The notes under the pieces were generated by a model. That model saw only the letters and a list, made by a program, of their open reading frames with translations, ran no database searches and was not told the DNA's origin. Positions 1 to 64,000 of a stretch of DNA of 64,000 bases are shown here, piece by piece; the stretch's first letter is position 1; every line of letters starts with the position of its first letter. This stretch comes from Tilletia caries (Eukaryota; Basidiomycota; Exobasidiomycetes; Tilletiales; Tilletiaceae): positions 2,480,001 through 2,544,000 of the forward strand of contig JALUTQ010000005.1 in the NCBI GenBank assembly GCA_032718865.1, in the 5' to 3' direction. A program made the translations under genes and the position numbers.

Positions 1-2757
1 AAGAGCCGCACGTCAGCTCACCGCCCATTCCCACCAGCAATCCATAAGAAAGGCTACTCACCTGCTCTTGCTGCTTCTGGGTGCACCCGCGACTTCCCTT
101 GGATGAAGCCTGACCAACGAACGAAACAGCCTTTAAGCCATTAGCATTCAAAAAGACGACCAACTCCGCAACGCTCTCGCGGTAATGACAGAAGACCATC
201 GCCTTGGTCTCCCGCTTCCTCGGCGCAGGCTGGCCCCGGAGCCCATCCCCTGCCGTCCAGTGCGCGATCTCCGCCTGCTCCGTCTCTTCGTCATGGTCGA
301 CAAAGTGTTGCTGAACCGTGTCGAGCAAGGCCTGCATCTTCGGGTGGACCACCTGATTCGTCTTGGGATCCTTGGCATCTTCGAGGAGGTCCATGATCGT
401 CTGATACTGCTTGTTCTCCCTGCTGTACAGCTTCCTCTTAGGTCCTTGTGAATTTGCTGCTTTGGACGCAACATCGTAGAACTTGTTGCGGAACATCTCC
501 ACGGAGTAGATGATCAGCGCTTGCATGCAATCCGCCATGCTTGCGAGCTCAGTGAGACAGGATCGTAGGAAGGGTTTGGCGTCGAACTCTGCCTTCTTGC
601 TCCTGTCCTTCATTAAGCTGCGGCAGAAGAAGGAGTGTAGTGTCTTGGGATCTGTTCCACTGCGCAGCACGCCTGCACCGATCGCTTTGTCGAGATATGT
701 CTGTAATTACAAGAGCATCAGGATGGGTCAAAGCAGTGACTGTGGAGCGCGATTGCACAAAACTACACACCCGCATCATTATTCCGAACGCTTCTTGGAT
801 AGGTCCCACCACTGGGCCTGGTGATACTACAATCCTGTTCTCGACCTGATACACAAAGGGCCCATCAGTGCTGATCTGCCATAAGACTCAAAAATTTGAA
901 GAATAACTCACTTTCTTGTGCACGTAGGATCGAATATCCAGCGCGTCCTCTGACCGAATCTCAATGTGCCCAATGTGAAGGCTGTCGATGACCTCTTGCA
1001 CCTTTTCTGACTTGCTGCCGGGTGTTGCGGTCAGAGCGAGGACACGGAAGTGGCGATTGTAACGCATGAGATGCCGGACCACACAGCCATACGCGTAGTT
1101 TCCCGTCGCTCGATGCGCTTCGTCTATCAGACAGAAGGATATATTGAGCGTGTAAGTGATGGCAGAGAAAGGCCCGAAAGGAGAGAGGATTGCTACGTAC
1201 CCACGACAAGACATACAACATCTCTTGGGTCGCATGATGAAGACATCAGGTCGTTTTCGAATGTCTGTGGAGTCATGTAGAAGATTCGCTTCGTTTGCCA
1301 CTGCAAGAGGAAAAAGCGTTCAGCAGTAAGCCAACAGCAGTTCCAACGCATCGAAAGGCGTGACTGTCAACTGACCTCGTCGCCGCGCATTCGTTTTTTG
1401 GTGGAACCGGTCAGCTCGATAGCTTGGTCCCATGGAAGTCCACAGATTCCATGGCAAGCGATCTGTTGCTGCGATACCAAGGGCCTCGTTGGCGCCACGA
1501 AGATGACTGCGGAGTCATGAGCCAGAGAAGGGGGAAGTGAGACTTCGCAACAAGGATGAGCGCCAGACGAGGTACCTACTCTTCCCTTCTGGAAACCAGC
1601 GATAGAAGTTGAGAATCACCACAGCTGCGATGAACGTCTTTCCCAGCCCTGTAGGTAATGCGACAAGGACGTTGCTGAACAGAAGAACACACCCTCAGTA
1701 AGTGTGAAGCAGGTACATCGCCAACCCTCCAATTTCCAAGCTGAACTCACTTGAACAACGCTTTTTGAACAATGTTGAACTGGTAGTCACGGAAAGACTT
1801 GTTTGTCGGGTAGACCCACGTCTTGGCGGCCTCTTCGTCGATACGCAACTTCATCGGAGCCGTCGCACTAAGATCGAAAAGGCAGATGTGCGTCAGAATC
1901 GTTCCCTCCCGCCATGTTCAGTTTCAAAAAATAGATCAAAGAACTCACCCCGCTGCGGCTAAGGGCTTATGACCCTTTTCGTCATCGTCGCTGTCGTCGG
2001 TGTCGTAGCTGACCACAACGCCATCGTCGCCCGACCAGTCGGAAAATATATCTTCGTCCTCTTCCTCCTTTGCCTTTTGTTTTCCCTTGCCACCTTTCCC
2101 CTTCGCCTCTTTCTTGCCACTCTTGCCCTTGCGCGTCGGTTGGGAAAAGTCCCACTGCTTCGTGACTTTCTGCGCCTTGAAGGTCATCTGCGCAGTCAGG
2201 TTTTCACCATCCCCGCGCTGTGATTGGGAGGCGCGTCCGCCGCGAGAGGACGATTCGCGACCTGGAGCGGCGCCCGAGCGAGACCGTGAGGGCCCAGCAA
2301 CGTTCGCATCTTGGAGCACGTCGCCGAAGAGGGTTCGTTGCCGAAAGCCGGAAGGACCCGAGGAAGACGATTGCGTGGCTGGTGCACCGTCCGCAGCGGG
2401 AAATGACCCTGATGATTTGGCGCGACTGTTGTTACCTGTTGTCCACATGTTACCTGGTCGGACTGTCCCAATTTTTGGATTGAGCTGGAGATTGGGCTGG
2501 CCAGACTTTGTCAAACTTGACGCAGCACTGAAGCTGTTCTGGCGCGAGATGCTACCGCTTCCGCCTGCTCTTGACGCAGCCGCAGGCGCAGACATAGGCG
2601 CCGCGTTCATTCTTGGACCGCTACTGCCTCTTGCTGGCGCTGGCGTTGGAGTCGAGAGAAGCTGGGTCTCTGCGGCGTCCCAGAAGTCGTCGTCGCCATC
2701 GAGCAGATCGAAGTCATCCTGTCGCGCTGGTGCTGGTGCCGGTGCTGCTGGCGGCAT
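1..2757 (-). CDS. MPH1: ATP-dependent DNA helicase Mph1/FANCM, 3' end outside window
   Basis: A 3'-5' SF2 helicase that remodels replication forks and D-loops in the nucleus (family knowledge). Exons read from the sequence are 2757-1949, 1867-1751, 1674-1580, 1506-1376, 1300-1201, 1123-912, 875-771 and 700-62, all with GT-AG borders and consistent phase. The first exon is an acidic, low-complexity tail. Exon 2 has the family block [21 protein letters not shown], shown here in part as [13 protein letters not shown]. Exon 3 carries Walker A (PTGLGKT). Exons 5 and 6 join to give [15 protein letters not shown] (DEAH box), followed by LALTATPGS (motif III) and the [16 protein letters not shown] stretch typical of FANCM/Mph1. 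Exon 8 runs into the second RecA lobe (MVFCHYRES). The rest of the C-terminal half lies left of base 1. The start at 2757 is preferred, but an in-frame ATG at 2874 is possible. It diverges from the RCC1 gene. Confidence 0.87.
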
Positions 2758-2979
2758 ACTTGGGGAGCGCGCACCTCTTCCTGGGCGCGTCGTGTGTTGC
2801 TGATGCGCGGTGATGGTGGAAGTGTTGGTTTGGTGTTGTTCTCGACGCCTTTCCCACCTTTCCCACCTTGACACGCGTCCGACGCGATGCCTTCACGCGA
2901 CGCGTCTCGTTGGGAGCTCGCTGACTGGATGACCACCATCTTACAATCGATACATACAGTAGGTGGTACTGGCTGTAAG
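2758..2979. promoter_or_regulatory. Divergent MPH1/RCC1-repeat promoter with two ACGCGT boxes
   Basis: A short intergenic stretch between two divergent genes. It contains ACGCGT at 2873-2878 and 2900-2905, the core recognised by MBF-type G1/S factors in fungi. This is motif-level evidence only; the same hexamer recurs in two other promoters of the window. Confidence 0.35.
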
Positions 2980-5058
2980 ATGCTAATGCTGCGCGTGTCC
3001 CGCGTCCAGACGTCCCTCGCGCGCGCCGCCGTGTTGTCATACTCTCAGCGCGCGCTGCATTCATCGTGCCCAAGACGCGTCCAGCGCTTGCTATGGGCCG
3101 GCGCCGTGCTCGACGAGACCTCGCCCAAGCTGCGCGCGGCAACGAGCGCATGGCTGGCTGCCCTTGGAATGGGTCAGGACGCGCAGTACGGGATCAGCTT
3201 CACCCAGATGGCCGCCTCGACGCCGCACAGTCTGCTCGCCTATCGGACCCTCGCACCATCACCACGCGATCTTCCGGCGCCGGAGTCTGAGCACACCGAC
3301 CCTCAGGAGGAAGAACGCGACGATCCGAGCCGCCCGAAGCTCTTGGGTGGCGAGGGACCACCTGGCAATAACGACTCTCCATTGAAATATGTCGGCCTGG
3401 AGAAGATCATCTCTGTTGGAAGGAATACCTTTTCGGAACTTGGTCTCGGCTTCAGCAGTCATGAATCGACCTGGGGCATGGTCCGGTCACTTTCCAACTT
3501 CTCCGGTAGCCATCAGATCAAGCAGCTAGGCGCGGGCCATAATACCAGCTGGGCCGTTACATCCTCCTCCTCTTCAGGCTGTGAGTGATTGTTTTTTGTC
3601 TTATGTGAAGGGCGGATTCTAAATGGACTGACACCATCTTCTACCTGACCCAAGGAAGCCTCGGACATGCTTTTCGCCTGGGGCAACCACTCCCTCGGTC
3701 AGCTCGGCCTCGGCTCCGTCCCCAGTCAGAGCGCATCGACGTCCGGGGATGCCCAGCTTCAACTGTACAGCACACCCAAACAAGTCGAACTGCCCCCAAT
3801 ACCAGATAGTGAGGATGAAGACACGCCCTATATCATCGACAAAGTTGCCGTAGGGCTTGATCATGCACTTGTGCTTCGAAGCTGGACTCGTAAGGATGGC
3901 GAACGGCAAAGTCAAGTTCTCGGGTGTGGACGTGAGTGGCTATGAAGTGACCAGGCATTAACCCCCGTTTTTGATGATCCTAAATGCGCCACCCCTTGCC
4001 GCCGCCGCCCACCCCTCCGCCTCGTCCAGTCAATACCGATGCTCAATTGGGCCTGCCCCTTCACATATCGCATACACCGCACTTGACATCGATCACCGTA
4101 AACGACAATCCCACCAGCATCACCGCAGGCGCCGACACATCCTTTTCCTTCAGACCGGGCTCAACGTCAGCATCTGCATGGGGGAACAGCGAATATGCAC
4201 AAGCTCTCTGGGGAAGTCGGCCTATCGACCGAGTCGAGTGCCCTGTCAGTATCGAAGAGCAACTGCACGATGCCATCGGGGACGACAAGGTCAAGGATAT
4301 CACCGCTGGCGGAAGCTTCAGCCTCGTCCTCACTGGTACGCCCCCCCCAAACCCCCTTCGCCCATCCCCAAAATTCCAAAATGATGCAAAGCCGGGGCCA
4401 ACGGATAAGTCTTTACTGGCTTGTCATGAACGAAAAGATACCGGCACAAGCCTAGTCTTCTCACGACTTGGTTACAGCCTTTGCCGTCTGTTGCGTTGGG
4501 CAGGAGTCATTGCTATGGCTGCCTGTTCCCTTCGGACGGCGAGGCGGCCAGGTCGAACTCCGTCTGAGAACTCGCTCCTTCAACGTACGCCCGCTCTACC
4601 ATGCTATCAAATGCTAACGTCAGCTTGCTGATAATGGCTGTTGCCTCTCCGCAGAATCTGGGCGGGTGTTTGCTGCAGGGTACGGTGCGATCGGCAAAGA
4701 GATGTCCAGCTCTGCACCCCAGTCCTTCGTCTTGCAGGAAGTCGCAGCTCTAGCCGGCCACAACGTCCGCAAGATTGCCAGCGGTCTCGAGTACGCCTGT
4801 GCCATCACGGACGAAGAACGTATCTTCGTCTGGGGACTCGACTCCCGTTTCGGACGCCTCGGTCTGCGCCTTGGCGATCGGCCGGGCTCGGCGCAGGTCG
4901 ATCTGCGCGTCTTTCAGCCGAGGGAGGTGCCTTTGTCTCCGAGTGTGGTTGACGACTCGTACCGGATCGAGGGCATTGCGTGCGGCGGGGACGTGATGTG
5001 GGTCTTAGTCGAACAAGAGGACGGGACTGGCCAGCCAGGAAGATGGCTGGGGAGATGA
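2980..5058 (+). CDS. RCC1-repeat protein, probably mitochondrial (Fmp25/RCC1L-like)
   Basis: Four exons (2980-3580, 3659-3931, 4030-4335, 4655-5058) give 527 residues in one continuous frame. The start at 2980 gives an N-terminus rich in Arg, Ser and Ala with no acidic residues for about 30 residues (MLMLRVSRVQTSLARAA), which looks like a mitochondrial presequence; an ATG 31 codons upstream is less likely. RCC1-type blade motifs follow: SVGRNTFSELGLG, FAWGNHSLGQLGLG, SAWGNSEYAQALWG, VFAAGYGAIGKE and FVWGLDSRFGRLGL, each followed by a hydrophobic strand such as IKQLGAGHNTSWAV or VKDITAGGSFSLVL. This is a beta-propeller, so a scaffold or regulatory role is expected rather than catalysis. In yeast, Fmp25 acts in complex III assembly; equating this gene with it is inference. 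Confidence 0.75.
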
Positions 5059-5355
5059 TTGGCGTACAAATTGTACATACGAAAAGCAGCTCCAATCAAT
5101 GGATCCATCCTTCTAGGACGTCCAGCGTCAGGCTCTAGACGTGCCGCTGTGTGATGCGTGAAATGAGGTGAAGGAGTGTCCTTTCCAAGATTCAACGTCT
5201 CTGTGCCTTGTTGCTTGCCACCATCAGCATATTCCAGAGCCGCAGAACGACACTCGAGGGGATTCTACAACGCGTGCAGGGAGGAGGAGGCGCACCTCAG
5301 TTGTATCGGAGCGTCCACCGTCACCCTTGAGGCAAAGGAAACTCACACGAGCGCG

Positions 5356-5990
5356 ATGGAATTCGGAACGCACTGCCGTCTCGAAAACTGCAACCGACTC
5401 GACTTCCTCCCCGTCAAGTGTCCCGCATGCAAGGAGCCCTTCTGCGACACCCACTACCTCCCACCCGCCCACGAATGTACCGCCCCGGGAGCGAGCGAGT
5501 TCAAACCTGAAGAGTTTGTCGACCCGGCGTCTCGCAAGGCGGCTTCGAGCACGGTGAGGACTCCGTGTCCTGTGCAGGGCTGCAAGCGATTTACGTTGCA
5601 AGTCGAGGAGCGGGAGGGGGGAGAGGGGAAGGCGGTCGGGTCTCGACAAACTGGGCCAGCCTCGTCCTCGTCCAGCCGGGACGTTCAGCAGAAGGAGCAA
5701 AAGGCCTTCACCCATACTGCGCCGAGGTGTTACCGATGTCAAGGTCTCTTCTGCCCTGAGTGAGTACCTTACAAAATCATCCTGGCTAAAATCCACATTA
5801 TATCAGGCGCCTGCTCATCCCGGTCCTCTCCTCACCTCCCAGCCATCGACCCCTCCCCGCGCACGGCTGCACCGCGCCCCCGCCCAAGTCAGAGGGACAA
5901 CATAAAGGCGAAGCGGCGGACGAACGGAAACGGCGTGCGCAAGAGATGATGGCTAAACACTTTCCTAGCAAGGCGAAGAAGAAAGCTTGA
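5356..5990 (+). CDS. Protein with two AN1-type zinc fingers (Cuz1/ZFAND2-like)
   Basis: Two exons (5356-5759 and 5843-5990) encode 183 residues. The first AN1 finger is at about residues 8-42 (CRLENC, then FLPVKCPACKEPFC, then the H and C ligands in THYLPPAHEC). The second starts with CPVQGC and ends with CYRCQGLFC, joined across the intron to DHRPLPAHGC. The C-terminus is short, basic and lysine-rich. Paired AN1 fingers are typical of Cuz1/ZFAND2 proteins, which link Cdc48/p97 and the proteasome under stress (family knowledge). An insertion rich in Ser, Gly and Glu splits the second finger. No other domain is visible. Confidence 0.78.
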
Positions 5991-7068
5991 GACGGATCAT
6001 CGGACGATACTCCATACGGTCGTCACATCCGTGCGATAATCGAGACGAAAGTTGGGGCCCACTCCGATCGCTGGTTGCTGGTCGGTGTTGTGTGCCAATT
6101 GCCAGTGAAGCATCGAAGAAGCGATCGTCTCAAGGCTTCAGGATTTTCCGTCCGATTTCTCTTGGCTCCGCTCCAGTTCACCTCTGCCCGCACCGTCCGG
6201 ACGGGACATGGGACATGAGCTCAGCCAATGGTCTCCTTTCGGCACCTGAGCAAGTTCTCTTTCTGAGGCAAGTGGTCGATGCTGAACAGGAACACAAAAG
6301 GGCAGCTTGACCCGTTCATCCAGAAAAGCGATGCCCCCCTCTACCTGACGCCTATACCTGCGGCCTGAGCTGAGCCTGACCTGTCCCAACTCCCAACTCC
6401 CGACTCCCAGCGCTCCCCAGACCGCGCACGCTCTCGCAAAGAAATGTATCCCGCGACCCGCACGCTGGCTTGTGCGACCACGCCTTGTTGACTGCTTCCG
6501 TCGAACGGAATTATAGACTTTTTCCCCCAGCCTCACGCATTCCGCATGCGGCTGTCAAGTGTCAACCGCCTCCGCCGCCTGCCCTGGTCTCGTCTCGCTC
6601 GAGTGTCGTGTGCCACCGATCTGGATCGAGATCAAGCAGTCCCCACTCCCCAGGGTCGCTCCTGCGCGCCTTCCGACATGGTTATTTGGCACTTTGGCCG
6701 TTCTGTCTGCGCCACTCACTTCTGCACTGCGTCTTGGCGGGCAGCGATCCGCGCTGGCTGCTGCCTCTTTATTTCCAGGCGGCCACAAGCAGCCAGCCAG
6801 CCAGCTGGCCAGCAGCTCGAGCTCCAGGAACATCCACAAACACGTTCGCGTTTCCTGGGCTGGGCTCAATTCCACGCTCTCCTGCCGCCTGCACTCCTTG
6901 CCGCCGGTCTGACCCGCTGACCCGCTCCTTCCCCACTTACTTGCAGCTTGCAGATGGCTTGCAAACGAATAAATAGCGGACGAGCTTCTGTAAACTGACT
7001 GGTTGACATCTTCTCTGCGCCTCCTTTCCCCCCTTCAGCCAGTCAAACAGCGTACCACTCAGTACACC
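5991..7068. other. Intergenic region, no supported gene
   Basis: Long open frames here have no recognisable domain and overlap in several frames, as expected of GC-rich non-coding DNA. An A/T-rich AATAAATA stretch near 6969 lies about 100 bp upstream of the hydrophobin-like gene and could serve as its TATA element. Confidence 0.5.
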
Positions 7069-7515
7069 ATGAACGTGAGTACTCCCGGCAATCGGAGACA
7101 ATTCATGGTTGGCTGCGATTCATTATACCAAGGATCCCCCCCTTCTCACACTCCCGACGTAACCCTTTACAGATCCGCAACATCCTCCTCACCTCCCTCT
7201 TCCTCGCCGTCTCCGCCTCAGCCGCAAAGACGGACCTGGACACCTTCTGCAGCAACCTCTGCTGCAAGAAGATCACCACCACCAAGACGGGTTTGATCGG
7301 TCGTCAGTGCCAGCCCTTCCGACCGGGAAGTGGCGCGCCTTCGTTCGCGCCGGAGCCGAGCTGCCCTGATCAGCCGCTGTGCTGCCAGATCGGTGAGTCC
7401 CGGCACCGTTCTGGAGTTGCATGGAACATTCTCTGACCCCCTCGATCATTCTCTGTACATCACAGTGGCTCCCGGCGGCCGCCTTGGCGCGAAGTGCTCG
7501 CGGATCTATTTCTGA
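7069..7515 (+). CDS. Small secreted cysteine-rich protein, hydrophobin-like
   Basis: A three-exon gene (7069-7074, 7173-7392, 7466-7515) of 91 residues, too fragmented to appear as a simple open frame. Exon 1 codes only for Met-Asn. The N-terminus (MNIRNILLTSLFLAVSASA) is a clear signal peptide. The mature part has eight cysteines in the hydrophobin order C-CC-C-C-CC-C, with spacings 3, 14, 17, 5, 12 and a 5-residue tail. The order fits hydrophobins, which coat hyphae and spores with amphipathic films. The spacing is closer to class II than to the class I pattern usual in basidiomycetes, and the first gap is unusually short. A hydrophobin-like effector or another eight-cysteine secreted protein is the alternative. 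Confidence 0.62.
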
Positions 7516-8628
7516 TTCCATTCATCCCCTTCTCAAGCTTGCCCAAGGGCTGCGCTCAGCGATTACTGGGTTTCGTTCATGCGAAGGACCAAGATGTACG
7601 AAAAGTCTTGCGAAAGAAATACCACTTTCTCATCCGCGAGACTCTTGTATCGTTTGTTTGCTGGCATGGAATGTCCCAGGGAAACAAGGGGAGGGAGGCA
7701 CAGGATGTTCGCGCCCGTCAACGGCAAGCTCTTCCAAAAATTATCACTGCATTCCTCAGCGTCGAGGGAGAGGGGGGTACTCCGCATCAACTGCGGACGC
7801 CAAAGGAGTTCAGGCCGAGGACGACTGAAACTGCGAGCCGACGCTCAAAGGAATGGATGGAAAATCCAGGAGAACCGGGTCCCATTAATTCGGTAAGGGC
7901 GTGGTTGAAACCTTGTTCCCCTAACTTTAGTTAAGGGGTTATAGGGCGGCTCCCGCCTTACGGCCGTAAGCTTTTTGCCATTCAGGCTCGTAGTTTGGGA
8001 CTTTTCTTCGCAACTACCAACACAACACACCATTCTGAATCAGTAGACCCTTGACCAAATCTAGTCCTGCAACTTCTGGCACAGGTTTCGTGGTTGTAGC
8101 ATCAGAATTGACTGATCTGTCCTTGAGCCAAAGTTTGGTTTTCCTTACATAAGCACAGAGTGCAGAAATCTTGCATACGTAATCAGTTCATTCATTTCGA
8201 CACTCGACAGACGACAACCAACACCGCCAGCCTTTCTTCACGCTTCCATCGAAGCCCGACAAGCATCATGCGAATTGAACAATCCCCCTCGATTTCTTTT
8301 TAACCGCTCTCTGCTCACCAAGGTTCAAGTTAATGATGCTCACCGCTGTTTTTGCTCTTTTTCTTGCTTAACCTGATGGCTGATACCACTTACCCATACC
8401 AGTCTCTGCTTTGTTCCCATTCTGAGTCCGGCCCAGCAGTCAGCACTCCCGAATTGTCATCCAAGGTGAGCCTCGTGTTTATACGCGCATCTGCATCAGG
8501 TGCTCCGGGTTAGGTCCTTACTCACCCATTCGTTTTTCAGCTCTCTGCTCTTATGAATCCGGTCGACGTCGTCAAGATGAGTAGACTGACTTTCCTCACT
8601 CACCATGCCCCATCGGACAGCTCTCTCC
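7516..8628. other. Intergenic region, no supported gene
   Basis: No open frame here gives a recognisable protein, and I find no RNA gene. The right end leads into the malate dehydrogenase fragment. Confidence 0.45.
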
Positions 8629-8994
8629 CTCGACAAAGCCGCTGCCAAGGTTGCTCCCAAAGCACACCACCTCGTCATCTCCAACCCCGTCAACTCCACC
8701 GTGCCCATCGTCGCCGAGGTCTTCAAGTCTTTACGACCCCAAGCGGTGGGTTTTCCCCCGACCCCCTCTCCCTCTTCTAACGGCTCTGACGCTTCATGAG
8801 TTAAAATGGTGCTCATCACTGCATATCTTCGTACAGTCTGTTCTGTGTCACGGGTCACCACCTTTGACATCACACGCGCCTCCACCTTCCACTTCGACAT
8901 TGCCAACGTCAAGCCCGCCGAGGTCAATGTGTCCGTCGTCGGTGGCCACCTTCGGCGTCACCATTGTGCTTCTCCTCTCTCAAGTCGCCCAGGG
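8629..8994 (+). pseudogene. Fragment of a malate dehydrogenase gene, frameshifted
   Basis: Three pieces in different frames match consecutive parts of NAD-dependent malate dehydrogenase. They are KAAAKVAPKAHHLVISNPVNS followed by VPIVAEVFKS; then YDPKR after a frame change; then, after an intron-like gap of about 90 bp, RASTFHFDIANVKPAEVNV and VVGGH; then FGVTIVLLLSQ in yet another frame. The conserved SNPVNSTVPI loop and the NVPVVGGHSG-type region are both recognisable, but the active-site His is followed by a frameshift. The NAD-binding N-terminus and the C-terminal third are missing. An intron-like interval remains, so this is probably a decayed partial gene duplicate rather than a processed copy. 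Confidence 0.75.
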
Positions 8995-9023
8995 TTCCAT
9001 ACTCCAATAGTATGTTCAACACT

Positions 9024-9075
9024 GGACCTGACCTGACCTGACGGCTGACCTGACCTGACCTGACCTGATCTGACT
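9024..9075. repeat. TGACC pentanucleotide tandem repeat
   Basis: About ten imperfect copies of TGACC/TGACG/TGATC lie in a row just downstream of the malate dehydrogenase fragment. Confidence 0.85.
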
Positions 9076-9871
9076 TTCTTTCTGCTGTGCTCTTGCCTCT
9101 TCTATATTCCCTTACCTTCGCATCAAGCTCTGTTGGCATTTCTTTGCCCATTCGTCTCCGGTCTCAGCCTTCACCCGTCTTCTACGTCCCTTCCGTCTGC
9201 TTCCCCGGCCGCTTATGTTTCCTATCCCCTAACCTCTCCTTCTGCATTAGCCTCACGCTTTTTTCTCCTCAGTCTTTTTAATCTTATCTTCATTGCGCTC
9301 GCAGCTATTCTCCGTCTTGTTTGTCAATTGTCTCTCTCTGCGCGAAGCCATCATATGACATATCATTCTTTGCTTTCTGCTTCCTTGGTAGATACAGCCG
9401 TGCGGGATGATTACGTGTGTGAAGTTCCTCAATCCCTTTTTCACGCAAGTTTGATCAACATTCAAAATGTTACATGGACAATGATATAGATGCTCGTAGC
9501 TACGATCGCAAGTCGCAGCCGCATGGCGAAGCAGACGAAGGGTAGCGAAGCTACCTTGAGCTTCTGCGTAGCCGTGCTGGGCTGAGATTTGGTGACCTTT
9601 CTGATACAAAAGATTCGCGAAAAAGGGGAGGGGGGGAGAGGACGCCCCCAGTCACGTCTTCGCACATCTCTACCAGGTCATAAGGGTCTGAGGTCCACAT
9701 CGAGTCTGAGGGACACCCTGGCCTCTGGGCTTCAGCCGACAGCCAGGTCACTATGGTTCCAAGGCGTAAGTTGCTGCTACTTAACTTTGTTGACTAAGTC
9801 TGTATTTAAATCCCACTCCCAGCCCCCAGCGACCTGTTATTCAACAAGGCGAAAAAGTTAGGGAACACTCT
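9076..9871. other. Intergenic region with one hairpin repeat
   Basis: No supported gene. It contains the perfect hairpin GGTAGC-GAA-GCTACC at about 9541-9555, whose close relatives recur in the tandem repeat at 42.9-43.5 kb. Confidence 0.5.
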
Positions 9872-10083
9872 GGTAAGGTACGCACCCAGGTCAGGAATAA
9901 AATAACCGGGCAGGAGATGGTGTGAAGGGGGCCACGAGATGGCTGAGCAGAGGCCAAGAGATGGCGAAGAGCCGGGCACTTCGTGGCATCTGTGATCTGT
10001 CACAAAAAAAAATCACAACAAAGCCACTCACCGAACAGCCATTTCGCGCAGCACACACGCCGTCCATACGCCAGAAAGACAAG

Positions 10084-11709
10084 ATGAGTAGTACAGGCAA
10101 GAAGAAGGGCTGGTCACCAGTATCCCCTCCCTTCGATGCGCACAACTTACCGATCTTTTGCCTTACAGCAGTGCGGGTCTGCAGACGCGGTTGCCTCGAC
10201 CCCAACGATCCGAAGATGTTGTGCCCACTGCCCTGCTTGCACAACAAGACCAAACAATGTGAGTACAGGCTGCGCACGCGCTCTGGACATTGTGCAATCT
10301 ACTCACTCTGTGCGCGTCCTCCTGCAGCATCTTCCAGCAAAACGAATCACAGCAGCGCCGAGCAGGAGCAGCCGTCTCCTGCGCCTGCCGATGGTAGCCA
10401 TCCTGCTGCAGCCAGCGTGCCCAGTCCAGTCGCCACGGCCATTCTCGGCGCTGCCGGTGCTGCCGGCGCCACTCCTGTCGTTGCTCCTGCTGCCGGTGCA
10501 GCTCCTGGTGGTGCTCTTGCTGCCGGCGCTGCTCCTGCTGGTGCTCTTGCTGCCGGCGCTGCTCCTACTGGTGCTCCTGCTGCCGCTGCCAGTGCTGGCG
10601 CTGTTGACGCTGGCGTAGAGCCTGCTCTCGGCCCTGTCGAATCCCCCGGGCCCGCTCTCGCTGCCGCTATGATGGCCGCCGAAGCAGCAGCAGCAGCCCA
10701 CATATCGACCGACCGCTCGGAAACTGATATCCGACCCCCTTCACCGTTCATTCTTCCGGACACGCAGCGCAGCCAGGGTTCAAGCTCTGGAGGGGATGAG
10801 AATCAGGGAGGGAGCAACATACAGGCTGATTTGGACGCAATCTCTGCTGAGTAGACTGTGAACATCCACGCACTGCTCGTCAATATTAAATGTTACCATA
10901 TTTCTGGCTCCTTTGTCATCGTCCTTTCAGCTGCATCATCGAACGAACACGATGCTGCCCCCAAATCCCAGAGCAAGAAAAGGGCACGCGTCAACCCAAG
11001 CGCGGAGCCGAAACTCACAGAGCTTGAGCAACGTCTGATTTGGCGTGAGTGTGTGCAGTCATGGATTCGTTGCTGGCCTGCCTCAAGAAGACTTCTTTTG
11101 CTCAATTCATGTCCGCCCCGTTTCCACAGTGGACCTGGCTCAGTCGCATGTATATGCGCTCAAGCATTTTAAGTACGAGAGCAATGCGGACGAAAGGATC
11201 AGGGTTATGAAGAGAGGGGCATGGAGGCTGATTGAACAGGTCAGTATAGCTTCCAGAATTTGTTCTCGAATCCCATGCTGAGCAGGAGCACTGTTAAACC
11301 CTCTTCTATCTCTTTTCAGGGCGCGAAGCTGTCCAGACGTACGGACATGGCCGTGGTCATTGCTCTTGCGCCGTTGGATAATGGCAAAGCCAGCGTTGAT
11401 GATGTGGTCTATGTAAGCCCGAATCTATGCGACGCTGCGCGGCCAGCATTGCGCGGAATGGCACAAACGTTTCGGAACGGATTCACAAAGACGATGCACG
11501 GCTACAGAGAGGCAGGGAGAGCGGACGCGGCGCGACAAATGGAGGCAAACAAGAGCTTGATGGCGGAGAAGGCAGAACTACTGGCACAAAACGCGGAGCT
11601 TCAAGCACAAATCCAACGACTTTCTGCTTCGACATCCGGCTCCAACACCCAATCGCGCAGCGATATCCCTTCCTCTTCCTCCGTGTCCCGCTCCAGTTCC
11701 GTCGCCTAG
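10084..11709 (+). CDS. KDZ transposon companion protein (element 1)
   Basis: A multi-exon plus-strand gene; exact introns are uncertain. The start at 10084 gives MSSTGKKKG. A short cysteine motif follows (VCRRGCLDPNDP, then CPLPCLHNKTKQC). A long Ala/Pro-rich repeat, with units like AAGAAPAGAL, fills the middle. After introns the C-terminal part reads GAKLSRRTDMAVVIALAPL, then SPNLCDAARPALRGM and a coiled coil rich in Glu, Ala and Gln. Both the Cys motif and the LS-RTD-A ... N-CD-ARP-L block recur in the element 2 partner (36597-38060), which shows this is a conserved transposon gene. No known domain is recognised; DNA-binding or assembly help for the transposase is inference. Confidence 0.6.
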
Positions 11710-14700
11710 ACTCGCTTCCGCCGCCGGTTCCAAATCGACAGAAAGACCCGAACCAGCGCGACCGCATGCTCTTGCTTGCAATAGGAAACCGTCTTCTTGA
11801 TTCTCGACAGTCCGGAGTTCCCGCACTCGGCTGCCGAAGAGTATAGGTGCTGTAGCTGAGGATCATTTCGCATGTATGTAGACAGCCTGCTGGCTGCCGA
11901 GCAATTCGTATGCCCCTTCTCATGCATTTGGTCGACGACAAAGAGTGTGTTCTTGAAGAACCCAGGTTCCCGCCGCAACGAGTAAGGTCCCAGCTGGCAG
12001 GCGAAGTCGTAAACGATGACAGATGGAGGAGACGGCCAGTGGGCAAAGATTGCGGAGAACACATCGTTCCGACCTTCTGCCTGCGGAATGACATGAAAGC
12101 CAACACAGATGCAGTGAGTGCACCAGAGAGCCATCAACCCTCCCGTACGCTGCCGCTTGACATACTCATCGTAAAACTTCCTGCATCGCACCTCTCCCTC
12201 CTGCTTTCCCTCGATCGCCGCCTGCTTCTCTCCTTTCTTCCCATCCTTCCCCTCGTCCAGTCTCGGGTAGTTGGGTCGGGTTCGACACTGAGGCGCGCCG
12301 TACAGCGTCCCGGTGTGCGTGTAGCTGGTCTGCTGTGGGATGGTTGATGAGGGCGGCGTGGGTTGGGGATCGAGAAGGGCAAGCTGGTAGTCGATTGCAT
12401 CACTGGTACTGGCCATCAGGAGTTGGAAGCTTTGGACCCACGCCGTGTCGATGAGGGTCGTTCTGTTGTGCGCAAGTAAAACAAACACATTGCCAAGGAA
12501 GGGACAATGACGAGCCAGCGTTGTAGATAGTCGAGCGAAGTGATCATCGGGGGAAGTGGTGATTGTGAGTGTGCTGATATCGGAGAGTGTTGATTGGCAG
12601 ACAGGGCGACAAAGCTGCAGAATTCCATCGCTTGCCGCAAACTGAAGCACCGCCTGCTGGAGCGCCATCTTGAAGATCGAGGGAAGGCTGGTGGTAAGGC
12701 AAATGTCGAGGAGCAGTTGCTTGAAACGGCCAGCCCAGAGACGCAAAGCGGAGGGGGTGGAGCTCGATGCGTCGATGGCGGAAGTGAACTGTTGAAGGGC
12801 TTCAACTTGCTCACTGCTGGAGGCGTCGAATGAAGTCGCTACCAATCGAGCTGCTGTCCGAGCAGCAGCAGAAGGAAGAAACGGAACAATCGTTCTCTTC
12901 CGAGCCTTATCATTGATTGCCGACCCGGGCGTTGTGGGGGGGCAGAGATCGGCGTGCTTGAGAGCGGCACTGTACGCCAGCACCACTCCATCCGCAATGA
13001 CGATGGCCGGGGAAGGACCACAGAGGGAGCAGGAAAAGGAAACGTCGAGATGCTGAAGGGAGACAAACGCAAAGTAAAGTTTGACGAATGTTGTCCTTGC
13101 GAGGAACTTTGAGGCCTTGCCGGGTGCGTGTTGCTCGTACGAATGCTGTATGGTAGACCAGAAGGCTGTGAAAGGGGTTGGAGACGCAGAAAGTTGAGAG
13201 GTGTAAGAGTTGAACACTTCGTGCGCGACAACCACGGAGTTGTTCCAATTGAAAAGCCCATACTCCGAGAGGTCAGGTCCAATGCTTCTCCCTTCTGGAC
13301 CACTTCTACAGCTACACTCCTGGGTCTCAATGCTTCTAGCCACTGTTCCGGTGCTGTAGTAGACCTTACAAGGTCTCATGCGCACCGCAACACCGCTTGC
13401 ACTGGCTTGACCGCAGTCGCAACGCACGTGTTTACCGAGCGGAAGAATGGTCGGGAGAAGATGCCCCTGTACCACTGGAGAAGCAAGCGGCTCGGAGGGG
13501 AGACGGCAGAACGGTGGGGGTGGGATAGGCCGATAGGAGCACGGGCGAGCCTGGACGTGCGCTTGTAGGCTCTCGATGTCTCGAACGATGTGTTCCAAAT
13601 CATCTAGAGATCGACACAAAACATGATTGAACCTGTCAGCCTGTCATTCGCGTGCGGCTGTGCGGCGTGCGCATACCGCACAGCGCACTTCCAATGCATC
13701 GTCCTGTTCTCGTCTACTGAGCACTGACCGATATCATTCTCCAGTGCCTCTTCATCATCTTCAACACCGTCTTGGCTGCCTAATCCCGTCGTCTCGTTCC
13801 AAAAGGCATGGGCACGCTGCCGATGAACGCAGCTTTCCGCTGGCTGTGGAGCTGATGAGCAATGAGCGGCCGAGCATGTCCAAAGGCGCACGTTAACCAG
13901 GGAGACAATACATCTCTTCCCGTCTTGGCTGCTGGCCGCGATAGTGCTCTTGGTGGAGAGCACGGAGAACCAGGCTCGGCGACCTCGTAGGTGTGCTCCA
14001 AACTGGATCGCGGTAGGATTGACTACAAATCAGAACAGAAACATGAAGTCAACATTCTGCTGACACTTTGAACGCGCGTATCACAGTCTGAGATTGGATC
14101 AAGTTCGTACTTCTCTGAGATAAAAAGCATTTCGGCTTTGAATGTCTCGCGATGTTTCAACAGTGCCTCCTTGTGGACGCAATGCATTCCACGCCGCCCA
14201 TCTGTGCAATCGCACGAGGCCATGTCCTCCGATCCTGTCGTTCCTGTTCCCTCATATAGTGTGAGGTGGTAGAATTGACCAATCTGAAGAGGGCAAGAGA
14301 CACATCATTTCTTTTTGTCAGTAGCTCGAAGCATCAGTAAGATTTGATACGATCGTCATCACTTCGCACTCGCCTCTGTGAAGCCATTGACCATCCCCTC
14401 CACAATCCAAGTACGACTATCAATGCGAGCCATGTACGCTGTGTGCTCGTGAAAGAGCATGCTCGCGTATTGCATCGAGGTTTGAGCAGAGGTTGGTTCA
14501 TTGTATTTTTGCTGGGGAAAGGTCGGGAGCTGGGGAAGGGTCGGGAAATGGATAGCTGTCGCCAAAGTCGTCGCAGTCCGTTGGCCCAAACGAAAGGCCT
14601 TCCCCGTCGTCGCCGGATGGAGGTATCGAAGGCGAGGCCAGAGGCCCGAGGGGATCAGGACGAGAATGAAGAGGCTGTGGTCTTTCATTTGTCGTTACGT

Positions 14701-15001
14701 GCTTCTCCTGGGTCGACACGCTCTTCGCGGGCTGTCTGCGCCGCCGCTTCTGTGGTGAAGTTTCCTGCTTGGAAAACAAAGACGTGGATGTGTCGGGGAT
14801 GGGAAGTGAAGAGGTGGAAGGTGCTGGAAAAGGGAGAAGCTCGGATGGCGGAGGAGATGAGTGCAACGGTGGAGATGAGCTGTAAAGGGGAAAGGTTGTA
14901 AGCTGCTGCGGAGGCAAGGGTAGCGTTTGGGGAAGCTGCAGTAGCTGCCTGGTAGTGTCGCGCCCACGTCTACTCGCGGCATGCGCTGCGTGGGAGCTCA
15001 T
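11706..15001 (-). CDS. KDZ-family transposase with SWIM zinc finger (element 1)
   Basis: Multi-exon. The likely start is 15001 (MSSHAAHAASRRGR), with a Pro/Ser-rich N-terminal exon to about 14500. A SWIM-type zinc finger lies near 14160-14215 (CDCTDGRRGMHCVH, spacing CxC-x8-CxH). The main exon is 13619-11706. It holds cysteine-cluster motifs (CDCG, and SFSCSLCGPSP followed by IADGV, probably the first catalytic Asp). Near the end it has VYDFACQL, FVVDQMHEKGHTNC and SSAAECGNSGLSRIKK, the block with the probable last catalytic Glu. These match the KDZ (Kyakuja-Dileera-Zisupton) superfamily and its CxC cysteine clusters. The reading frame of the main exon is intact, so this copy could be functional. 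Exon borders between 14500 and 13619 were not fully resolved. Confidence 0.75.
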
Positions 15002-15306
15002 GGTGAGCAGGTGTGAGCGGTGATGGAAGCTGGTGGCAAGGATACATTTGCCCTCGTGTTCGTCTTTTTCAGACTTGAAACCACCAACTGGCCCGTTCTC
15101 TGCCATCTCTTGGCCCCTGCTCAGCCATCCTGTGGCCCCCCTCACACCATCTCCTGCCCGGTTATTTTGCAATCATTTAGCCGGAACCTAACCCCATTAA
15201 TTTGTGAAGATTGCGAAGACAGGGGACGAACAGGAAAGGGAAGCAGGGGCAGAACGCAGAACGCTCCCCCCAGAAAAACAAGAATGCATTGGGCATTGGC
15301 CCATTC

Positions 15307-17415
15307 TCAAGGCGGCGTAGAAGCAAACACCGGCAGCTTCGGTCTCCCCTTCGCCTTCGGCTTCCCCTTCTTCACCCCCGCCGCCCTACTCGAGCTCGAC
15401 TCCGCCAAGTCCGAGCCCAGTTCCAACCCCGACGACGGACCGGGTCCAAACACATCCGCATCCGCATCCCGATCCCGACTGCTCCCCACCCCCCCACCAG
15501 CACCACTCAGCCGGTCCACAACGGCCTGAACGTCCGCCTTGCTCCTTACGACCCTCCGTTTGCCCGTCAGGGTAGCCTCGATCTCCTCGCGCATCGAGAA
15601 CACCCGTTTCCGGAAATTGGCAAGTTTCACTTCGGCCTGCGCCCGCATCTCTTGCGCCGCTTCGTTCGTCTTCTCGCGGAGGTATTGGCCTACTGTCTTC
15701 ACGAGGTCGGCTTCGCTGATCGGCTGGTCGGAGGTGGATAGGATCAGCGGTAGCTCGTTGTCCTTTTCGGACCTGGGTTGGGGCACCGGTGGCTCGTGCG
15801 AGGCGGGTTGGATCTGAGGTAGCTCTTTTCCCTTTCCGGATCTGGGTTGGAGAACAGCTGATTCGTTGGAGGCGGGTTGAATCTGAGGTAGCTCTTTTCC
15901 CTTTCCGGATCTGGGTTGGAGAACAGCTCGTTCGTCGGAAGTACGTTGGAGGACAGTTGGCTCTTTTCCCTTTACGGATCTCGGTCGGGGCAGAGCTGGG
16001 TCGTCGGAGGTGGGTTGAAGGACTGGTAGCTCCTTTCCCTTTCCGGATCTCGCTTTGGGCAGAGCTGGTTCGTCGGAGGTGGGTTCGAGAGCAGGTAGCT
16101 CTTTGACCTCTCCGGATTTCGGTTGGAGAACAGCTGACTTGTTGCGGTTGGTGAGTATGCGCGATGGTCCGTCGTCGGGTCCATCCTCCTCGTCGTCTTC
16201 GTCCTCCTCTGCGTGCGAGATGGCGGCGGAGACCTTGGTAGATACCGACGCCTTCTGCTTCTTCTTCCCCTTCTCCTTTGCCGTCGACTTCTCCTTTGCG
16301 GCCGTCTTCTCCTTTGCAGCCACCTTCTCCTTTGCTTTCCCCTTCTTTGGCTCCTTCTTCGATTCCTTCTCCTTCTCCGGCTCCTCCTCCTCCGGCTCTT
16401 CCTCCTGCTGCTGCTCTTGCTCCTGTTCCACCTCTATCTCTACATCCATCTCCTGCTCCACCTCATTCTCCTCCTTTTCCTCTTCTTCTGTCGCTTTCCT
16501 CTTCCTCCCAAGACTGCCACGCGTCCGAGTGTTGAAGAACGGGCATTCCGGTCTTCGGCGCTGGTGTTCGTGTCTGTGGAGGGAGCACAGACAGTCAGCT
16601 GTGAAACTCTCGTTTTTGATTGGAATATGCGCATGGGCACTCACATGGGATCGTCGCTCTTCTCCCATCCTGCGAGAGCCTTCTTGCAGTATGCACAGAT
16701 GGCATTGTCCGGCTCTTCCACGCTTGGGTCGAAGTGGAACCCAGCCGCTGCGACCTGAGGGGTGAATGAACGTTGTGTGATCAGGTTCATAAGAGATGCA
16801 AGGCAAGGAAGAAAGTCACACAACATGCACACTTACCTTGGCACTGGTACAGCTCCAAGCACGTTTTGAATCATGCGGCCATTCTTTACCGAATGTCGCT
16901 TTACGGGCGGCGATCATGACCTTGCTGTCCGGGAGGAGATCATCGTCCTGCCACGAGAACTGTGCGAGCGAGTCCGGATCAACAGTAACGTCCATCGTCT
17001 TATCGCCGCGTGACCTCCCACGCATCTTAGCCGTCTTCTTCGTACTTCTCGAGATCGACTTGTTGTTGTTCTGATGCTCGGACGGGTGTTCCTCTGCCCC
17101 CTGTGCACTGCGCATGATGAGGATCCAGGGATGGTTCGGCTTGACGCCGCTGAGACGGTCGATCGGGTCGTCTCCGGTCATCCAGTTTGCGATGTTGGTG
17201 CCGTCGATGAAGGAGGTGCAGTTGTCGGGCGCGTCGGGCGAGGGACTGAAGTAGAAGGACGCCGCGGCGAGCTGCTCAGGAAGGGGGTATTGATGGGCGC
17301 GACTGTTGGTGCTGGCCTTGCTTCTGCTCGTGCTGGCCGAGGATGTCGGGTGGGGCCATGCTGGGCGCGTGTCTGTGAAGGACGCGATGCGATGTTCTTC
17401 GATTGCCATCGACAT
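15307..17415 (-). CDS. BIR1: Bir1/survivin-type BIR protein of the chromosomal passenger complex
   Basis: Three exons (17415-16837, 16754-16645, 16573-15307) join in frame to 651 residues. The first BIR repeat is degenerate (RIASFTDTRPAWPHP, then LAAASFYFSPSPDAPDN). The second is complete: FGKEWPH, VAAAGFHFDPS, then CAYCKKALAGWEKSDDP and the His and Cys zinc ligands in HEHQRRRPECPFF, read across the last intron. A Glu/Lys-rich region follows, then a 23-residue tandem repeat and a helical C-terminus (VGQYLREKTNEAAQEMRAQ). The combination of N-terminal BIR repeats and a long charged tail fits fungal Bir1, which targets Aurora kinase to inner centromeres. It diverges from UMP1. Confidence 0.85.
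15745..16140. repeat. 69-bp tandem repeat coding for 23-residue units in BIR1
   Basis: About six imperfect copies in frame within BIR1. The consensus peptide contains RSGKGKELP, then a Gln-Pro-x-Ser core and an Asp/Asn-Glu-Pro turn. Each unit has one basic patch, and the two copies nearest 15.85 kb are almost identical. Confidence 0.8.
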
Positions 17416-17748
17416 GCTGAGAGCGACGCGTTCGTTGTTGCTGTTGTTGTTGTTGTGCTGGCGATGTCGAGTTCGGAGTCGTCGGTGTCGATGTTGACGT
17501 TCAGCGACGCGTCCGTTGTGTGAGCGTGTTGTTCTCTGGCACGCGTCGCGTCAAAGTCCACGTGGCGCGTTCTCTCGGCCGAGTCAGCTCTCACTCACAC
17601 ACACACACACACTGCACACACATCACCCACCCGCTTGGGCCAGCGCCTTGGGAACACTGAGCTCGAGCTCATCGCCGACGACGAGCTCCTCATCCTGCCC
17701 AACTCACACACAGACTCAGCTCGCACCCCCCGGAGATCAATACTCACA
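17416..17748. promoter_or_regulatory. Divergent BIR1/UMP1 promoter with three ACGCGT boxes
   Basis: ACGCGT occurs at 17426-17431, 17507-17512 and 17541-17546. This is the MBF-type cell-cycle box and would fit periodic expression of BIR1. An AC dinucleotide run follows at about 17590-17612. Confidence 0.45.
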
Positions 17749-18474
17749 ATGGTGCGCTCCTCTCTCTCCTCCTGCATGCGCGTTAATGAAGCTGACTCTC
17801 TCTTCTCTCATTCGCACAGGCTTCCTCATCCAAGGACAACTCCCTCAAAGCCTCCCTGGCCCTCGTGCCCTCCTCCACACGGACAGCGTCCACAATGTCC
17901 ATGGCCGGCACCGCCCACCCGGAGCACGCCAACATACACGACTCCATCCGACACGGCGGCCCGCGTTCGCTCGCCTTCGAGAACTCCACCGCCACGCAGC
18001 ACCCGCTCCAGAACCGGCTCGAGCAGTGGGACGAGACCAGGGATACTTTTAAGCTCACTGTTATGCGGAATACGTTTGGCATTGGTGCGCCGATGCGCGT
18101 CATGATGGAGCGGGAGGTCATTGGCCATGTGAGTGGTGGTGTGCTGAGTAGACCTCTATGTATGCGCACGTAACGCAACCCCCCCACTGACTTTTCTTCT
18201 GACCCACTCCCTCGTAGAACCCTCTCCACTCCTCTCCCAACTCCATCACAGGACTCCACATGGACATTCTCAACGGCGAAGACGAGACCCTGAACCCCTC
18301 CGACTTCATGCGATGTGAGTTGCGTCCTCGCCTTACAACATAATCCCAACCCCCCCCTTTCTTCTTTTTGTTATCCAAGGCACTCACGCTTTTACGTTCC
18401 CATCCCCTGCAGCCGAAGCAGCTCACAACCAGCTTGACTTCCACACCGAGATGGAGCGAAAGTACAGGATCTAA
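17749..18474 (+). CDS. UMP1: Proteasome maturation factor Ump1/POMP
   Basis: Four exons (17749-17751, 17820-18128, 18218-18314, 18413-18474) give 156 residues, close to the usual 140-150. Exon 1 is only the ATG. Family blocks are visible: HPLQNRLEQWDETRDTFKL, then MRNTFGIGAPMRVMMEREV, then LHMDILNGEDETLNPSDFM, and a short C-terminal helix ending in ERKYRI. Ump1 is a chaperone held inside the half-proteasome during 20S assembly and is the first substrate of the mature particle (family knowledge). The first donor, GTGCGC, is less canonical than its neighbours. Confidence 0.9.
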
Positions 18475-18791
18475 ACCTTCGGGTATACCACGATTAACGA
18501 ACGACGGGGCTCTCGTCCCGAATGTAAATGCGCTCCTCAACCTAACTCGCAATGGTACCTATCCAGCTTCTTCACGACAACTTCCACCTTCCCTCTCAGG
18601 AGACGAATCTTTTTCTTTCAGTCAAAGGGAGACGGAGTTGCCTGATGAGGAAAAGGGTAAAACCATCTCGTTGCGACGAGTGAAGATTGCGTTCGATTAT
18701 GTATACAGCTTCCAACGAAGGAAAGGGAGTAACGAAAGGGAGAACCAGGGGGTATGTATGTGTCAAAGGGAGAAGGCTCATCATTCCATAT
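18475..18791. other. Convergent intergenic gap, no gene seen
   Basis: The shared 3' region of UMP1 and the SPT21-type gene. No further feature is supported. Confidence 0.5.
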
Positions 18792-21700
18792 TCACAGCGC
18801 GCGCGAGCAAAGCCTCACCGGCGAGCCCGTCAACAGCGAGCCAAGGTCATGTCCGACAGGCCCGCCACCGCCGCCACCCAGGTTCGTCCTCAACAGCGCC
18901 GCAAAGTCCACCTCGTTCAAGTTGGGCGAGACCATCAGCGCCGAGAGCGACATCGTTGTCGGACCCGCACCCGCACCCGTACCCGTACCGGCACTACCGA
19001 TCCCGCTGCCAAGGACAGGCGTACCTTTATTCCCTCCCTGATGCGACGGCAACCGCCTCTGCGCCCTCCGCGCACTCGGACTCGCAAACGGATCATCATT
19101 CCCCTCCCCCTCCCCTTCGCCATCGCCATCTCCATCGTTCGCAGAGGACAACGCCTTCCGGGACGCACTCCCCCCCACACCCGCACCCGCACCAGCGCCA
19201 GCGCCAATCCGCCCACTCCGCCCAGACGCAGGCGACATATTCACAAAGCCAAAGAGCGGAGACTCCCCGTCCGAGCCGAACAAGTCGTGCTCGGCCCCAG
19301 CAGTGCCGCCCTTGTTGTTGTTGTTCCCGCCACCGCCGCCGCCGCCGCCGCCGCCAGCTGTCGACGTCGCATACGGGTTCATCGAAGCATGTGTTCCCGG
19401 CGGGTTCTTCCGCGGACTCCGCCGTAAGGGCGTCGACGGGCATCGATCACCACTCCCGCTGCCATCTCCCGTCCCCGTTCTTGAATGCCGAGATCCACCA
19501 CCACCACCACCACCACCACCAAGGGCATCATGAATCCGACTCGGCGACCCAAACAGCCCATGCGGGATCGCAAACCCATCAAAGTCCAGATCCCCCTCCG
19601 AAAGCAACGTATCAAACGCAGTGCCCGGGCTCGATTGCAACAGATGTTTCGGGAACGAATACCGAGCGACCAAGTTGTTCCCACCGCTGTTGCCCAACCC
19701 CAACGGCGTCCCGAGAGTGCCGAAGGAAGAGATCGAGTCCACTTTCGTCGTATTGCTACTCGCGCCGCTCGAAGAATACCGAATCGGGCTCGACTGCGCG
19801 AAGGTGATGTGCGCAATCGAGCGAGAAGAAGCACCTAGCAGACCCGAGGTGCGAGCATGGGACGAAGGCTCGCCGTTCTGCTGCTGCTGCTGCTGCTGCG
19901 AGGAGGCCGAGCTCGCCCGGGTAGTTGCTGCCGTCGTCGCCGTCGTCGGAGCAGGCTGAGCAGCCAACGCCGCCGCGCCCGCCCTTACATCCGCCCTCTT
20001 CCGACTGCCCACCTTACCAGCCTTCTTCCCACCGACGCCCAAAAGCCCAGCCTCGCTCGCAGGATGCTGCCCAACTCCAGCCCCAGAGGACCGAGTCGAC
20101 CGCGCCGCTCCTCCTCCGACGAGCGCAGCCGCACTCCGCTCCCGACCAGCCAGGTTCGCAGCAGCCGTGGCAGCAGCCCGCTCCCTCGCCGCCCGACGAT
20201 TATACTTCCGTTCCTTCTTATGATTCCCCGCCGCGGACGAAGAACGCGCTTCGGACGCTACAGACGTCGCACGCCCACCATCGACGGATCCCGCGCGCGA
20301 GCTACTCGGTATCCCGACACTGGTCACGAGCCCGCTGACTGCCGATAGACTCGCTCCCAGTCCAACGGCAGCAGGGGCAGGAGCAGAAGTCGAAGTCGAA
20401 CCCGACCCCGAAGCTGAAGCAGCAGCAGGACTCTCCCCGCCATGAATAGACGACGACCCCCCACCCCCAGCCCCAACCTTCCTGCGAATCTTCCGACTCC
20501 TCTGCTCCGCAATCGCATCCAACGAGCCCCGTTTCGCAGACGACGACGGCGCAGAGCCAAAGTGCGCCACGGAGGAAGGGACGCCGAGTCCGCTTTGCGG
20601 GTGGGCGGAGAAGGACGCGGATGAGGAGGTGTTGGTAGGGGTGGCTTGTTGGAGTGCTCGTAGTAAGGAGCACGGCTCTTCGACCGCGGCTGCGAAGAGG
20701 GGTGGTAAAGGCGAGTTGTGCGTGGCGGGCGTATGCGTCGTTGATCCCTGGGCTTGTTGCTCTGTACCAATCTCCGGCGGACCGTTCTCCAAAGCCGCGC
20801 CGACGACAGCAACAGAAGCATTAGAAACCGACTGCGGCGTAGGTGCATTCGAGCCCACCGTCTCACTCGAAGCCATCATCGCATTCCCACCGTGGACCTG
20901 GGACGTCTCCGCTAAGAGGCCCAGCGGTAACGAGATGCCCATCATACCCGCAAGACCGCCAAGGACGTCGGCGAGCTGTTGCTGTTGCTGCAAAGTCGCA
21001 CCAGCGGAGTCAGCCGAGGAGGAAGCTGCGGAAGGGGGAGGAAGAGGTGGTGGGGGGAGAGGATCCGGTGGTGCAAGTTCGTTCGAGGTGCTCTGTGTCG
21101 TCAGGCCGACTAAGGACGAATTCTGCATTGCCCCTGTTGTCTCATTTGCGGTCATGGTGCTCGGCTGACGTTGTTGAAGCATGTGCAGGAGGGAGAGAAG
21201 CTGTGCCTGCGTGCCCGGCGTAGGGGCCTGCCGTTGAGCCTCGGTGGATGACATACCCATGCCCTGATTGGGCGTGCTGACGTCTTGTGCGGGTGTGTTC
21301 CCTGCGCTGATGGAAGAGTGGTGAGCGATGGGTGAGGGGTCCTGGATCTGCCAGGATAGAGGTGAGGCGGGAAAGCTTGGTGGGCCCATGTCGAGGGATG
21401 GCAGAGGGAGGGAGTGGGTGGAGGCTGTCATCAGATTGGGATCGGAGACCGTTCTGGATATGGAAATTTGGCTCAAGCTGGAGGGCCCTGCTGTTGGTGG
21501 ATTTGAGAGGGCGAGTAAGGAAGAAGAAGGTCGAGGTTGTTGTTGTTGTTGTTGCTGAAGTCCTCCCAGCAAGGAGTAGTACTGATCCCTACTGGCGCGC
21601 TCAACCTCCTTAAGACGAAGGACGATCTCAAGCGTCTCTTCATCCTCCTCATCGTCATCATCATCTTCGCCGGAAGGGAAGAGGACGTCATAAGTCGACC

Positions 21701-22493
21701 CGCCGACGATCCGGCCGTTGACGATGGACTGGCCATCACCAGGCTCTTCGAGTGCGCGGGAGAAGTAACCCTTCCCTGCGAGGACGGAGCGTTTGTGCGG
21801 GGAGTTCGGTTTTGAGCTGCTGGCGGGTGAGGACGAGATGGCTGAGGTGGAGGGTGCGGCTGCGTAGCTAGCTGATCGGATCAAGGTGGCTGAGAGGGAG
21901 TTCTTGTGATTCTCAACGGCGTCGACGGCGTATAGGATGTAGTCCTTGGACTGGTCCATGATGAGGTCAGGACTGAAGAGAGAGAGAGAGAGAGGGTTGA
22001 GTGACCGTATGCTTTTTTTCGGATGCAAAAACAAAGGGGAAGGGACTGACCTCGCCATGCAGATTGCACCCAGACATGACTTGAGAGGGACAGATGCGAA
22101 GCGCCCAGCCGTGGCTTCGACGGAAGACAAATTGCTAAAAGCAGCGGCCTGTGCTTCCCTGCGTGCGCGTGCACCTCTTGCTTTTGGGGCAGGTAGGACT
22201 GTGACTGTGACCGGCTGTGGTAAGCGGGCGACGAGGGTGTGTGCGGTGTTGGACTCGAGGGTGTAGATCACTTTGACTGTGGTGGAGAAGCAGAAGTTCA
22301 AGGAAGGAAGGACCTGGTCAGCTGCTACAGCACCTCGCGTGTGGGTTGGCAGAGAGAGACACTCACGAAGGACGATGCGCTGCTCGCGCGGAGGCCGTGG
22401 CTGGAGCATCGGTGCGAGCACAGTCGAGCCTGTTGTTGTTGCTGGTCGTGGTGGTCGTGGTGGTGAACGCAGAAAGCCCAGCGGGAGCTCCAC
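18792..22493 (-). CDS. Ams2/SPT21-type N-terminal domain protein, putative histone-gene regulator
   Basis: Three exons (22493-22367, 22276-22051, 21972-18792) join in frame to 1177 residues. The N-terminal domain reads LKVIYTLESN, LVARLPQPVTVTVLP, then VPLKSCLGAICMASPDLIM and KDYILYAVDAVE. The SPDL motif is completed only by splicing. This pattern resembles the Spt21/Ams2 N-terminal domain; those proteins activate histone genes in yeasts. The remaining 900 residues are low complexity, with poly-Gln, poly-Gly and Ser/Ala tracts and two basic patches (RSRKIRRKVG and KKERKYNRRAARERA). I see no GATA finger, so assignment to Ams2 itself is not supported. ACGCGT boxes upstream fit cell-cycle control. 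Confidence 0.55.
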   Translation of the reverse strand: MELPLGFLRSPPRPPRPATTTGSTVLAPMLQPRPPREQRIVLRECLSLPTHTRGAVAADQVLPSLNFCFSTTVKVIYTLESNTAHTLVARLPQPVTVTVLPAPKARGARARREAQAAAFSNLSSVEATAGRFASVPLKSCLGAICMARSVPSPLFLHPKKSIRSLNPLSLSLFSPDLIMDQSKDYILYAVDAVENHKNSLSATLIRSASYAAAPSTSAISSSPASSSKPNSPHKRSVLAGKGYFSRALEEPGDGQSIVNGRIVGGSTYDVLFPSGEDDDDDEEDEETLEIVLRLKEVERASRDQYYSLLGGLQQQQQQQPRPSSSLLALSNPPTAGPSSLSQISISRTVSDPNLMTASTHSLPLPSLDMGPPSFPASPLSWQIQDPSPIAHHSSISAGNTPAQDVSTPNQGMGMSSTEAQRQAPTPGTQAQLLSLLHMLQQRQPSTMTANETTGAMQNSSLVGLTTQSTSNELAPPDPLPPPPLPPPSAASSSADSAGATLQQQQQLADVLGGLAGMMGISLPLGLLAETSQVHGGNAMMASSETVGSNAPTPQSVSNASVAVVGAALENGPPEIGTEQQAQGSTTHTPATHNSPLPPLFAAAVEEPCSLLRALQQATPTNTSSSASFSAHPQSGLGVPSSVAHFGSAPSSSAKRGSLDAIAEQRSRKIRRKVGAGGGGSSSIHGGESPAAASASGSGSTSTSAPAPAAVGLGASLSAVSGLVTSVGIPSSSRAGSVDGGRATSVASEARSSSAAGNHKKERKYNRRAARERAAATAAANLAGRERSAAALVGGGAARSTRSSGAGVGQHPASEAGLLGVGGKKAGKVGSRKRADVRAGAAALAAQPAPTTATTAATTRASSASSQQQQQQQNGEPSSHARTSGLLGASSRSIAHITFAQSSPIRYSSSGASSNTTKVDSISSFGTLGTPLGLGNSGGNNLVARYSFPKHLLQSSPGTAFDTLLSEGDLDFDGFAIPHGLFGSPSRIHDALGGGGGGGGGSRHSRTGTGDGSGSGDRCPSTPLRRSPRKNPPGTHASMNPYATSTAGGGGGGGGGGNNNNKGGTAGAEHDLFGSDGESPLFGFVNMSPASGRSGRIGAGAGAGAGVGGSASRKALSSANDGDGDGEGEGEGNDDPFASPSARRAQRRLPSHQGGNKGTPVLGSGIGSAGTGTGAGAGPTTMSLSALMVSPNLNEVDFAALLRTNLGGGGGGPVGHDLGSLLTGSPVRLCSRAL

Positions 22494-23148
22494 GTGATGG
22501 GAACGGAGGAACGCGTCGACGCGGGTAGAAAGGTGCGCGAGATGGTAGCGGTGCTGAGCGAGAGACGCGCGTTGTTGTTGTTCTTCCTGCTGTTGACGAC
22601 GGACGAGTGAGTGAGTGACGATCGCAGGAATTCAACTGTCCCCCGACGCGTCCAAGTGTGTCGATCTCGAGCGCGCCTCCCCAATCACGCGACGCGACGC
22701 ATTCTCGTCTGCGCTTCACTCGGCCGAGAGACTGATCTGCAATTGATTCATTGAGGGCAGACCGCTGAGACTTCGGATTACGTATGTGTGCAGTGGGAGA
22801 CGCCGGTTGAAATCGGAGTCTGCGCTTTGTCTCGCCCCATAAATAGATTGCGGGAAATGAGACGATCGCACCCTGAGTGAAGCCCCGCGCACCTCGGCCT
22901 CGTCCCACTGCCACTGCCACTGCCAGCTGTTCTGGTTCTGTGAAGCTGCCGTCAGTAGTCTCCCGTGTTCACTGCCTCGTTCTTCCAGCCTCAAGTCCCG
23001 ACTCGCTTTATATCACGACTGCTTCTCACGACGACCTGCTGCTTAACGACCTCCCTGCTCGCTACGATCCCCCGTCCGATCCCAAGTTGATACCCTTCGA
23101 TACCAGCGTCAAGCAAATTACAACATACACACACACACACCACTCCCG
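22494..23148. promoter_or_regulatory. Divergent promoter region with ACGCGT boxes
   Basis: Lies between the SPT21-type gene (minus) and the unknown gene at 23149 (plus). ACGCGT occurs at 22511-22516 and 22646-22651, close to the SPT21-type start. A CATAAATA stretch near 22840 is a possible TATA element. Confidence 0.35.
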
Positions 23149-23892
23149 ATGGGCAGCTTCTTCTCCCGCCCGCTCACCGCACAGGTCGACGCATCCGTCC
23201 TTCGCGGCGCCGAGCTGTACGAGCGCGTGCTCCGGACCGCATCCCACTTCCTCAGCCTCTTCTTCGTCCCCCTCCTCAACTCCCCCTTCAGTCTCTCCAA
23301 CTACGCACGCTCCCGCCGACAGCAGCAGCACCCATACACACACCGCTATCCGTGCGGAGAGGCCGAGGAGGCCACAGCACACGCCGGCTTGTCACCCACT
23401 CTTCCTCACCAAGACATCGTCGGCCCGGGTCGGTTCTGCCAACATTCCCGTCTGGCCGAACTCACCTCCCACAACGCCCTCCGACGCGTGCAGAGCAACG
23501 CAAGCAGGAACAGCAGGACTTCAAGGTACGGCGGCGATGGTGGACCCGCAGGCACCGTCTCGGTCGATGCATACCACTCCCCCTACTCCCTCGCAGGCAT
23601 GAAGGCCAATCGGGAGACTATCCAGCGCAGACGCGCCCGTGCCGAGCTCGCAGCCGCTGGGGTGGACGTACAGCTCTTACGGCGCAACTCCGGGCGAGCC
23701 GCCGCGCCATCCCCACAGCAGCAGCAGTATTCCACCGCCATCGCACCCTCTATCACAGAGAAGCACCACGACGCGCATTCGATCACCAAACGCCGGTCTG
23801 CGCCCGTCCGCTCCGCCCTGACGCCTGCCCTGGAACCCACGCCCCGAATGCCTCCCGTTCGTCGCCCATCACGTCGACGCGAAGCGATTTGA
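23149..23892 (+). CDS. Unknown protein with possible N-myristoylation signal
   Basis: A single open frame of 247 residues. The start is chosen because MGSFFSRP fits the myristoylation pattern (Gly2, Ser6, then a basic residue) and follows an A/C-rich leader. Residues 25-50 contain a hydrophobic stretch (FLSLFFVPLL) that could add membrane contact. The rest is basic and rich in Arg, Ser and Pro with a short Gln run, and appears disordered. No known domain is recognised. Tandem ACAC in the leader and absence of introns are unusual beside its neighbours, so the model is tentative. Confidence 0.45.
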   Translation: MGSFFSRPLTAQVDASVLRGAELYERVLRTASHFLSLFFVPLLNSPFSLSNYARSRRQQQHPYTHRYPCGEAEEATAHAGLSPTLPHQDIVGPGRFCQHSRLAELTSHNALRRVQSNASRNSRTSRYGGDGGPAGTVSVDAYHSPYSLAGMKANRETIQRRRARAELAAAGVDVQLLRRNSGRAAAPSPQQQQYSTAIAPSITEKHHDAHSITKRRSAPVRSALTPALEPTPRMPPVRRPSRRREAI

Positions 23893-24925
23893 TCAGCAGA
23901 AAACATAAAACAATAACAACGAACACCATACCTCCCAATCTTAGTCGGTCTCGACCTCATACCCACGCCCCGCCTCTCGGACCATCAATCCTGTCGGGGC
24001 CGATAAAACAATGACCTCTCTTCCAAACAATGGCTTTATCCTCTTCCTCCCCTTCCTCTTCCTCTTCTTCTTCTTCCCCCTCCCCCTTTTCCTGCTTTGC
24101 TACTCCTCATTTGTACACAGTCACGACCAGTCAAGGATCTCTCTCCGTCTTTCATCACTCCTCCCTCCAATCACAAACCATATGCCTCCCTCTCAGCTCA
24201 GCTTAGGTCCATTACACAGACCTCAAGGCGCACAAATGGTAGCTCTGCTATGGTCCATACTTCACAAAGATCCCAATCCAGTCGACGGCGAGCGAGAACG
24301 CAAGAGAGAAAGATGTGGGAAATATGGTGACTCCGGTGACACCATGTACTCGTTCACGTACACGATTTGAGACATTGGTAAGTACAGTCCCACACCCTTT
24401 GCTTGTACCTAGGAGAAGAAGAAGAAGAAGAAGAAGAAGAAGAAGCCACAGCCGAGCCAGAATTCGAAGTAAGATGTTGGAAGGTGGGCGTCCTCGGGCC
24501 CGAACAGGCCATCGCAGCAGGCATCAGCGGCAACTCCCCTCTCCCCTCCTGCCTCCTGCCTGCCGCCGCCTCCCGGAATTGAACCAAATAATACCCCGTC
24601 CCTCACCCAACGTCCCTTCGCTGTCCGTCTCCAAACACGTCGACCCGACACCAAGCTCGGATGAAAGGCTCTGGCGACAAGGTGCGGAGACGGTCCGAGG
24701 TGTCTTGCAGATCGACGATGATTGACGATGTTGTTGTGCTGCTCTGAGCTGGCTGGAGGTGACAAGTTGTCGATAGCATAGACGGGCTGGCTGTGGTAAA
24801 AAAAGGGCAGGAAAGCGGGCGAATGTTGATGCGGGACGGAGAGATACTGATGTCGTCAGAAGAGGGAAAGAGAAGAGATGGATGGGATGAAATAAGCAAC
24901 GAGGCAAGTGAAGATGGGAAGATGG
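23893..24925. other. Intergenic region with a GAA microsatellite
   Basis: No supported gene. About ten GAA units occur at 24414-24444. Several overlapping open frames around it arise from that low-complexity run. Confidence 0.5.
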
Positions 24926-27900
24926 TTACCACCGGAACTTGGCCTCAGCGGCCTGGTCGATCCTCTTCGCCTCCTTGCTGACTTGGACCGCGCGCGCGGA
25001 GTCGCCCTCCTGACCCGATTCCGATAGATGCTTGGCATGAACCATGAGTGCTGCAGCGTAAAGCCCTCGCCATTGTTCGGCGTCCTCCTCGTACAGCGTC
25101 TTGCACAGCTCGACGGCGTCCTCGCCGACTCGGACCGCGCGCGCGGAGTCGCCCTTTTGATCCGAACCCAGTAGACAGTTGGTGTACATGAAGAGCGCTC
25201 CAGCATAATCCTCTCTCCATTTTAAGGCGTCTTCCTCGTATAGCGATTTGAAGAGCCCGACGGCGTCCTTGGTGACTTGGACCGCGTGTGTGCAGTCGCC
25301 TTTCTCCTCGGACTGCCGCAGATAGTCGGCATGCTGGTCGAGTGCTGCTACGACCCAGTATCGCCATCCCTTGTTCTCCTTGTCCAGTAACCGCTCTGTG
25401 GACTTCATGAGGAACTGAGCCAGACCGGAAGTCGTAAGGAAATCCCCATGCATCTGGTTCCAGAATTTGGCCCGCTCCTTCAAGGCCAGCAATGCGAGCG
25501 CCGGTGTATTGTTTGGGTCCGTGCCTTTGCTGCGTGTTATGCTGGTGTGCATGTCGATTGACCGGTATAACTGCTTCTCCCAGGTCAGGGCCACGACCGC
25601 CTTGTGCTTGTCGGCATGTAGACGATAGAGGCGAAGTAAGATGGCCATGGCGATCTGGTCAAAGAGGAACGAGCCGTAGTAGTCATGTTTGGCATGCGAG
25701 CTTTCGGCGTCGGCGAGGAACCTTGCAGCCATCTCCGTCCAAAAGTCAGGATCGTCGTTCTCCTGTATGTATCGGTTGCATGCGAGTGTGCCCTGTTGTT
25801 GCAGCGGAGCAAGATCGTCGATCGCTTTGTGCTCTGGCGTTATGCGTAGCCACGTTCCGAGCAGTCGTTTGCGAAAATCCAAGGACCGGGACGAAGTCCA
25901 ATCCCAGAGCAGAGAGGAATGTTCCTACTAAGGATCTTCCCGGAGTAGATCCCCGGAGCCCGGACTCCGGGGCGGCGCTCCGCTCAGCTCCGTCTGAGAT
26001 CCGGCCAGCTCCGCGCTCCGCAAAAATTCTGGTGATCAGCTGGCGAGCGCTCCGTGCTCCGTCGAAGTTGCGGTTGCGCGCAAGGATCTACTCCGTGCTC
26101 CGTATATTTTTCACAGGCGGACTCCGTGCTCCGCAAGATAGCTCCGCGGACTCCGGGGTACTCCGGGGTGTCATGAAATGAGTCCAACATGGGCTCAGGA
26201 GCAGGTCAAATCTCATCGAAACAGTTCAACCGCAGCTTAAGAAGCCTATATCATTATTTTCCAAGGGTTTACTGCCCCCAAAAAGCTGAAATACACAGTA
26301 TTTTGGCCTGATTCGGCCGAGAAATCCCTCAAAACCCGGTCACGTGACTCAGTTTTGGCCATCACGTGACCCACTTTGCCATCCCCGGAGTCCGACGGAC
26401 TCCGGGGTCTGCTCCGTACTCCGGGGCTTTTTTGACAATGCAAGCAAACTCACTCCGTGCTCCGGGGCGTTGCAGCCATACCTTCGCGGAGTAGCTCCGC
26501 AAATCTAAAGCTAGGAAAATACGCTCAAATCTCGCTCCGTGCTCCGTACCCGTGCAGAGCGTCCCCCGGAGTCCGTGGAGCTCCGGGGAATGCTACTCCG
26601 GGGCCCACTCCGGGAAGATTCTTAGTTCCTACAGAAAGTCGATGTCAGTGACGAGTGCTAGGAAAATAGAAACGTTCTCCATGATAGCGCACCTTTGAAA
26701 TCCGTTGCGTCTCAAGAGTGAGCGGCCCGTCGACTGCAATGACCGTGTCGGATGTCTGCCAAAGCGAAGGCAAGATGTCGAAAGCTAGCTTGTGGGGGAA
26801 GAGTTGCTCTCCGTGTTCTTGAGCGAGATCCGACCAGAGCTGAAAGAGTTTTGCTTGCGTGGTCTCGGCCTCTGTGCGCCTGCCAGATCTCTGATATGCA
26901 GCGTGCAAGCGTGACTTGTTGACGTGGTCTTTGCAGATTTTCTCCCAGCTGGTTGCTGTCTTGCAGAGATGATTGGGTTGATCTGACTGCTCTTGCACCT
27001 TTACGAGTAGTTCCAAGGCTGCACTTTCGTAGTCGTAGTCGCACCGTTCTTTCGCGAGTTTGGCTTGGGTTGCCAACACGTTGATCTGGAGTTGACATTG
27101 CTCGCACGTCGACGCAGCCGGCTGCGGAGATGGCAAGGGTGAGGCTGGCGCTGGCGCTGCGGCGCTGGATTTCGAGGAGGTAGCGTAGATACCGATGATG
27201 AGCTCGAACTGAGAATCCAACCGACGAGGTCAGTGCATATTCGCCTGTGGAAGAAGCCTTGTAGCACGCACCTGAGCTTGAAAACTGGTAGACTGGAGTT
27301 CTGCCTTGCCATCATCGAGGATGTCCTTGATCTTCTAACTTCTTACGCTGAGTAGCGGAGCTCCACCATAAGGATGGGCCCCTACTCCGGCTGACTCCGG
27401 CTGATTTTGACATGCTTTTTCGCGCTCCGTACTCCGCTCATTTTTAGGCAGTCGCCCCAACTCCACTCCGTACTCCGCACAAAATCCCCCCATCTCATTG
27501 CGCCAGCTCCGTACTCCGGCTAAATTTAGTAAAATTTCAAAGTCCACTCCGTACTCCGCAGTGATCATCACCATTTGTCATACATATGAAGTCATATTAT
27601 GCATATGACAGAATTATGACAAAAAAATTGTCATAGTCATATGACAGGTTTATGACAAAGTCTCATTGTCATATTTATGGCCATAATGCCTCCCGTGGCT
27701 GTCATATGACAGCTTTATGACAGAAATATGACATAATTTTCCCGCCCTAAATTCTGTCATATTCTGTCATATGACAATGCAGAACATATGCCTTATGTAT
27801 GACAGTATTCTGACAAAACGTCCACAGCCGGGCCGAAAAAAGATGCATAATTCTGTCATATGGTCATGCATAATCATGTCATATTCTTGGCAAATCTGAC

Positions 27901-29490
27901 ATTTTTATATGACCTGAGCTCTAAATTCTGGTCAGGCTCACCGCTCAGGCGCCGAGTGCCTGGCATTTTCAGAATAAAATTAAGCGTTTTGGCATCTTCC
28001 GTGTCTCCGGCATCCCCCTGGGCCCTGCCCCTTCTCCCGATACAAAATAAAACGCTCCGGAGCTCAAGATGGCTCCCAACATGTTACATGTTCCGCAGCA
28101 AGATTCACGCGCCTGTTCTGGATGGCTGGATATGAGGTGAAAACTGCGCCAACCTGAAAGAGGGAACGCGGCGACGCGGCTTGACGCGCTTCGCGGTTCA
28201 CCACATGGCGAGACGCGCTTCGCCACGCGATATTACGGTCTACTCAGAGGCGGAAAGTTTGCTTACGTAATATGACAGAAATATGACAATTTTATGACTT
28301 CATATGACAGAAAAATGACATTTGCATAATGCATATATATGACATCGCCTTCCCAAAACTAGATTGTCATAATGCAGATATATGACATCGCCCAAAAAAT
28401 TGTCATATATGCATCATAATGATCACTGGTACTCCGGGGTGACGGAGCGCGACTACTCCCCCGAAACTCCGTACTCCGGGGAAAGTTCGCAGAGGTCCTA
28501 CAAAACTTGAGAAATGTGGATCCTTACATTGATTGCCGCTCTTCCATCCATGTTTTTGTTTGGCAGAATCATCGTTGGCGGTCGTAGAGCTCAACAACAC
28601 ACAATATGAACCCCAAATGAGAAATCCGAAAAAGGAATTTTTGTCAAATTTTTTTGAAAAATCAGAGCAAAAATATGCCCATTTCTGACTGAAATTTTTC
28701 AAAATTGCGACCTGATTTTGAAAAAGGCAAGGCCCCGGAGCGCCCCGGAGTTTCGGGGGAACTCCGCACTCCGTCTGGCATTCGAGCTAGTCACTCCGTA
28801 CTCCGGCGAAAACTTAGCTCCAGGCCTTGCCGTACTCCGTACTCCGGGGACATGACAGGCTTGCGCTCCGTACTCCTGCAGAATCCAATCAGCGGGAGTA
28901 AATCCTCGAAAATGTACTCCGTACTCCGTACTCCCCCGGAGTGAGGCCCCGATTAGTCGGGGAACTCCGGGAAACCCACTCCGGGGCTTACTCCGCGCCC
29001 ATCCTTACTCCACCATTTCTTCTGCACGCGCTGGCAAGAGCGAATCTTTTTGAGGATGTCGAACAAACAACTATGCACATGGGCATAAGAGAGGGAGCGA
29101 GATGAGCGAGGGATAAGACAAGAAGCGATATGAAAGCTGGAGTCAGACTCACATGTTCAGCTCGGTCATGGTTTCAGTGAAAGGGGAGCCCGTGGAGGGC
29201 ACTACGTTGGCGGCGTTCATGGTGTCGATGATCCTCACCACCATCCTGAGGATCTTCTTCGCGAGGTCTTCCGCTGCCTCTCGATTCTCCTCGACTTCCT
29301 TGACGCTGATGCAGATCTCCTTGATGCCACTGAGTACAGGACTGAGGATGGAACCCGCGACGGGAACAGCGCCGCTGACCGTCGCGAACAGATTGAGGAG
29401 GTCTGTGCTGAAGTTGAGGGTGTCATTGCGATCCCACCTGACGATTGTCGTCGGCTGGCTCTGGCTTGGAGTGGCGACCGCGGTGCTCAT
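24926..29490 (-). CDS. HeLo/MLKL-like helical domain plus TPR-repeat protein, introns invaded by hAT elements
   Basis: A phase-consistent model has exons 29490-29153, 29070-28992, 27334-27272, 27208-26693 and 25924-24926 (664 residues). The N-terminus (FATVSGAVPVAGSILSPVL, then EVEENREAAEDLAKKI, then FDILKKIRSCQRVQKKWW) resembles the four-helix HeLo/MLKL-like bundle found in fungal cell-death and STAND-type proteins. The C-terminal exon has at least two near-identical TPR-like units of about 44 residues, each with GDSARAV or a related motif and LYEEDA. No NACHT or kinase domain is visible. The second exon must use a donor inside a hAT end and the last exon an acceptor in a hAT target duplication, so the gene may instead be broken. 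A cell-death or allorecognition role is inference. Confidence 0.55.
25929..26624. mobile_element. hAT-type non-autonomous element in an intron
   Basis: 696 bp with 8-bp target duplications GTTCCTAC at 25921-25928 and 26625-26632. Terminal inverted repeats are TAAGGATCTTCCCGGAGT (left) and TAAGAATCTTCCCGGAGT (right, reverse complement). The interior is packed with CTCCG/CGGAG motifs in both orientations, like the subterminal binding sites of hAT transposases. No transposase is encoded. Confidence 0.85.
27369..29007. mobile_element. hAT-type non-autonomous element carrying a nested element
   Basis: 1639 bp flanked by 8-bp duplications CTCCACCA at 27361-27368 and 29008-29015. Both ends read TAAGGATGGGC inward, a hAT-like terminus. 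It has the same CTCCG subterminal repeats as the element at 25929, so both probably depend on one transposase. About 760 bp remain once the nested insertion is removed. No coding sequence is visible. Confidence 0.82.
27559..28428. mobile_element. Nested hAT-like MITE with TGTCATATGACA repeats
   Basis: 870 bp inside the element at 27369. Ends are CAGTGATCAT and its inverted copy, with flanking 8-bp GTACTCCG at 27551-27558 and 28429-28436. The host is itself made of GTACTCCG-like repeats, so the duplication alone is weak, but it coincides exactly with the inverted ends. Both arms contain many palindromic TCATATGACA motifs. Confidence 0.75.
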
Positions 29491-29727
29491 TATTGCAGCA
29501 CTTCTTGTCGGCAGGGGAAAGCGAGACGGAGCGAGGGATGGGGCGATGGGGCGATGGAGGATGTAGAGATGCGGGCGGAAACAGCTGTACTCTTGAGATT
29601 GGGGGGGATGGTCATCGCCTCATCCAAATACGCTGTCTGTGTTTGCCTGCCATCCAGGCTCCAGCGCTGTACAGCACAGCCACCAATAACTGTCTCGCTC
29701 TGGCTCTCCCTCCTTCCCAATTAGGAT

Positions 29728-31803
29728 TGTAACACTTAATGATTCTTGACTGACTGGTGGACGTCAATTGCATGGAGGGGGAAAGGTAGGAGCTCATACA
29801 GGAGGAAAAGGGGTCTGAGAAGAGGGTCTCAAGGGGGGAAGCATCGGGAGGTACTGAGTACTTGTTACAACATCTCCCACCAACGAACAGGCCCTCGCCC
29901 TCGAGGGCCACGAGCATTTAGATCCGGCGCGTTCGCGTGCGTGCTGAAGGTTCAGAGGAAATTGGAGCGAAAGGCCGACTCGTTGTGGAAGACCCAGACG
30001 GAATCGAAGTAGAAGACTGAGGGGAGGGGCGAGAAGGAACGTGGGAGTGGGCGTCGCCTGGAGTTGATGAAAGCAGCGGACAGTCGCGCGCGAGATGTCC
30101 GGTTTGATGGCACCGGAAGCAACTCATGTCGCGTTTGTCTTGTTGTTTGAGGGATGTATTGGCGGAGGCGATGGATGGAGAGTGCACTCTCTCGGCGTCG
30201 GCCAAGCGCGTTTCGAGGGAGGCGAGACGATCGAGAATGCCGTCCAAGTCACTGCGTGATATCGAAACGCGCGAAGAGGTGTTGCTGCCAGCTCTTGAAG
30301 CGGCTGGCGAAGGGAGCGCAAAGGCGATTCGTGTGCCTCTCGTCGCTGTCGGCACCGAGGACGAGGAAGGCCGGGTACGAGGGAGGTTGGTGGTCGTGAG
30401 GGCAAGAGGAGCAGAACGCCTGAAGGACTGAGATCCTTGACCATAGGTGGGCCGATATTCGGATGGAAAGAGGGGTGTTCGGGGCTGTCCTAGGAGGGAC
30501 CTATTGTACGGAATCCCCGGCTCTCGGATCCCCAAAACCGAATCCCACTCATGTCGGAAGGGTTCCATTTGGCGCAGATGTGTCTCCATTCGGCGCTGGT
30601 TCGAGGGCTGAAGAGAGTCCTGCGCTGGTCCACTGCTGCCGCTCCCGTTTGATGGACTGCCGAGCTGATGCCGGCCGCCATAGGCTCTGGTCTTGAAGAT
30701 GCTGTCGTCGGTCTGTGGTTTTGATGGGAGGTAGAAGAAGCCAGGGTCACTGTCGCTGTCGGAGTCGTTCGAACGACCCTGTTGGTGAACGCTGCTCTGA
30801 TGGCGATTGGGAGAGGCACGGCCAACGGCGGGGGGGAGGAGATGCTGATGTGACACTGACGTCGTCGGGGGCAGGGTCGTGTTCGGATCCAGAATGATCA
30901 TCGAAGCGGCTGCCTTCAGCATCGGATTCGCCTACATCATCGTTGACGTCTTGGATTTCGTCTTGGACCTCGTCTTGGATTTCCGTGCCTTCGTCCATGG
31001 CGGCTGCGTCATCGTATCCGTCTCCGTAACCGTCGTCATAGCCTTGATCGTAGCCTTCGTCGAAGCCTTGCTCGTACTGGTCGTCTTCATGATCGTTGCC
31101 TCGGTCATCATCGTCTTCTGCCTCTTGGGGTTCGTACTCATCGTCGTACGCGTCGACATCTTGATCGTCGTACTCGTCGGCGTCTCTCGAGCCGCCGTCG
31201 GAGTACTCGTCGACCGATCCGTCCTCGCTGTACTCGTCGTATTACTGATCTTCGTCCGACGAAGACATGTTCCAACAGAAGAAGCGAGGAGGGCGGAGGA
31301 CGGTGAGAGGATGGTGAGGCTGGTGTGAGCTTGTCGGGCTCGGGTGTGCCTTCTGGTGAGAGGGCGGATGTCGCCGGGATGACAAGCGCCGGCGGCGATG
31401 AAGGTGCGGGGTCGGCCAAGCCCCAGGGGATACGCTCTTCTGGCGAGGAAGAGGACTGAGGTCGGTGGGGTTAGCGCCGACCTGCCTGTGTCTTACAGGA
31501 CTTGCCTTGGACTATCCGGATCGAGCGCCTTGCTCGAGCGGAAACTCGCCTCGCGAGCTGGGATCCGAGGTTGACCGAGAGCGCCTTGCGCTTGGTCGAC
31601 GAAGCTGTCCTACAGCTACCGTACTTGTCGCCCTGCGGCCTTAACTGGCGGAGCTACCAATTGTAACACTTAATGATTCTTGACTGACTGGTGGACGTCA
31701 ATTGCATGGAGGGGGAAAGGTAGGAGCTCATACAGGAGGAAAAGGGGTCTGAGAAGAGGGTCTCAAGGGGGGAAGCATCGGGAGGTACTGAGTACTTGTT
31801 ACA
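29728..31803 (-). mobile_element. Gag-only LTR retrotransposon
   Basis: Two identical 142-bp LTRs at 29728-29869 and 31662-31803 begin TGTAACA and end TGTTACA. On the minus strand a primer-binding site TGGTAGCTCCGCC starts two bases inside the 5' LTR (about 31659 downward), and a purine-rich GGTGGGAGA abuts the 3' LTR (29873-29881). The 1.8-kb interior encodes only a Gag-like protein; no protease, reverse transcriptase or integrase is present. The flanks do not show a clear 5-bp target duplication. Confidence 0.85.
29918..31268 (-). CDS. Gag-like protein with CCHC zinc knuckle, frame interrupted
   Basis: The main open frame is 30922-29918. It ends with a classic zinc knuckle CFRCHQTGHLARDC (CX2CX4HX4C) followed by a Ser/Pro tail and basic residues. 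Upstream, in another frame, lies a very acidic Asp/Glu/Tyr/Gly-rich segment (DEYSDGG, GFDEGYDQGYDDGYGDGY) starting near 31268. That frame has a TAA after eight codons and is joined to the knuckle frame only by a shift near a run of G at about 30830. The protein is therefore either decayed or affected by a homopolymer error. It would form the retrotransposon particle using enzymes supplied in trans. Confidence 0.65.
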
Positions 31804-32018
31804 CCTTCTCAGCGCCTCACCCTCGGCGGCAAGCGGACATGAGCGACTCGGCGGAACAGCAGCAACACGGCGATATTACATGGCAGACCTGGACGGCGTT
31901 GAAGCAATACCGCCTGCAAGGACGGTACATCGGGAATCGCATCGTAAAGAACCCTTTAAATCAATGGCCTTCTCGGAAGGGGTACTCATACACAGTTTGT
32001 CATTGGTGATACAACACG

Positions 32019-34187
32019 CTACAACGATGATGAGGCGGCAGAGGCGGGAATGGTGGCGGGACCGTCCGTCGATGGTGGTGTCTCCACGGGAAGAGCAGGA
32101 GACGACACAGCGGAGGCAGCGCCCGAAGGAGAAAGATCGGAAGTAGGCGGGCCTGGACTCGAGGAGACCACCGCAGCAGGCGTCAGCGGCAACTCCCCTC
32201 CTCCCCCTCCTGCTGTCGACGGCGCACCCGTCGCACCAGCACCCGCACCCGCACCGGTCGACATCCGAATCAACTGCGGAAAATTGCTAAACCGCGCACT
32301 CCAATTCGACGAGTTCCAAAGTCCCTGCGCCGAAGACGACGCGCCCGAGATCGACCCCCGCGCACTACTGCCGCCAGGACTGAAGAACGTCGTCGTCGCG
32401 CCCGGCGTGCGTTCCTCCTCCTCCGCCTCCGTGCTCGAGGGGAGAGGGGGCAGCTTGAGACCTTTGAGCGCGGCCGTCTGGCCTGCACTTAGCGTGTTCG
32501 TCCGTTTTGGCGTCGAGGGGGCTGCTCCGTCCTTCGCACGCGGAGGTGGCGCCCCTTCACCACTCCCACCTCCGCCGCCACCCGCGTCATCGTCGTCCCC
32601 GTCATGCTTAGCGATGAACTCCTTCAGCGCGCGCAAACACTCCTCACTGGCCGAACGCGCCTCCTCCGCCTCCTCATAGTCCATCTTCGCCTTCGAAAGC
32701 TCGCGCTTGAGCCGATCGACCTCCGACTGCAGCTCGGTCGCCTGTTGTTGCGCAGCCATGGTGGCGAGCACTGCTGTTGGCCGATTGCCGTTCGAACTGC
32801 CCTTGCGCAGACCCGTCAGAGTGGAGAAGCGCGATTCGGGCGAAGAGTGCAAAGTCGCGTCCTCAGCCTCGAAGGAGGGCTGACCGTCATGCTCTTCCAT
32901 GATGGGCGAGCCAACCTTGCTGTGTAGACTCGGCGAGGGCGATACGCTGAAAGGCCGGGTATTGCTCCCTGGCAAAAGACCAATGTTGTTGTTGTCGTCT
33001 CCCGCAGTCCCGTTCGAGTGGATGGAATCCGAGCTGGACTGCCGATTGGGGATCGGCGGACGCGAACCTGAGTACGAAAACCGGTTCCGATTCGCAATTG
33101 GGAAACCCGTCGCATCGCCGTTCTCCGACGCGGCCGACGATTCGGGGATTTCCCCTGGCGATCGAGCTTGGGAGGAGGGAGCGTTGTTAAAGCTGGACCG
33201 TCTGCTACCGCTGGAAAGCTTGTCGTCGTCTTGGTTGGGCGCTGCCAGGCCTGAGACGGCGCCGGAGCTGATGATGCCGGATAGACGCAAACCTCGGAGA
33301 CCGCCGCTCATGCGCATGGATCCGCGCCCGGTTCCCGTCCCGGCGACGCCGTTCTGTCCAATGGAAGGCGTAGCTGCCCCGCCCGCATCTGCCTCCGTCT
33401 CCGAATCCGCACCAGAGGCCGCATCAATGTTAACGCCAGGCGCGGAAAGACTGCCAGCAGCCGCAGCAGCCGCGTTGGTGCCCGTCGAGCTCCCACTTGC
33501 GGTCCGTCGATGGGAGGAGTACGCGGTGGACGCGGTAGAGGCATAGGATGTCCGATGCCCACCCGCATTGGGCCCAAAGGCCAAACTGGCGCGCTTGCTC
33601 TTCCGTAACTCGCGCGCCTCATCCGCATCGGCCATGGTAGCCGCAGTAGCCGAGTTCCACGTGGAGAAGACATTCGCGGCTGATGAGCCTACGGCGAGAC
33701 TGCGTCTGTTTTCGGCTTTGGCCTTGGCGCGGTTGTCGCTGGACTCGTTCTGGAGACGCATGATGGCGCGTCTGCCCTCTTCTGATCGGATGCGGAGGTC
33801 GCGGACTTGGTCCTCGAGGGCGGAGTTGGCAGTGCGGAGCTGGGCGACTTCGGCCTTGAGCGCGTCTTCCTCCTCCTGTGACAGGCCTTCTGCTGATCTT
33901 GATGATGTTGGTTGATCGTGTTGGGCGTGATTTGCTTCTGTCTTTGCGATCTCGAGCTCGTCCTTCCACGCTGCTGATCGTTGGAGGAGGTCGGCGTGTG
34001 CGTGCTGGAGGTCCTGCAGCTGTGCAGATATCCGCGTGATCTGGCTGTCGCGCTCTTCGATAGCTTCCCTCAGCTGCTCGGGGGAAGCATCGCTGAGCGA
34101 ATCTGAGGTTGAGGCCAGCGGCGTGGTGGGCCGGGGTGTCTGCACATCGTCGGCAGCGGATGTCGTCGTGGCGGTCATCGCATCCAT
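32019..34187 (-). CDS. Coiled-coil protein of unknown function
   Basis: The open frame extends to 34559, but the start at 34187 (MDAMTATTTSAADD) is preferred, because upstream residues look like translated leader. This gives 722 residues. Two coiled coils are visible: one near the N-terminus (LREAIEERDSQITRISAQL through LEDQVRDLRIRSEEGRRAI) and one further on (ATELQSEVDRLKRELSKAK). Long Ser/Ala/Gly-rich linkers separate them, with a proline-rich C-terminus. No catalytic domain is recognised. The LTR element is inserted about 215 bp beyond its stop codon. A cytoskeletal or trafficking scaffold is possible but unsupported. Confidence 0.6.
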   Translation of the reverse strand: MDAMTATTTSAADDVQTPRPTTPLASTSDSLSDASPEQLREAIEERDSQITRISAQLQDLQHAHADLLQRSAAWKDELEIAKTEANHAQHDQPTSSRSAEGLSQEEEDALKAEVAQLRTANSALEDQVRDLRIRSEEGRRAIMRLQNESSDNRAKAKAENRRSLAVGSSAANVFSTWNSATAATMADADEARELRKSKRASLAFGPNAGGHRTSYASTASTAYSSHRRTASGSSTGTNAAAAAAGSLSAPGVNIDAASGADSETEADAGGAATPSIGQNGVAGTGTGRGSMRMSGGLRGLRLSGIISSGAVSGLAAPNQDDDKLSSGSRRSSFNNAPSSQARSPGEIPESSAASENGDATGFPIANRNRFSYSGSRPPIPNRQSSSDSIHSNGTAGDDNNNIGLLPGSNTRPFSVSPSPSLHSKVGSPIMEEHDGQPSFEAEDATLHSSPESRFSTLTGLRKGSSNGNRPTAVLATMAAQQQATELQSEVDRLKRELSKAKMDYEEAEEARSASEECLRALKEFIAKHDGDDDDAGGGGGGSGEGAPPPRAKDGAAPSTPKRTNTLSAGQTAALKGLKLPPLPSSTEAEEEERTPGATTTFFSPGGSSARGSISGASSSAQGLWNSSNWSARFSNFPQLIRMSTGAGAGAGATGAPSTAGGGGGELPLTPAAVVSSSPGPPTSDLSPSGAASAVSSPALPVETPPSTDGPATIPASAASSSL

Positions 34188-35462
34188 TTTCGTGCGCGCG
34201 GGGAACAGCGGTGACGATGAGGACGGTGGCTGCGAGGCAAGCGTGCGAAGTCGTCGGCTGCAAGGTCGTGGCAGGCCACAGCGAAAGGCGACAGCAGCCA
34301 GAGGCTGTGTTACCGCCAAAATCATGAGGGAGACCCAGCAGACCGACGAGACTCCTTTCCAGACTCCTCTGATCCACCACATACGCTCATACACAGCCGC
34401 ATTCAGGAAGTCAGACACCATCACCACCACTACGGCCTTCTGAAGATCCGCGCTGGCCGCCTGGAGCCCTGAACCTCGCCCTGAAGTTACTGGGTATCGG
34501 AAACTGCTGTTGTGTCCCAACTGATGAACTGAGGGACTGACCTCGGATTCTGCTGACACTGACTTCTGTGTGTATACGAGCGCTCACCTTTCTTCTTCGC
34601 CCACTTCTTTCTTTCCATCAGATAGCATTCATTATTCATTATTCATTCCTCCTCCTCCTCCTCCTTCTTATTCCTCTCCCTCTACTCTTACTTCCCGCTC
34701 TCTTCAGTACCATTCATCATGCGCGGCTGCATCGTCATCGCTTTGCGCAAGTCACCAAGGCCTCAGTCACCTGGCCCGCTTCCATGCAGCATCCGCACGT
34801 TTCTATGGTCAGTCCCTTACGACCACACTCGAGTCCGTCCATTTGGAATCAATGCTCTTCACACTGAGCAACAGCAATCGCGTCTCGGAACGGGACACAT
34901 GCCTAACGAGTGGCGATGCGAACGGGCACTCGTCAAGATTGCACTGGTGACTGGACCGACGCGACAACTTGCTCGTGCCGTGCAGAGGCGCTTATGCATG
35001 AGCGATCGGTACCCTGATTCAATGTATAGATCTCTGCTAGTCATCACACGCCAGAGTTCAGCATTGGGCAGCGAGTCTGCTGCGGCAAGACCACCCCGTC
35101 AGCGTCCGCCTTAGAAACAGATCTCGACTAACGGGCAGGACAGCACCGAGCCGCCAAAGTTCCTACATTTCATTCGCGGTCTCGACTCTCGTCCTTATCG
35201 ACTCTTCGCCCGTCACCATCCTATCACAGAGGGGACGTGGCGCAGGTCAGGATTTAGGGTGCCTTCCCCCCGAAAGAGGAGATGAAGAGCTGCAAAGTAA
35301 TGAGGCATCAGACTCGGGCGCGAGGCAGCGGAGGCGTAAGCCGTATGCAACGCTCGCACCGACTGACGAGCTTGGTGCCTGGCCCTGGGCGGAGATTAAA
35401 GGCGCAGTCAAGAAACGACACAACGACATATCGATCACGACAGCATTCCCCAGACTTTAGTA
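34188..35462. other. Intergenic region, no supported gene
   Basis: Includes a pyrimidine-rich leader with TCC/CTT runs near 34640-34690. Short overlapping frames show no domain. Confidence 0.45.
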
Positions 35463-36085
35463 TGGGGTTATATCTGGAGGTTTATCACAGGATGGTACGG
35501 TATTTTGCTTTTTATCCCAGGATGGTACGGAAAGCAAAAATATCACAGGATGGTACACTGGCAAAATTGATTCTCCCAATCTCCTCACTCCCGTCCACGT
35601 CCTCACTCCTCAACGTCAAGGATGATACTTAGTCTCTCAAGATTGTGTAGCATTGGCATCTCCGCAGGCTTATGCCGGGCTGGGTGCCCACCGACGAGAG
35701 TTATACCTCGTCTAGGGCCGTCAGAGACGTTATAGGCCTTTATTTACGGAATTACACGTCTTACAGTCAGAGTGTTCAATGTCAATATGTACGGCACTCT
35801 CCAGTTTGCAATAGCAAGTCCTCAGGCCGAATCTACGTCTCTCAGAGGGCGCACGCCGCGCTCTATGAGAGCTGAACTGTCTCTAGAAGATTCCATTCTG
35901 AGCGGGGAGAGGGGAGGGAGTCAGTAATTTTGCATACCTTGAGAGATTCTTTCGGCAGGCAGTGAGGATAGGCAAAAATAATTTTCACAGCGTACCATCC
36001 TGTGATAATTTTGGAGGGCGTACCATCCTGGGATAAAAATCAAAATACCGTACCATCCTGTGATAAACCTCTTATATCTGCCCCA
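35463..36085. mobile_element. TA-flanked MITE with triple subterminal repeats
   Basis: 623 bp, flanked by TA on both sides (35461-35462 and 36086-36087). Ends start TGGGG and are inverted over about 90 bp. Each end holds three copies of a motif like ATCACAGGATGGTAC (35481-35556 and, inverted, 35985-36070). The TA duplication fits a Tc1/mariner-type MITE. No protein is encoded. Confidence 0.7.
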
Positions 36086-36454
36086 TAGATTTTTACGGCC
36101 GAGAAAAAGTGTTGCAACATCCCTCGAATGAAATTCTTCAAAACTCCTTTAAATCCTCTCAAACTTCGCCTGGGTGTCCGTGTTCTAAGCATCCATCGAC
36201 GCTCTCGTTTTCTCCCAGTTTTCTTTATGAAGACAGCAATTTGCTGTTCACATGCCGTCCTTCCACCGTTCCTTGCCCGTTTCTGTCTCTCTTTCACCTC
36301 CACTTTTCCCACGCCTTCGATAGCCATAGTCAAAAGTCAAAACCCTCCGAGGAAGTTCAAAGCCATAGGGACAGTTTGCCGCTAGAAAGGGGGAAATAAA
36401 GTACCCAATCAGTCGGACAATTAGGGACTCACAGTCGGGGAGCTGGAATCTTCA
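36086..36454. other. Gap with one copy of a 44-bp direct repeat
   Basis: No gene seen. The segment at 36320-36363 (AGCCATAGTCAAAA, then AAAACCCTCCGAG) recurs in the same orientation at 41536-41580, beyond the far end of KDZ element 2. Confidence 0.5.
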
Positions 36455-36596
36455 AGGGACCCACCCTGTGGGTACTTCTCGATGCACAGACTTGCGAAAG
36501 CGGGTTTCAACAGCAGCTTGACACTGACCGTCACCTATTCCTCCTTCCAGCGCAACCACAGACCGAATACCGATCCCCTAGGACTAGGACAGCAGG

Positions 36597-38060
36597 ATGG
36601 CGACCAAAAGGGCAAAGAGCGGTGAGCAGCGCGTCAGCCTGAGTGAACCATGTCCCGATGATGCTGATACGAGTATACGACCGTTTCTCCCTTCCAGCCC
36701 CTCGCTGCAACAAAGGCTGCACAGACCCCGACGACCCAACCCAGAAGGCTCTGAAGGCGCAGTGCGCCTGCAGCAGGAAGAGGAGCAGTCAGTTACAGGT
36801 CTTACGCGTCACGGACCGGGTTTAATGCTGAATATCTTCGTCTCCCATTACAGAAACTCAGCAGGACTCCAGCGCGGGCGCACCAGCACCTGCTCCCGCT
36901 CCAGACCCCGCTCTCGCCCCTGGACCCGCGCGCGGCACCTCACAGACAGGCTCAGAGTCCACTGCTGCGCGGCAGGGGGGAGAATCTTCGGCGGTTTTTC
37001 GATGCCGCCAGCACGATTGCCGCTGTCGATCGTCTCCTGGCCGAAACAGCATCCCAAGCAGCTCAGGCAGCAGCCGAGCTTGATGTGCAGCTTTCAATGC
37101 CATCTTTTGCGCGTACGCCCGCGAATGCGATTCAGGGCGCGGACGTCGATCCTCCCAGTCCCGCACCTACCAGTCCAGCAGCAGGAAATGGCAACGATAC
37201 ATTAAACAATGAGACAAATCGCGAATCCCACGTGGGAAACATCGAAGGGGAAGCACTTCCCGCGGCAGATCAAATATCACCCGAAGTAGCAGCGGGAGCA
37301 GGAGTGTAAAACGGACTGCAGCCCTCTGCTGGTGAGTTTATTGCACTTCAACCTCGTTCTTTGTCCTCTAGACCATGCTGAATCTTATATTTCTTTCAGA
37401 AGACAATGCAAACGCTGAAGACGACGAGGACCAGACTGGGCCGATGAAAGATTCAGAGCAGCATCACATATGGTGTGAGTATTTCTAGACGCTTGAATGC
37501 TTCTACACTTGCTGAGCATACTTCTTTTGTCTAGACAACCTTGGCAATGCACACGATTATGCTGTGAAAAACTTTAAGAGGGAGCCTGTCGCCAAAAAGA
37601 GAAGCAAGATTCTGAACCGGTCCCTATGGAGAGTGATCAAGTCCGTGAGTATGTTACGAGACACGAGTATTAACTCAACAGGAAGATTATTCTTACACAT
37701 CTGACGATTGTTTTTCCCTTCCAGGCTGCTGACCTTTCCGCACGAACGGACACGGCTATGTTTCTCGCCTGGGCAACGTTGGAGCCCGGAAAGCAGAAGC
37801 ACAAGCAAGTTGTCTGGGCGAGCGAGAACATATGCGATCCTGCTCGTCCGGTACTGCACAGCATGACTCGCGCCATGCACGATAAATTCCACGCCGACAT
37901 TGCCGTCTATCGCGAGAATCAAGTCGCGGAAGCTGCGAGACATGCGGCAGAGAAAGCAACATGGCAGGCAGAGCGGATCGAGCTTCTCTCGCGCATCGCG
38001 GAACTCCAGCATAATCGTGCCGACGGTGAGGGAGGATCAGGATCGAGCTCACAGCTGTAG
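36597..38060 (+). CDS. KDZ transposon companion protein (element 2)
   Basis: Multi-exon. Exon 1 from 36597 (MATKRAKS) is joined by a short intron to PRCNKGCTDPDDP and CACSRKR, matching the CxxGCxDPxDP motif of the element 1 partner. A Pro/Ala-rich middle follows. The C-terminal part from about 37725 reads AADLSARTDTAMFLAWATL, SENICDPARPVLHSM and a coiled coil (AARHAAEKATWQAERIELL). Shared LS-RTD-A and N-CD-ARP-L blocks show homology to 10084-11709. It ends 122 bp before the transposase stop. Function unknown. Confidence 0.58.
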
Positions 38061-38181
38061 ACGATTCACAATTCACATGCACATTCAATCAATCTCATGC
38101 ATTTTATTCCTTTAACATTGCACGCATACGTCGTCTGTTCCATACACCTAGGAACTGCTTGATCAGGAGCATCGCATGTTC

Positions 38182-41100
38182 TTAGCTGCAGTAGGAGACG
38201 GACTTCTTGATCCTGGACAGTCCTGCATTGCCACATTCTGCGGCAGAGCTGTTGATGTTCTGGAGCTCTGGATTCGTGTTCATGTAAGTAGATGGAAACG
38301 AAGACGTTGTGCACGTAGCATGACCATGTTGGTGCATCTGGTCCACCACAAACAGGACATTCTTGAAGAATGCAGGCTCCCTGGCGAGGCTGTACGGCGC
38401 CAGTTGACAGGCAAAGTCGTAGATGATCGTGTCGGGTGGCTTGGGCCAGTGTGTGAACACCGCAGAGAAGACATCGTTCCGTCCCTCGCACTTGGGAATG
38501 ATGTGGAACCCAACACACACCAGGTGACGGCACCAGAGCGCCATGATGCCGCCCGTCTGTCGCTGCGACACGTAGTCCGAGAAGAACTTCCTGCAAGGAC
38601 CAGGACCATCTCCAGAACTCTGCTGCTCGTCCGAATGGTTTAGATCGGCCTTCTCCCCAAATCTGGGGTAAAGAGGCCTGTCACGACATCGAGCTGCGCC
38701 GTACAAGGATCCAGACTGTGTGTAGGGGACGCTCGGCTGACGAAGGGAATCGAATGCAGGTTGTATTGGTTCGTTGGCCTGGTCTGGGCTGGTGGTGGGG
38801 TTGGGGATACCGAACATGACGTGCTGCAATCCCACCAACTTGGCTATTGAGCTGAGAAGGTCTCGAATGGAGTGGACGACGGGGGGGAGTAAAGCTGGAC
38901 TTCGTGCTTTCCGCAGTCGTGCAGCGACCTGACGAGGAGACCGAGAGAGGGGGAATGGCGGGAAAGCGTGGTGGCGGTTTTCGCGAACGCTGCAGAGGGA
39001 AATTCGACCGCACTGCTCGAAAGTTGTTGCAACGACTCCACGCAAATCGGACGACACATTTGCCAAATGCCCTCTTCGGCAGCAAGCTCGCGAAACAAGC
39101 ATCGTAAGGCGAACGAAAGGTCTGTATTTCGAAGGAGCTCGTTTCGACAGCTGCAATCGACGAACGTTTGGAGGTGGCGGAGGAACTCTTCACGCTGAGG
39201 AGCGAGACCGCGTAGATTCGCACTCTTCATCGATTCTCGGAAGCTGGACAAAGAGATGGCGCGCTGCACATTGGTGAAAGGAAGCAGGTTGTCCGCAACC
39301 TCGCGGAGAGCGGTTCGCAGGGGCAAGGTTGGCAATGGCTGGAGTACTTTGTTGGGCATAGCTCGGGTATTTGTGTGACCAATAGACGTAGTTGGAGGCT
39401 GAAGGAACGTATGACGAAGCTTCGTGCTATGAGCCAACACCACTCCATCGGCGATGATTGCAGATGGATTGGGGCCACAAGAGGGGCAAGCAAAGGCAAC
39501 ATTGACATCCTGCAGCCTGACGAACGCGAAGTAGACTTTGATGAATGTGGATTTGGCGACGAAGTGTATATCGCAGTGGTTCTCGATGTAGGCGTCTGTG
39601 ATGGTGGTGTGGAATGCAGAAAGTGGGGTAGGGGAGGCAGCAAGCTGGGAAGTATAGGAGTTCATTAGCTCGTGTGTGAAGACCAGATCCACAGACCAAT
39701 TGAAGAGCTGATACGACGCAAGATCTGGTCCAATCGTTCTGGTCTCTCCGCGTCGTCTGCGTGTGCATTGCTGCACCTCTACCTCTCTCTTCACCACACC
39801 ACGAGTATGGAAGACCATACAGGAGCGAGTAGAGGTTGGCTGGGAGGGATCGAAGCTCCTTCCGCATCCGCACCGGCCAATTCCTTCGAAGCGCAGGACA
39901 GCGGGAAGCTCGTCCACCGCCACCAGCAGCGGCTCCTCCTTCAGCTCCGCAGGAAGCTGACAGAACCGCGGCAGCCTGCGTGGTGCTGAGGAGCATGACA
40001 ACTGCTGGTGGTGTGCACGAGCGAAGACATCGTCTTGATGAATAGCTGGAGATGAATGGAAAGGAAGCAACTGTCAACTGACAACACTGTCTCGCTACTG
40101 TCTCGTTCAAACATGATGTTTTGACCACACTAACCTTGTAGCTCACTCTCCGAGCTCTCTTCTACATCATTCACATCTCGACCCAGCACATGCTCCAAAT
40201 AGGCTTTCGCACGACCTCGATGCACGCAGCTTGCTGGGGGAGACCCGCGACCGCTGCATCCGTAGGCATCGCAGCACCACTTGTCCGGGCCCACGAGCGA
40301 CATGATCGTGCGCTTTTGGTCGTGACGCAGAAGCTGGGCGCCGGACATGGTCTGCGATGCTATGACCGAGACCCAGGAGTGTCGACCATGCAGAGCCGAG
40401 GCAATCTCAATAGCTGCTGGATTGGCTGACAAACCCAGAAGTGTAGAGAGGTGGTTTAATTAGCAAGTCATTGATGAATGATTGATGCATATTGCATGAT
40501 GAATTATGACTGGATTGGCATAAGTTCTCACCTTGCCTGGAGATGACTGGCTGCGCTTTGAAGCTAGGCAGAGCTTCTAGCACTGCATCTTTGTGAATGC
40601 ATGGCTCGTGCTGCCTGCCCCTCCGGCAGTCGCAGCTGACGGACAGCTTATCTGAGCCTTCCTGCACAAAGAGATGATGAAATACACCAGTCTGGGAAGG
40701 GAAAGGACAGTTGGAACAAATCACATTCATCATTAAACGGTCTCGACGGCGGCAAGGATTAAGAACTCACGTCTGGGATGTTGTCATCTTGTACACCTTC
40801 CACTACCCAGCACCTGTCGTCCAGCCGCACGCAAAGAGCTGTCCTGTATCGGAAAAGCAATTCCACATAATCATTGACAGGCTCTGCCTCAGAATTGGCA
40901 GGGGAGGGAGACCGTCCCGAGGCAAAAAGAGGTCATCGAAGTGGGTGAAGTTGGTCTCTTCTTGGGCAGTCGGGCCAAGGTCGAATGTGGTGGCAAGCTG
41001 AGATTGAAATTGCGCTGTCGTTTCCCTCGTCGTGGAGGCGCTCAAAAGCGGATTCGGCAGCGGGGGTGGCAACAAGGAACGGATTCGACTTCCTTCAGCC

Positions 41101-41336
41101 CTTGATGCTCCGCAGCGAGGACCTTCACTTGCTCGTTCGTGGCGCAGCGGCGCTGGAAGGGGTTGAAGGGAGTTCACAAAACTGACGAGCGGTCTCGAAT
41201 TGCTGGACCTCGTCTCCAAATGTTCTGTTGCCGCAGAAAATGATGGCAAAGCAAGACTGCGACCAGGAATGACTCGGGTTGAGTCCCGCGCCCCGCCGAG
41301 AACCTCGTCGAAAGAAGTCGTGGAGCGTTGACTCAT
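38182..41336 (-). CDS. KDZ-family transposase with SWIM finger (element 2), premature stop
   Basis: Multi-exon. The N-terminal exon is about 41336-40803 (MSQRSTTSFDEVL). The SWIM finger near 40600-40650 reads CDCRRGRQHEPCIH, the same CxC-x8-CxH spacing as element 1. The next exon, about 40432-40133, has a second Cys cluster (WCCDAYGC, SCVHRGRA). The core exons carry HELMNSYTSQLAASPTP, FACPSCGPNPSAIIADGVV, YDFACQLAPYS, FVVDQMHQHGHATC and SSAAECGNAGLSRIKK. At 38182 the frame meets TAA, where element 1 has a Gln codon; the family C-terminus (FLGVWNRRR) continues in frame beyond it. This copy therefore lacks about 20 terminal residues. Frame changes around 39400-39700 may be further lesions or introns. 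Confidence 0.68.
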
Positions 41337-41741
41337 GAGGACAGAGGACTGAGCGTATGCTATCGTGGAGCAGACAGCCTGCAGTCCGCGGAAGGAGTTC
41401 GTAGCGACTACCTCAATACCAGGGTACCAGAGCGTGGGTACCTGTGCGCTTACCTAAGTACCCCTGTGGTGGGTACCTTGTGGATTAATGGTGTGGGTCC
41501 TTAAATTCCATGGTCATAGCAAAAAAAATCTTTCCGAAGCCATAGTCAAAACTCCAAAACCCTCCGAGAAAGTTGAAAGGTCTTCAACTTTTTGACGAAC
41601 GCAGCTTACCAGCTACCAGCTGCCAAACGTACTCCAGCGTTCATCAACCTTCAACCCTGACCTGCCTACAGCTTACAAGTCGTGCCAGTCGTAAGTTGCT
41701 TGAGGTACACGCCTACATCGACCAGGTGATGGTACCCCAAA

Positions 41742-42515
41742 ATGCTACTGACTACTGAGTACTGACTAGTGACCAAGGCTCGGCAACTATCTTCACTATG
41801 TAACTATGATAACTATATAGTTATAACTTATAGTGATAACTTGACTATACTTTGGGCGGCGAAGCCGTCTAGAAAAAATAGTAGCTGTAACTTTTTCAGA
41901 TCGGCGCGGAGTAACTAGTAGTTGAAATAGTTATGAAAAATCCCACTTGGCTGATATAGCCACTAGATAGTCACTATGTAGTAGCTCCAGCTACTCCTAG
42001 TCACATATAGTCGCTATCTCGGTTACTCATAGCCACATATAGTGACTATTTCAACCAAATGTAACTTTTGTGTTGGACAGAGGCTGGCTGAGACAGCTGC
42101 TGGATAGTTACTACATATATAGTAGCTCCAGTCACTTATAGCCACATATAGTGACTATGTCGATCTCATTTTTGTACTGAACTAGTCACAGGTAGCTACT
42201 GGAAGTGACTATAGTGGCTATTTCAGCGAAAAAAAAGCCAACGAAAAATTTCGCATGGCTGAAATAGTAACTATTAGTTTTTATAGTAGCTATATCTCAC
42301 TTGACTATACTATTTCCCGCCGAGGTGACCACTCACTATAACTTGACTATACTATTTCGCAGAAAAGTGGTAACTCTAGTAGCTTGCCGAGCCTTGCTAG
42401 TGACTACTGAGTACTGACTACTGACTACTGACTACTGACTACTGAGTACTGACTACTGACTACTGACTACTGACTAGGAGTACTGAGGTCTGACTGTCTG
42501 AGTGCTGACTGCTGA
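41742..42515. repeat. 7-bp ACTACTG minisatellite, split by a MITE
   Basis: Imperfect heptamers of the ACTACTG/AGTACTG type occur at 41742-41773 and 42397-42515. The MITE at 41774 sits inside the array. Confidence 0.8.
41774..42396. mobile_element. hAT-like MITE with CAAGGCTCGGCAA ends
   Basis: 623 bp with 8-bp target duplications CTAGTGAC at 41766-41773 and 42397-42404. Terminal inverted repeats are CAAGGCTCGGCAA and its complement. The interior carries many AGTGACTAT/ATAGTCACT motifs in both orientations, typical of hAT subterminal sites. It has no coding capacity. Confidence 0.85.
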
Positions 42516-42866
42516 CATTCCTACGTTCTTTTCTATTCTGATTTTATTCTTGCTGCTGGTAGATGGTAGTCCGGGGTCCTGAGCAGCTTCATTGCTTCTA
42601 TTTTAATCTCCTACGTTCTACCGGACTTGGTCTTAGTTCTTACAATATTGACCCATTGTCATATGCATTCATGCTGTATGCTGATTGCTGCATGCATCAT
42701 CGCGGGCAGCATTGCTTATGTTCTGACTTCTCAGAACCCTCTTGCAAGAACGAATGCACTCACACACTGAGCGCCATTCTATCAGATGAATGAGATACTG
42801 ATCTGCTCATCAGCTTATCTGCGCATGGGCTCATCCGCTCATCACATACGTCATGTGTGACAACTC

Positions 42867-43560
42867 ACGGCGGAGAGCTCGAAGGGTAGCGAAGCTACCC
42901 TGAGAGCGAGGCGCGATAGGCGTCAATCTATGTTGATCGATGTACTGTGGCCCGTGGGCCGTGGGTTAACGATCAGGTATTCAGGTAAGTACATACACAT
43001 GTCAATTTACAACTTTGGGGAGATCTATCTTCCATCTACTCATCATCTACTTTGTGTGGAAAATCATGGCGGAGAACTCGAAGGGTAGCGAAGCTACCCT
43101 GAGAGCGAGGCGCAGTAAGCGTCAGTCCATGTCGATTTATCAACTGTGGCCTGTGGTCTGTGGGTCACTGATGAGGTGTGCAATACACATGTGAATTTAC
43201 ACCTTTGAACTTTGGAGAGTTCTATCTGCTCATCGTCTATGTTGTGTGGAAAATCATGGCGGAGAGCTCGAAGGGTAGCGAAGCTACCCTGAGAGCGAGG
43301 CGCAGTAAGCGTCAGTCCATGTCGATTTATCAACTGTGGCCTGTGGTCTGTGGCCTGTGGGTCACTGATGAGGTGTGCAATACACATGTGAATTTACACA
43401 TTTGAACTTTGGAGAGTTCTATCTGCTCATCATCTATGTTGTGTGGAAAATCATGGCGGAGAGCTCGAAGGGTAGCGAAACTATCCTGAATTCCTGAAAG
43501 CAAGGCGCGGTGGGCGTCTATGTGATTTGAATGGATGACTGTGCTTCTGGGCCATTGTTT
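42867..43560. repeat. Tandem repeat of about 190-198 bp with a hairpin in each unit
   Basis: Four units start near 42867, 43065, 43255 and 43452 (GGCGGAGA-type start). Each contains AGGGTAGC-GAA-GCTACCCT, a hairpin with an 8-bp stem and GAA loop; the fourth is degenerate. The same hairpin core is at 9541-9555. Confidence 0.85.
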
Positions 43561-43942
43561 AGGTATGCAATCGACATCTGACAGGTCACAGCATTGAGCA
43601 CATCTGTTAACAGGGGGTTTCACCAGAGGGCGCCTCGCTCTTCCGCTCTACGATTCGGTGTACTGTGATTCTAACGGTCTGGTGAATGATCACTTTATGA
43701 TTCGCTGTATGATTTGCTTTCCAATCCGCTTCGACTCGGAAATCGCGGATTGCCACATGGAATGGTCCAAGCGCTCCCTTCCTCTCGTCAAGATCTCACA
43801 TTCTCACCCTCTCTGTAGGGTATATATATGCCTCACTTCTGCCACATATCGGCTTGACATCGACATCATCAAGATGCCTCGCGTATCTGCGAAACAGTAG
43901 ATACTCGTCCGCACAAAAATCAGGCTGACCAAGCAGTTTCTG

Positions 43943-45641
43943 TTGAGTCGCAACTCACAGGCGGACCAGTCTTCTTCTGCCTCCTCCTCTTCCTCCGACT
44001 CTTCTGACGACTGGACCGACACCTCTTCTTCCTCCTCAGACTCTTCCGATTCTGATTCAGACGTGGATGATTTGATTTCTCTTTCAGACAGCTCTTCAGA
44101 TTCTCTTTCTGACGTGTCGATGCGGACGCGAAGCTACGGCGCCTCCGACGACGACCTGGACGAAGACGCCGACGACCTTGACCAGTTACGGTCACTTATC
44201 AGCAAGCTGGAATCAAGGCGAGTTCTCCTGGCCAAGCGTTCCCCGGGACATAGAGCCCCTCTACCTTCTTCTTCGTCGACTTCGCTCTTCCGACAGCCCC
44301 TCCGACTGGATGTTCTTCCGCCACCTCGTACGCATGACCCCAGACGCATTCGACTCCATCGTCCAGCTCATTTCCGTCCACACAGAGTTTCAAGACAAGA
44401 ATCCCAAGCGTTTGGGCGCGTCGGTTGAGGAACAAGCTGCGGTCGTTCTCTACAGATTCGGACGGTACGGCAACGGCGGCGGCGTGGTGGATGTCGCATA
44501 TATCTGCGGTTGCGCGGAGGGCTCGGTGGTGGCGTACACTCGGCGGGTAGTATCTGCGCTATTCAGCTTCCGGACACAGGTGCTGTGCTGGGCCAGTGAG
44601 GAGGAGAAGCAGGAGGCGCGGCTCTGGGTCGCAGCTCAATCTCAGTGCGTTGAATTCAGCCGCGGATGGAGCATGGTGGACGGCAGTCTCATCCTCATTG
44701 CATTCAAACCAGGCAAGAAGGCATATCACCGCGAATACTTCGACAGGAAAGGCCAGTACTCCTTCAATCTACAGGCCATTGTACTCCCAACATCACTGCG
44801 CATCATCGACTTCGTAGCGGGATACAAGGGCGCGACTCAGGATTCCCGAGCATTCGCGGCGAGCGACGTGGTGAAACGGCCTCGACTCTATCTCAACGAG
44901 GGCGATTTCGTCTGGACCGACGGAGGCTACGGGTTTTCGGATCACACCTGTGGACCATACGACCATGCTATTGCCGCCAAGTCATCTGACTTCAGGAAAT
45001 TTAATGGGGCGGTCAGCAACGTGCGCGTCCGCAGCGAACACGCATTCGGCTACCTGAAGGGTCGTTTCCAATCCCTACGCGGGTTTCGCCTCCTCATTCG
45101 AGATTCCCAGGACCATACACTTGCCATCCGCGCCGTCGTGGCCACGATGGTAGCCCACAACTTGGCCTTGCGATGGGACGGCCGCGAAGAACGAAACGTC
45201 TTCGTGGACTTGTCCTCGGTGTCCGAGGAAGCCAGGATAGCATGGGACACGCTACAACAGCCTAACGAGAGGCAGGACCAGGTGGAATCGGACGCGTGGG
45301 GACGTCGACTGCGGTCGCAACGCGCCAAGATGGTCGAGGATCGTACAAGACAGGAGATAATGTCCCAGCACGGGCTCGATCAGGCACGTCGTCAAGGAGG
45401 ACATGCGTTGCGAGAAGAGCTTCATGTTGCGCTTTTCCGCTCTCTCAGTCTGCAGTTCATTGACACAACAGCGGCGTCGAGAATGAAGGACAAGACCTCT
45501 GCCGAACTCGAACAGCAGCTTGCGGCACAAGAAGCACGGCTCGAGCAACGACGGGCAGCGCGAGCGGAAAGGGGCGCACGAGGAGGAAGGGGTGGCATCC
45601 GCGGCCGCGGTGGTAGAGGTGGACGAGGTAGAGGAGTGTGA
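43943..45641 (+). CDS. Harbinger (DDE_Tnp_4/HARBI1) transposase
   Basis: The N-terminal part from 43943 is a Ser/Asp-rich acidic tail ending LRSLISKLESRR. The main frame from 44178 to 45641 carries the catalytic core. This is MVDGSLILIAF (first Asp), then YSFNLQAIV, FVAGYKGATQDSRAF, then FVWTDGGYGFSDHT (second Asp) and VRVRSEHAFGYLKGRF (Glu). The upstream helical domain includes WMFFRHLVRMTPDAFDSIVQ. The C-terminus is an Arg/Gly-rich tail (RGGRGGIRGRGG). The two frames would be continuous if one base of a C run near 44240 were removed, so an assembly error is likely and the gene may be intact. It converges with the Myb-like gene. Confidence 0.82.
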
Positions 45642-45830
45642 GAATAGCGCAAGCCGGAGCACGAAGACGATCATCACTACAAACTTGGGCTCTTTAAATG
45701 AAGCATTCAATTATTTATATATCTTAGACGGACTTCAAAGTTGAGAAGAGAAGACGTATGAGGCAGCAAAGATCGAGCAAAGGGAAACAAGAGTTGGGAA
45801 GGCTGTTTGGGCCATGACCGTTGTATTCCA

Positions 45831-47215
45831 TCAAGCAGCCTTGTCGTAGTTGACCTTGTCGAGCAGATTGGTGATCTTGATGAGGTTGTCTTTGATCGAG
45901 TGCGACGCCTCGGTGCTGCTGAGACAATGTTGACTGATCATGTTGGTGATGGTGTTGAGTCGCTCTTCGATGTTGCGCAAGCGACGTTCGGCACTATCAG
46001 CTTCGCGCTCGCGGAGCTGAGACTTCAACTCGAGCTTCAGCCTCTTGGTCTGCTCTCGCTCGATCGTGGCTTGGACGCGCAGCTCGCGCTGCTCCTGTAG
46101 ATGCCGTGCGTAATCGTCTAGGGCGTCGTCGACATGACCGGACCGAGCGTTAGGCCGCGGCGTTTTTCCTTCCGTCTTGGGCTTGGGGGGACCTTCACCT
46201 CTGATAGGTGTCTTCCCCGTGTCGCGCATCTTCGGAGGACTGCCGTTGCTGCTGGACGGAGTGCCTGAGCCAATCGCGTCCTTGTTCATTGGATCTCGAC
46301 TGGATTGGCCCGAACGTTGCCCTAAGGAAGGAAGGGGGCGCGCCCTAGAGGGAAGGGGAAGTGTCGTGCGAGAGGAAGAAGACAGACCGGAACCGGCAGA
46401 AGAAGCTTGACTGGAACTGATGAGCTGATCAAGGTCAGAGACACTGTTCATAGCCTCGTCTTCAAGGTCGAAGTCGAGGCTGCTTGGGCCTTGCGTGTTC
46501 CTGCGCGAGGGAGGAAGACGTGCTGTTCGCCATCGTCCATCCGATGATCGTCCGCAGCGCCGATGATGGGCGTGCCTTGAGTTGACCCGTCGTGAGAATA
46601 GATCTCGCCTGCACCTGTGACCAGTTCTTCCGGCTCCGATGAGCCACGATCCCGCATCATCTCGTGGAGATCGTCCCACCAAGGACAGCGCATCAAGAGA
46701 TCCTCGCGCGCGTTCTTGACCGGACCGTCGCGCATCTCCTCGAGAAGGAGGCCCTGGCCGGTGACGCTCATCGATCTGAGCTCGTCGTGGTATTTCTTGA
46801 TGATGCCAGTGATCTTCTGCCGAACTTGGTCTGCTGTCTTGGCCAGACCGGACGGGAAGATGGCGGAAGAGATGGCCCGTAGCATCGTAGCACCGGAAAC
46901 CTTTGACTCGCGCGGGTCCTGAACGAGGCTGTGACCGGGAAGGAAGGCGGTCTGGTATCGTAGGTTGTCCTTGATGAGCTTGACGAGTTCCGTTTCCTGA
47001 TCGAGTGTCCACGGTCGAGGGGCCTTGCGAACTTGCTGTGTGAGTGTGACCCGCGAAGATGAAGCGTCGGGCAGGTCGAAGTCTTGACTGAGCAGAGGGG
47101 ATGCTTGAGACGACTGGGATCCCTGGCTTGGCGGAACGGAAGATGAGACGAGGATGGGGGCGTGTATCGATCCTCGAGCGGGGTTCTTGCGCGCTGTGGA
47201 TGCGGAGATAGCCAT
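45831..47215 (-). CDS. Myb/SANT-like DNA-binding partner of Harbinger transposase
   Basis: The start at 47215 (MAISASTARKNPARGS) is chosen over an ATG 28 codons upstream because of the leader-like upstream sequence. The trihelix/Myb-like domain is PWTLDQETELVKLIKDNL, then VRQKITGIIKKYHDEL and CPWWDDLHEMM. After about 46480 the reading frame changes by one base, and the protein continues as DFDLEDEAMNSVSDLDQL. It ends with a Pro/Ser-rich linker and a coiled coil (AERRLRNIEERLNTITNMI). Harbinger elements need this second protein for nuclear import and end binding (family knowledge). The frame change may be an unseen short intron, a mutation or an assembly error. Confidence 0.65.
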
Positions 47216-48007
47216 CTTGAAGTCCCGTGTTTGACGAGAATGACGGGTGGATAACTGTAGATGATATGCGCAGTGGGAGATAGGAAAAAGAGAAGGCAAG
47301 AGAGTGTTGTTAGCCTAGGAATAGGAGGAAGAGATGATGAAGCGAAGGGAGGAGCGGAAAGGTAGGGGATCAGGGAGAGGGCTCCTTTGTACCCTGGCCT
47401 CCAAGTGATCTCGTCGCTCTGGACCCGGATACAAGTTGCTGGTATCTGCAGGTTACTCACCAGTCACCCTGAACATGGAGAAGCGCATCGTGACTGAAGC
47501 GCCTGCTTCGCGAAGCCTTGAAGCTCGATGCTGCGGAACGAAACAGGCAAGGAGGTGAGCGAAGAGGGTTGCGAATTGCGATGAGACGTGAGCAACGAGA
47601 CGTGGGCGACCTCCGACGAAACTCACGAGAGCAACTGGCGAGCAAGGAGGTAAGCGGAGAGGGTTGCCATGAGAGAGACGTGAACGACGAGAGCGAGCAA
47701 GGAGGTGAATAGGGAGGGTCGAGATGGGATGTGGGCGACGCTGCGGACTGGAGCAATCAAGGAGGCAATCGAGGAGGGTCGCATGAGTCGTGAGCAGGGA
47801 GAAGAAGCGGCTGTGCGCGAGCACTTCGGATTTTACTGTATCGACACAAATACCGCTCTTGAGCACTTCGAGGAGTGAAAAGCGAATTGTAAAGTGCTGC
47901 ATTAAGTAACGGTCGCTCAATCGCCTAATCGCCGTATCGTACTGCAGCATTCACGTTAACGGTAGAGTACTATACTCGCACCCAGGCATCTGACGAAACC
48001 CCTTGTT

Positions 48008-48539
48008 GAGAATTCGAGTCTAAGATATCCATACCAAGCATTAGGCAACATCAGTGAGTGATCAGTCATCTAGGCATGCAGGTTTCTTGCTACCTTTCAT
48101 TTCCCGTTCATATTCTGATTTCTATAAACCCATGGCCTCCAAAAGTCTGGGGAACACTCTGGCTCAAAAGCCAGGCCGGTGGGATCATGTAAGTTGTGTA
48201 TAGCGCCTTATGCTGAAGACGATATCCGAAATTGCTCAGCGTCCAGCCGTAGATATGGTGTAGACTACAGTGCACACGGTGAGTTGTCAGTTGGCGCAAG
48301 TCACATATCCACTACCCTGTCACAACTCACAACTCATTTGTCTCTCTCCTTATTTGCCAGCCTTGTCACAGCTCGCCCGGACGTACACAAACATATATAA
48401 AGAGGGTGGCAAGCCCCTCTCCGTCCTTCTTTTCCCCTCCCCCCTCCCCCCTCCCCCGTCACCCAAGCTCAAGTTCATCTTCCTTCTCGACTGTGCAGAC
48501 CCAACAACCCCCCTTTTCTTTCACACAAGTCCCACCAAC
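48008..48539. promoter_or_regulatory. Leader and promoter of the secreted-protein gene
   Basis: TATATAAA at 48394-48401 lies about 140 bp upstream of the ATG, followed by a long C/T-rich stretch typical of strong fungal promoters. No other gene is seen. Confidence 0.5.
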
Positions 48540-49369
48540 ATGGTCCGCCTCCTCACGCTCACCACCATCTTCCTCTCTTCGCTGGCTGCGTTCACGATGG
48601 CCGACACGAATGCCGACCTGGCCGCTCCGCCGAAGCCCGACGATCTATTCACACTTGTCAAGTCGGCACAGGCCGTTTATCGGGGTTTCATTGCCCTGTA
48701 TGATGTGTTCGATCAGCCGAAAGAAGGCATCAAAACAGCTGCTTTCTACCACACTGCTTACAAGGCCGTCATGACCATCGACCAACACTTCAGTCGCAGC
48801 CAGATGGCGTCCGAGTACGTACATGTACCCCTTTCGTCCTGCTTGTAGGAGACAACATCAACTGACGGTTCTTCCCCCACCCCCCCCCCCTTTCTTCTCT
48901 CGGCGATCTTAAGGTTGACCAAAGATCCGGACTTTATCCATTTCGGAAACTATGCCGATCTGGGCGCACTTCGTAACGTGTATAATCGGACGTACGGAGT
49001 TGATGGAAACGCGCAGAAAGCCTGCCAGAAGCTTTCGGAGGCAGCCCCCAGAGCTCAAGGTCAGTCTGATCCTCCTCTGTTCACGTACCATCGCCTTTTT
49101 GTTCCTTCTCTGAATCACTGTTTCTACCACAGGCCTTCGAGAAGGACGACCAGGCCAGGGCGGATGCCGATCGAATTGTTAAGCCGGGCGCTCGTATTGC
49201 CGATGCCATCGAAATGCTCATGCAGGATCATGGTGAGTTGGTGTACGACATGGCCAAATCTGGGAACCCCGGCATCGCCAGCATGATACATTGGGGAACC
49301 CCGACGCTTCTTGATACCTACAACAGCCTTGACTCCGGACGTACTCGCAAAATATCAAGGGGTTGTTAG
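48540..49369 (+). CDS. Secreted protein of unknown function
   Basis: The start at 48540 gives a good signal peptide (MVRLLTLTTIFLSSLAAFTMA). Exons are 48540-48814 and 48914-49059, plus a third from about 49133 to 49369. The mature part is mostly helical and includes LFTLVKSAQAVYRGFIALYD, FIHFGNYADLGALRNVY and ADADRIVKPGARIADAIEML, ending SRGC. The donor at 49060 and the acceptor at 49132 differ in phase by one base; a homopolymer error in the C run near 49045 would explain it. No family recognised. An extracellular or cell-wall role is the only inference. Confidence 0.55.
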
Positions 49370-49863
49370 CCTTGATCGTGCTCCCGACGTACCCCGCTCT
49401 GTCTGGCGGTCGAACTCGCTCCTCCAAACAGCACTGCGACGGCCTTGATACCTGTCAACTTACCAGCTCCCTCTTTCAGATCCACTCCCGCCTCCTGTTC
49501 TCCAGTGACTACGATTGTAACGCTTTTTGCGTATTGATTCTCCAGCATGCTTGATCAATGCATCGCGCCGCTTCATGTTCTGCGTTCCGGAGCGTGCCTT
49601 CACGCTGAAGATCATCACACAGCCTCGCAGATGTTACCGAGACGACGTGATTTGATGCAGAGCGGCAAGCTGTCAGGCTGTGTGTCTTTTGTCGGGCTCG
49701 AAAAAACGTTGAAATTCGATGAGTTACAGCTTCGACGCGTTCGATCCCGTTGTCCTCCTCGCCTCCTCGCATACACAGGAAACACTGCCTTCACCGACAC
49801 CACCACCACCACAGTGCAATTTCCCAGCGCGCACCACAGCCTTTCTCTTCAACAATCTCATCA
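49370..49863. other. Intergenic region, no supported gene
   Basis: Short frames only; a CACCACCACCAC run near 49800 precedes the next gene. Confidence 0.45.
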
Positions 49864-51297
49864 TGAGCTTCACTCAGACATCCGACAGTGCAAGCCAACC
49901 CACGCGAGCCCAAGACCAATTTGACCTCGTCCGACGTCTGGGCGGTGAGTTTGTCTCCTGCCCAAAGTTGCGATCACAATCTATGACCTACGCTCTGGAC
50001 GGACTGCGGACTGAGAGCTGATCTTATTATACTGTGCAGATATCGTGCTGAAGAAGCAGGTGGCCAAGCGGAAGGAGATCTCGGTGCAGGTCGAAGCCGT
50101 GAGTCACCCATGGACCGCATGTATGCGCTCTTCGCAGCAGCTGACGATGTTAATTATGCCTCTACACTCCTTCCATTATTGCGCAGCTCTCAGCAAAGCT
50201 GGCATCTGATACGAACACGCTCTGTCTGGAAGCGAAGCAGCAAGCGTACGTATTTGCCTTCCTGCACCTCGTTACAAAGTCGATGTTGACTCTGACCCTT
50301 TTACATGCCTTTGGTACGTGGTCAGCGATGACCTGCGATCCAATCACATACAGAAGATACAGGCACTGAAGGATAGTCTCGCGACCCAGCTTGACCGGCT
50401 CTTGGACTGTCTTGAGACAATCCAGGTGCGTCTTTGATGTCTAGCAGCTAGATCGCGCTTGAATGCTGACCGACTCGCCCGCTTGCAGGACAACTCGGCC
50501 ACGGCGGAGGCCACAATCTTGGCTAGTGGAGGTGCTGGGTGTGTTGCTGCTGCAGCATCGGCGGAAGTGATCAATCTTGACATGGACGAGCTGGTAGGAC
50601 GTGCGGAGACTCTGACCCAAGGTGAGCTCCTCCTCTTTTATGTTGCTCTTCGAGGGCACGCGAAGGCAAATAGATAAATTCTTCTGCTGACTCCGATGCC
50701 CGCCTTTCCCTTGTGCGATTCACCACGCACGAACAAACATCAGCCAATGCAAAGATGCTTCGAGAGAGCGGCCGCTCGTATCACGATTTCGAGGACGCCT
50801 GACTTTCCGTCCCGTCCTGCGCATACATCGGCGCCTTGTGACGGTCTTGTCCGCCACTCTCTCGAGAGCTGGACAGCGGCCCACGTGCATATACAACGTT
50901 ATTTGTACGATCGGCAGCTGGTACGCAATTCATCACGTTGCCAACTATCAGCTCGTATATATGTATAAGCAGAAACTGAGAGCATCAAGCTCGTACTTCG
51001 AGCGATGACCGCGCTCACTGAGGAATGGTTCACTCCTCCAATCGCTGAGCCTTTCTTCAACTTCTCTCATCTGCTGGCTTTGCTTTCTTCACGCTCTTGT
51101 TCCATCACATTCCGTGCAACGTGGTTTTTCTTCAGGGAGGGAAAACCAATCAAACGTTCGCGAGCTCGCAGCTGGATTTCGATGCTGTACAGCAACGCTG
51201 CAGGGAAGAAAACGTTCGAGCGCCTACCATCTGCTCCAGCCGCTCCATCGGCTTGATCGATGCCAAATATCGACAGAGATTGAAGACTCTGAGATAG
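49864..51297 (+). CDS. Small multi-exon coiled-coil protein, unknown
   Basis: Exons with clean GT-AG borders and matching phase are 49864-49944, 50040-50098, 50187-50245, 50326-50425 and 50489-50621. They read MSFTQTSDSASQPTRAQDQ, DIVLKKQVAKRKEISVQVEA, LSAKLASDTNTLCLEAKQQ, KIQALKDSLATQLDRLLDCL and VINLDMDELVGRAETLTQ, a heptad-rich coiled coil. Later exons are less certain; a last exon about 51136-51297 (TNQTFASSQLDFDAVQQRC to RLKTLR) is plausible. No known family. The high intron density, about one per 60 nt of coding sequence, is notable. Confidence 0.45.
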
Positions 51298-53963
51298 CTA
51301 AACCAAACTGTTCAATCTCTATTCTCCGTGCGTGGTGCTTGAAGAGGAGTCACGCCGCCCGAGGATAGAATGCAAGTCGTTACAGATCATCACATACTAC
51401 TTCACAAACCCTTTGGCTAACGAGAAGTCGCAGTCCTGGGCTGTCGAGAATCTGAACTGCGCGGATCGATCCGGCCGCAACCGTATCTCGAGCGCGAGAC
51501 CGGGCGGAAGGCACTTCCTCTACAAAGTCGTCGTACCGCTATCCCTTCGGTCGTCGCATTAACATTGGTATGGTCTCCGTTGAGCTGAGAGAAGGAAAGA
51601 CAGTCTGGACATGCTCATCTGGTACGGGGTCCACTTTACTGGACGGGAAAGCTACCAATTCAGGCCGCAGAGGCTGGATTCTTCGATGATGCCTTTCCGA
51701 CAGCGGATAACGAGTCCAAAGATGCCGTGGACAAAGGCGGCTGAGGTTGGTAGCAAATCAGCCAAATGTGGATCGTCCTGGAACGTTTGCATCTTCGTCT
51801 GCAAGGCTTGAGGCGTCCTAATGTGGGACTGTGCGACGGGGACATGAATGCTTTCTGTGAAATCTGGCGTCTGACTGAACTGGAAATCCTACGATCGGAT
51901 CTCTTTGTATAGCTCTCCTGAAAGATCGAATCGTTCTCGGATGGAGCATGTCATGGTGATAGGCCCAATATGAGCTGAGACTGCAGGCCGATCCGGAGAT
52001 CTTGCGCTCGCTCGTGTTTGGTTGGTCTAGGCGGACTGTAAGTTGGAGGAAGCAGTCAGGGCGAGGTTGGAGGAATGGTAGGTGCGGACGCAGATGACAG
52101 AACGGTGCCGGAATTCGATCGGGTCGGAACTTGAGGAAAAGTATGGAATCCATGGCGCGAGCGACGAGGTCGAATTAGAAGTCCTTGTGGACGTTTATCG
52201 AGCACTTGTGATCTCGAGATCCTGTGTGGGCGAGAGCATTAAGCACACAGAGACACCAAATAAATGTAAGTAAAGCTGAACAGGAGACTCAGGTGAAAGA
52301 CGGCACCCTCCTTATCCCTCCTCCTCACCACGAGGATGCTCAACCTAGCTATTCTGCGAATGTTGAGTTCTTTCTATAAGGGTTGTGGTTCCGGCCGACG
52401 CAACGCAGTGTCTGTTGCGGTAGATCAATCATAGCGGTTCTGCTTGGATCTGGTGGGCCATCTTGCCTCGACGATGATGACGATGCGGAAGAGTGCAGCA
52501 GCTCGAAAGAGTTGATATTCAAGCGCGATATTGGAGGTGGGAGAGGACGAGTCGATAGAGGTAAGCCTGTGAGGAAGGAAGGGACAGGTCAGCCACTCAG
52601 CTGCCTCAGATCATCCAGTGGAAACAGAAGTCTGTTAATCTCAGCTCGGATTGAGCTGGAATTTCCAGTTGTAGATGTTCGTTTTGAACCAAGGGAGCGC
52701 GAAATTTGGAGATGGGTTGTTGTGGAAGTGGCCAAGAACGTAACGTCACGTCAACGGAAGAGCATCAAGACGACAAGAGGGCGGGACGCAATGAAATGCA
52801 GATGCCTTCCAGCCACAGACGAAGGCTCATCTTTACAGAAGAGAAACGTTACTGGAACCATATCACCCAAGCGTCGCCATCGCAAATTCTTCAGCTCTCC
52901 GTCGCACCTACGAAGCACGGACGAAGGACGACAAGTGCCGACATATCGGTCCCTTCAACGCCAATCACTCATCGATCGTGACTATTCATTGCTGGGGTTC
53001 ATCCGCGGTACATGCCTTCTAGAAGAGAGACTGCGGGCCTGGACAAAGGATCACACACGAGAAGGAAGATTGGCTCTGGCTTTCTCAGGAAATACGTAGT
53101 GCTTTCCCAGACAACGGCTTTGATCTCTGTTTGCGCTGACTTTCGTTCATCACTTTTTGTCAGCAGGAAGTATGACTGCCCAAGCCTTCCTAACATGCTC
53201 ACTGTCATCAACTTACAGTGCTAGTTTACTCCTTCTCACCCTTTGACCTTACTCCTACCCTCAGCTCCACTCTCAATGCGCAGGTGCCATCATATTCTTC
53301 GCTCTCGGATCGTCCGTCGCCGATGGTCACCCTAGGCTCGGGGCTTAGATAGGCCACAATGAACAGCAATGTATGCCACTATGTACGTGAACTCAAGCTT
53401 TTAATTTCTGCGCGCAGGCGATCATGACTCTTTCCTGCCAGCCGTTTTTCCATCTGTGAGTGTCTGCCAAGTCCTTCCTGGTTGAAGCGATGACAATTGA
53501 GCAGAGCTTTCACTCGCCACCTTTCCCAGTGATATAGGAACGCCATCCTCTCCTACCAGAGGCTTCCCCGACGATGTCATCTTGAACTTTCTCAGCGGCG
53601 GAACGCTCGGTGGTGAACGATGCAGTATACGCAGTGTTACATCCGAGCCAGATCGAATCAGCAGTCGACTGTGCTGACACGAATCACGATTGCACGGAGG
53701 AAGAGGAGGAACTTGCTCTTGAACACGATTGGGCGATGGACACGGACATGGTGCCGCCGAGCGTCTGGAAGAACATCACAATGACCGAGCCGAGCTTGAT
53801 ATCTTCGGGAGCGAGAGTAATTGAGGCGGCGATGAATGGAAGCACTATAACTATAGTCATAATCAAGTCAGGATCACTAGATGTGCAGAACAAGGAGTGG
53901 AGTCAAGTTAGTTCAAGGACACTCACTCCATGCCACACCAGGTCCAATACCCGCGAGTAGCTG
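51298..53963. other. Subtelomeric stretch without recognisable genes
   Basis: Open frames such as 52383-53099 (plus) and 53610-53960 (plus) have no recognisable domain, signal peptide or repeat, and I do not call them genes. The right border is the telomeric tract. Confidence 0.5.
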
Positions 53964-54031
53964 TTAGGGGGTTAGGGTTAGGGGGGTTAGGGGTTAGGGT
54001 TAGGGTTAGGGTTAGGGTTAGGGTTAGGGTT
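53964..54031 (+). repeat. Telomeric TTAGGG tract
   Basis: About ten TTAGGG units, the first three with extra G residues. The G-rich strand reads left to right, so the chromosome end lies, or lay, to the right. The tract joins directly to the 3' end of the first Penelope-like element. Confidence 0.95.
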
Positions 54032-54091
54032 AAAGTAAGAAGTGAAGTGACAACTTGAGGGAGACTTGAAGAGGAGTCGAGGATGGCGAGT

Positions 54092-54154
54092 AAGACGTGG
54101 CTACAGGTGCGCTTACTGTTTCGTCCTCAAACTGGACTCTTCAGGCGTCGTCTT
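54092..54154 (-). ncRNA. Hammerhead ribozyme, PLE copy 1
   Basis: Minus-strand core CTGAAGA (54144-54138), stem II GTCC/GGAC with a 7-nt loop, GAAA (54122-54119), stem III with four pairs including the A-U next to the cleavage site and a 9-nt loop, then UA with predicted cleavage between 54102 and 54101. Stem I has 2 + 6 pairs (54154-54145 with 54101-54092) around a two-by-two internal loop. All conserved core positions of a type I hammerhead are met. Short stem III is usual in Penelope-like elements. Confidence 0.85.
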
Positions 54155-55069
54155 TATACCTTTTTGGATCCCCTACGGGGACTTCTCTGATTTCTGTTGG
54201 GCATCCCTGTCAAGGTGCGCTTTCTACGGGGTTCTACGATGTTCCGAAGACGCATCGCGCCCCAGAAAACTAAGTGAACTTGTCCCAACAGAAGAAAAAA
54301 AGAAGGGTAACAAATTTGGGGGAGTCCCTCAAATTACGATGTGGCGTTGTGGCTTTGGGGTGGTGCCCCAAATTAAGTGCCCTCGGCCTTTGGATCGAAG
54401 TACCCTTTTTCTCAGAATGATCCGTATGACCTTTCATCTCGGTGTCAGCCGATGGGTCCTAGCTCCCTTTTTCAGGGGGGGGGTTCTCATTCGAGTACTG
54501 ACGTGGCAGTGCTGGGTCTTAATCAGGAGACCGACGGATAGCCGATTACCACAGCCAAATTTGGGGGGGGGTGTGGGGACCTCAACCAAATTGGGGGGGT
54601 CTTTTTCGGGGCTAAGTCGGTGATCTGTCATAAGTCTCAGGTAGCCGAGATGTGGGGATATAGGTCTCAGAGAGGTTTGTTTCTTCTTTTTTTGTCTTTC
54701 TGTCTATGTCGATGGTCCCATATAGGATGGCGTCATCGTTCATTCTCCATTTGTAACTCTAAGTCATAAATGGATTCACAGAAAGTACAAATCAGATTGT
54801 GTATGGCTTTCTAGTTACTAACCGGTGATCGCTCTTAGAACTGTCTTTGTACTAGACTAGTTAATCGAGACGATACTTCTCTATGTATAAGGTGCTGGAA
54901 CCTTATACTAGCCATCGGTGTTCTACTTTTTGAAAAATGTCAATTTTTTTGGCATTACTAGGCCTAAGCCGTTCCCTAAATAGGATATACCCGTCTGACC
55001 GACCCACTAAGGGGACTGCGGGAAAATAATGCCAAAAAATCGTCGAAAAATCGGCGAAAAAAAATTGAC

Positions 55070-55141
55070 GACCATACGCGGATTCGAACAAGGGACTTGG
55101 AGTGATACAGGAATCAAACTTCCTACCACTGGTCCATAGTC
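55070..55141 (-). other. tRNA-like block, PLE copy 1
   Basis: 72 nt with a 7-pair acceptor-like stem (two G-U), an A-box-like TGGACCAGTGG, a B-box-like GTTCGAATCC and an eight-T run six bases downstream, as in a Pol III gene. The T stem is poor and the anticodon loop does not close cleanly, so it is probably not a functional tRNA. Confidence 0.45.
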
Positions 55142-55230
55142 CCCGCCGAATTTGTTAAACTACTTACCCTCAAGCACTCATATACTACATTCCTACTAAG
55201 TTTATAGTATCCATATGGTACTTTCTTAAG

Positions 55231-58123
55231 TTAAGAGTTAACAATGTTATCCTTAAACCTTTCTATGGTCTCTTTGTTCTTACGGTTGAATAAGTCTCCT
55301 AGAGCGGGAGGTTTACTTTGGCTATGTATGACCCTAGTGTTAGTTGGAAGAAATTCTAGACTTTCCCAAGTCGTTAGAATAGCATCCCATACTGTCTTCA
55401 TGTTAGTACCTTCCCATAAGGGATTATATGTACTCTTAAAGATGAGAGTTTCAACCTTGTCTTTCTCAGTTGGAGTACACTCTGTCTTCCCTGTTAAGGT
55501 GAATGCACGAGTGTTCTGATAATCGACCGTTAGGAAGACTTTGTTGAGGAACCCGTGAGGGTAACCTCGTGCACGCAGTCTAAGATAGAACTTTTTTTCC
55601 GTATCTCTAAGAAGCTGTTCAATTCTGAGCAGTTCCTTACATGTCGTAGCAGTTCAGCTTTTTATCCATGCTTTCTTAACATGTAGTGGATGATACGAGG
55701 ACCATGGTATATACTGGTATGCATTCATGGGCTTTTGATATGTTTTTTTGTTAGGAGTTGAATGTTGTCTTTAACTTTAGCAGTTACGACTTCAACATCT
55801 AAGAAGGTCATTGAGCTTTTTTTGAAACATTCCAGGTGAACTTAAAGTTACTATGCTCGCTTTCAAAGTTATCGATGAAGTTTTTGTGGAGAGTCTTTGT
55901 TGCCTCTGACTACCACAAAGATGTCATCAAGATACCTGCCATAGTACTTTATGTTCTGTCCCTGTCCCGAGTTAGTCTGAGATGTCCCAGTATACTCGGC
56001 TTCTGCCATAACCAAGTTGGCATACATGGGAGCACACGAGGTGCCCATGGCTGTGCCTTTAACTTGTAGGTAGTACTTTCCCATAAAGGTAAAGTAGTTA
56101 TTACGAAGAATCTTTTTCTAGTAATTTTTAGTACTAGAGTTATGGTCTCTATAGGCAGAGAGGAGCGTTTAAGTATATTTGCCATGCATTCTAGACCCCA
56201 GTCTGTAGGGATGCTAGGGTACATTGCTTCAACGTCTCCTGAAATCAGCCAGATGTCCTCTTCAGGGTCTGGAGATCCAATGGAAGTATATCTCATTGGC
56301 AGGGTTTGTAAGAAGGTAGTCGTGTCCTTAAGGATCCAAGGGTAGTCCTTGACTATGACCTTAAGTTTTTTTCTGCAACCCAGATTGATGCATTCGTATA
56401 GAATGTATTAAAGCTAGGCACTATAGGTCTTCCTAGGACAGGACTCTTATGTACTTTAGGAAGTAACTTAAAGTAAGGAAGGGATGATTCTACATCGGAT
56501 CTCACAAGTAGCCACTTACGTTCCTGAAGGGTCAAGGACCCTCCAAGTTTGTAAATGGTTTCCTTGATCCATCTTCTGTCATCTAACCAATCTGGTTCTT
56601 CCACTTCCTTGTAAACTGCCTTGTCGGTCAGTTGTCTTAAGGCTTCTTTATAGTACCACTCGACCGGTACGATTGCCATACCCATATTCTTATCTGTAGG
56701 TAGAATTAGTAAGGACTCTTCTCTTAAGAAGATGTCCAGGGTCTTTATGGCATGGATCGGTGGGTTAGGCCGAGTGAGTTTCTTACTCATTAAAGATTCT
56801 AAGATGGCATAGCCTTTGCTAATTCCTTTTTCAAATTTAGCATTGCCCTTAGGTGCTTCCGTGTTAGATACAATATGGAATTTAGGGTTAAATTTTTTCT
56901 TGTATTGATTCTTACGGTAAGCCCATTTCCATCTTAGTCTTCGAACGAAGTCCCCATATGAATTCTTCCAAAGTTCTTCCTTTGGGTTAGGAGTGGGAAT
57001 GAATTTCATATTGTAAGAGATAATTCTCTGTACAGGGTGTGGGACCGGTGTCTTCGAAAGGTTATGGACTTGATCGTTGAAGGATCTTGAGTCGATATAT
57101 TCCAGTGAGGAATGTCTTGCGAGGAACAGCGTTCGTTCTGAAAGGGAGGCAGTAAAGAATTCTACTGGGTAAGTACTTATCTTTGCTATATCAAAGTTAG
57201 AAGGTACTGACCAGTTGCCCTTAGGGACTTTGGACTTGTTCTTTTTTTGCCGGGGGGGCCTTAGACTTAGCCTTGGTCTTTTTGAACCTTTAGCTTTTTT
57301 TGTTGTCTGGCTTCTTCCCTTTGTGGACACTCGATTTTTGCTTTACCTTTTTCCCTTGCCTTTGAATGGCTGGGCCGGTGCTTTGCTTTTTCGAAGTGCC
57401 TTTAGCGAGCGACTCCTTGACCAGTTCACCAACTGCTTGTTGCAGCGATTTACCTTTTTTTCTTGGAGTGCAAGCTGAGCTTCATAGGCTTTCTGTTGCT
57501 TAGATTCTTTAAATTCTTTTTTTCCTTAAGTGACTTGTTAGCCGCTTGAAGGTAAAGTTTATCGAGATCTTTAGCAAAGGTTGTCATGAGGACCTCCACT
57601 TTACCTCTGACGAGGGGAATGTCTGATCCAACATGATCCTTCAGAGCCTCAGCTTTGGCTTCCAGTGCACTACGAAGGTTTAGGAGGAGGGCCTGAGTAT
57701 TGCCCTCAATGACCAGCTGGTCGACTTCCGTCTTCCTAGCATCGATCAGAATGTTGAGGTAGAACCTCAAGCATTCTTCCTTCTTCTCAGCCATCCTTTC
57801 CTGAAGAGCTCGGAAAGCATCTGGGTTTGACTCCAAAGCTTCCTTACTAATCTGGAGAGGAGGAGAGTGCACTGTGCCTTTAATGGCAGGAGGGAAGTGG
57901 TCTGGGCCTAGGGCCTTTGCACGTTCCAACGCAGCCAAGTTTTTCCCTGGCCTTGAAGTATTTTTGAATACACGGAGGACGCTCTTGCGAGGTGCTCTCT
58001 CGTGATATTCTCAAGGTCGGGCAGGCTCAGCTTAGCTGAAGCAGGTCCCGAGGGATACTGCTTGTCAGATACCTTGATGGTAGTCTGACCGCCTGAGCCA
58101 CCATGGAGTCCTTCGACGTCCAT
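55231..58123 (-). CDS. Penelope-type reverse transcriptase polyprotein, PLE copy 1
   Basis: The N-terminal part (start 58123, MDVEGLHGGSGGQ) is a coiled-coil and Lys-rich region. It runs into the transcriptase, whose motifs in order are LLILPTDKNMGMAIVP, YFKLLPKVHKSPVLGRPIV, GDVEAMYPSIPTDWG (first catalytic Asp at about 56235), QVKGTAMGTSCAPMYANLV and RYLDDIFVVV (catalytic Asp pair). The thumb-like part includes FTWNVSKKSSMTFLDVEV and RARGYPHGF, ending about 55231. It is split into several frames. Most breaks fall in runs of A, T, C or G and differ between copies, so the true frame is probably continuous at about 960 residues. No endonuclease domain follows. Confidence 0.85.
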
Positions 58124-58330
58124 GGCCGTGCCAGATTGGTCACGTAGAGCTTGCGCTCCAGGCGTGGGGGGGAGGGATGTGGGGGGGAAGGGAGAGGAGA
58201 GAGGAGTAGGAGAAGGGGGGGGGAACTACAGTACTCATCGTAAAAGGTGTTGTCGAGGTGGAGTAGGGTGAAAGTAAGAAGTGAAGTGACAACTTGAGGG
58301 AGACTTGAAGAGGAGTCGAGGATGGCGAGT

Positions 58331-58393
58331 AAGACGTGGCTACAGGTGCGCTTACTGTTTCGTCCTCAAACTGGACTCTTCAGGCGTCGTCTT
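58331..58393 (-). ncRNA. Hammerhead ribozyme, PLE copy 2
   Basis: Identical in sequence to the copy 1 ribozyme; predicted cleavage between 58341 and 58340. The distance to the copy 1 site is one full unit (4239 nt). Confidence 0.85.
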
Positions 58394-59302
58394 TATACCT
58401 TTTTGGATCCCCTACGGGGACTTCTCTGATTTCTGTTGGGCATCCCTGTCAAGGTGCGCTTTCTACGGGGTTCTACGATGTTCCGAAGACGCATCGCGCC
58501 CCAGAAAACTAAGTGAACTTGTCCCAACAGAAGAAAAGAAGGGTAACAAATTTGGGGGGGAGTCCCTCAAATTTACGATGTGGCGTTGTGGCTTTGGGGT
58601 GGTGCCCCAAATTAAGTGCCCTCGGCCTTTGGATCGAAGTACCCTTTTTTTCTCAGAATGATCCGTATGACCTTTCATCTCGGTGTCAGCCGATGGGTCC
58701 TAGCTCCCTTTTTCAGGGGGGGTTCTCATTCGAGTACTGACGTGGCAGTGCTGGGTCTTAATCAGGAGACCGACGGATAGCCGATTACCACAGCCAAATT
58801 TGGGGGTGTGGGGACCTCAACCAAATTGGGGGTCTTTTCGGGGCTAAGTCGGTGATCTGTCATAAGTCTCAGGTAGCCGAGATGTGGGGATATAGGTCTC
58901 AGAGAGGTTTGTTTCTTCTTTTTTGTCTTTCTGTCTATGTCGATGGTCCCATATAGGATGGCGTCATCGTTCATTCTCCATTTGTAACTCTAAGTCATAA
59001 ATGGATTCACAGAAAGTACAAATCAGATTGTGTATGGCTTTCTAGTTACTAACCGGTGATCGCTCTTAGAACTGTCTTTGTACTAGACTAGTTAATCGAG
59101 ACGATACTTCTCTATGTATAAGGTGCTGGAACCTTATACTAGCCATCGGTGTTCTACTTTTTGAAAATGTCAATTTTTTTGGCATTACTAGGCCTAAGCC
59201 GTTCCCTAAATAGGATATACCCGTCTGACCGACCCACTAAGGGGACTGCGGGAAAATAATGCCAAAAAAATCGTCGAAAAAAATCGGCGAAAAAAAATTG
59301 AC

Positions 59303-59374
59303 GACCATACGCGGATTCGAACAAGGGACTTGGAGTGATACAGGAATCAAACTTCCTACCACTGGTCCATAGTC
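59303..59374 (-). other. tRNA-like block, PLE copy 2
   Basis: The same 72-nt sequence as in copy 1, again followed by a T run on the minus strand. Confidence 0.42.
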
Positions 59375-59463
59375 CCCGCCGAATTTGTTAAACTACTTAC
59401 CCTCAAGCACTCATATACTACATTCCTACTAAGTTTATAGTATCCATATGGTACTTTCTTAAG

Positions 59464-62353
59464 TTAAGAGTTAACAATGTTATCCTTAAACCTTTCTATG
59501 GTCTCTTTGTTCTTACGGTTGAATAAGTCTCCTAGAGCGGGAGGTTTACTTTGGCTATGTATGACTCTAGTGTTAGTTGGAAGAAATTCTAGACTTTCCC
59601 AAGTCGTTAGAATAGCATCCCATACTGTCTTCATGTTAGTACCTTCCCATAAGGGATTATATGTACTCTTAAAGATGAGAGTTTCAACCTTGTCTTTCTC
59701 AGTTGGAGTACACTCTGTCTTCCCTGTTAAGGTGAATGCACGAGTGTTCTGATAATCGACCGTTAGGAAGACTTTGTTGAGGAACCCGTGAGGGTAACCT
59801 CGTGCACGCAGTCTAAGATAGAACTTTTTTTCCGTATCTCTAAGAAGCTGTTCAATTCTGAGCAGTTCCTTACATGTCGTAGCAGTTCAGCTTTTTATCC
59901 ATGCTTTCTTAACATGTAGTGGATGATACGAGGACCATGGTATATACTGGTATGCATTCATGGGCTTTTTGATATGTTTTTTTGTTAGGAGTTGAATGTT
60001 GTCTTTAACTTTAGCAGTTACGACTTCAACATCTAAGAAGGTCATTGAGCTTTTTTTGAAACATTCCAGGTGAACTTAAAGTTACTATGCTCGCTTTCAA
60101 AGTTATCGATGAAGTTTTTGTGGAGAGTCTTTGTTGCCTCTGACTACCACAAAGATGTCATCAAGATACCTGCCATAGTACTTTATGTTCTGTCCCTGTC
60201 CCGAGTTAGTCTGAGATGTCCCAGTATACTCGGCTTCTGCCATAACCAAGTTGGCATACATGGGAGCACACGAGGTGCCCATGGCTGTGCCTTTAACTTG
60301 TAGGTAGTACTTTCCCATAAAGGTAAAGTAGTTATTACGAAGAATCTTTTTCTAGTAATTTTAGTACTAGAGTTATGGTCTCTATAGGCAGAGAGGAGCG
60401 TTTAAGTATATTTGCCATGCATTCTAGACCCCAGTCTGTAGGGATGCTAGGGTACATTGCTTCAACGTCTCCTGAAATCAGCCAGATGTCCTCTTCAGGG
60501 TCTGGAGATCCAATGGAAGTATATCTCATTGGCAGGGTTTGTAAGAAGGTAGTCGTGTCCTTAAGGATCCAAGGGTAGTCCTTGACTATGACCTTAAGTT
60601 TTTTTCTGCAACCCAGATTGATGCATTCGTATAGAATGTATTAAAGCTAGGCACTATAGGTCTTCCTAGGACAGGACTCTTATGTACTTTAGGAAGTAAC
60701 TTAAAGTAAGGAAGGGATGATTCTACATCGGATCTCACAAGTAGCCACTTACGTTCCTGAAGGGTCAAGGACCCTCCAAGTTTGTAAATGGTTTCCTTGA
60801 TCCATCTTCTGTCATCTAACCAATCTGGTTCTTCCACTTCCTTGTAAACTGCCTTGTCGGTCAGTTGTCTTAAGGCTTCTTTATAGTACCACTCGACCGG
60901 TACGATTGCCATACCCATATTCTTATCTGTAGGTAGAATTAGTAAGGACTCTTCTCTTAAGAAGATGTCCAGGGTCTTTATGGCATGTATCGGTGGGTTA
61001 GGCCGAGTGAGTTTCTTACTCATTAAAGATTCTAAGATGGCATAGCCTTTGCTAATTCCTTTTTTTCAAATTTAGCATTGCCCTTAGGTGCTTCCGTGTT
61101 AGATACAATATGGAATTTAGGGTTAAATTCTTTCTTGTATTGATTCTTACGGTAAGCCCATTTCCATCTTAGTCTTCGAACGAAGTCCCCATATGAATTC
61201 TTCCAAAGTTCTTCCTTTGGGTTAGGAGTGGGAATGAATTTCATATTGTAAGAGATAATTCTCTGTACAGGGTGTGGGACCGGTGTCTTCGAAAGGTTAT
61301 GGACTTGATCGTTGAAGGATCTTGAGTCGATATATTCCAGTGAGGAATGTCTTGCGAGGAACAGCGTTCGTTCTGAAAGGGAGGCAGTAAAGAATTCCAC
61401 TGGGTAAGTACTTATCTTTGCTATATCAAAGTTAGAAGGTACTGACCAGTTGCCCTTAGGGACTTTGGACTTGTTCTTTTTTTGCCGGGGGGCCTTAGAC
61501 TTAGCCTTGGTCTTTTGAACCTTTAGCTTTTTTGTTGTCTGGCTTCTTCCCTTTGTGGACACTCGATTTTGCTTTACCTTTTTCCCTTGCCTTTGAATGG
61601 CTGGGCCGGTGCTTTGCTTTTTCGAAGTGCCTTTAGCGAGCGACTCCTTGACCAGTTCACCAACTGCTTGTTGCAGCGATTTACCTTTTTTTCTTGGAGT
61701 GCAAGCTGAGCTTCATAGGCTTTCTGTTGCTTAGATTCTTTAAATTCTTTTTTTCCTTAAGTGACTTGTTAGCCGCTTGAAGGTAAAGTTTATCGAGATC
61801 TTTAGCAAAGGTTGTCATGAGGACCTCCACTTTACCTCTGACGAGGGGAATGTCTGATCCAACATGATCCTTCAGAGCCTCAGCTTTGGCTTCCAGTGCA
61901 CTACGAAGGTTTAGGAGGAGGGCCTGAGTATTGCCCTCAATGACCAGCTGGTCGACTTCCGTCTTCCTAGCATCGATCAGAATGTTGAGGTAGAACCTCA
62001 AGCATTCTTCCTTCTTCTCAGCCATCCTTTCCTGAAGAGTTTGGAAAGCATCTGGGTTTGACTCCAAAGCTTCCTTACTAATCTGGAGAGGAGGAGAGTG
62101 CACTGTGCCTTTAATGGCAGGAGGGAAGTGGTCTGGGCCTAGGGCCTTTGCACGTTCCAACGCAGCCAAGTTTTTCCCTGGCCTTGAAGTATTTTGAATA
62201 CACGGAGGACGCTCTTGCGAGGTGCTCTCTCGTGATATTCTCAAGGTCGGGCAGGCTCAGCTTAGCTGAAGCAGGTCCCGAGGGATACTGCTTGTCAGAT
62301 ACCTTGATGGTAGTCTGACCGCCTGAGCCACCATGGAGTCCTTCGACGTCCAT
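59464..62353 (-). CDS. Penelope-type reverse transcriptase polyprotein, PLE copy 2
   Basis: The same protein as copy 1: N-terminal coiled-coil part 62353-61681, then the transcriptase with LPTDKNMGMAIVP, LPKVHKSPVLGRP, GDVEAMYPSI, KGTAMGTSCAPMYANLV and YLDDIFVVV. Frame breaks are at partly different homopolymers from copy 1 (for example near 61060, where a T run is longer). In this copy the Lys-rich linker near 61520 is read in a different frame from copy 1. An internal TGA near 59895 disappears if one A is removed from a run of five. Confidence 0.83.
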
Positions 62354-62558
62354 GGCCGTGCCAGATTGGTCACGTAGAGCTTGCGCTCCAGGCGTGGGGG
62401 GAGGGATGTGGGGGGGAAGGGAGAGGAGAGAGGAGTAGGAGAAGGGGGGGAACTACAGTACTCATCGTAAAAAGGTGTTGTCGAGGTGGAGTAGGGTGAA
62501 AGTAAGAAGTGAAGTGACAACTTGAGGGAGACTTGAAGAGGAGTCGAGGATGGCGAGT

Positions 62559-62621
62559 AAGACGTGGCTACAGGTGCGCTTACTGTTTCGTCCTCAAACT
62601 GGACTCTTCAGGCGTCGTCTT
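62559..62621 (-). ncRNA. Hammerhead ribozyme, PLE copy 3
   Basis: The same core and stems as copies 1 and 2; predicted cleavage between 62569 and 62568. Confidence 0.85.
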
Positions 62622-63529
62622 TATACCTTTTTGGATCCCCTACGGGGGACTTCTCTGATTTCTGTTGGGCATCCCTGTCAAGGTGCGCTTTCTACGGGGT
62701 TCTACGATGTTCCGAAGACGCATCGCGCCCCAGAAAACTAAGTGAACTTGTCCCAACAGAAGAAAGAAGGGTAACTAATTTGGGGGGGAGTCCCTCAAAT
62801 TTCGATGTGGCGTTGTGGCTTTGGGGTGGTGCCCCAAATTAAGTGCCCTCGGCCTTTGGATCGAAGTACCCTTTTTTTCTCAGAATGATCCGTATGACCT
62901 TTCATCTCGGTGTCAGCCGATGGGTCCTAGCTCCCTTTTCAGGGGGGGTTCTCATTCGAGTACTGACGTGGCAGTGCTGGGTCTTAATCAGGAGACCGAC
63001 GGATAGCCGATTACCACAGCCAAATTTGGGGGGTGTGGGGACCTCAACCAAATTGGGGGGGTCTTTCGGGGCTAAGTCGGTGATCTGTCATAAGTCTCAG
63101 GTAGCCGAGATGTGGGGATATAGGTCTCAGAGAGGTTTGTTTCTTCTTTTTGTCTTTCTGTCTATGTCGATGGTCCCATATAGGATGGCGTCATCGTTCA
63201 TTCTCCATTTGTAACTCTAAGTCATAAATGGATTCACAGAAAGTACAAATCAGATTGTGTATGGCTTTCTAGTTACTAACCGGTGATCGCTCTTAGAGCT
63301 GTCTTTGTACTAGACTAGTTAATCGAGACGATACTTCTCTATGTATAAGGTGCTGGAACCTTATACTAGCCATCGGTGTTCTACTTTTTGAAAAATGTCA
63401 ATTTTTTTGGCATTACTAGGCCTAAGCCGTTCCCTAAATAGGATATACCCGTCTGACCGACCCACTAAGGGGACTGCGGGAAAAATAATGCCAAAAATCG
63501 TCGAAAAAAATCGGCGAAAAAAAATTGAC

Positions 63530-63601
63530 GACCATACGCGGATTCGAACAAGGGACTTGGAGTGATACAGGAATCAAACTTCCTACCACTGGTCCATAGT
63601 C
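63530..63601 (-). other. tRNA-like block, PLE copy 3
   Basis: Third copy of the 72-nt tRNA-like sequence with its T run. Confidence 0.42.
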
Positions 63602-63690
63602 CCCGCCGAATTTGTTAAACTACTTACCCTCAAGCACTCATATACTACATTCCTACTAAGTTTATAGTATCCATATGGTACTTTCTTAAG

Positions 63691-64000
63691 TTAAGAGTTA
63701 ACAATGTTATCCTTAAACCTTTCTATGGTCTCTTTGTTCTTACGGTTGAATAAGTCTCCTAGAGCGGGAGGTTTACTTTGGCTATGTATGACTCTAGTGT
63801 TAGTTGGAAGAAATTCTAGACTTTCCCAAGTCGTTAGAATAGCATCCCATACTGTCTTCATGTTAGTACCTTCCCATAAGGGATTATATGTACTCTTAAA
63901 GATGAGAGTTTCAACCTTGTCTTTCTCAGTTGGAGTACACTCTGTCTTCCCTGTTAAGGTGAATGCACGAGTGTTCTGATAATCGACCGTTAGGAAGACT
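63691..64000 (-). CDS. Penelope-type reverse transcriptase, C-terminal fragment, PLE copy 3
   Basis: Only the last roughly 100 codons lie in the window (minus strand, ending at 63691 with KDNIVNS). The sequence matches the end of copies 1 and 2 and the frame is open here. The catalytic motifs would lie beyond 64000. Confidence 0.75.
   Translation of the reverse strand, partial: VFLTVDYQNTRAFTLTGKTECTPTEKDKVETLIFKSTYNPLWEGTNMKTVWDAILTTWESLEFLPTNTRVIHSQSKPPALGDLFNRKNKETIERFKDNIVNS

Follow-up and report, generated by a model that had tools for sequence, protein, structure and literature searches.

Unit junctions and hammerhead-like motifs of a putative telomere-attached Penelope-like element in Tilletia caries

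Telomeric elements and hammerheads in other hosts

In Drosophila, the head-to-tail units of HeT-A are copied onto chromosome ends from RNA, and the same route is proposed here for an element of the fungus Tilletia caries. Unlike this element, HeT-A is to our knowledge a non-LTR element that has neither telomerase repeats nor a hammerhead. Coprina, which we take to be a fungal telomeric Penelope-like element, is linked to telomeres as the present element is, and the 2014 source paper on Penelope hammerheads reportedly includes fungal ones. Telomeric Penelope-type elements with a 3' hammerhead have been described as Terminons and Athena elements in bdelloid rotifers (PMC6431247), so the kind of element was already known. 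As far as the covered part of that paper goes, the T. caries element shares with them a reverse transcriptase (RT) at telomeres, here putatively of Penelope type and with an endonuclease undetected, as well as head-to-tail units, telomere-capped 5' truncations and a 3' hammerhead motif with telomere-complementary sequence beyond it. Terminon units, however, are up to 40 kb long, whereas those described here measure 4.2 kb and are not giant units; C-rich repeats follow the hammerhead of Terminons immediately, whereas the complementary stretch lies 70 nt beyond the cut here; and the present element differs in its fungal host, its TTAGGG repeat and the fact that no accessory gene was identified (PMC6431247, covered part). 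The telomeric Penelope-like elements of Agaricus (PMC7473861), compared by description only, are also fungal and telomere-linked, and a ribozyme is not mentioned in the covered part of that text. Within the partly covered literature around the subject, no fungal telomeric Penelope-like element with a ribozyme was recognised. Against this background, the T. caries element is probably a further, fungal representative of the kind known from the rotifers.

Tandem units with a hammerhead are also formed by PAc, a Poseidon element of the lizard Anolis (PMC11167929). The endonuclease of PAc is of the GIY-YIG type, and its target is AT-rich DNA, whereas the element described here is found at telomeres and GIY-YIG was undetected in its frames. 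According to the covered part of the same paper, insertion of PAc in vitro does not require the hammerhead to cut, and RNA that has not been processed is described as the dominant substrate.

The array and its coding content

The window, a stretch of 64,000 nucleotides (positions 2480001-2544000 of contig C5), ends 336 nt before the end of its contig; the genome that was searched comprises 38.1 Mb in 40 contigs. For one gene of the window, the best matches that bear a name are Tilletia proteins (T. walkeri 64%, T. indica 63%), in keeping with a bunt fungus as host. Three head-to-tail units of about 4.2 kb each are present in the window, and the minus strand is the coding strand, which turns the 3' end of the element inward. 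A host telomeric TTAGGG tract at 53969-54031 (plus strand) was found by Tandem Repeats Finder (row 53969-54032) and by reading of the sequence; its G-rich strand runs toward the right contig end, and unit 1 (54032-58270, minus strand, 4239 bp) is attached with its 3' end onto these repeats. The junctions place unit 2 (58271-62498, minus strand, 4228 bp), which is joined directly to unit 1 and served as the reference for all unit comparisons (numbered q1-4228), and unit 3 (62499-64000, minus strand), which runs off the window and after a further 336 nt reaches the contig end, where telomere repeats are absent. The 5' edge of unit 1 at the unit-unit joint reads CACCCTA on the minus strand (58264-58270, also 62492-62498), a one-repeat complement of TTAGGG. 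Genome-wide, two patterns returned 78-79 unit 3' tails, and pattern search placed such tails on 26 contig ends with uniform orientation toward the end. As expected of telomeric Penelope-like elements, 3' ends lie on repeats, truncated 5' ends are capped by repeats and a single orientation is kept, with one unit on contig C27 as the exception.

The open reading frames listed for unit 1, all on the minus strand, comprise an upstream fragment (57450-58010) that resembles by eye the N-terminus of P0002, a relative with 64% identity, a fragment with the N-terminal region and the start of the RT (56353-57342), an RT fragment (55949-56407) and a C-terminal RT fragment that extends to the stop and in which GIY-YIG was not found (55231-55653). 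The frames are interrupted at homopolymer runs, which are not the same in all copies, and a different copy of the element has an open RT frame of 531 aa. RVT_1 was the only Pfam domain in the RT frame and two upstream frames, and no Pfam match to GIY-YIG was obtained in these frames, which are broken in many copies, or in P0002. The RT search returned 149 relatives at E<=0.001, of which the best 120 were listed; none of the RT records among the matches listed bears the name Penelope, and the NCBIfam and solved-structure matches are generic RTs. Identity is about 28-31% to RTs with a C-terminal GIY-YIG domain, which is present in both relatives tested (P0081, P0089), and an RT with a C-terminal GIY-YIG is the layout of Penelope-like elements according to the covered part of PMC11167929. 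Given that the records are not named as Penelope and the NCBIfam and structure matches are generic, the assignment to the Penelope clade rests on the GIY-YIG layout of the relatives and on the telomere anatomy. The host element is classified as a putative telomere-attached Penelope-like element with an endonuclease undetected. Some antisense and overlapping frames of more than 100 aa occur in the units, none of which was identified as an accessory gene. A tRNA-like stretch 3' of the RT stop was considered and dropped, as it was supported neither by ARAGORN nor by Rfam.

The hammerhead-like motif and its predicted fold

The motif reported in the preliminary description, with core, three stems and a UA cleavage site, was recovered in all three copies of the window as one identical 63-nt minus-strand sequence, in sense orientation to the RT. 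Descriptor, Rfam and reading place motif 1 at 54092-54154 (q61-123, minus strand), and its predicted cut at 54102/54101 agrees with the earlier prediction; motifs 2 (58331-58393, predicted cut 58341/58340) and 3 (62559-62621, predicted cut 62569/62568), both on the minus strand, were placed by descriptor and reading. The order is stem I 5' arm, CUGAAGA, stem II, GAAA, stem III, GUA and stem I 3' arm. Stem I is open and consists of 2 bp, a 2x2 internal loop and 6 bp, stem II is GUCC/GGAC with a 7-nt loop, and stem III is an A-U pair plus CAG/CUG (4 bp) with a 9-nt loop. A core of CUGANGA and GAAA around stem II, stems I and III, and GUA as the NUH triplet are thereby present, as in type I hammerheads. 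Penelope-like elements likewise carry type I motifs in their repeat region; in the covered parts of two reviews (PMC6155905, PMC7761336), however, these are mostly minimal forms without helix III. A descriptor, the helix lengths of which were picked after the motif had been seen, matched these three places alone in the window and nothing in 150 windows generated by a first-order Markov model.

The covariance-model check proposed with the motif largely failed. No Rfam match reached the gathering threshold, and with 4.7 kb as query, a hammerhead was absent at E<=10; on 111 nt alone, the sole match was Hammerhead_1, in the correct place and on the correct strand, with 13.7 bits (E=1) against the RF00163 gathering score of 34. 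The Rfam searches, performed on stretches of three lengths, are too weak to carry the hammerhead claim and are not used for it.

The view that every copy has a hammerhead holds nearly, but not strictly: of 65 units that were read across the motif, 59 have it in identical form, and 74 intact core-plus-stem-II motifs were counted genome-wide, none of them farther than 27.1 kb from a contig end, those unread being credited to the element by their position beside its 3' tails. Six motifs deviate by an extra A in GAAA (one), two missing nucleotides in loop III (one) or altered cores (four), and six very short units are incomplete. Three of the four altered cores sit in copies adjoining contig ends. 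A tandem telomeric Penelope-like array with one type I hammerhead-like motif per unit, as originally described, is supported. The clean columns of q57-125 show 0 substitutions in 3993, but only 25 of the 4228 sites vary in at least two copies; the copies are too young for their conservation to be informative. Concerning helix covariation, viral contigs provided no usable DNA of diverged relatives and genome contigs provided one contaminating contig (L059), in which a hammerhead was absent by Rfam and by a looser descriptor. Taking the motif sequence as the basis, the hammerhead motif is regarded as real and its cleavage as predicted only.

The minimum-free-energy fold of the 67-nt sequence differs from the hammerhead (z=-0.03), which lies 1.2 kcal/mol above the minimum when folded alone. 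The motif is followed by the 70-nt tail downstream of the cut (q1-70; 54032-54101, minus strand), which was delimited by the junctions and is predicted by folding to pair with the ribozyme. When the tail is present, the hammerhead fold is disfavoured by 12.5 kcal/mol with a predicted population of about 1e-9, energies that ignore tertiary contacts; the effect sets in as the 3' end of the transcript shifts from q41 to q36. Shuffled tails gave a mean of 8.9 kcal/mol (sd 3.1), and 63 of 500 equalled or exceeded the real tail; selection for a tail trap is therefore unsupported, and the trap may be due to base composition alone. The 129-nt 3' end as a whole folds into one long hairpin, which is unremarkable (z=-1.47).

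Unit junctions and the templates of the array

Alignment of the reference unit to the stretches read gave 72 matches, of which four were cut by a stretch edge and 68 were used. The 3' end lies at one nucleotide (q1), 70 nt past the predicted cut, in 64 of these 68, and at q2, q3, q7 and q12 in the remaining four, which are copies of 90-98% identity. No 3' end was found at the predicted cut (q71) among the 68, and an exact pattern of telomere repeats plus the sequence just upstream of the cut had no match genome-wide. These ends imply that the RNA copied into DNA probably carried its 70-nt tail; the proposal that cut ends seed telomere attachment is not supported by them. Of the 64 exact 3' ends, 30 are flanked by TTAGGGTT, 10 by TTAGGGTG, 1 by TTAGGTT and 23 by a further unit with its 5' end complete. 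The two main junction forms would fit two kinds of template tail, one from read-through into C-rich telomere repeats (AACCCTAA) and one from read-through into the next unit (CACCCTA).

With one mismatch allowed, 28 complete 5' ends were found by pattern. All of them continue directly into another unit (26 by pattern, and two, on C30 and C35, by reading), and none is telomere-capped, GTTAGGG being absent within 14 nt of all 28. Truncated units, where read, pass into telomere repeats, of which only about 10 nt are seen on C32; the exception is the truncated C27 unit (q255), which is flanked by unrelated sequence. Truncation points are scattered along the unit. Two adjacent units on C40 share an identical truncation at q866, and on five contig ends a truncation falls at q1200-1232. 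Among units longer than 800 nt and above 97% identity, to which the neighbour test was limited, joined units differ by 0.143 at 16 variable sites (15 pairs), compared with 0.298 for units on different contig ends (849 pairs) and 0.339 for non-joined units on the same contig end (39 pairs). The joined value was reached in 5 of 5000 permutations and in 6 of 5000 in a second run. The 16-site set was obtained by dropping 9 of 25 sites by eye, mostly in or beside runs; with all 25 sites, the values are 0.174 for joined units versus 0.333 for other pairs (0 of 5000 permutations). Given the direct joints and the likeness of joined units, the arrays seem to derive either from uncut templates of several units or from duplication of DNA. 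In the simplest reading, one template would have yielded several units, its ribozymes being copied through uncut; DNA duplication is the alternative.

The six very short units read are missing either the entire motif or its 5' part, and they end at about q32 (C1), q58-59 and q85-86 (C27), q70-72 (C5), q74-77 (C34) and q81-84 (C23). Four of the six end inside the motif (q61-123); the one on C5 ends at the cut beside telomere repeats, with a 2-nt ambiguity shared with the repeat, and four others end within 16 nt of the cut. Of 36 telomere-capped 5' ends, four lie inside the motif, against an expectation of 0.54 for uniformly distributed ends (p=0.002) and of 1.47 when local density is taken into account (p=0.05). 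The 36 include both C40 q866 ends, which may go back to one duplication, and leave out C27R q255 (non-telomeric flank), C30L q1613 (noisy), C39L q266 (flank unseen), a C23L unit seen only at its end (q2708) and units that continue past the end of a contig. The enrichment is not leaned on, since p is 0.05 against local density and the test was chosen after the fact. Ends in the motif could be due to any of four causes, namely cut templates, stalling of the RT at the fold, healing where the letters are telomere-like, or chance. With just one of six at the cut, a cut-site reading of the very short units was rejected.

With a probability of about 0.68, the element is a telomere-attached Penelope-like element whose templates are RNAs left uncut at the hammerhead, copied from 70 nt beyond it and often through several units, the ends being healed by telomerase. 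A read-through RNA would span one or more units and extend into C-rich telomere sequence or the CACCCTA of the next unit. Its telomere-complementary end would pair with the G-rich overhang of the chromosome, the RT would copy the RNA from the point 70 nt beyond the hammerhead, often across several units, and an unfinished end would be healed by telomerase. Tandem duplication at the DNA level or copying between telomeres could also yield direct joints and alike neighbours, and short units ending at or near the cut would fit cut or stalled templates. Errors of the consensus, seen in homopolymers and at the ends of contigs, and a possible collapse of arrays also count against the preferred reading. 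Growth of the arrays through DNA recombination or through copying from one telomere to another, with reverse transcription rare and the ribozyme a relic, is considered unlikely. The likeness of joined units, the q866 truncation common to two adjacent C40 units and the five truncations at q1200-1232 on five contig ends speak for it; however, the same 3' nucleotide on many chromosome ends together with scattered 5' truncations is a signature of RT priming, and 74 motif cores are intact, although the copies are too young to show selection.

In the model that goes with the preliminary description, read-through RNA from the minus strand would be cleaved once in each unit, the resulting 4.2-kb RNAs would be the replicating form, and their cut ends would attach to telomeres. 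One motif per unit in head-to-tail arrays agrees with this model, and the very short unit ending at q70-72 beside telomere repeats and the four of 36 capped ends in the motif (p=0.05 against local density) are weakly in favour. It is nevertheless improbable: the 70-nt tail is retained whole or almost whole at all 68 of the 3' ends read, no exact attachment at the cut was found genome-wide, and both matches to a cut-plus-telomere pattern are stand-alone short units rather than a complete unit with a 70-nt leader. That unit-length cut RNAs build the array is also at odds with the 28 complete 5' ends, all of which run into a unit, and with the likeness of joined units. That the motif is a coincidence within a long 3' hairpin serving RT binding is very unlikely. 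The sub-threshold Rfam score, the single long hairpin of the 129-nt 3' end and the fact that the hammerhead is not the minimum-energy fold are compatible with it, but a full core with helices was absent from 150 random windows, hammerheads are known in Penelope-like elements (PMC6155905 and PMC7761336, covered parts) and the hairpin itself is unremarkable. The hammerhead might instead be a template-destroying switch, in which the cut removes the priming 70-nt tail and leaves an mRNA-type fragment, while RNAs whose tail is folded back onto the ribozyme stay whole and become templates. This too is doubtful; if it were true, copy number at chromosome ends would be set by the choice of fold at the 3' end, and the severed tail would now and then be copied as a 70-nt unit.

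To return to uncut templates as the preferred reading, the junctions speak against ribozyme cutting as the source of the templates of the array. If the hammerhead cleaves, trimming of leaders or mRNAs or destruction of templates is more likely than production of templates. The array is a DNA record of dozens of insertion junctions that shows whether templates were cut. The junctions say that they were uncut, in line with what was observed in vitro for PAc of Anolis (PMC11167929, covered part). The useful result is a negative one, namely that templates are apparently not produced by ribozyme cutting, and the junction record reduces the question to RNA with versus without the tail.

Variant tails, short units and recurrent truncations

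In two units of the telomeric element, the outermost 3' tail (approximately q1-22) is divergent and is followed by the common part. One lies on contig C1 (C1:500-580, sequence stretch L058) and is adjoined by an intact core; the other, on contig C30 near 23273 (stretch L034), retains an intact hammerhead motif. From their sequence, the two units with differing q1-22 tails would constitute a variant subfamily. The outermost copies at C30:1-3365 (stretch L032) show 90-92% identity, numerous small indels and an altered core, features that probably stem from poor sequence quality at the contig end and not from the age of the copies.

The genome assembly (G000) also contains six very short units of around 32-86 nt, each of which consists only of the 3' tail of the element and is flanked on both sides by telomere repeats. 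Such units are located at C1:500-640 (L058), C27:14200-14500 (stretch L057; two units), C23:1351-1440 (stretch L044), C5:21840-21911 and C34:12524-12600. Telomere-capped truncations recur at q1200-1232 at five contig ends, and truncation at q866 is found twice on C40; these recurrent positions represent either hotspots or copying between telomeres.

Hammerhead-like and tRNA-like sequences

The contaminating contig L059 carries a distant tandem RT element, in which CTGACGAAGACC...GGTCGAAA and a downstream GTA lie between two units (L059:1145-1180). This sequence is hammerhead-like with two extra bases; it was matched neither by Rfam nor by our structural descriptor. Directly after the RT stop (window 55062-55148, minus strand), each unit has one stretch that on visual inspection resembles a tRNA, with letters similar to boxes A and B and then runs of T. 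A tRNA identity of this stretch is supported by neither ARAGORN nor Rfam; the fold z-score is -1.68.

DNA transposons in the subtelomere

Two window proteins encoded on the minus strand (11706-13643 and 38844-40073) contain a CxC4 domain, a companion of KDZ transposases, and one DDE_Tnp_4 transposase is encoded on the plus strand (44076-45641). Thus, the subtelomere also holds DNA transposons.
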